Below are positions 1 through 32,336 of a DNA stretch of 32,336 nt, one piece after another. Made by a program: the position numbers and the translations under genes. The stretch's first letter is position 1. Every line of letters begins with the position of its first letter. Below the pieces are notes generated by a model, which searched no databases, had not been told where the DNA came from, and saw only the letters and a list, made by a program, of their open reading frames with translations. The DNA is from Flavisolibacter sp. (GTDB lineage: Bacteria > Bacteroidota > Bacteroidia > Chitinophagales > Chitinophagaceae): assembly GCA_028288675.1 (NCBI GenBank), contig JAQBNG010000092.1:1-32336 (forward strand), in the 5' to 3' direction.

Positions 1-245
1 CAAGCCGTTTTTTAATTGACGCTTCCTATTTGAGCTTTCGAAATGTAACGTTGTCGTATGGGTTTGGAAAGAGTGTAGTAAACAAGCTTGGTTTAAGCCA
101 ACTTAAGATCTATGTTTCTGGTGAAAACCTATCGGTTCTTTCTAAAAGAAAAGGCTTGAATCCTGCAGAAAGCTTTAACGGAACTAATAGCACTATCTAT
201 GTTCCAAACAGGGCAATGAGTGCCGGTATTAATGTTAGTTTTTAA
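1..245 (+). CDS. SusC/RagA TonB-dependent outer-membrane protein, 3' end
   Basis: This is the last 80 or so codons of a gene that begins outside the window. The frame is open from base 3 and reads through DASYLSFRNVTLSYGFGKSV to a stop at 243-245. The xASYLxFRNVTLSYxF phrase, followed by alternating beta strands (LKIYVSGENLSVLS) and an aromatic last residue (NVSF), is the usual ending of SusC-family barrels, in which a C-terminal Phe marks the last outer-membrane strand. SusC proteins import oligosaccharides or peptides across the outer membrane with energy from TonB and pair with a SusD lipoprotein, which follows here after 23 bases. The substrate cannot be told from this fragment. Confidence is high for the family because of both the C-terminal signature and the SusD neighbour. 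Confidence 0.88.
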   Translation, partial: SRFLIDASYLSFRNVTLSYGFGKSVVNKLGLSQLKIYVSGENLSVLSKRKGLNPAESFNGTNSTIYVPNRAMSAGINVSF

Positions 246-268
246 AATTATTTATTCAAAATTCAGAT

Positions 269-1759
269 ATGAAAAAAATAACTGTTTTTAGTGTCCTAGT
301 GTGTTTCACACTTTTTACTTCATGTAAAAAAGACTTTTTAGATGCTAGTCCAACTGGCAGTGTAGATGATGCTGCTATTTTTACCACTACTACAAATGCA
401 TCCAATGTCATCAATGGTATTTACCGGTATCTATATTCCCGGTATAGTGATCAAAATACTCAAGGTCATGGTGGTGTTATGTTGCAGCTTGATTTTATGG
501 GTGAGGATTTACACCAATCTGCAGGAACTTGGTATACTACTGCAGGTTCTGGAACAGGAGGGTGGGTGAGCCAGAAGAATGATGCGAGTGGTTTTGTTTC
601 TTATCCTTTTAGATTATACTACCGTTGCATAGGTAACGCCAATGCCTTGGTGGAAAATATTGATGCAGCTACAGGTTCTGATGCTGATAAAAAAAGACTC
701 AAGGCAGAAGGATTAGCCATGCGTGCCTGGAGTTATTTTAACCTGGTGCAAATTTACGCAAAGAGATATGCAGCGGGTACAACCAACAGCCAGCTGGGTG
801 TATCGATGCCGCTTAGTGCAAAAGATGTTAGGCTGCCCCGCTCAACTGTAGAGGAAGTGTACACGCAGATTAATAAAGATCTGGACGAAGCAATTGCACT
901 ATTTGCAACTGCTTCTGTCGCACCTAATAAGTCGCATTTGAGTTTGAATGCAGCAAGGGCTATTAAGGCCAGGGTTGCTTTGACAAAACAGGATTATGTT
1001 ACTGCCGCCGCCCTTGCTAAGCAGGTAATCGATGCCGCTGCTTATTCGTTGATGTCTAATGCCCAATATCAGGAGGGTTTTAATAATATTGCTAATCCTG
1101 AATGGATCTGGGGTGTGTTTATGCAAGATGACCAGGGGGATACTTTTGGATCTTATCATGCACAAATTTCCTGGGATGGCAATACCACTTATATTCGGAG
1201 TCGTCCTAAAAGAATTAATTCTGCGCTTTACAATCAAATCACTGCAACAGATGTAAGGAAGAAAATGTGGGAGCCGGCTCCTACTGCTGCTAATTTTCCC
1301 TTGCCTCTCTCTACTTATATCAGAGAGCCCTACATGAGTAGAAAATTTAAGACAAGAGCTGTGCCTACGATAGGCGATGTTCCCTATATCCGTTTGGGCG
1401 AAATATATCTTATTCTGGCGGAAGCATATGCTAAGACTCCGGGAAAGGAAGCGGAAGCAAAAGCTGCATTATTTAGTTTTGCAAAAAACAGAGATGCGGG
1501 TTATACACTTAGTGTCAATAGCGGCCAGGCTTTGATAAATGAAATATTAATTCAAAGAAGAGTTGAGCTTTGGGCTGAGGGCTTCAGGTTCTTTGATCTG
1601 AAAAGGTTGGACCAGCCTTTAGATAGAACAACAGTACCAAATTTTGTATCTGCATCTGTAGGAGGCGTTATGCAAATACCGGCTGGTGATAGCAGGTGGC
1701 AATTTGCAATTCCCATTTCAGAAATCCAGGCCAATCCAACTGTAACTCAGAACGAATAA
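269..1759 (+). CDS. SusD/RagB family nutrient-binding outer-membrane lipoprotein
   Basis: A 496-residue surface lipoprotein that would cap the SusC transporter encoded just upstream and hand it substrate. The N-terminus is a lipoprotein signal (hydrophobic stretch, then LFTSC with Cys19 as the lipidated residue, followed by KKDFLD). The C-terminal part carries RRVELWAEGFRFFDLKRL and the ending AIPISEIQANPTVTQNE, both typical of the RagB/SusD domain. The length is normal for the family. It begins 23 bases after the SusC stop, so the two are almost certainly one operon, and a hairpin with a T tract follows the stop. No glycoside hydrolase or sulfatase gene lies next to it inside the window, so the pair cannot be assigned to a polysaccharide. 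Other genes of the locus, if any, would be to the left. Confidence 0.95.
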   Translation: MKKITVFSVLVCFTLFTSCKKDFLDASPTGSVDDAAIFTTTTNASNVINGIYRYLYSRYSDQNTQGHGGVMLQLDFMGEDLHQSAGTWYTTAGSGTGGWVSQKNDASGFVSYPFRLYYRCIGNANALVENIDAATGSDADKKRLKAEGLAMRAWSYFNLVQIYAKRYAAGTTNSQLGVSMPLSAKDVRLPRSTVEEVYTQINKDLDEAIALFATASVAPNKSHLSLNAARAIKARVALTKQDYVTAAALAKQVIDAAAYSLMSNAQYQEGFNNIANPEWIWGVFMQDDQGDTFGSYHAQISWDGNTTYIRSRPKRINSALYNQITATDVRKKMWEPAPTAANFPLPLSTYIREPYMSRKFKTRAVPTIGDVPYIRLGEIYLILAEAYAKTPGKEAEAKAALFSFAKNRDAGYTLSVNSGQALINEILIQRRVELWAEGFRFFDLKRLDQPLDRTTVPNFVSASVGGVMQIPAGDSRWQFAIPISEIQANPTVTQNE

Positions 1760-1793
1760 CACTGCAATTATTAATAAGAACATTTTATAATAC

Positions 1794-1822
1794 GGCTGCC
1801 TCTTTTTGAGGTGGCCATTTTT
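1794..1822 (+). terminator. Intrinsic terminator of the SusCD operon
   Basis: GGCTGCCTC pairs with GAGGTGGCC (nine pairs, two of them G-U) around a TTTTT loop, and ATTTTTATA follows. It begins 34 bases after the SusD stop. Confidence 0.7.
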
Positions 1823-1892
1823 ATACAATTTCTTGGTGTTATAATCAATTTAGGACTGAGTCTCTTTATCCTTTTGTGTATAGCAATATAAA

Positions 1893-1912
1893 GCCCCGCC
1901 TAAAGGCAGGGC
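1893..1912 (-). terminator. Probable terminator of the PDZ-protein gene
   Basis: An imperfect hairpin: GCCC and GCC on the left pair with GGC and GGGC on the right, with one C/A mismatch and a TAAA loop. Read on the minus strand it is followed by a T-rich CTTTATATT. It lies 29 bases beyond the stop of the minus-strand gene ending at 1941. Confidence 0.5.
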
Positions 1913-1940
1913 CGTTGAAAGACTGCACAATGAAACTTAT

Positions 1941-2960
1941 TTATAAATCCACTGTCTTTATTTTACGGGGAACTTTCACTTCAATGGTTTGAGCTTTACC
2001 GGCACGGGTAAGTTGAAAACGTACTGTAGGCTGATCCTTCTTTTCTCTCATCACCTTAGCAATTTCGTCTGCGCCGTTTACAGCTTTATCATCAATTTGC
2101 GTGATGATGTCATCTTCTTTGATACCGGCTTTTGCAGCATTGCCATCCTCATCCACTTCCAGAACTTTTACGCCTTTACCATCATCCGTATCCTGAACCG
2201 ATAAGCCTAATTTAAGACCTCCCGTTGTTCTATAAAAAGTAGTGCCTGTTGTTCCCGATATCCTTGTTCTCGGAGCCACCGATGGGGCTATCCTGTCATT
2301 AATGCTTTCACGCCACATTTGAGTATCAAAACCTTTAGGAGCGGTAATGGTGGCCATGTTCATGCCTTTCCACTTTGTAAGTTCAGCGGTTGCTTTTTGT
2401 TCTTTACCATCGCGCAAATAAGTAATGCTTACTTTATCGCCGGGCTTATGCGCCTTAATAGCGGCTGTAACATCCGACGCCGCGTCAATTTTTTTATTAT
2501 CGATTTTTGTAATGATGTCGCCTTTTTTTAACCCGGCTTTTTCTGCAGCGCTTTCTTTAACTACCGATTCCAACTCGGCGCCTTTATCATTTTCATCTGT
2601 ATTTACACCCAGCATGGCACGGTTCGAGTCTTCGCTAAACAGGCCGCCATGTTCATCATCAAACGACATACTGAAAGCGCCAGGTGAACGCAATGCCATT
2701 ACATTAGGGATCTTGAGATTATTTACATGCACTTGAATATCCTTCAAGTCTGCAACGTCTTTTCCATTAACTTTTACTTTGTCGCCGTTAATTTCTATCA
2801 CGGTCTTTTCTTCTTTATCCCCGGTACGGGTGATAATGATCTGTTGACGATCTTTCTTTTCCTTTTTCTCTTCTTTGTCTTTTTGGGCAAGAAGGGAAGC
2901 AGGTACTACGCAAAGTAAGATCGCAGCAATCGTAAGTTTTTTTAAAAACATCTGTTTCAT
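1941..2960 (-). CDS. Exported protein with two PDZ domains
   Basis: A 339-residue protein with a Sec signal (about residues 1-25, ending ASLLAQ), a lysine/glutamate-rich linker (27-40) and two PDZ domains at about 115-195 and 249-331. Both PDZ domains have the HtrA/DegP-type core (KAGLKKGDIITKID and KAGIKEDDIITQID). No trypsin-like protease domain or catalytic triad is present; residues 41-110 instead hold a short beta-rich region (VIEINGDKVKVNGKDV). PDZ domains bind C-terminal or unfolded peptide tails, so a periplasmic adaptor, chaperone or protease-cofactor role is plausible but not shown. It is transcribed in the same direction as alaS upstream, but a good promoter box at 3003-3010 suggests its own transcript. 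Confidence 0.85.
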   Translation of the reverse strand: MKQMFLKKLTIAAILLCVVPASLLAQKDKEEKKEKKDRQQIIITRTGDKEEKTVIEINGDKVKVNGKDVADLKDIQVHVNNLKIPNVMALRSPGAFSMSFDDEHGGLFSEDSNRAMLGVNTDENDKGAELESVVKESAAEKAGLKKGDIITKIDNKKIDAASDVTAAIKAHKPGDKVSITYLRDGKEQKATAELTKWKGMNMATITAPKGFDTQMWRESINDRIAPSVAPRTRISGTTGTTFYRTTGGLKLGLSVQDTDDGKGVKVLEVDEDGNAAKAGIKEDDIITQIDDKAVNGADEIAKVMREKKDQPTVRFQLTRAGKAQTIEVKVPRKIKTVDL

Positions 2961-3002
2961 AGCTGATAATTTTATTTTTTAACTACGGTTATTTTCGTAC
3001 TT

Positions 3003-3010
3003 CAAATATA
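3003..3010 (-). promoter_or_regulatory. Bacteroidota -7 promoter box of the PDZ gene
   Basis: Read on the minus strand this is TATATTTG, an exact match to TAnnTTTG. It is 42 bases from the ATG at 2960, inside the alaS-PDZ gap. I see no clear TTTG-type -33 element at the expected distance. Confidence 0.55.
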
Positions 3011-3062
3011 AGGCAGATTTTCTAATTACGAAATTCTTCGCATTTGTTAAATGCCGAACGGT

Positions 3063-5777
3063 TTAAACTAAGCTTTTAACGGTTGTTATTACGGCACGAA
3101 GGTTAGATGCATCCTGGCCTCCGGCGGTTGCCAGCGTTTTCTGTCCGCCACCGCCACCTTTAATAAGTGGTGCTATTTTTTGTTTGATAAGAGCAGAAGC
3201 ATCCATGTTTTTTTGTGCTGCAATGGCTTCATCAAAAAGAAGCACCACGCTTGCTTTCCCTTCGATAGCTGCTGCCAGCACAATGATGTAATTGGATAAC
3301 AAAGGCTTTATATCAAACGCTAATTTCTTTAAAGCTTCGGCATTGGTAACCTCTACTATTTCGCCTATAAAATTTACCCCATTGATGGCTTCTGCTTTTT
3401 GAAGCAAGGTATCCCGTAGGTTTCTTAAGACTGCCGCTTCAAACTTTTCAAGCTGCTTTTTTAAAGAGGTGTTTTCATCGTGTAAAGAGGTAATAGCTTT
3501 AGTTATATCCTTTGGGGCTTTTAAAGCTTCACGAACAGTGCGTATCAACTCAAAATTTGACTGTACATAATTTTCTGCAGCCAAACCACTTATCGCTTCT
3601 ATTCTTCGTACACCAGCGGCTACTGCACCTTCAGACGTTATTTTAAAAAAACCTAATTCGCCGGTAGCGCCTACATGGGTACCGCCGCAAAGTTCTACTG
3701 AATAGCCTGGGTCAATAGTTACTACCCGAACTGTATCGCCATATTTTTCTCCAAACAAGGCCATAGCACCGGTTTTCATTGCATCCTCTTTCGACATGGA
3801 ACGAATGACTACAGGAATATTCTCTCTTATTTTTTCATTGACGAGCCTTTCTACTTCTTTAATTTCTTCATCTGTCATCTTGCTGAAATGAGAGAAATCG
3901 AAACGCAAATAATCTGCATTTACAAGGGAGCCTTTTTGTGATACATGGGTGCCCAAAACTTTGCGTAGTGCTGCATGTAAAAGATGCGTAGCACTATGGT
4001 GAATAGCGGTAGACTTTCTTTTAGTTGCATCCACTTTAGCAAATACTTCACCGGTTAAATCATCAGGTAAGCTTTCAGCAAAATGAATGATGAGGTCATT
4101 TTCTTTTTTAGTATCAACAATTTTTAATTCTTCATTATTAATTATTAATTCTCCGGTATCGCCAACCTGTCCGCCACTTTCAGCGTAGAATGGAGTTTTA
4201 TCTAAAACAATTTGATAGGCTTCTTTACCCTTGGCTTTTACTTTACGATACTTTAAAATATGAGCTTTTGTCTCTAAAGAGTCATAGCCAACAAATTCAT
4301 TTCTATTTCCTTCCGTGACAGTTATCCAATCTTCGGTATCAATCTTTGTGGCTGAACGAGAACGGTCTTTCTGTTGTTGCAATGCCTTACTATACCCCTC
4401 AATATCAACGTTCCATCCCTGTTCTCTAGCCATCAATTCAGTTAAATCAATTGGGAAACCGTATGTATCATTCAATTCAAACGCAAACTCTCCAGAAACT
4501 AATTTACCTCGACGTTCTTTTAGAAACTTTGTTTGCAAGTTGATATAACCTTGCATTGTCTCAGAGTCATCACCTGCGTGTCCCATAACATAGCCACGTG
4601 CAGCACTTGTGCTTGGATTTACATAGTTAACAAATCGAGCTATTCCCTTGGAAATAGTTCTTAAAAAACCCTCTTCTTCTTCTCTAATCACTCTTCCAAC
4701 AAAATCTTCCTGACCTTTTAATTCAGGAAACACAGTTTCAAACTGCGCAGCAATAACAGGCAGCAACTGGTGCAATAAAGGTTGTTGATAATTCAGGTAA
4801 GAATAGTAATAACGAACTGCCCTTCTTAAAATCCGTCGTATCACATAACCTGCACCTGTATTAGATGGTAATTGCCCATCGGCGATAGTAAAAGAAATGG
4901 CCCGGATATGATCTGCCAATACACGAAAAGCAACGTCACTTTTTGTATCGGCAGCCTTGTACTCAACGCCAGTTATTTCTTCAATCTTTTTTATTGTTCC
5001 GGTAAAAATATCTGTATCGTAATTCGATGTTTTGCCTTGTATCACTCTCACCAATCGTTCAAAGCCCATCCCTGTATCTACATGCCTGGCCGGAAGCTGT
5101 TGCAGGCTTCCATCTTTTAAGCGGTTGTACTGAATAAATACATTGTTCCAGATTTCTATCACCTGGGGATGATCGTTATTAACCAGGGTGCTTCCATCAA
5201 TACCTTGCCGTTCTTCATCAGGTCTTGTGTCCACATGTATTTCGGTGCACGGTCCGCATGGACCGGTATCGCCCATCTCCCAAAAATTGTCTTTCTTGTT
5301 GCCCAATAGAATGCGGTCTTCGGAAATCCACTTTTTCCACTCGGTAGCTGCTTCTTCATCTTTAGGCAGACCTTCCTTTTCATCTCCTTCAAAAACGGTT
5401 ACATACAGTCTATCTTTTGGGATGTTCAGTACAACAGTCAGCAGTTCCCAACTCCATTCAATAGCTTCTTTTTTAAAGTAATCCCCAAAACTCCAGTTGC
5501 CCAGCATCTCGAACATTGTGTGATGATAAGTGTCCACACCAACTTCTTCCAGGTCGTTATGCTTACCGCTTACCCTCAAACATTTTTGTGTATCGGCAAT
5601 GCGGGGCGATGGCGCTTGCTTATTACCAAGGAAGTAATCTTTAAACTGGTTCATGCCCGCATTAGTGAACATAAGGGTAGGATCGTTCTTTACCACAATA
5701 GGCGCCGATGGAACAATTTGGTGGCCTTTTGAACCAAAGAAATCTAAAAAAGCTTTGCGTATATCTGCACTGGTCAT
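3063..5777 (-). CDS. alaS: Alanine--tRNA ligase
   Basis: Class II synthetase that charges tRNA-Ala in the cytoplasm. From the chosen start it has 904 residues. The catalytic core (MTSADIRKAFLDFFGSKGH at the N-terminus, NAGMNQFKDYF, HHTMFEMLGNWSFGDYF, DTGMGFERL), the editing domain with its zinc-site residues (HHSATHLLHAAL and CGGTHVGATGE) and the glycine-rich C-terminal DHHA1 domain (GGGGGQKTLATAGGQD) are all visible. The frame stays open 32 codons further upstream to 5873, but that extension (MPLATCHSLPLRSP) is translated from the intergenic repeat and lacks family resemblance, so I take the ATG at 5777, which precedes the conserved S-A-D-I-R-K start. An odd extra segment sits at about residues 381-426, between ISKGIARF and GEFAFELNDTYGFP; I estimate about 30 residues more than the E. 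coli enzyme has there. Confidence 0.97.
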   Translation of the reverse strand: MTSADIRKAFLDFFGSKGHQIVPSAPIVVKNDPTLMFTNAGMNQFKDYFLGNKQAPSPRIADTQKCLRVSGKHNDLEEVGVDTYHHTMFEMLGNWSFGDYFKKEAIEWSWELLTVVLNIPKDRLYVTVFEGDEKEGLPKDEEAATEWKKWISEDRILLGNKKDNFWEMGDTGPCGPCTEIHVDTRPDEERQGIDGSTLVNNDHPQVIEIWNNVFIQYNRLKDGSLQQLPARHVDTGMGFERLVRVIQGKTSNYDTDIFTGTIKKIEEITGVEYKAADTKSDVAFRVLADHIRAISFTIADGQLPSNTGAGYVIRRILRRAVRYYYSYLNYQQPLLHQLLPVIAAQFETVFPELKGQEDFVGRVIREEEEGFLRTISKGIARFVNYVNPSTSAARGYVMGHAGDDSETMQGYINLQTKFLKERRGKLVSGEFAFELNDTYGFPIDLTELMAREQGWNVDIEGYSKALQQQKDRSRSATKIDTEDWITVTEGNRNEFVGYDSLETKAHILKYRKVKAKGKEAYQIVLDKTPFYAESGGQVGDTGELIINNEELKIVDTKKENDLIIHFAESLPDDLTGEVFAKVDATKRKSTAIHHSATHLLHAALRKVLGTHVSQKGSLVNADYLRFDFSHFSKMTDEEIKEVERLVNEKIRENIPVVIRSMSKEDAMKTGAMALFGEKYGDTVRVVTIDPGYSVELCGGTHVGATGELGFFKITSEGAVAAGVRRIEAISGLAAENYVQSNFELIRTVREALKAPKDITKAITSLHDENTSLKKQLEKFEAAVLRNLRDTLLQKAEAINGVNFIGEIVEVTNAEALKKLAFDIKPLLSNYIIVLAAAIEGKASVVLLFDEAIAAQKNMDASALIKQKIAPLIKGGGGGQKTLATAGGQDASNLRAVITTVKSLV

Positions 5778-5855
5778 CACAATAAAAACTGTTTTTTTAC
5801 TTTTTATGAGCTTATTTTGTCCTCCCCGTTTTGGGGAGCGTAAAGGTAATGAATG

Positions 5856-5987
5856 GCAAGTAGCGAGTGGCAAGTAGCAAGTAGCCTTTTTGGATAAGAC
5901 TCTTTATAGATTATAATTATAAGGAGCCTTATAAAAAGCAATTGACTTTCTTAAAGAGAGTTACACTACTTGCCACTCGCTACTTGC
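5856..5987. repeat. 132-bp element with 22-bp perfect terminal inverted repeats
   Basis: Bases 5856-5877 are the exact reverse complement of 5966-5987. The arms are built from overlapping GCAAGTAGC / GCGAGTGG units, and extra partial units flank them (to 5885 on the left, to about 5995 on the right). Inside, CTTTTTGGATAAG (5886-5898) and CTTATAAAAAG (5929-5939) form a second, imperfect inverted pair around an AT-rich centre with TTATAATTATAA. The element fills the gap between divergent alaS and the M23 peptidase gene. It also produces matching MPLATC(H/Y)SL false N-termini on both genes. It resembles the short palindromic intergenic repeats of other bacteria; I see no target-site duplication and no open reading frame. 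Confidence 0.75.
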
Positions 5988-6005
5988 TACTCGCTTGAAC
6001 ATCCC

Positions 6006-6977
6006 ATGAAGAAAATAAAGTATTACTATAACACACATACGCTTCGCTACGAAAAGCTGATTACGCCGCTCAGGGTTAAGTTGCTGCAGATATTTGGTTT
6101 TTTTGCTGCGGCTTTTGTTACAGCGGCACTCATTGCTTATGTGGCATTCCGGTTTGTTGGCTCACCGTACGAAAGGGTGCTTCGCTCTCAAAACAGTGAT
6201 CTAAAAGATGAACTGCAGCGCCTGAACGAAAAAGTAAGTTCCATCAGCCAGCAAATGGTGGCCATAGAAAAGCGGGACAACGAGGTCTATCGAAGCATAT
6301 TTGAAGCGCAGCCTATCCCCGATAGTTTACGCACTTTACAGGCAGAGAAGGCGCAGGAAATTGCTAAGGTGGAAGGGTTGCCTGAAAACAGGTTAATTTA
6401 TGCTATCGACACCACCATTCAAAAATTAGGGGCCCGTATAGAAGCACAAAAGAAATCGTACAACCAACTAATGGGGCTGATAAATAACAAAGAACTATTG
6501 TTGGCAGCTACACCAGCTATTCAACCCGTAAGTAACAAAGACCTTAACCGTATCGCGTCGGGATATGGGTACCGGGTTGACCCTGTTTATAAAACTATTA
6601 AACTTCATGCAGGGCTCGATTTTGCCGCGCCCCAGGGAACACCTATTTATGCTACTGCAGATGGAGCCATAAAAGAGGCAGGCTTTAGCGATGGAGGTTA
6701 TGGTAATCACGTGGTCATCAATCATGGCTATGGTTACGAAACGGTTTATGGTCACATGGTGCGCATAAAAGCCAGGCGGGGCCAAAAAATAAAGCGGGGC
6801 GAGATCATTGGGTATGTTGGAAGCACAGGAAAAAGTACCGGTCCTCACTGTCATTACGAAGTGCATAAGAACGGGCAGAAGATTGACCCTGTATATTTCT
6901 TTTATAACGATTTAAGTCCACAGCAATTTGACCAACTGCTAAAGCAGGCTAGTTCTTCCAATCAAAGTTTAGACTAA
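6006..6977 (+). CDS. M23 family metallopeptidase, membrane anchored
   Basis: A 323-residue peptidoglycan endopeptidase-like protein. Order of parts: a short charged N-terminus (KIKYYYNTHTLRYEKL), one transmembrane segment at about 26-50, a coiled coil at about 58-160 (DLKDELQRLNEKVSSISQQM) and a LytM/M23 domain. All zinc ligands are present: His201 and Asp205 (LHAGLDFAAP), His281 and His283 (GPHCHYEVH), with the catalytic GHM His at 250, so it should be active rather than an EnvC-like activator. The protein would face the periplasm and cut cross-links. I chose ATG 6006 because the open frame from 5970 starts in the inverted repeat, while MKKIKYYYNTHTLRYEKL is the usual start of this Bacteroidota family as I recall it. 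Gene order gives no clear operon partner. Confidence 0.92.
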   Translation: MKKIKYYYNTHTLRYEKLITPLRVKLLQIFGFFAAAFVTAALIAYVAFRFVGSPYERVLRSQNSDLKDELQRLNEKVSSISQQMVAIEKRDNEVYRSIFEAQPIPDSLRTLQAEKAQEIAKVEGLPENRLIYAIDTTIQKLGARIEAQKKSYNQLMGLINNKELLLAATPAIQPVSNKDLNRIASGYGYRVDPVYKTIKLHAGLDFAAPQGTPIYATADGAIKEAGFSDGGYGNHVVINHGYGYETVYGHMVRIKARRGQKIKRGEIIGYVGSTGKSTGPHCHYEVHKNGQKIDPVYFFYNDLSPQQFDQLLKQASSSNQSLD

Positions 6978-7056
6978 GAAGCATAATATGCCGATGTGCG
7001 AATAAGCAGGTGTGGATGAAAACCAGGAATACCTTTTGAAATATTGAAATCATTCT

Positions 7057-7383
7057 ATGACCATCAACGAAGCACAGCAAAAAGTAGACGAGTGGATTAA
7101 AACTACGGGTGTACGTTACTTTAGTGAGCTAACGAATATGGCTATTCTTACAGAAGAAGTAGGAGAGGTGGCGAGACTGATGAGTCGCAAATACGGGGAG
7201 CAATCGTTCAAAGAAAGTGATACAAAAAAAGAGTTAGATGATGAATTAGCCGATGTGCTTTGGGTGCTTCTTTGTATTGCTAACCAAACTGGTGTTGATC
7301 TAACCAAAGCACTCGAAAAGAATTTTGAAAAAAAGACGTTCCGCGATAGCGACCGTCATCTCCACAACGAAAAGCTGAAATAA
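7057..7383 (+). CDS. MazG-like nucleotide pyrophosphohydrolase
   Basis: A 108-residue all-alpha NTP pyrophosphohydrolase of the short MazG/RS21-C6 type. The metal-binding helices are visible: LTEEVGEVARLMSR (the EExxE motif) and ELDDELADVLWVLLCIA (the ExxD motif). Such enzymes convert nucleoside triphosphates, often non-canonical ones, to monophosphate plus pyrophosphate. It has a single domain, as in housekeeping dCTPase-like members, and not the fused double domain of E. coli MazG. It starts 79 bases after the M23 gene and is followed 63 bases later by a GNAT gene; no terminator separates them, so a loose operon is possible. Substrate preference cannot be inferred. Confidence 0.9.
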   Translation: MTINEAQQKVDEWIKTTGVRYFSELTNMAILTEEVGEVARLMSRKYGEQSFKESDTKKELDDELADVLWVLLCIANQTGVDLTKALEKNFEKKTFRDSDRHLHNEKLK

Positions 7384-7446
7384 TAGCTAAGCTTCTGTTC
7401 ATAGCGTGGTAGCTCCGGCAGTTATGGTGACCAGTAAAAAAGCCAG

Positions 7447-7902
7447 ATGGTTCAACTAATAAGGACAGATTCAAACAACGGGGATTTTATAGAACTTGTA
7501 AAATATCTTGATGCTGATTTAGCAGATAGGGATGGCAGTGAGCATTCCTTTTACGCCGGGTTTAATACTGTTTGTAAAATTAAATTCGTAGTTGTTGCTT
7601 ATATAAATAGCAGAGCGGTAGGTTGCGGTGCCCTCAAAGAATATAATGCTACTGCTGTGGAAATTAAACGTATGTACACATCGTACGAAAGCAGGGGGAA
7701 AGGGATTGCAACCAGGATCATAACCGAGTTAGAAAAATGGGCAACTGAATTAAATTTCGGGAGGTGCATCTTGGAAACCGGAAAAAGACAACCGGAGGCA
7801 ATTGCGCTCTACAAAAAAAATGGATACATGCTTACTGCAAACTATGGGCAATATGTGGGAATTGAAAACAGTTTATGCTTCGAAAAAGTGCTGATGCAAT
7901 AA
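7447..7902 (+). CDS. GNAT family N-acetyltransferase
   Basis: A 151-residue single-domain acetyltransferase. The acetyl-CoA binding loop is RGKGIATRIITELEKWA (R-x-x-G-x-A type, after strand VEIKRMYTS), followed by the LETGKRQPEAIALYKKNGY motif in which the tyrosine of the last turn is conserved. It has normal length and an ATG start. The acceptor substrate is unknown, as for most of this superfamily. It sits between the MazG-like gene and the YihY pair, all on the plus strand, without an obvious functional link. Confidence 0.9.
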   Translation: MVQLIRTDSNNGDFIELVKYLDADLADRDGSEHSFYAGFNTVCKIKFVVVAYINSRAVGCGALKEYNATAVEIKRMYTSYESRGKGIATRIITELEKWATELNFGRCILETGKRQPEAIALYKKNGYMLTANYGQYVGIENSLCFEKVLMQ

Positions 7903-8014
7903 TGCAGGTGCATAAACCACCATAAAAAAATTGCTCTCTACTCTCAAGGTTTTCTACCTAACGCTATAATCTTTCCCTTGGCTATGTTTTTGTATTTCCT
8001 TCCAAAAAGGATAT

Positions 8015-9163
8015 ATGAAGAAGTTTTCTTTCAAGCTGGTGTGGAAATCACTTAAAGATGCTTTCACCGGTTTCGGTGATGATAAGGTTACAAAGCTCAG
8101 CGCATCGCTGGCTTACTACACAGTATTTTCCTTAGCGCCGCTGCTGATTGTTATCATATCTATCGCCGGATTAGTTTTTGGCCGCGAGGCTATCCAGGGA
8201 TCCATTGACAACCAGGTGCAAAGCTTTATTGGAGCAGATGCAGCCAAACAAATACAGGAGATGATCAAGAGTGTGGCTATTAGTGGAAAGGGGGTTGTTG
8301 CTACGGTTATCGGTGTGGTTACTTTATTAATTGGTGCCACTTCAATTTTTGCCGAGATACAGGATTCAATCAATAGTATTTGGGGATTAAAGCCAAAGCC
8401 AAAAGTGGGGATACTAAAAACCCTTCAAAACCGCCTTCTTTCTTTTGGGTTAATTGGTAGCCTGGTTTTTTTGTTGCTAGTATCACTCGCCGCTACTACC
8501 GTTATAGAAAGTATTGGCGACCGGTTAAAGGCCTTTCTGCCCGATGTAACAGTGATTGTATTTTATGTTATCAATCTTGTACTCACCCTTTCTGTTACCA
8601 CTACTTTATTCGCCATTATATTTAAAGTGCTTCCAGATGCAAAAATTAAATGGAAGGACATCTGGCCAGGCGCCATTGCTACTTCACTGCTCTTCCTTAT
8701 TGGTAAATTCGCTATTTCTTTATACATAAGCACAAGCTCAGTAGGTAGCACTTATGGCGCAGCAGGTTCGCTGGCTGTTATATTGATATGGATTTACTAC
8801 TCTTCCATCATACTTTATTTTGGAGCAGAGTTTACCAAGTCGTATGCTTTTAATAAAGGCGCTAAAATCATTCCCAATCATTATGCTGAGTGGAACCGGG
8901 AACCTGCCGTACCTGGCGCGGAACCAAAAGAGCCCCCTGCAAATGCAGAACCGGCTGACACAGCTTCTGTTCAGCAAGAACAAAAACGTGCGCCTGCCCC
9001 ACCTGTTAACTTACAACCTGTGGTAGTGCAGCCTAATTTAAAGCCATCAGGTATAGAAAAGAAATCACCTAATATTGGAATTGTATTGGTAGGCCTGGTA
9101 CTCTATTTTATTAACAGCAAAAAAGATAACAATACAGTTTCTCTCAAGGCCGTAAAACAATAA
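8015..9163 (+). CDS. YihY/BrkB family inner-membrane protein, first of a tandem pair
   Basis: A 382-residue polytopic membrane protein of the family once misnamed ribonuclease BN. The core (about residues 1-290) has the family signature LSASLAYYTVFSLAPLLIVII and six predicted membrane segments, ending in the STYGAAGSLAVILIWIYYSSIILYFGAEFTKSYA motif. After it comes a proline/alanine/glutamate-rich tail of about 55 residues (PAVPGAEPKEPPANAEPA) and then a short hydrophobic stretch (NIGIVLVGLVLYFI), which is unusual for the family and absent from the neighbouring copy. AAAAAGG lies 6 bases before the ATG and supports this start. The biochemical function of the family is unsettled. It is clearly a paralogue of the next gene. 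Confidence 0.92.
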   Translation: MKKFSFKLVWKSLKDAFTGFGDDKVTKLSASLAYYTVFSLAPLLIVIISIAGLVFGREAIQGSIDNQVQSFIGADAAKQIQEMIKSVAISGKGVVATVIGVVTLLIGATSIFAEIQDSINSIWGLKPKPKVGILKTLQNRLLSFGLIGSLVFLLLVSLAATTVIESIGDRLKAFLPDVTVIVFYVINLVLTLSVTTTLFAIIFKVLPDAKIKWKDIWPGAIATSLLFLIGKFAISLYISTSSVGSTYGAAGSLAVILIWIYYSSIILYFGAEFTKSYAFNKGAKIIPNHYAEWNREPAVPGAEPKEPPANAEPADTASVQQEQKRAPAPPVNLQPVVVQPNLKPSGIEKKSPNIGIVLVGLVLYFINSKKDNNTVSLKAVKQ

Positions 9164-9207
9164 ATTCATGTGGCTGTTTTTTTGTACCTATACGGCAAAT
9201 CATCTCT

Positions 9208-10194
9208 ATGGCAAATAAGCTGAGTTTTAAGGGTATCTGGAAAGTATTGAAGCAGGCATTTAATGGGTTTGGCGATGATAAGGTTTTAAAGCTCAGTGCT
9301 GCACTTGCTTATTACACGGTTTTTTCTATTGGGCCTTTAATTATCGTTATTATTTATTTAGCTGGCATCATCTATGGCCGCGAGGCTATTGAAGGTTCCA
9401 TCTTTGGTCACATAAAAGGTTTGGTAGGCGCCGATGCGGCTACGCAAATACAAAACATGATCAAGAATGCGGCCTTGAACACCAAGGGAAATTTTGCCGC
9501 TGTGGTAGGTGTGGTAACGCTTGTAATTGGCGCCACCGGTGTGTTTGGCGAAATCCAGGAAAGCATCAACATGATTTGGAACCTGAAGCCTAAGCCAAAG
9601 AAGGGATGGCTTAAAATGCTTGTGAATCGGCTTCTTTCTTTTTCCGTCATTGTTAGTTTAGGATTTATTCTTTTGGTATCGTTGGTATTAACAGGATTGA
9701 TAGAAGCACTGATGGGGCGCCTGCAGGCTTACTTCCCAAACATTACTGTGGTGCTGGTATATATCATTAACCTGCTGCTTACGTTTGCAATCATCACCAC
9801 ACTGTTTGGAGTAATTTTTAAAGTATTGCCCGATGCTATTATTAAATGGCGTGATGTGATTGTTGGTTCTATGGTTACGGCGGTACTCTTTATGCTGGGT
9901 AAGTTTGCAATTACTTTTTATATCGGTACATCTGATGTTGGCGGAACATATGGAGCCGCCGGGTCGCTTGTTGTACTCTTACTATGGGTATATTATTCAT
10001 CTGTCATCTTATATTTTGGAGCAGAGTTTACCAAAGCGTATGCAGCTAATTTCGGATCAGTTATCCATCCAAGCGAATATGCAGTTTGGGTAAAGAATAT
10101 AGAAGTTGAAGAAAATCATGGATCATTACAACAATTGGAAGAAAAAAAGCAGGAACAGAACGATACAACCGGAGATCATGTAAAAGTGACGTAA
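9208..10194 (+). CDS. YihY/BrkB family inner-membrane protein, second of a tandem pair
   Basis: A 328-residue paralogue of the preceding protein, lying 44 bases downstream in the same direction. The two align from the first residues (FKGIWKVLKQAFNGFGDDKVLKLSAALAYYTVFS against FKLVWKSLKDAFTGFGDDKVTKLSASLAYYTVFS) through all membrane segments to YFGAEFTKAYA. After the core this copy has only a short acidic/glutamine-rich tail (LQQLEEKKQEQNDTTGD) in place of the proline-rich tail and extra hydrophobic stretch of its sister. Local tandem duplication followed by divergence of the C-termini is the simplest reading. A strong terminator at 10262-10298 closes the transcript. Confidence 0.93.
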   Translation: MANKLSFKGIWKVLKQAFNGFGDDKVLKLSAALAYYTVFSIGPLIIVIIYLAGIIYGREAIEGSIFGHIKGLVGADAATQIQNMIKNAALNTKGNFAAVVGVVTLVIGATGVFGEIQESINMIWNLKPKPKKGWLKMLVNRLLSFSVIVSLGFILLVSLVLTGLIEALMGRLQAYFPNITVVLVYIINLLLTFAIITTLFGVIFKVLPDAIIKWRDVIVGSMVTAVLFMLGKFAITFYIGTSDVGGTYGAAGSLVVLLLWVYYSSVILYFGAEFTKAYAANFGSVIHPSEYAVWVKNIEVEENHGSLQQLEEKKQEQNDTTGDHVKVT

Positions 10195-10261
10195 AGCATT
10201 TTGAAGTATGCTGTTGAATGCCTGTATAAGAATTACTTAATGCAATTGATCTCCTACCTAA

Positions 10262-10298
10262 AAAAAGGCTATCTCATAAAGTCTGAGATAGCCTTTTT
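10262..10298. terminator. Strong bidirectional terminator
   Basis: AAAAAGGCTATCTCA (10262-10276) and TGAGATAGCCTTTTT (10284-10298) form a perfect 15-bp stem with a 7-base loop. The A run on one side and T run on the other let it work for both converging genes (YihY copy 2 and the SDR gene). Confidence 0.93.
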
Positions 10299-10354
10299 AG
10301 AAAATGTCACCAGCAAAATTCACCTCATTAAATACGTGTTGCGAAATAAGGGAA

Positions 10355-11290
10355 TTAAATAAATTGATTTAAGGCAACCTGCGGAGAAGTAAACTTTATA
10401 CCCAGCTCTTTTGTTGCGTGTTGATTGCTATACACCATACTTGATTTTCCCAGGGGCTGCCGGCCATTTAACAGTAGCGATATATCAGATATTGCCCAGC
10501 TTTCACTTGTAAGAAGGTAATTCCCTCCATGTAAGTTAGGTGTAGTGGCCGCCAGGTAAATACTTTCAGCAACGTCTTTTACATCTACCATTGCGAATGC
10601 AACATCGTATTGAAAAAGTGCTTCCATAAAAGGGTTTGGTGCCATCTTGTTTTTTATCAGGAACTGCATGCCTGCAGAAGTAGAATCTTTTCTGTCTGAC
10701 AACTGGTTGCCAACGACGAATGTTGGAAATACACTAATAATTTCTGCTTCTATATGAGGGTTGTCAGTTATAAATTTTCGCACAGCCTGGTCAGCATAAT
10801 ATTTTGCCTGCGAATATGGGTGCGTTGTTTCATTTACAACAGCTGTATCCTTTTCAGAATACAGATGATCAGGTTTGCGTTCTTCGGCCGGGAATGGGAA
10901 TGAAGGATTAATAGCAGCTACCGAAGCAACGATAATTACTTTTTTTACCTGCGGTGATTGACTCACTGCTTCTAAAAAATTTTGGGTTCCTTTTATCGTA
11001 GGATCTAATAAATCTTTTTGGAGGTCCTGCACGTCAAGTTGAAAAGGCGTACCACAGTGCACAAGGATTTCACACCCGTTTACAAAATCCTTCAGTTCAT
11101 TTTCATTCTGTGTGTTTAACTGGAAAAGTTCCAGGTTTTCGGAAGATGATAAATTGAGTAAGTGCCGGTATTTTTCTTTATTGGAAAGGTCTGTGGCAGA
11201 AACCCTGACGAGGAAGTTCTCTTTTAAAAACCTTTTTGTTATGTAGCTTCCAATAAAGCCGGAGCCACCGATAATGCCTACTTTTCGCAT
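10355..11290 (-). CDS. NAD(P)-dependent extended SDR (epimerase/dihydroflavonol-reductase-like)
   Basis: A 311-residue Rossmann-fold oxidoreductase. The nucleotide-binding GGSGFIGSYITKRF loop is at residues 8-21, and the catalytic Y-x-x-x-K is PYSQAKYYADQAV, preceded by the VASVAAINPS strand that supplies the active-site serine. The arrangement (ILVHCGTPFQLDVQDLQKDLLDPTIKGTQNFLEA) resembles dihydroflavonol-4-reductase or aldehyde-reductase relatives more than sugar epimerases. Soluble, no signal peptide. Substrate unknown. It is separated by 56 bases from the TPR-FISUMP gene upstream and ends at the shared bidirectional terminator. Confidence 0.88.
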   Translation of the reverse strand: MRKVGIIGGSGFIGSYITKRFLKENFLVRVSATDLSNKEKYRHLLNLSSSENLELFQLNTQNENELKDFVNGCEILVHCGTPFQLDVQDLQKDLLDPTIKGTQNFLEAVSQSPQVKKVIIVASVAAINPSFPFPAEERKPDHLYSEKDTAVVNETTHPYSQAKYYADQAVRKFITDNPHIEAEIISVFPTFVVGNQLSDRKDSTSAGMQFLIKNKMAPNPFMEALFQYDVAFAMVDVKDVAESIYLAATTPNLHGGNYLLTSESWAISDISLLLNGRQPLGKSSMVYSNQHATKELGIKFTSPQVALNQFI

Positions 11291-11346
11291 AAAGAATTTT
11301 TAAGTGTTGAGTTATTGTTTTTAGATTGATTGACAGCATATTTTAT

Positions 11347-12972
11347 TTAATCCTTAATACAACGTACTGAAAGCCCACTAGCCTTATAAGGTTCACCTTT
11401 GTAAACTTCCTTTGATGCAATGTCGTTGTATAAGGCCCGATTCCAGGCGCCCTCTGCCTGTGAAGATGAAGAACTCCACCATCCACCATAATAGCCCAAT
11501 TGGTTGAATATACCAGTGTTAGAACGGAATCCACCCGGAAGACCTGCAAACCCACTTTCATTGCTGCCGCTAACATTTGTAGTCCATCCATAAGGTGCTT
11601 TCATCTTTTTTACTGCAAGGTCTTCCTGCAAAAAATTTGTCAGCGTTGTCCATTCGCCATCAGAAGGAATATGCCATCCTTTTGAGGCTAGCCCTCTGCT
11701 GTCCTGTACAGCATACCAGTTGTACAACTTCCCATAGTCCTCATTTTTAGGATCGTTATTATAGTAACACCAGGCGGGTCTTTTTTCTACCCCTGCTTTT
11801 TTCCATGCTTCTGCCGTCCTTACTTCAGGAATTATATCTCCATTAATAAAAGTGCTTACGTTCAGGTTTTCTGACATCCATATTTGGTTATTAATTTTTA
11901 TGGCATGATAAGTTCCGCCCCCTTCTCTAGGGTCAGTGAACTTGCTTTTGACAATATTTTTTGTAACCTGTGGCTGTTCTGTTTCTGTGGAAGGAGTTGT
12001 GGTTGCGACCTGGCTTTCTGTTTTAGTAGCAGAAGTGCAAAATTCTTTTATAAGACTCATGGCTGAAGTATCGCCCAATGTTGCTGCCTTTTTAAAATCT
12101 TCGCAACCACCAACCGCATTAAACGCCATAATTTTTGTAAGTCCACGGCTTATGTATGCGTCAGCCAATGTGGGATCAATTTCTATTGCTTTTGTATAAT
12201 CGGCAATGGAGTTAGGATAGTCTTTGAATTGTTGCCTTGCATCTGCCCGAAGCACATATAATTTTTTATTCTTTGGATTGAAAGCGATTGCAGTACTATA
12301 CTCACCTATAGCTCCGGCGTAATCCTTCTTCTCAATTTTTTTAAATCCCTCGTCGATAAGGGCTTCTTCTCTATCTTTTTTATGCTCTGTTTCCGATTGA
12401 AGGTTAGCTCCTTTCGCAACGTTATCCGCGTTTTTTAAGTCTAAAGAAGATCCGGAAAAATCACGCAGTTCCAACTTTACCACTCCCCGTATTGCATAAG
12501 CATGTTCGTGGCGTGGGTTAAGTTCAATGGCTTTGTTCAGGTCTGCAAGAGCCCCGGTAAATTCTTTAAGAAAATACTTAGCCCTGCCCCGATAATAGTA
12601 ATTATCAGCGTCCTGTGTGTCGTATTCAATTGCTTTATCTAAGTCCTGAATAGCCGCTGCATATTCTTTCAGTGCCACCCTGATCATACCACGCATAGAA
12701 TAGGCAGTTTTGTATTGAGGGTTAAGTTCAATAGCCTTATTTAAATCCTGGAGAGCTCCTAAGTCTTCTTTCTGCATAGCTTTTATTGAGCCCCGGACAA
12801 CATACTTTGCCGCAGAAGGATTAAGTTCTATTGATTTAGTGATGTCTTGAATTGCACCCTTTTCATCATTTGCTTTGTGCTTCTCCAAACCCCGGTCGAA
12901 GTATTCCTCTGCCGTTTGTGCATTAGCTGAACCAATAAGCATCACAGCGAAAAGAAGTAAAATGTATTTCAT
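11347..12972 (-). CDS. Exported TPR protein with C-terminal FISUMP domain
   Basis: A 541-residue protein with a signal peptide (ending GSANAQT, about 19 residues). Seven or eight tetratricopeptide repeats follow in two blocks, about 22-188 and 205-305, each with the DLNKAIELNP type of helix turn. A threonine/glutamate-rich linker (316-345) leads to a domain at about 345-541 that I recognise as the Fibrobacter succinogenes major paralogous (FISUMP) domain: WMSENLNVSTF, WCYYNNDP, YGKLYNWYAV, GWHIPSDGEWTTL, GFAGLPGGFRS, WWSSSS and the ending GLSVRCIKD. TPRs mediate protein contacts; FISUMP has a C-type-lectin-like character and is found on surface proteins, but its ligand is unknown. It lies 168 bases behind the unknown secreted protein gene and may share its transcript. 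Confidence 0.92.
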   Translation of the reverse strand: MKYILLLFAVMLIGSANAQTAEEYFDRGLEKHKANDEKGAIQDITKSIELNPSAAKYVVRGSIKAMQKEDLGALQDLNKAIELNPQYKTAYSMRGMIRVALKEYAAAIQDLDKAIEYDTQDADNYYYRGRAKYFLKEFTGALADLNKAIELNPRHEHAYAIRGVVKLELRDFSGSSLDLKNADNVAKGANLQSETEHKKDREEALIDEGFKKIEKKDYAGAIGEYSTAIAFNPKNKKLYVLRADARQQFKDYPNSIADYTKAIEIDPTLADAYISRGLTKIMAFNAVGGCEDFKKAATLGDTSAMSLIKEFCTSATKTESQVATTTPSTETEQPQVTKNIVKSKFTDPREGGGTYHAIKINNQIWMSENLNVSTFINGDIIPEVRTAEAWKKAGVEKRPAWCYYNNDPKNEDYGKLYNWYAVQDSRGLASKGWHIPSDGEWTTLTNFLQEDLAVKKMKAPYGWTTNVSGSNESGFAGLPGGFRSNTGIFNQLGYYGGWWSSSSSQAEGAWNRALYNDIASKEVYKGEPYKASGLSVRCIKD

Positions 12973-13140
12973 TTTTTTCTATTTAGACAATTCTGCGTGT
13001 TTTACTACTGGATTTTGATCAGGATTGTGTTTCGAAAATGGGAACTCTTTTTATTCTTTAGATTGAAGAGAATTTGTAAAATGCAAAGCGCCATTTGTGG
13101 AAGAGTTTTATAATGCCCAACTGTAATCAACCATGGCCTT

Positions 13141-14751
13141 TTACTGAAACACATATTTAGACAGCCATAGTTTTTTATAATCTTCGTCACTTCCAATAAA
13201 CACAAGACTGTTTTCTGCCGTATTAAAAATTGGTAAAAAACTTTTGGAGGTATAAAATTTCTCATCGCCCAACACACTGAAGCTGCTTACCGAAGTGCCT
13301 TCCACATCAAGCTTTGCGATGCGTGGAAAATAGCGTCCGTAATAAGTGGCGTTGCCGACATAGGCTGCCACAAAGCCATCATAGCCTTTAAAGCCTTTTA
13401 CTTCCATAATTACCCAGTACAATGATTTGCCATCTTTGGAAGGAACAAACATTTGCGTAATAGGAAATATCTCACTCTTCTTATCCGTATTCATTTTTTC
13501 TACACCGTACTGCGCTTTCAATTGTCCTGCTTTATCAAAATGAAAACATACAATGTCTTCGTATGTTTTTACCGGGTTACCCAGTCCAAGGTTTGTTTTG
13601 CCGGTAAGCTGGCCCGCAACAAGGTACTCACCCGAAGGTGTTATTCTGAAGTTAGATACTAAAAACCTGCGGCCTTTGTAAGCATCGGCACCTTTATCTT
13701 GTGGTGATGTTTTAAACTTTGATTTAAACTCGCTTACAGGTGCTGCTGTAGCAAAATCGAGCTGGCTGCCGGTGAATTTCAATAAATGGAAACTTTCCAT
13801 TTTTTCATCCGCTTTTTTAGCCCAGTAAAAGTCCTGTTTGTTTTCGCCTTCTTTATAACATGGATTACTTATAGTACCCGCATATTCGTCAAACACTTCC
13901 TCATAGGAATCTTTCGATTTTGTAGAGGTAGCGCAGAAGAACACCGATCCGCCTTCTTCCTGTGCATCTACAATCAGCAGGTTGTTGGAAGGGCTTTTAA
14001 AAGTTACTTTATTCTTTACATCGCCGGTAGTGCCATATCTTAAATACGTGTATGCAGAAAGATCGGGCTCACCTTTTTTTGGAGCAAATACAAGAACAAC
14101 GTCTCCATTATCTAGCTGTGAAGAAAACACCAGGGATTGTGATCCGCTTATGTCAACGGGTTTTGATGTAATGTCAAGATCAGCATTCACACCAAGTATA
14201 AAAAAATCTCTTCCTTTTTTATGAACGTCACTTTCAGTAGCACCTACTACGAAAAGTTTTTCGTCGGTACCCGTAAAGGCTGCATAGCCGTAATACTTTC
14301 CATTTTCGTTGCGGGGTTTTATAGTTTCTGAAGTAAGAATTTTAGTGATAAAGTAGCGTTGCTTTTTATAATCCCATGACTTAGTAGCTGAAAATTTGCT
14401 GAACCGCAGCTTCATACTTAATAAATCAAAGCCACCGCAGCCACCAACCGATGCATCGAAGCCGGATACGGTCTTATCGGGTTTATCTTCTTTTTTCTCT
14501 TTTGGTTCCGAGACTTCCTCGCTTTTTATAAATTTTATGTTGTTATCAAACTGGTAGTTCTCGTAAAATATTTCATTCTTTTTTTTATCGCCGGGAATTT
14601 TATACGTAATTGTATAAACGCCATCCGAAGAAGCGGTATTTGATATAAACCCCTTGCCTGCTTTTTTAGAAAGCTCCTGGATGGCTTCCTGTGCGCCGCT
14701 TTGTAAAATAAAAAAACACAGGGTTACTGAAAGTGCAAATGCTCGTGTCAT
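13141..14751 (-). CDS. Secreted protein of unknown function
   Basis: I do not recognise this 536-residue protein. It has a signal peptide (MTRAFALSVTLCFFILQSGAQ). A lysine/glutamate/proline-rich segment (EPKEKKEDKPDK) is followed by a glycine/cysteine motif VGGCGGFDLLSMKLRF and then about 400 residues of beta-rich sequence in which phrases such as EKLFVVGATESD, GDVVLVFAPKKG, EYLVAGQLTG and SLVFIGSDEDYKKLWLSKY recur at blade-like intervals. A beta-propeller is plausible but is inference. It is preceded by one copy of the 16-base element shared with the response regulator gene, so it is a candidate target of the neighbouring two-component system. No transmembrane segment or T9SS tail is visible. 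Confidence 0.82.
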   Translation of the reverse strand: MTRAFALSVTLCFFILQSGAQEAIQELSKKAGKGFISNTASSDGVYTITYKIPGDKKKNEIFYENYQFDNNIKFIKSEEVSEPKEKKEDKPDKTVSGFDASVGGCGGFDLLSMKLRFSKFSATKSWDYKKQRYFITKILTSETIKPRNENGKYYGYAAFTGTDEKLFVVGATESDVHKKGRDFFILGVNADLDITSKPVDISGSQSLVFSSQLDNGDVVLVFAPKKGEPDLSAYTYLRYGTTGDVKNKVTFKSPSNNLLIVDAQEEGGSVFFCATSTKSKDSYEEVFDEYAGTISNPCYKEGENKQDFYWAKKADEKMESFHLLKFTGSQLDFATAAPVSEFKSKFKTSPQDKGADAYKGRRFLVSNFRITPSGEYLVAGQLTGKTNLGLGNPVKTYEDIVCFHFDKAGQLKAQYGVEKMNTDKKSEIFPITQMFVPSKDGKSLYWVIMEVKGFKGYDGFVAAYVGNATYYGRYFPRIAKLDVEGTSVSSFSVLGDEKFYTSKSFLPIFNTAENSLVFIGSDEDYKKLWLSKYVFQ

Positions 14752-15139
14752 AATTAGTTTTGTTTAAGAAGATGAATGTAGCCGTGGCACCCATAATAAA
14801 AAGTGTGAAAATAGTAGTAGGGTTGATTGATGGATCAGTTGATCTGGATAATCTGTGAAGGATATTTAAAAGAAATGGGTTGAAAGAAAATTAAAGAGCC
14901 AATTCTATCATTTACCAGGGGCGCTGCTGCAAGAAATTTTCCTTTAGTAAAAGGCAGGTGGTGGTAATGTCGTCCGGTTTGATACTACCGTCCTATGTGC
15001 TGCTAACTGTGACACTATGATTTTACTGATCCAGGTAATTATTTCATTTCGCTTTATAAAAGAATGTATAAAAAATTGAGGACTAACAACGGTTGTTTTG
15101 ATTAAAATTTCTGCTGAGAATAAGTATAAACGAGGGTTA
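14752..15139. other. 388-bp gap between the WG-repeat gene and the unknown secreted protein gene
   Basis: The part next to 14751 holds the candidate promoter and shared element listed separately. Further right is GATCAGTTGATC (14834-14845) and a weak AACAAC-G-GTTGTT inverted repeat (15085-15097) that could end the WG-repeat transcript. No open frame with protein-like character and no RNA gene is visible. Confidence 0.5.
14773..14819 (-). promoter_or_regulatory. Candidate regulated promoter, copy A of the shared element
   Basis: Read on the minus strand: TACTACTATTTTCACA (14819-14804), 23 nt, then TACATTCA (14780-14773), a 4-of-6 match to TAnnTTTG. The ATG at 14751 is 21 bases further on. Over 23 bases (14797-14819) it matches copy B at 22 positions. 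Confidence 0.65.
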
Positions 15140-17155
15140 TTATTGGTTTACTCGTTTACCTGTGTTATCTAAGTATAACGACTCGCCCTTGAATACAACT
15201 TTTACTTTTCCGTTTTCAAAACCATATACATCATCATAAACCGGCGCAATTATTTCTTCTCCTTTGGTATTTATATATCCCCACTTATTTCCTATTCTTA
15301 CAGAACAAAGGCCATCCTTAAAAGTAGCAACACGGTCATATTTCAAAGCAATGATTGCTTTGCCGGTTTTATCAGCATAGCCCCATTTGCCATTTAATTT
15401 TATAGCAGCTAATCCATCAGTAAAAGAAAGTATCTCATCATACATTATTGGTACAACCACTTTGCCCTTGCTGTCAATTAGTCCCCACTTGCCTTTCATC
15501 ATAACATCTACACACCCCTCCTTAAACCGTAAGCTGGATTTGTCATAGATTAATGGTATTGAAACTATTCCGCTTTTATTAATAAAGCCGAATTTTTTCC
15601 CGAGTAAAATACCGGCTAATCCATCTTTAAAATCTACTGCATAGTCATAAGTCAATGGTATTACTTCTTTACCACTTTCATTAATGAAGCCGTACTTATA
15701 ATTTTTACTTACAACTGCCAGGCCCTGATAAAAATTTTCTTTAGTGCTATAGGCAGTGTTGTTTTGTGCAATGGGTTTTGCGGGCACAATACCTTTTTTG
15801 TTAGTGGTTAGTTTATAAGTTGTAGCAGGCTTTCTCACTTCTTCAGGCGCCAACCCAGGTATCTCAGAAATAACATCCATTTCATTAACCTGTTTCCCCG
15901 TTCTGTCAAAAAATAAATACCTGCCTTCTAATTGCACTCCTCCTTTTCCTTTTTCAAACCTGCCACCATAATCATAGATAGCAGGAACCATTTGATTGCC
16001 GGTTTTATCTATAAAGCCCCATTTGGCATACCTATTCCCTCCCGGTCCATTTATTCTTACACTTGCTATCCCTTCATTAAAATCTAATGCGTCATCATAA
16101 ATAAAGGGAATTATTTCGTTTCCCTTTTTATCCACATAGCCATACTTTCCGTTTAATTGTACAGCCGCCATTCCTTCTGAGAAACTTTTGGCATGCTGGT
16201 ATTTTGAAGCGATAAGTTCTTTAGCGGTTTTATCTATAAACCCCCATTTGCTATTTAGTTTTACAGGAGCAAGTCCTTCTTTAAAATCATTAACACCATC
16301 GTATGCCGCAGCTATAATTTGATTGCCTGTTTTATCAATGAAACCCCATTTAACGAATTCCTGAACACCTGCCATGCCATCGGAGTAATCGCGAACAGAA
16401 TTATAACTAAATGGAATTATTTGATTGCCTGTTTTATCAATAAAGCCCCATTTGCCTTTTCCATAATTACTGGTTGATGTTTTTATTTGTACGGCGGATA
16501 AGCCTTCGGAGAAACCATTAGCATAACCATATTGGGGATGGATGATTTCATTCCCGGCTTTATCTATAAATCCAAATCCATTATTGGTAAGTACTACAGA
16601 CATTCCTTCTTTAAAGTCATCCATAGTATTATAAAAGCCAGGAGTAACTTCCTTACCTTCTTTATCAATAAGAAACGTATGCAGATAGGTTGTAACCCTT
16701 GCTGTACCGTTTTTAAAAGCATAGACCCAATCATATATCATGGGGATTACAACTTCACCTTTTTCATTTGCATATCCATACTTGCTTTCTCCGTTGTAGT
16801 TTTTAAATCCAATAATAGCACGTCCTTCAAATAGTTTTTGTTTAAACGTATAAGCTGGAGCAACAATTTTGACGACAGGGTTTTCTTTTGCCGCAAGTTC
16901 CCTCTGAGTTGCTCTTTGCTCACGTAGCCGCTGCTGTTTTTCGCGTTCCGATTCATAAATCGCGGTAGTGGACGAAGGTGTTGGCTTATAAGTATTTTGC
17001 CTGTTCCTAGCCTCCTCTGCACGTCTATCATAAGAGGATTTTACGTTGCCGTTTTTATCGTATGCGGAAACATACTGCGCCCCTGCTTTTGTGAGGGATA
17101 ACAAACAAATTGAAATCATAAACAACCCAAAAACCGGAATAGTGCGATGTTTCAT
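15140..17155 (-). CDS. Exported WG-repeat protein
   Basis: A 671-residue protein made almost wholly of WG repeats, about 23-35 residues each, with the core WGFIDKTGNQIIPxxYDxxxxFxEGLAxV. I count about 13 full and two partial copies: a first block at about 107-425 and a second at about 475-671, separated by a 50-residue linker without repeats. It begins with a signal peptide (residues 1-27, ending TKAGAQ), then a basic/glutamine-rich segment (66-92) that may be a short helix. WG repeats form beta-solenoid or propeller-like scaffolds of largely unknown binding function. Several repeats are also near-identical in DNA: a 23-base stretch at 16317-16339 recurs at 16419-16441. It starts 57 bases after the small exported protein gene and probably shares its transcript. 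Confidence 0.93.
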   Translation of the reverse strand: MKHRTIPVFGLFMISICLLSLTKAGAQYVSAYDKNGNVKSSYDRRAEEARNRQNTYKPTPSSTTAIYESEREKQQRLREQRATQRELAAKENPVVKIVAPAYTFKQKLFEGRAIIGFKNYNGESKYGYANEKGEVVIPMIYDWVYAFKNGTARVTTYLHTFLIDKEGKEVTPGFYNTMDDFKEGMSVVLTNNGFGFIDKAGNEIIHPQYGYANGFSEGLSAVQIKTSTSNYGKGKWGFIDKTGNQIIPFSYNSVRDYSDGMAGVQEFVKWGFIDKTGNQIIAAAYDGVNDFKEGLAPVKLNSKWGFIDKTAKELIASKYQHAKSFSEGMAAVQLNGKYGYVDKKGNEIIPFIYDDALDFNEGIASVRINGPGGNRYAKWGFIDKTGNQMVPAIYDYGGRFEKGKGGVQLEGRYLFFDRTGKQVNEMDVISEIPGLAPEEVRKPATTYKLTTNKKGIVPAKPIAQNNTAYSTKENFYQGLAVVSKNYKYGFINESGKEVIPLTYDYAVDFKDGLAGILLGKKFGFINKSGIVSIPLIYDKSSLRFKEGCVDVMMKGKWGLIDSKGKVVVPIMYDEILSFTDGLAAIKLNGKWGYADKTGKAIIALKYDRVATFKDGLCSVRIGNKWGYINTKGEEIIAPVYDDVYGFENGKVKVVFKGESLYLDNTGKRVNQ

Positions 17156-17212
17156 ATGAGTGCCTTTTTTGTTAAACTATTAATCATTTGAATACTATTA
17201 AAACATGCATAT

Positions 17213-17716
17213 TTAAAGGAAACCAATAGTCATTCTTCCTTCACCTTTTTTTGCATCCAGCATATAAGAACCCACCTTAATACCTTGAAAGAACAATGAT
17301 TGAATATCCTCATTTGCTGTACTTTTTTCTTTATCGGTTTCAATTTTAAATGGTGCACGAACTGATTTGAATGTTCCTGAAGACATTTGAAGTTTTTTTT
17401 CATCACCACTGTAAATAGCGATGTAATAAGCGGTTCCATTTGGCTTAACCACGATGTATTGCTTACTCGCCAACATCATGTCGCAATCTTTTACATTATA
17501 TATCAATGTGCCATCCTCCTGCTTTAGGAGTAAACTACTTTTCACTGCTGCAAAGTCTACCATAATGCCGCAAAGCTTTACTATGTTATTTTCCATTGCT
17601 ACTAAAGCTTTTTCAATTTCTTCGGTAGCTGCGCTGCTTTGTGCATGCACCGTAGATACAAACGAGGCACTAAGCGTAAATGCGATTATAAGTAATGCAA
17701 GATTTTTTTTCATCAT
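17213..17716 (-). CDS. Small exported protein of unknown function
   Basis: A 167-residue protein starting with a clear signal peptide (MMKKNLALLIIAF..STVHAQ). The mature part has a helical beginning (EEIEKALVAMENNIVKLCGIMVDFAAVKSS) and a beta-rich remainder (TLIYNVKDCDMMLASKQYIVVKPNGTAYYIAIY) ending GEGRMTIGFL. I do not recognise a family. The frame is open back to 17926, but the extra 70 codons have no signal-like or family features and cover the candidate promoter, so I take one of the paired ATGs at 17716/17713. It lies between the response regulator gene and the WG-repeat gene, all in the same direction, and has copy B of the shared element about 115 bases upstream. Confidence 0.78.
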   Translation of the reverse strand: MMKKNLALLIIAFTLSASFVSTVHAQSSAATEEIEKALVAMENNIVKLCGIMVDFAAVKSSLLLKQEDGTLIYNVKDCDMMLASKQYIVVKPNGTAYYIAIYSGDEKKLQMSSGTFKSVRAPFKIETDKEKSTANEDIQSLFFQGIKVGSYMLDAKKGEGRMTIGFL

Positions 17717-17806
17717 GGTTTGTTTTAAAATGTGTTGTTTCCCAGTTGTACCTGAATAACTGACGGAATAAGACAGGCGAAGCAAGAACTGCTTATTTAT
17801 CAGTTG

Positions 17807-17853
17807 TAAATGTGCGTTATCCTTGATTGATAAAAAGTGTGAAAAAAGTAGTA
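17807..17853 (-). promoter_or_regulatory. Candidate regulated promoter, copy B of the shared element
   Basis: Minus-strand reading: TACTACTTTTTTCACA (17853-17838), 23 nt, then CACATTTA (17814-17807), a 4-of-6 match to TAnnTTTG. The next gene starts at 17716, so the leader would be about 90 bases. It is downstream of the response regulator stop (17945). Confidence 0.6.
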
Positions 17854-17944
17854 TCGGGATGGTTAATTCGCGTAATAGATACCGGCCTTTGAGCTGATTA
17901 GTAAATAGTAAGAAAGGGAGTTGCAATGTTTCGGCTAATTAATA

Positions 17945-18577
17945 TCACCGTAATCCAGCTTTCCGCAACGCTTCCTTTTTATTACCAGCATGAAGCTTCT
18001 CATAGATATTGCGGATGTGTGTGCGTACGGTTTCTATGGAGATAAATAAATTTTGTGCGATCTCTTTGTAGCTAAAGCCTTTTGATAACCATTGCAGCAC
18101 TTCTTTTTCCCTGTCTGACAGGGTTTCTTTTGCATCTACATAACTTACATCCTGCTGAAATGCGTTGACTACTTTCCTGGCTATCTCGTTGCTCATCGGA
18201 CTGCCGCCTTTTCGTAGGTCGCGAAGGGCATCTATTAATTTAACGGCTTCCGTATTTTTTAAAATATATCCTGTGGCGCCGGCTTTCAGGGCTTTAAAAA
18301 CCTTATCGGCATCATCATAAGCGCTTAATACCATCAACTGAATTTCGGGACGTAAGGGTTTGAGCCAGGCAATAAAATCAATGCCTGATTTGCCGGGCAA
18401 CTGAATATCGGTGAGCACCAGCTCAATCTCATTTCCTAACCCATTTTCAAAATATAGAAAGGCTTCCTCGGCAGAGGCAAAGCTTGCCTGTAGATCAAAT
18501 TCGCCTGAACCCGCTATAAGTGCGGTTAAGTAATTACGAATCTTGTCATCATCCTCTATAATAATAATCGGGGTCAT
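17945..18577 (-). CDS. NarL/FixJ-type response regulator (receiver + LuxR helix-turn-helix)
   Basis: A 210-residue DNA-binding response regulator. The receiver has the acidic pocket IEDDDK (residues 7-12), the phospho-acceptor Asp57 in VLTDIQLPGKSG, the switch serine in MVLSAYDD and the lysine in GYILKNTEA. The output domain is a LuxR/GerE helix-turn-helix at about 148-208 (LSDREKEVLQWLSKGFSYKE, then IAQNLFISIETVRTHIRNIY). The open frame begins with TTG at 18580, but the ATG at 18577 is the better start. The kinase gene ends 59 bases upstream, and that gap contains copy C of the shared element, which suggests that the regulator has its own promoter, perhaps autoregulated. It is the likely partner of the adjacent kinase. 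Confidence 0.95.
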   Translation of the reverse strand: MTPIIIIEDDDKIRNYLTALIAGSGEFDLQASFASAEEAFLYFENGLGNEIELVLTDIQLPGKSGIDFIAWLKPLRPEIQLMVLSAYDDADKVFKALKAGATGYILKNTEAVKLIDALRDLRKGGSPMSNEIARKVVNAFQQDVSYVDAKETLSDREKEVLQWLSKGFSYKEIAQNLFISIETVRTHIRNIYEKLHAGNKKEALRKAGLR

Positions 18578-18583
18578 CAAAAA

Positions 18584-18630
18584 CGAAGATAGCTTATAGC
18601 TGTTTTTTTATTGATGTGAAAAAAGTAGTA
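18584..18630 (-). promoter_or_regulatory. Candidate regulated promoter, copy C of the shared element
   Basis: Minus-strand reading: TACTACTTTTTTCACA (18630-18615), 23 nt, then TATCTTCG (18591-18584), a 5-of-6 match to TAnnTTTG. Only 6 bases separate it from the regulator ATG at 18577, so the transcript would be nearly leaderless. It lies in the 59-base gap after the kinase stop. Confidence 0.65.
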
Positions 18631-18636
18631 AGGCAT

Positions 18637-21600
18637 TTAAAGGGGAAGGCTATAGTTTACAGAAGTTCCTTCCTCAAGCTGTATCCATTCAATTCCGCCA
18701 CCAATATCGTCCATTCGTTTTTTCATATTTGATAAACCATTGTGCCCGGCTTTAACGCTTTTTGTAATGATCCAGCTACCATTATCAGTAACAGTAAAAC
18801 AAAATTTGTCTTCTGTAATTAAAAGCTTTAAGTATATGTCAGTAGCACCGGAATGTTTCATTGCATTGTTCAACGCTTCCCTTGTTACCAGGTACAAATT
18901 CCTGCGTTCTGCATTGCTAAGCTTACAATAAGGAACCGTTTCCGGAAAACATATAGTGAACCTAACATCAAGCGATTCGAAAATTTGTTGCGACTGTTCC
19001 CTGGTATAAGCCAGCAGGTTTTCAAGTGTATCATTCTGAGGGTTCAATGCCCAAATTATTTCGCTGATTGTTTGTACAAGACGCCGCGCCGAAGTAGCAA
19101 TTACTTTTATATCTTTTTTTAATTCTGTAGCGTCTTTAAACTGCGTTTGAATTAACTCACTTAGCAGAGCGATATGCGTTATGCCGCTGCCAATTTCATC
19201 ATGCATATCTGCGCTTATCCGGTTGCGTTCAGCATTAACCGCCACCTGTTTTTCCAGTAAGCGCAACCTTCTTTTCGCTTTTAGCTGCGATATGTTATAA
19301 GTGATAAGAACAATTGTAAGTAATAAAAGCAGCGCCATTGTAGTAATAAACCAGATGCGTTTCCAGAAAGGCGATTGAATAAAAATAATAACCTGCTCTT
19401 CGGTACTCCATATTCCATCAGCATTGGATACTTTGAGCTTTAAGGTGTAATTGCCCGGTGTAAGATTTGTATACCGGGCATTTTTATTTTTTGTAATAAC
19501 CGGGTTAGGATCCCATCCTTCCAGCATGTACTGCACCTTATTGGCTTCGGGCCTTGTATAATCAAGGGCAGCGAATGTAAAGTTTACACCATTTTTATCA
19601 TGGGGTAAAGTGATGGTGTGGTTGGTAAGAAAGCCCGCATCTTTTTGAAAAACAGCGCCGTTGATTTCAATCCGGTTTATGGCCGCTACAGGTTTTATAA
19701 CTTCTTTACTTATATAGCCTGGCTTAAACCAATTGAACCCCCTGATGCCACCGAAATAAAAGTTGCCACTGGTACTTTTATAAAAAGCCTGCGTGTTAAA
19801 CTCGTTGCTTTGCAATCCGTCCAGGTAAGAATAGTTTTCGGCCCTCCCTGTTTTTGTGTTCAGATAACTAAGCCCGCCATTGGTGCTTATCCACCTGTTT
19901 CCATCCACATCTTCAAGCGAACCATATACGTAGCTGTTTGCCAGTCCATCTTTTTCATTCCAAAGCTTATATTTTTCTGTAGCTGTGTTCAAATGAATCA
20001 ATCCTATACCGGTTGAAACCCATAGCCATGCCGCATTTTTTTCGTCTATTCTCACGCTACGCAGGTCGATGCCATTGAGTAAAGCAGACGACATTTCATA
20101 ACCTCGTATGCCAGGTTTCAATTTATATAATCCAAAGCCGGGAATAGTCGCATAAATGATTCCATCCGGCATTTCTACTACATCGGTTGTGAGTGTAGCA
20201 GAAAAAGGGTTATCGCTAAAATGAGTTCCTTCATACTCACCGTTTCTCCGCCTGCTTACTTTTACTAAACCTTGCATTGTTGCTGCCAGCAGGTCACCGT
20301 TCTTCAATTGAATCATCTTATAAACAAAAATATTTAAGTCCGGGTACAGCTTTAGAAATTTATGCAACGCAATGGTTTTAAATGTTCCGCTTTTTTCATC
20401 AAATAAAGAAATGCCTCCGCTGCTGCCTATCCACATATTGCCATCGCGGTCTTTTAAAATGCCGGCTACCATATTACCGGGCAAGCTGGCAGGGTTGTCT
20501 TTTTCGTAATGATAATTGAGGAGTATTTCGGTTTTAGGATCAAGGATATTTAAGCCGTTCGTTTGCGAACCAAACCAGATGCGTTCTTTTGCATCTTCAT
20601 AAAAACACTTTGTAAAGTAATCGTTGAGCACGGGGTAGTCGCCTTCCGATAACGGAAACAAATTAAACCGTGGTTGTTTCAAATCGAGTTTGGCAACACC
20701 ACCTCCATCAAGACCTATCCAAAGGTTCTGGCTCCGGTCAATATACAGGCAGGTAGTCAGGTCAAAAGGCAATGATTTTATTTTAGAATTATTATGATGA
20801 TATTTCTGGAACCGGTTATTTTGTTCATCATAATAAAACAATCCATTACCCCTGGCTGTCATCCAAAGCCTACCATAATTATCCCGCACACCATCCTGCG
20901 AATAGAACGAAACTTTGCGGTCGTTGATCATCTTCGGCACTGTATGACTTTTGCCAGTTTGCAGATCGTTATAAACAAGCCTGTCATCAAAAGCCTTAAC
21001 AATATATTTATCGCTGAAGAAAATGGCATGTGGCGGATCGCCTTTTAAGTGAACAGAATAAACGTGAGTGTATTTATTAAACGTCAGGTAAGGATCGTTC
21101 TTTGAAACCAGGCGTACCCAGATGTTTCCTGCATTGTCAACCGTATTATAAGTGAATAATAAAGTTGTTGTATTTGTAGGCACAGGAAACGGGTACTGAT
21201 GAAGGCTGCCTGAATAAATATTGAACTCAAAAATTCCTTTCACAACATTAAACAACCATAAGGAACCCGTGCTATCCAATGCAACAGGTAAAAAGCTAAC
21301 GTTCTCAAATTCGGCTTTAGTGAATGCCCGCACCTTCACTATGTTTTCTGTGTACACATCCCATTTATAAATGCCGCTTTCATTGCTGTACCAAATGTTG
21401 CCTTCGTTATCTGCGAAAATTTTGCCCCTTACAAAATTGTTGATGACATTATTTGCATTTTCACTTTTATACTTAAATCCACGAAGTTCGCTTCCATCAT
21501 AACGGCACAAGCCATCGGGAGTGCCAAACCACATATACCCTTTTTTATCCTGTGTAATACTGTAAACAGAACTGTGCGGCATACCATCATTAACACCAAG

Positions 21601-21699
21601 ATGTTCAAAGCGGGGAATGAGATTTTGTGAATTAACGGCTTGTGTGATAAACAACACAAGTGCAGTAAAGACGGTTAGTATCAATGTTTTGGCGGGCAA
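18637..21699 (-). CDS. Two-component-regulator-propeller sensor histidine kinase
   Basis: A 1020-residue membrane kinase. Order of parts: signal peptide (1-24), a large periplasmic sensor of regulator-propeller blades (repeated GYMWFGTPDGLCRYD, NLWIGLDGGGVAKLD, NMWIGSSGGISLFD phrases) up to about residue 670, a Y_Y_Y domain (YMLEGWDPNPVI, NLTPGNYTLKLKVSNADGIW), one membrane span near 775-800, a HisKA_3 dimerisation helix with phospho-acceptor His833 (ISADMHDEIGSGITHI) and a HATPase_c domain (N box REALNNAMKHSG, G2 box GHNGLSNMKKR). The G1 box reads TDNGSW, lacking the second glycine of the usual DxGxG. This is not the hybrid type: no receiver or AraC domain is fused, and the regulator is the next gene. 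The start is TTG at 21699; no in-frame ATG would keep the signal peptide. In Bacteroidota such kinases usually sense glycans or envelope signals. Confidence 0.95.
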   Translation of the reverse strand: MPAKTLILTVFTALVLFITQAVNSQNLIPRFEHLGVNDGMPHSSVYSITQDKKGYMWFGTPDGLCRYDGSELRGFKYKSENANNVINNFVRGKIFADNEGNIWYSNESGIYKWDVYTENIVKVRAFTKAEFENVSFLPVALDSTGSLWLFNVVKGIFEFNIYSGSLHQYPFPVPTNTTTLLFTYNTVDNAGNIWVRLVSKNDPYLTFNKYTHVYSVHLKGDPPHAIFFSDKYIVKAFDDRLVYNDLQTGKSHTVPKMINDRKVSFYSQDGVRDNYGRLWMTARGNGLFYYDEQNNRFQKYHHNNSKIKSLPFDLTTCLYIDRSQNLWIGLDGGGVAKLDLKQPRFNLFPLSEGDYPVLNDYFTKCFYEDAKERIWFGSQTNGLNILDPKTEILLNYHYEKDNPASLPGNMVAGILKDRDGNMWIGSSGGISLFDEKSGTFKTIALHKFLKLYPDLNIFVYKMIQLKNGDLLAATMQGLVKVSRRRNGEYEGTHFSDNPFSATLTTDVVEMPDGIIYATIPGFGLYKLKPGIRGYEMSSALLNGIDLRSVRIDEKNAAWLWVSTGIGLIHLNTATEKYKLWNEKDGLANSYVYGSLEDVDGNRWISTNGGLSYLNTKTGRAENYSYLDGLQSNEFNTQAFYKSTSGNFYFGGIRGFNWFKPGYISKEVIKPVAAINRIEINGAVFQKDAGFLTNHTITLPHDKNGVNFTFAALDYTRPEANKVQYMLEGWDPNPVITKNKNARYTNLTPGNYTLKLKVSNADGIWSTEEQVIIFIQSPFWKRIWFITTMALLLLLTIVLITYNISQLKAKRRLRLLEKQVAVNAERNRISADMHDEIGSGITHIALLSELIQTQFKDATELKKDIKVIATSARRLVQTISEIIWALNPQNDTLENLLAYTREQSQQIFESLDVRFTICFPETVPYCKLSNAERRNLYLVTREALNNAMKHSGATDIYLKLLITEDKFCFTVTDNGSWIITKSVKAGHNGLSNMKKRMDDIGGGIEWIQLEEGTSVNYSLPL

Positions 21700-21905
21700 T
21701 TCCTGAATATAATAAATAACCTTTTGAACGGCTGAAAAAATAGCTGAGCTTACTTAAAGCAAGGGTGGAGGCCATAGAGGCTGGTAATCTGGGAATCGCT
21801 GGCATGTAAGTATCAGCCTTGCTTAGATAACAAGCCGTGCAGATGAAAACCTGAATAGGTAAGCCAAAGAATCTTAAACTCTAAACCTCAAATTCCAAAC
21901 CCTTT

Positions 21906-21913
21906 TATCTTTG
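21906..21913 (+). promoter_or_regulatory. -7 promoter box of glyS, near-leaderless
   Basis: TATCTTTG is an exact match to TAnnTTTG. The glyS ATG is only 6 bases downstream (21920), so transcription would start at or next to the start codon. No clear -33 TTTG is seen. Confidence 0.6.
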
Positions 21914-21919
21914 CCCGCT

Positions 21920-23386
21920 ATGGCAACAGATAACAACCGGTTTCAGGCAATTATATCGCATTGCAAAGAGTATGGATTTGTATTCCCTTCTTCAGAAATT
22001 TATGACGGCTTAGGCGCTGTATATGATTATGGTCAATGGGGGAGTGAACTTAAGAAAAACATTAAAGATTACTGGTGGAAAAGTATGGTGCAGTTAAATG
22101 AAAATATAGTAGGCATTGACGCTGCAATTTTCATGCATCCCACTACATGGAAGGCCAGCGGTCACGTAGATAATTTCAGCGACCCTATGATTGATAATAA
22201 GGATAGCAACAAACGGTATAGGGTAGATCATATTATTGAAGCGAAAGCAGATGAATTGGAGGCGGCCGGTCATACAGACCAGGCAGAACTTTTATTGAAG
22301 GAAATGGATTCTCTTCTTGCTGAAAATAATTTTGATGGCTTAAAAACATTGATAGAAAATAACAAGATCGTTTGCGCCATTAGCGGCACTTCTAACTGGA
22401 CAGATGTGCGTCAGTTCAACCTTATGTTCTCCACTGAATTTGGCGCCATATCATCTGATGATCCCGAAGAAAATAAAATTTATTTACGTCCTGAAACGGC
22501 GCAGGGAATTTTCGTTAATTTTTTGAACGTGCAAAAAACCGGACGTATGAAAATTCCGTTTGGTATTGCACAAATTGGTAAGGCATTCCGTAACGAAATT
22601 GTGGCCCGTCAATTCATTTTTCGAATGCGTGAGTTTGAACAAATGGAGATGCAATTTTTTATTCGTCCCGGCACACAAAAACAATGGTACGAGCATTGGA
22701 AAGCGGCAAGGATGGAATGGCATTTGAGTTTAGGTATTGCTGCTGATAAATACCGTTTTCACGATCATGTAAAGTTGGCGCACTATGCCGATGCCGCCTG
22801 CGATATTGAATATAATTTTCCTATAGGTTTTAAAGAAGTGGAAGGCATTCACTCCCGTACCGATTTTGATTTAAAGGCACACCAGGAATATAGTAAAAAG
22901 AAAATGCAATACTTTGATAACGATATTGATGAAGCTACTGGCAAGCCTTACGGTAACTATGTTCCTTACGTTGTTGAAACTTCTATTGGTGTTGACAGAA
23001 CCGTGATGATGGTATTAAGCGAAGCGTATGAAGAACAGGATTTAAGTACAGACGAAAAGAAGGACAGCCGTGTGGTATTGAAGTTCCCGGTTAAGCTGGC
23101 GCCAATTAAGTTAGCCGTTTTGCCATTGGTAAAAAAAGATGGATTACCTGATATTGCCCGCAGTATTATTAATGATTGCAAACAAAAATTCCGTTGCTTT
23201 TACGAAGAAAAAGATACCATCGGCAAACGCTACAGAAGAATGGATGCTTTAGGTACGCCATTCTGTGTAACTGTGGACTATCAAACCAAAGAAGATAACA
23301 CGGTTACAATCCGCTATAGAGATACAATGCAGCAGGAAAGAGTCTCAATTGATCAGATCATTGCCATTATTCAACAGGAATTATAA
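21920..23386 (+). CDS. glyS: Glycine--tRNA ligase, homodimeric type
   Basis: A 488-residue class II synthetase of the alpha-2 type that charges tRNA-Gly. It starts with the conserved FQAIISHCKEYGFVFPSSEI segment and GLGAVYDYGQWG. Motif 2 is QIGKAFRNEIVARQFIFRMREFEQMEMQFF and motif 3 ETSIGVDRTVMMVL; the anticodon-binding domain begins at about LAPIKLAVLPLVKK and runs to the end. The open frame begins nine bases earlier at a TTG that falls inside the promoter box, so I use the ATG at 21920. It is monocistronic: divergent from the kinase gene and closed by a hairpin at 23418-23442. Confidence 0.97.
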   Translation: MATDNNRFQAIISHCKEYGFVFPSSEIYDGLGAVYDYGQWGSELKKNIKDYWWKSMVQLNENIVGIDAAIFMHPTTWKASGHVDNFSDPMIDNKDSNKRYRVDHIIEAKADELEAAGHTDQAELLLKEMDSLLAENNFDGLKTLIENNKIVCAISGTSNWTDVRQFNLMFSTEFGAISSDDPEENKIYLRPETAQGIFVNFLNVQKTGRMKIPFGIAQIGKAFRNEIVARQFIFRMREFEQMEMQFFIRPGTQKQWYEHWKAARMEWHLSLGIAADKYRFHDHVKLAHYADAACDIEYNFPIGFKEVEGIHSRTDFDLKAHQEYSKKKMQYFDNDIDEATGKPYGNYVPYVVETSIGVDRTVMMVLSEAYEEQDLSTDEKKDSRVVLKFPVKLAPIKLAVLPLVKKDGLPDIARSIINDCKQKFRCFYEEKDTIGKRYRRMDALGTPFCVTVDYQTKEDNTVTIRYRDTMQQERVSIDQIIAIIQQEL

Positions 23387-23417
23387 TCAATAGTTTTCAG
23401 TGCATTTGTAATAAAGA

Positions 23418-23442
23418 AAAGGCCCGCTACATGCGGGCTTTT
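23418..23442. terminator. Terminator between glyS and the small minus-strand gene
   Basis: AAAGGCCCGC pairs with GCGGGCTTTT (ten pairs, one G-U) around the loop TACAT. T-rich after the stem on the plus strand and preceded by an A run, so it can serve both converging genes. Confidence 0.85.
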
Positions 23443-23463
23443 CAATTTAATTGTACAAAACAC

Positions 23464-23655
23464 TTATCTGATTTTAAGGCCGCGCATACGGCTTTTATTA
23501 CGACACTTCCAAAGGTCTATAGCTCCAAAACTTTTTTTGTTTTGTGACGGTTGAGAAAAAACATAATCCAGGGCTAATGTTTCATTCACTGGTCTAAACT
23601 CTCTTAAATCCTTTTCTTCTATTTGTACAATAGAGGGTGTATTTGCAGTTTTCAT
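23464..23655 (-). CDS. Small protein of unknown function (63 residues)
   Basis: A short, soluble, rather basic protein: KTANTPSIVQIEEKDLREF, then PVNETLALDYVFSQ, ending DLWKCRNKSRMRGLKIR. I do not recognise a named family. Reasons to believe it: it fills the space between a terminator and a perfect -7 box (23773-23780), it is not overlapped by another plausible gene, and the composition is protein-like with a basic C-terminal tail that could bind nucleic acid. It has no signal peptide, membrane segment or metal motif (a single cysteine). The leader is about 118 bases and holds a perfect palindrome. Confidence 0.65.
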   Translation of the reverse strand: MKTANTPSIVQIEEKDLREFRPVNETLALDYVFSQPSQNKKSFGAIDLWKCRNKSRMRGLKIR

Positions 23656-23744
23656 ACTTCTAATTTAATGATGAAATAAAAAATTTTGTTCAGGCAAGCA
23701 AAGCGCTGAATTTTTTATCGAAACAGGGTTTATGTTTCTCAATT

Positions 23745-23760
23745 AAAGATGATCATCTTT
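23745..23760. repeat. Perfect 16-bp palindrome in the leader of the small gene
   Basis: AAAGATGATCATCTTT is its own reverse complement and is flanked by AATT on both sides (directly on the left, after TG on the right). It lies just downstream of the predicted transcription start of the 63-residue gene, a position that suits a repressor operator or an RNA hairpin. Confidence 0.6.
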
Positions 23761-23772
23761 TGAATTCGGGTG

Positions 23773-23780
23773 CAAACCTA
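23773..23780 (-). promoter_or_regulatory. -7 promoter box of the small gene
   Basis: Minus-strand TAGGTTTG, an exact TAnnTTTG match. Upstream of it (23796-23806) is CTACTTTTTTC, which shares 11 bases with the regulon element but at a different spacing. Confidence 0.55.
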
Positions 23781-23965
23781 AGACGGAATAATTAGGAAAA
23801 AAGTAGGTAGTAAAAGAGTTTAACAATTAAAGGCCGGAGTGCTTTATAAACAGGCAATACAAATTTTATTTTTTAACAATTGCGTATATTGTACACGTCG
23901 AAATTATCAGTTTTACATGCTGAATTTCCTTATTTAAATAGCCATAACATTATAACAGGAGATTT

Positions 23966-24706
23966 TTATCCGTATAGTTCAAGATGTATCGCCTTTCTGT
24001 CGTATCCTAATTCCACTATTCGTTTTCTTGCTTCATCAACCATTGCTTTCCATCCACATAAATAAAAATTAGCAGGTGGCGGTTCACTGCTTCCATTCAT
24101 TTTTCCCCTGATTAAATTTTCATATACGGCATGAACATAACCGCAGCAGCCACCCCATTGCTCGCGGGAAAGTGTTGGATAGAAATGAAAGTTTTCAACT
24201 TCCATTTCCAATTGCTTTAATTCACCTGTGTACAAAAGATCTTTTTGTTCACGGGTACCAAAAATCAGGTTGATATTTTGATGCGGGATATTATGCCGCT
24301 TTATATGATGGATCATGCTTCTGAATGGGGCAATACCTGTTCCGGTGCAAATCAAATAAAAATCTTTATCCAACGGATCAGGTAAAGTAAATACACCCTG
24401 AGGTCCGCGCAATGTTAATTCCGAACCCACCCGAACTTCGTTAAACATATACGTTGTACCTGCACCACCTTCAAGTATCACAATCAGTAACTCAAAAACA
24501 TTGGTGTCATCAGGCCAGGAAGCTATGGAATAACTTCTCCATCTTTTGTTGGGCTTTTCATGAATGGGTAAATCCAGCGTCACAAATTGGCCCGGGGCAA
24601 AATCAAACGTTTCTATTTCCGGAACCTGTATCCAGAATCTACGCGTATTGTAAGTTTCTTGTTCAATGCGGTTAACGATGCCTTTGCGCCAGGGTTGTAA
24701 TGCCAT
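23966..24706 (-). CDS. Ferredoxin-NADP reductase-like FAD/NAD(P) oxidoreductase
   Basis: A 246-residue flavoprotein of the FNR fold. The FAD-binding R-x-Y-S motif is RSYS at 57-60 with GQFVTLDLP before it; the nucleotide-binding loop is CTGTGIAPFRSM at about 120-131; the C-terminal NFYLCGWKAMVDEARKRI strand-helix closes the NAD(P) domain, and the protein ends ELYG. There is no fused 2Fe-2S, globin or reductase partner domain, so it would act as a free reductase passing electrons between NAD(P)H and ferredoxin, flavodoxin or a similar carrier. No such partner is encoded nearby. The gap to the gene upstream is 170 bases and includes a hairpin. Confidence 0.9.
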   Translation of the reverse strand: MALQPWRKGIVNRIEQETYNTRRFWIQVPEIETFDFAPGQFVTLDLPIHEKPNKRWRSYSIASWPDDTNVFELLIVILEGGAGTTYMFNEVRVGSELTLRGPQGVFTLPDPLDKDFYLICTGTGIAPFRSMIHHIKRHNIPHQNINLIFGTREQKDLLYTGELKQLEMEVENFHFYPTLSREQWGGCCGYVHAVYENLIRGKMNGSSEPPPANFYLCGWKAMVDEARKRIVELGYDRKAIHLELYG

Positions 24707-24845
24707 AAAGCAGTTTTGGGCTTAAATTACTGAAAAGAAATTAACCCTGAAGTTTTCCACATAAAAATGCTATTGGCACAGTAGTTGGAAAATGTGAGAA
24801 AGAATTAATTAACTCCAAATATTTTAGTCGGACGGTTTAGGTTAT

Positions 24846-24880
24846 AGGGCTGGTATTCTTACCGGCCCTTATTTTTTTAC
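24846..24880 (+). terminator. Hairpin with plus-strand T tract, role unclear
   Basis: AGGGCTGGT and ACCGGCCCT form a 9-bp stem (one T-G pair) with loop ATTCTT, followed on the plus strand by TATTTTTTTA. The genes on both sides run on the minus strand, where the stem follows the stop at 24877 but has only TATAACCT after it. It may end the small secreted protein transcript imperfectly, or stop antisense transcription. Confidence 0.45.
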
Positions 24881-25389
24881 TGCATGGCTGCACTTTTAAG
24901 CCCACTTAAAGACTTAAGGGCAGTGTAATAAAACTTTCCATTTTGCTTATACACAACTACCAGCTCGTTAGTGGTTGCTAAAGACTTTGCTTTTGTTCCT
25001 GTTGACTTGTTACCCATAACCGGAACAGGTATTAGTTGAATTGATTTTTCCGATGTTTTAGGAACCAGTACTGTTTTTTGTGAACCTATGTTTGCTTCAT
25101 CACTATACTCCACCGGTGTTTTTGTAATTGAACTTATAGTAACTCCATATTGAACGCCTTCAATCCACATCTCCAGCGGGTAGATGCGGGACGGGGAAGT
25201 AGCATAGATAAAATAATTCTTACCTGCACCGCCACCACTGGTTCTTGTGCTGGCGCCTTCAGCTATATCAGGTGCCCTGCCACCGGAAACTGATTGCTTA
25301 AATCCATATAATTTGATAGCCCCTTTTGTTTGGGAGTAGGATGCAAAACTCAAAGAGATAACAGCTAATAAAAAGAATATGCTTTTCAT
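24877..25389 (-). CDS. Small secreted protein of unknown function
   Basis: A 170-residue protein with a signal peptide (MKSIFFLLAVISLSFASYSQ). The mature part has a glycine/serine/threonine-rich region (EGASTRTSGGGAGKNYFIYA), the phrase YPLEMWIEGVQYGVTI and a repetitive beta-rich end (NELVVVYKQNGKFYYTALKSL). I do not recognise a family and see no lipobox, T9SS tail or membrane segment. It starts 65 bases after the T9SS-sorted protein gene in the same direction, with an imperfect hairpin in between, so partial read-through or an independent promoter (TTTATTTG at 25421-25428, 5 of 6 matches) are both possible. Confidence 0.78.
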   Translation of the reverse strand: MKSIFFLLAVISLSFASYSQTKGAIKLYGFKQSVSGGRAPDIAEGASTRTSGGGAGKNYFIYATSPSRIYPLEMWIEGVQYGVTISSITKTPVEYSDEANIGSQKTVLVPKTSEKSIQLIPVPVMGNKSTGTKAKSLATTNELVVVYKQNGKFYYTALKSLSGLKSAAMQ

Positions 25390-25426
25390 GGTTCATTAGT
25401 GTTTAAAAGAACAGGATTGCCAAATA

Positions 25427-25449
25427 AAACCCCTGCTTGCAGAGGGTTT
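25427..25449 (-). terminator. Probable terminator of the T9SS-protein gene
   Basis: AAACCC and GGGTTT pair around a CTGC/GCAG inner stem with a one-base bulge and a tight loop. Read on the minus strand the stem is followed by TATTTGG. It is 6 bases beyond the stop at 25455. Confidence 0.5.
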
Positions 25450-25454
25450 CAACA

Positions 25455-28430
25455 TTATTGCTTTATCACTTTTTGAATATGCCTGTATTTATTATCATCA
25501 CTATAGATACTTAAAATATAAGCACCTGAAGCCAGCCGTTGTAAAGGCACCGATCCGTTTTGATAGCCTTTATCTTCTCTATACACTATTTGCCCGTTAA
25601 GGTTAATTATTTGCACTGATATTTTTCTAATCCCAATCATATTTCCAATTTGGTATTGAATGTTATTAGCCGACACAGTAGGGAAAATGTTTTTAATAAA
25701 ATTCCTATCGTTTGTAACAGGGGTAATTGCTGTATTTAAGTTAGGAGTAAAATTAGGGGTGCCTAAATTGGTATAATATATTCCATTGCCATGTGTGCCT
25801 AAGAGTAGTACGTTATCGGCGGGGCGATAAGCAAGCGATGTAACAACAGAATAGTTTAGCATATTTCCACCTTCGCGCTGCCAAACTGGTGCCTGGCCGG
25901 CATCTAATACGGTAGCCAGGTTGATAGTACTATACAACCCAACCGAAGTGCCCACATAGTACTCCGTTACCGGCTGGTTAGCGGCATCTTTTTTTACAAT
26001 AATTGCACAACTGCGTATGGATGGTATGGTAAGATTTCCTTCTGCATTTTTCCATGTTGGTGAAGCCGACTTTGCATTCTTTGTCCACCAGATACTTACT
26101 ACGCCATAGTTAGAAACAACAGCAATAATTTCATCATCATTATTAGGGTTGGTGGCAATATCCTGCACATTGCCTGTAAGGCCGGTAGGAGTGATGTCAA
26201 TAGGAGACGTGGCCGGTGTTGCATTTTGTGGATTATCGATACGAAAGATTTTTCCATTAGTAGTTCCTAAATAAAGCGCATGACTGCTTGCATAAGGGCC
26301 TCGGCTAAAACCAATGCCGCGTATGCTAATGTTTCTACCGCCTGTTGGATTGGCAGGGTTTATGGCCGCAGAAACACCTGTTAACTCTGTCCAGGTAGCA
26401 GAGGTTACTGTAGAAGCAGATGTAGTACGGAACAACCGGTTAAAGTTTACATAATACAGGTTATCCGAATTGTCTGCTTCTAACCGCAGGTTGGTAACGA
26501 ACTCTCCAAACTCGTTAGCTCCAGCATCAGTAGAGGAAGTAGTTAAACCAGCGGGCGTAATTTCTGTGTTGCCAGCAAAAGGATTTGTTAAGCGGGCACG
26601 ATAAAGCCTCCCAAGTTGGATGGATTCATATAAATACTGCGTACCGGCATTATCCAATGATATTCCAACATAAGCGCCATCGGCACTAAAAAGCAAGCGA
26701 TGATTGTTACTATCCTGTGTGGCTGTTCCTAACACCCCGGTTCTATCCCGGAAACGCACACCATTGTCCTGTGAGCCGGAAGCGAAGTTGTTTCTTCCGG
26801 CACCGGGGTCAATTGACACATTATAACATTGCAGGGTTTGATAATTTGGTAACATAGTCCAGGTTACCGTGCCCGCTAAAATATTTACTGTTTCCTGGAT
26901 GCCGCCATCATTTGCACAAATAGCACGGGCTGCGTTCGTTGGATGAAAAGTAAGCCGGTGAATATCGGGATGGCTTTGCGGATACTGCCCATAGGTAAAG
27001 TTATTTGAAGAATTTAGCACGTTTGAATAACCACCGATCCAGGCTGTATTTGTAGTAGTAGCAAAGCCGTCAATGGAGCGGTACAGGTTCGTTCCTCCCA
27101 CAAAAACCACGTTTGGATCGTCGGGCTTTACGGAAACTTCCATATCATAACCACCTTGAACCGAAAGTGGATCGGACCCGGGTAAATTTGCAGGTGGAAA
27201 ATCAGGCATGTTTGCAGAGCGGTTAGTCCACGTAAAAGATGTACCGGAAATATCTAATCTAAAAAAATCTGCTTCAGGTTTTAATTCCGGTGCACTGCTG
27301 CTTAATCCATTCTCGTAAAAAGCATAAGCAATGTTGCCATTAGAAGGCGAAACTGCCAAAACAATTCTCTTTGATGATCCATCATAGGCGTTGCCCCGCC
27401 AATTGGCAACTGAATCCACACCAGGAGTTTGGCCACCCGCTATCCTGGTGAAACTGTTTACGTCACCAGTATTTGAAACCCACACGCCGCGGATAGAAGG
27501 ATCGGGGTTACCACCATCCACACCCAAAAAGATACGGCCCGTGTTGCTGATAACCACTTCGGTTTGCCCTGTGGTTGAACCTGCTGGCACGTTGCCGGCA
27601 AAAACAGCGTTGAAAGTAGTGCCTCCATTAGTGCTTCGTACAAGGCGCCGGTGACCTGCGATATAAACATGCCCATTTACGGGATTCACTGCTATCCGGT
27701 GAACCAGGTCAAAAGGATTGTCAAATGTCTCCAATGTTCCTGCTACAAGCGGCGAGCCATTAACATCGGTAACTGTCAATGGAAGCCGGGTCCAGTTTAG
27801 TCCATTGTTTATAGATTTATAAATACCAAAGCCAAGATAGAATGCCCCGACTTCCGACGCAGTATTGCCTAAATGTTCTCCACCGCCGGCGTACCATATA
27901 TCCGGAGTAAGCGGATCCTGTGCCAAAGCAGTGAGGTTGTGGATTTCGTTTTCAGGCGAAACTCTAGTCCAGCTATTTCCGCCATCTGCCGAACGCATAA
28001 TACCTCCGCTCACACTTCCGGCAATAATAACCTGGTTAGATGTGCCATTAAACCTCAGGTCATAAGCAACAGCACGGGTGCGGCCTCCAATATTATTCGG
28101 CCCCGCCGGTATATAAGTATTAGCAGCCGCGGTTCTGGCGTTATTGTTTGATCCGGCATCATAGATGCGTACAGGAAGGCTTCTGGCGAATACCTTCTCT
28201 TGTTCAAAAATGCCCGCTGGAATTTTGCCGGTTATCGGATTTTTAAGCATATCATACTCGTATTTCATACGGGCTTTTACAAAGCTTGCTTTATGTGCTT
28301 CCTTTTCTTCTTTAGCTGCCTCAATGTTTTGATATGCAGGTAAATTTTTTATAGAATTTTTAGAAACCAATAAAAAAGCACTAACTACTAAAACTAATAG
28401 AATGACAAAGAGATAAAGGTTGATTTTCAT
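25455..28430 (-). CDS. T9SS-sorted multi-bladed propeller (BNR/VPS10-like) protein
   Basis: A 991-residue exported protein. After a hydrophobic signal segment (LYLFVILLVLVVSAFLLV, about 5-24) and a helical stretch (IEAAKEEKEAHKASFVKARM) comes a large region of BNR/sortilin-like blades, recognisable from repeated SADGGNSWTRVSP, KSINNGLNWTRLP, RSTNGGTTFNAV phrases and interspersed DPLTPDIWYAGGGE / NPVNGHVYIAGH strands. The final 75 residues look like a type A T9SS sorting domain (FPTVSANNIQYQI, QIINLNGQIVYRE, LASGAYILSIYSD, ending KVIKQ), which directs secretion across the outer membrane and anchoring or release. Sialidase catalytic residues are not evident, so a binding or unknown enzymatic role is as likely. 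Divergent from mfd. Confidence 0.9.
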   Translation of the reverse strand: MKINLYLFVILLVLVVSAFLLVSKNSIKNLPAYQNIEAAKEEKEAHKASFVKARMKYEYDMLKNPITGKIPAGIFEQEKVFARSLPVRIYDAGSNNNARTAAANTYIPAGPNNIGGRTRAVAYDLRFNGTSNQVIIAGSVSGGIMRSADGGNSWTRVSPENEIHNLTALAQDPLTPDIWYAGGGEHLGNTASEVGAFYLGFGIYKSINNGLNWTRLPLTVTDVNGSPLVAGTLETFDNPFDLVHRIAVNPVNGHVYIAGHRRLVRSTNGGTTFNAVFAGNVPAGSTTGQTEVVISNTGRIFLGVDGGNPDPSIRGVWVSNTGDVNSFTRIAGGQTPGVDSVANWRGNAYDGSSKRIVLAVSPSNGNIAYAFYENGLSSSAPELKPEADFFRLDISGTSFTWTNRSANMPDFPPANLPGSDPLSVQGGYDMEVSVKPDDPNVVFVGGTNLYRSIDGFATTTNTAWIGGYSNVLNSSNNFTYGQYPQSHPDIHRLTFHPTNAARAICANDGGIQETVNILAGTVTWTMLPNYQTLQCYNVSIDPGAGRNNFASGSQDNGVRFRDRTGVLGTATQDSNNHRLLFSADGAYVGISLDNAGTQYLYESIQLGRLYRARLTNPFAGNTEITPAGLTTSSTDAGANEFGEFVTNLRLEADNSDNLYYVNFNRLFRTTSASTVTSATWTELTGVSAAINPANPTGGRNISIRGIGFSRGPYASSHALYLGTTNGKIFRIDNPQNATPATSPIDITPTGLTGNVQDIATNPNNDDEIIAVVSNYGVVSIWWTKNAKSASPTWKNAEGNLTIPSIRSCAIIVKKDAANQPVTEYYVGTSVGLYSTINLATVLDAGQAPVWQREGGNMLNYSVVTSLAYRPADNVLLLGTHGNGIYYTNLGTPNFTPNLNTAITPVTNDRNFIKNIFPTVSANNIQYQIGNMIGIRKISVQIINLNGQIVYREDKGYQNGSVPLQRLASGAYILSIYSDDNKYRHIQKVIKQ

Positions 28431-28826
28431 TTTCGAGCTGTTAAGGGGACCCGCTAAGATTTGCTTGAACGTTTCAAGTGACGAATGACCCTCTATTTAC
28501 CCGGGCCACTACACCACAATTTTTGGAAAGCTAAGGTAGCGACGAACGGATAATTTTTTACTCTTCGGTAGTGGTTGTTGTTTTATTGGAAACAACTTTA
28601 TCCAACATGGTACAAGTAAAGCTTCTTCCGCTCAGTTCGATATACGATAAAAAAACATTTAGATTTTACTTCTGATTTCAGACCTCATCAAAGCTGTATA
28701 ATTAAGCATAAAGCATTGAAAAATATACACGGTATCTTAACAACTAGGGGGATTTATGCATCAGCATAAAACGGCTCCTGTGTTATATTTGCAGGCTTTC
28801 TTCGGAGAAGCGAAAGGACATAATTA
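28431..28826. other. 396-bp intergenic region between the T9SS-protein gene and mfd
   Basis: Divergent promoter region. Visible items: CTTGAA-CGT-TTCAAG (28464-28478), a perfect 6-bp inverted repeat about 35 bases before the T9SS gene start; TTTATGC-ATCA-GCATAAA (28753-28770), a 7-bp inverted repeat just upstream of the mfd -7 box; and that box at 28784-28791. No exact TAnnTTTG was seen on the minus strand. The middle (about 28480-28750) shows no credible open frame or RNA gene. Confidence 0.5.
28784..28791 (+). promoter_or_regulatory. -7 promoter box of mfd
   Basis: TATATTTG, an exact TAnnTTTG match, 35 bases before the mfd ATG. A ribosome-site-like AAAGGA (28814-28819) lies 7 bases before the ATG. 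Confidence 0.55.
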
Positions 28827-31800
28827 ATGAGTGTTGCACAGTTGCTCGACAAATACAAATCATCCCCCCGCCTTTTTAATCTAGCGGACAAACTTTCTTT
28901 TGCCCAACCCCAAAAAATACGTTTACAAAACCTTCGGGGTAGTTCCTCGCAATTTGTAGCGGCAGGTATTTTCCTGCATCCTTCCTGCACACAACTGAAC
29001 CATGTATTTATTTGTAACGATGCAGAGGAGGCGGCCTATTTTCATAACACCCTGGAGAACCTTACTGATGCATTGAATATTTATTATTTCCCTTCATCGT
29101 ATAAGAATAGAAAGAACTATCGCCTCCTCAATTCATCGCATGTAATGCTGCGCACAGAGGCACTAACAAAATTTGCTTCTCCAACTGGTAACCGCGTTGG
29201 TGCATTGGTTACATATCCCGAAGCTGTGGCGGAAAAAGTAGTAATGTCCAAATCAATTTCGGCGAACATCATACACATAAAATCGGGCGATGAAATAAAC
29301 CCTGATGAATTGTATGGAAAGCTGGTAGGCTATGGTTTTGAACGGACCGATTTTGTATATGAGCCAGGCCAGTTTGCTGTACGTGGTGGTATCCTTGATA
29401 TTTACTCTTTCGGCAATGAAAAGCCATATCGTATAGAATTATTTGGTAATGATGTGGACTCTATCCGCATTGTTGATCCTGAAACACAACTGAGCGAAAG
29501 AAGGCTTTTGCAAGTCAGCATTATACCCAATGTAGAAACACAGTTTGAAGAGGAAGATAAAATTTCACTATTAGAATTCCTTCCTCAAAATACCTGCATC
29601 TGGATACAGGATGAAGAATTATTAAGAGAGAAATTACTTACTGCTGAAGAGGATCTTGGATTGTATTTAGAACTGATCAAAACATTAAAGCCAAAAGAAG
29701 ATGAGGCAGATGATAAGCTTATAAAAAAGGAAGTTCACAAAGAGGAATTTATGACATCTGATGATTTTAGTCGGGGCCTGCTAAACCACCATGCTATTTA
29801 TTTTGGATACGAAAAACCTGTTGAGGCAAAGCATACAATAGACTTTCTTACAAAAGAACAACCTGCTTTTAACCGCCAGTTTGATTTACTTATTCGCGAC
29901 CTTAAAAGTTGGGAAGGCCAGAAGTTTGAGTTGAACATCTTTGCAGAAAATCCAAAGCAGCTTGAACGGTTATACACCATCTTTAAAGACCTCAAGGAAG
30001 AAATAAATTTTAACCCGATTGCTACTTCAATACATGAAGGGTTTATTGATGAAGAATTAAAAATCGTTTGCTATACCGATCACCAGATCTTTCAGCGCTA
30101 TCATAAATACAAAGTCAAGCAGGCTTACAATAAAAACAAAGCGCTAACGCTTCGGGCCTTACGCGAATTAACTCCCGGTGATTATGTAACTCATATTGAT
30201 CATGGCGTGGGGGTGTATAGCGGACTGCAAAAAATAGAAGCAAATGGAAAGATGCAGGAAGCGGTACGCATCATCTATCGTGATAAGGATATTCTGTATG
30301 TCAACATAAACTCACTGCACAAAATTGCAAAGTACACCGGCAAAGAAGGCACCATTCCAAAGGTGAATAAATTAGGCTCTGATGTTTGGAACCGGCTAAA
30401 AGAAAAGACGAAAATTAAGGTTAAGGAAATTGCTTTTGACCTGATTAAACTTTATGCGCAACGCAAGGCCCAGCAAGGATTTCAGCATCTGCCTGATAAT
30501 TATATGCAAACAGAACTGGAGGCCTCTTTTATATACGAAGACACACCGGATCAAAGCAAGGCAACGGCTGATGTAAAACGGGATATGGAGTCAGCTTCGC
30601 CGATGGACCGCTTGGTTTGCGGTGATGTTGGTTTTGGTAAAACAGAGATCGCTATTCGTGCTGCTTTCAAAACCTGTTTGGATGGAAAGCAGGCCGCTAT
30701 ATTAGTACCTACAACTATTCTTGCGTTTCAACATTATAAAACATTCAGCGAACGGCTGAAAGATTTTCCTGTTACAGTTGACTATGTCAATCGTTTTAAA
30801 TCAGCCAAAGAAAAAAAGGAAACCTATAAAAAATTAGAAGAAGGCAAGGTTGACATCATCATCGGTACTCATGCCATTTTAGGTAAGGAAGTAAAGTTTA
30901 AAGACCTGGGCTTATTGGTAATTGACGAAGAACAAAAGTTTGGAGTGGGACATAAAGAAAAAATAAAAACACTTCGTACCAATGTTGATGCACTTACATT
31001 AACGGCAACACCTATACCACGTACATTGCAATTTAGTTTGATGGGTGCAAGGGATCTGAGTATCATTAATACACCGCCGCCAAACCGCCAGCCTATACAA
31101 ACCGAAGTAAGGGTTTACCAGGAAGATTTTATTCGTGATGCTATCTATTTTGAAGCTGAACGCGGCGGGCAGGTTTTCTTTATTCATAACCGGGTACAGA
31201 ACCTGGCCGAGATGGCGAGTATTATTCAAGGTCTTTGTCCTGACCTTAGCATTGGCTGGGCGCATGGTCAAATGGAAGGCCATGAACTGGAAGAGCGCAT
31301 CATGGATTTTATTGAGAAAAAATACGATGTGCTGGTGTGTACCAATATAGTGGAAAGCGGTGTTGACATTCCAAACATGAACACCATCATCGTTAACAAT
31401 GCCCACCATTTTGGCTTAAGCGATCTGCACCAGTTGCGTGGCCGTGCAGGGCGAAGCAATAAAAAAGCTTTCTGTTATTTGTTAGCACCGCCAATGAGCA
31501 CTTTGCCAACTGATAGCCGCAAGCGTTTGCAAACGCTGGAGCAGCATAGCGAGTTAGGAAGCGGCTTTCAAATTGCCATGCGTGACCTTGATATTCGTGG
31601 TGCCGGTAATATGCTTGGTGGTGAGCAAAGTGGTTTTATGGCGGAGATAGGTTTTGAAATGTATCAGAAGATCTTAGATGAATCTATTCGTGAATTAAAA
31701 CGCACTGAGTTTAAGGATTTGTTCAAAGAAGAAATTTCAAAGCAGGATGATTTTGTACAGGATTGCACCATTGATACTGATCTTGAGATTTTAATTCCGG

Positions 31801-32249
31801 ATAGTTATGTAGAAAACATCACTGAGCGTTTATCGCTTTATTCACGATTAGATAACAGTGAAACTGAAGAAGAACTGCAGGCGATGGAGCAGGAGTTGAC
31901 AGACCGTTTTGGCGCTTTGCCACCACAGGTGCAGGAATTATTTATTACGGTTCGCTGCCGCAAATTAGCAGTAGGCCTGGGCTTTGAAAGAATGATACTT
32001 AAGAACGATTCATTGAAATGCTACTTCGTAAATAAACCCGACTCGCCCTATTTTGAATCGGAAACCTTTAATCGCATCTTGCAATATTTACAAACCGGAA
32101 CCAACAAAGCAAAGCTGAAACAAGTGGGTAAATTATTCATGATTGTGGTAGAACCAACTAGGGATATGCAGGACGTGCATCATTTTTTAGTAAGGATGCA
32201 TGGAGAGGTGGTGAAGAGAGTATCTGCTACCGCCTCGTTAAACAATTGA
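28827..32249 (+). CDS. mfd: Transcription-repair coupling factor
   Basis: A 1140-residue superfamily II DNA translocase that removes RNA polymerase stalled at lesions and recruits UvrA. Domains in order: UvrB-like N-terminal module (about 30-400; GFERTDFVYEPGQFAVRGGI at 170-189), the CarD-like RNA-polymerase-interacting domain (about 446-510; PGDYVTHIDHGVGVYSGLQK), the two RecA-like motor lobes with Walker A GDVGFGKTE (599-607) and the DEEQ box (700-703), the translocation motif GAGNMLGGEQSGFMAEIGFE, and the C-terminal autoinhibitory domain. Length is normal for the family. It starts at ATG 28827, has its own promoter box and ends 48 bases before the next start codon. Confidence 0.98.
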   Translation: MSVAQLLDKYKSSPRLFNLADKLSFAQPQKIRLQNLRGSSSQFVAAGIFLHPSCTQLNHVFICNDAEEAAYFHNTLENLTDALNIYYFPSSYKNRKNYRLLNSSHVMLRTEALTKFASPTGNRVGALVTYPEAVAEKVVMSKSISANIIHIKSGDEINPDELYGKLVGYGFERTDFVYEPGQFAVRGGILDIYSFGNEKPYRIELFGNDVDSIRIVDPETQLSERRLLQVSIIPNVETQFEEEDKISLLEFLPQNTCIWIQDEELLREKLLTAEEDLGLYLELIKTLKPKEDEADDKLIKKEVHKEEFMTSDDFSRGLLNHHAIYFGYEKPVEAKHTIDFLTKEQPAFNRQFDLLIRDLKSWEGQKFELNIFAENPKQLERLYTIFKDLKEEINFNPIATSIHEGFIDEELKIVCYTDHQIFQRYHKYKVKQAYNKNKALTLRALRELTPGDYVTHIDHGVGVYSGLQKIEANGKMQEAVRIIYRDKDILYVNINSLHKIAKYTGKEGTIPKVNKLGSDVWNRLKEKTKIKVKEIAFDLIKLYAQRKAQQGFQHLPDNYMQTELEASFIYEDTPDQSKATADVKRDMESASPMDRLVCGDVGFGKTEIAIRAAFKTCLDGKQAAILVPTTILAFQHYKTFSERLKDFPVTVDYVNRFKSAKEKKETYKKLEEGKVDIIIGTHAILGKEVKFKDLGLLVIDEEQKFGVGHKEKIKTLRTNVDALTLTATPIPRTLQFSLMGARDLSIINTPPPNRQPIQTEVRVYQEDFIRDAIYFEAERGGQVFFIHNRVQNLAEMASIIQGLCPDLSIGWAHGQMEGHELEERIMDFIEKKYDVLVCTNIVESGVDIPNMNTIIVNNAHHFGLSDLHQLRGRAGRSNKKAFCYLLAPPMSTLPTDSRKRLQTLEQHSELGSGFQIAMRDLDIRGAGNMLGGEQSGFMAEIGFEMYQKILDESIRELKRTEFKDLFKEEISKQDDFVQDCTIDTDLEILIPDSYVENITERLSLYSRLDNSETEEELQAMEQELTDRFGALPPQVQELFITVRCRKLAVGLGFERMILKNDSLKCYFVNKPDSPYFESETFNRILQYLQTGTNKAKLKQVGKLFMIVVEPTRDMQDVHHFLVRMHGEVVKRVSATASLNN

Positions 32250-32273
32250 TGAACCCTTCTTCTAAGAAAAAAG

Positions 32274-32281
32274 TAAATTTG
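32274..32281 (+). promoter_or_regulatory. -7 promoter box of the gene at the right edge
   Basis: TAAATTTG, an exact TAnnTTTG match, 16 bases before the ATG at 32298 and 24 bases after the mfd stop. Confidence 0.5.
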
Positions 32282-32297
32282 TTTTAAACACTTTTAT

Positions 32298-32336
32298 ATG
32301 CCTTCCATTTCTCTTGATACTAAAATTGCCAACTAC
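32298..32336 (+). CDS. 5' end of an unidentified gene, cut by the window edge
   Basis: Thirteen codons (MPSISLDTKIANY) are open to the end of the window. The ATG is 16 bases after an exact promoter box and follows mfd in the same direction, so it is a believable gene start. Too little is present to name a product. Confidence 0.5.
   Translation, partial: MPSISLDTKIANY

What the first reader, a model, noticed from the sequence alone, without database searches (positions are those of the whole stretch)
14773..18630. Three copies of a 16-base element at fixed spacing: a candidate regulon around the propeller kinase
Seen directly: TACTACTTTTTTCACA (minus strand) lies at 18615-18630 and 17838-17853, with one mismatch at 14804-14819. 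Copies A and B agree at 22 of 23 bases (14797-14819 and 17831-17853). In each case exactly 23 nt separate the element from a sequence like the Bacteroidota -7 box: TATCTTCG (18584-18591), CACATTTA (17807-17814), TACATTCA (14773-14780). The genes downstream are the LuxR response regulator, a small exported protein (then the WG-repeat gene) and an unknown secreted protein (then the TPR-FISUMP gene). All are on one strand next to the cognate kinase. Inference: the element is an activator site (centred near -42) or an alternative -33 element, and the regulator controls its own gene and a set of exported repeat proteins. I do not know this motif from the literature.
Basis: partly seen in the sequence, partly recalled or inferred. 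Interest (0 to 1): 0.78.

Follow-up and report, generated by a model that had tools for sequence, protein, structure and literature searches.

The report
Regulator's own DNA docking site
The repeated 16-base element is most likely the DNA docking site of the neighbouring two-component regulator, set at a fixed distance before its own gene and before genes for exported proteins, and similar arrangements recur in other Bacteroidota.

Summary
In the 4.74-Mb genome TACTACTNTTTTCACA occurs three times, all in this locus, each 23 nt before a -7-like box. The element recurs in Chitinophagaceae, Mucilaginibacter, Pedobacter and Cytophagales, mostly beside relatives of the LuxR/NarL-type regulator (RR) and propeller kinase. 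Starting from RR genes instead, TACYACT plus a box at 22 or 23 nt flanks the RR in 43 of 55 loci (0.125 expected from dinucleotide shuffles), on both sides in 21. Spacing is sharp: 15 at 22, 27 at 23, 0-2 at each other. In other families the site can be a perfect inverted repeat, TACTACT-NN-AGTAGTA, the NarL '7-2-7' layout; here its right half is degenerate. Best reading: the RR's operator, centred near -43, autoregulating the RR and switching on exported proteins (45 of 54 non-RR downstream genes look exported). Seven other NarL-type RRs of this genome lack it. Binding and activation are inferred, not shown. No description was found in an open-access library.

The parts
18615..18630 (-). Operator C, TACTACTTTTTTCACA, before the response regulator gene
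18584..18591 (-). -7-like box TATCTTCG, 23 nt after operator C
17838..17853 (-). Operator B, TACTACTTTTTTCACA, before the 167-aa exported protein gene (then WG gene)
17807..17814 (-). -7-like box CACATTTA, 23 nt after operator B
14804..14819 (-). Operator A, TACTACTATTTTCACA, before the 536-aa exported protein gene (US)
14773..14780 (-). -7-like box TACATTCA, 23 nt after operator A
17945..18577 (-). NarL/FixJ (LuxR)-type response regulator, the inferred DNA-binding protein
   Evidence: Response_reg and GerE; solved relatives VraR, ChrA, DevR, NarL
18637..21699 (-). Propeller histidine kinase (Reg_prop, Y_Y_Y, HisKA_3, HATPase_c), the inferred partner; start codon not settled
17213..17716 (-). 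167-aa protein with signal-peptide-like N-terminus, no Pfam family
15140..17155 (-). WG-repeat protein, inferred to share the transcript of the 167-aa gene
   Evidence: 11 WG_beta_rep stretches
13141..14751 (-). US: 536-aa exported all-beta protein, recurrent target of the operator in relatives
11347..12972 (-). TPR-FISUMP protein, possibly on the US transcript
   Evidence: no operator of its own in the window

Best explanation
The element is the operator of the neighbouring NarL/FixJ-type response regulator: a 16-bp 7-2-7-like site with a nearly invariant left heptamer TACTACT and a variable right heptamer (TTTCACA here, AGTAGTA in its symmetric form in other families). It sits at about -51 to -36, just upstream of the -33 region of an ordinary housekeeping-sigma promoter. 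The propeller kinase senses an unknown signal and phosphorylates the regulator; a regulator dimer binds the three operators and helps RNA polymerase from a class-II-type position. This raises its own level and switches on exported proteins: the 167-aa protein plus WG-repeat protein, and US plus perhaps TPR-FISUMP. Shown by sequence: the elements, the fixed spacing, the conservation, the linkage to this regulator subfamily, and the exported character of targets. Inferred: binding, phosphorylation, activation rather than repression, operon extents, signal.
For: Exact copies only in this locus of the genome. Exact element in 22 of 394 family genomes (own included), 16 of the 24 relative places fetched lying beside an RR homologue. 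Named scan: RR or kinase homologue in 28 of 32 Bacteroidota stretches against 0 of 13 from other phyla; spacing 23 in 34 of 36 against 6 of 13 matches (my tally). RR-anchored loci: 43 of 55 with the site, 0.125 by shuffles, 2 on the opposite strand; spacing 22 or 23 in 42 of 51 TAnnTTY found at 12-33 nt. Palindromic forms in other clades, 7-2-7 sites of NarL near -44 (PMC4549865 and PMC7419079, passages). Seven other NarL-type RRs of the genome lack it. Recognition helix T[VI]RTH[IV]RN in 41 of 43 RRs with the site, 3 of 11 without.
Against: In the window the right half matches the left at only 2 of 7 positions, so the site is not visibly an inverted repeat here. TACTACT departs from the E. 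coli consensus TACYYMT at position 5. Twelve of 55 RR-anchored loci (one of them misread by my script, L106) show no site, three of them with the same recognition helix. The RR profile was built partly from element-bearing loci, and related loci are not independent. The class-wide generic pattern gave 24 matches against about 50 for its reversed control (my tally), so counts alone do not speak for it; 17 of the 24 lie beside an RR or kinase homologue. Copies A and B have weaker boxes. No binding or expression data.
Confidence: 0.78

Rival explanations
1. Same operator and same regulator, but it represses, at least at its own gene (negative autoregulation), or acts both ways.
For: NarL itself represses at some promoters (PMC4549865, passages). 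In RR-anchored loci the 22-nt form is mostly before the RR gene, 16 of 18, against 22 of 46 for the 23-nt form, which could mean a different mode there.
Against: The site lies upstream of -33 and does not cover the -7 box; the same position is used by NarL for activation at ogt (-44.5; PMC7419079, passages).
Confidence: 0.14
2. The element is the -33 half of promoters read by an alternative (ECF-type) sigma factor, and the regulator is a passenger.
For: Fixed spacing to the box.
Against: The box is TAnnTTTG-like; the element lies upstream of -33; it is palindromic in other clades and follows the RR tree. A linked sigma gene was not searched for systematically.
Confidence: 0.04
3. The operator belongs to another DNA-binding protein that co-occurs with this locus.
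For: Three element-bearing Bacteroidota stretches of the named scan show no homologue of any of the six window proteins queried (L049, L053, L075).
Against: The RR is the gene most regularly beside the site, and the 7-2-7 form suits its family.
Confidence: 0.03
4. Chance or a dispersed repeat without function.
For: Copies A and B agree at 22 of 23 bases.
Against: Same element and spacing in many genera with different surroundings, beside the same RR.
Confidence: 0.01

Closest known systems
E. coli NarL/NarP 7-2-7 operators (e.g. ogt, yeaR)
   Same: 16-bp layout of two heptamers 2 bp apart in its symmetric form; heptamer beginning TAC; site just upstream of the -35/-33 region (ogt -44.5); NarL-type regulator and HisKA_3-type kinase.
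   Different: TACTACT instead of TACYYMT; degenerate right half in the window; Bacteroidota promoter; propeller sensor; targets are the regulator itself and exported proteins.
VraR/LiaR-type envelope-stress regulators
   Same: Closest solved structures by sequence are VraR; kinase part weakly resembles LiaS.
   Different: Only distant sequence similarity; no operator comparison was made; targets differ.
RcsB
   Same: NarL/FixJ regulator that binds DNA as an asymmetric dimer (PMC5829831, passages), a possible model for a half-degenerate site.
   Different: No specific link to RcsB in sequence or locus was tested.
Hybrid two-component systems (HTCS) of Bacteroides
   Same: Propeller plus Y_Y_Y type of sensor (recalled).
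   Different: HTCS hold kinase and regulator in one protein (PMC11253607, start of abstract) with an AraC-type domain (recalled); here the regulator is separate and LuxR/NarL-type.

Membership tests
NarL/FixJ response regulator | Receiver domain followed by a LuxR/GerE HTH | tested here: met
   PF00072 residues 4-118, PF00196 residues 152-206
NarL/FixJ response regulator | Phosphoacceptor Asp and conserved acidic pair and Lys | tested here: met
   E8, D9, D57 and K107 invariant in the 12-row alignment; roles recalled
NarL-type 7-2-7 operator | Two inverted heptamers 2 bp apart | tested here: inconclusive
   Window copies match at 2 of 7 (read directly); of 64 sites in RR-anchored loci, 3 match at 7 of 7 and 5 at 6 of 7
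NarL-type 7-2-7 operator | E. coli consensus heptamer TACYYMT | tested here: not met
   TACTACT has A at position 5; so it works like such a site, with its own heptamer
Class-II-type activator site | Fixed position just upstream of the -35/-33 element | tested here: met
   22 or 23 nt before the box, geometry only
Class-II-type activator site | Activation from a mapped start | not testable with these tools
   no transcript data
ECF sigma promoter | Non-housekeeping box and a linked sigma gene | tested here: inconclusive
   Box is TAnnTTTG-like, which speaks against it; no systematic search for a sigma gene
Bacteroides HTCS | Kinase and AraC-type regulator in one protein | tested here: not met
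   Kinase ends with HATPase_c; regulator is a separate GerE protein

The most novel reading that the evidence does not exclude
Bacteroidia share a two-mode switch: regulator promoters often carry a near-symmetric operator with 22-nt spacing and no -33 element, target promoters an asymmetric operator fused to a TTG -33 element with 23-nt spacing, so that one base pair of phase and one half-site set how each promoter is read, and the operator's right half changes clade by clade along the regulator tree.
Probability: 0.3. Interest if true: 0.65.

Novelty: new member of a known kind. Interest (0 to 1): 0.55.

Why it matters
Bacteroidota carry many propeller-kinase systems with LuxR-type regulators, and I found no described operator for them in the searches made. 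Here a regulator subfamily, its operator, its promoter geometry and its exported targets can be read from sequence in several families, giving a directly testable regulon and a candidate pairing of recognition helix (TVRTHIRN) and heptamer (TACYACT). It also places WG-repeat and FISUMP proteins and an unnamed exported family in a regulatory context.

Tried and rejected
Chance or composition: rejected by the genome count and shuffles. A general operator of all NarL-type RRs of this genome: rejected, none of 7 others (E <= 1e-15) carries it in the fetched flanks, up to 1.5 kb. A wider regulon in this genome: no convincing further site among 26 wider matches. Class-wide pattern counts as proof: rejected because the reversed control had more matches; only adjacency was used. 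A first classification of downstream genes used a wrong pattern length, redone. Function of US from its fold: only weak matches, query TM-scores 0.13-0.32 in the 50 rows shown, several of them propellers, so none is claimed. Literature: 0 papers hold the 16-mer; 38 hold TACTACTTTT, 20 listed, none with a title on Bacteroidota regulation; the listings showed no description of this operator.
Full report
OBSERVATION. The spacer is 23 nt each time. In the genome (4.74 Mb, 254 contigs, 99.8% complete) TACTACTNTTTTCACA occurs three times, all here; one mismatch adds one place, 6 nt before an ATG. Of 14 TACYACT in the window only these three have a good box at 21-24 nt.

GENES. Kinase 18637-21699: Reg_prop, Y_Y_Y, HisKA_3, HATPase_c. 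Regulator 17945-18577: receiver plus GerE. 15140-17155: WG repeats. 11347-12972: TPR plus Fib_succ_major (FISUMP). No Pfam family for 17213-17716 or 13141-14751. Solved relatives of the regulator by sequence include VraR, ChrA, DevR and NarL.

RELATIVES, ELEMENT-ANCHORED. TACTACTNTTTTCACA occurs in 4 of 18 genomes of the genus and 22 of 394 of the family, own genome included in both. Of the 24 relative places fetched in the family, 16 lie beside an RR homologue 45-86% identical to the window's, one beside a US homologue only, one beside a FISUMP match only, and 6 beside none of the six window proteins queried; the 6 places of the genus all lie beside the RR. In 33 non-redundant places (the window's three included) the box scores 5/6 or more at offset 23 in 20, and in 0-3 at each other offset from 10 to 39. 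In the named collection, TACTACTTTTTTCACA plus N22-24 plus TANNTT gave 45 stretches, 32 Bacteroidota by title and 13 of other phyla. By my tally, 28 of 32 hold an RR or kinase homologue against 0 of 13, and spacing is 23 in 34 of 36 matches (one each at 22 and 24) against 6 of 13 (three at 22, four at 24). The 13 serve as a chance control.

RELATIVES, REGULATOR-ANCHORED. A profile of 12 RRs (A1), 11 of them from element-bearing relatives and one from the window, was searched in 295 genomes of the class (44 with a match at 1e-65) and 294 of the family (53 at 1e-72). The 59 loci fetched, the best matches, were not chosen by the element; one is the window's own. 4 of 59 were not auto-oriented and dropped. 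In the other 55, TACYACT with a box of 5/6 or more at 22 or 23 nt lies 20-130 nt before the start of the RR match in 38, within 130 nt after its end in 26, either in 43, both in 21. Two hundred dinucleotide shuffles average 0.025, 0.1, 0.125 and 0; the opposite strand of the same windows gives 1, 1, 2 and 0. Of 77 TACYACT in these flanks, TAnnTTY follows at 22 nt in 15, at 23 nt in 27, and at each other spacing from 12 to 33 in 0-2.

KIND OF SITE. On the RR tree (54 rows, quick method) the left heptamer stays TACYACT while the right half differs by clade: TTTCACA-like in the window's clade, often AATCACA in a second clade of the family, and AGTAGTA, AGTGGTA or ATGTGA-like in others. Some sites are perfect inverted repeats (TACTACTTTAGTAGTA, TACTACTAAAGTAGTA). 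NarL prefers inverted heptamers 2 bp apart (PMC4549865, passages), heptamer TACYYMT (PMC4886647, passage), for instance at -44.5 in ogt (PMC7419079, passages). TACTACT differs from TACYYMT at position 5. In F. psychrophilum the TAnnTTTG box lies at -12 to -5 (PMC9723704, passage), which puts these operators at -51 to -36 or -50 to -35.

TWO PROMOTER FORMS. The 46 distinct sites with 23-nt spacing mostly continue TT(G) after the operator (T 40, T 38, G 23), in line with the -33 TTTG element (PMC7366714, passage); the 18 with 22-nt spacing do not. The 22-nt form is before the RR in 16 and after it in 2; the 23-nt form in 22 and 24. Related sequences are not independent, and the window's copies have TC or CT there: a lead, not a result.

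SPECIFICITY. The 7 other NarL-type RRs found in the genome at 1e-15 have no such site in the flanks fetched. T[VI]RTH[IV]RN occurs in 41 of 43 RRs with the operator and 3 of 11 without (Fisher 6e-6, inflated by kinship: four of the 11 come from one genus).

TARGETS. Of 103 operator-plus-box places gathered from element-anchored and RR-anchored loci together, 42 precede an RR, 54 another gene, and 7 had no ORF found; 45 of the 54 have a signal-peptide-like N-terminus by a simple hydrophobicity rule, against 72 of 146 background ORFs, some of which may be spurious. Clusters include US homologues (9), a lipoprotein family, BamB-like PQQ propellers, proteins with a type IX secretion tail and WG proteins. 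An operator lies upstream of the US homologue in 9 of 10 relative loci scanned, two of which are one locus fetched twice; in the tenth (L103) none was found in the 350 nt before the match. The US model is all-beta with moderate confidence (pLDDT 73, pTM 0.74).

LIMITS. No binding or expression data. The class-wide pattern search had more reversed-pattern than forward matches (about 50 against 24), so pattern counts alone are no evidence; 17 of the 24 lie beside an RR or kinase homologue. Papers were seen as listings, starts of abstracts or passages. That the operator is undescribed rests, in an open-access library.

Noticed in passing
13141-14751 (-): Exported 536-aa protein with no Pfam or NCBIfam family, predicted all-beta with weak matches to solved structures that include propellers, conserved next to this system in relatives.
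   Followed up: partly
L037 (around G043:C1:1885954): An operator copy far from that genome's RR precedes a 161-aa exported protein and then a FISUMP gene, hinting at an unlinked regulon member; its box TATTTTGT is weak.
   Followed up: partly
L049, L052, L061: In Mucilaginibacter and a related MAG the operator precedes an 82-aa protein beginning MNILV, without signal peptide; in L052 and L061 a kinase homologue is divergent. L040 looks alike on reading.
   Followed up: no
G000:C101:1868-1883 (L004): TATTACTATTTTCACA 6 nt before an ATG of an exported-looking protein, beside what looks on reading like a threonyl-tRNA synthetase gene; no fitting box, probably chance.
   Followed up: no
L185 (G300:C29:3839-4342): Truncated RR homologue with one internal TGA, perhaps a decayed copy or an assembly error.
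   Followed up: no
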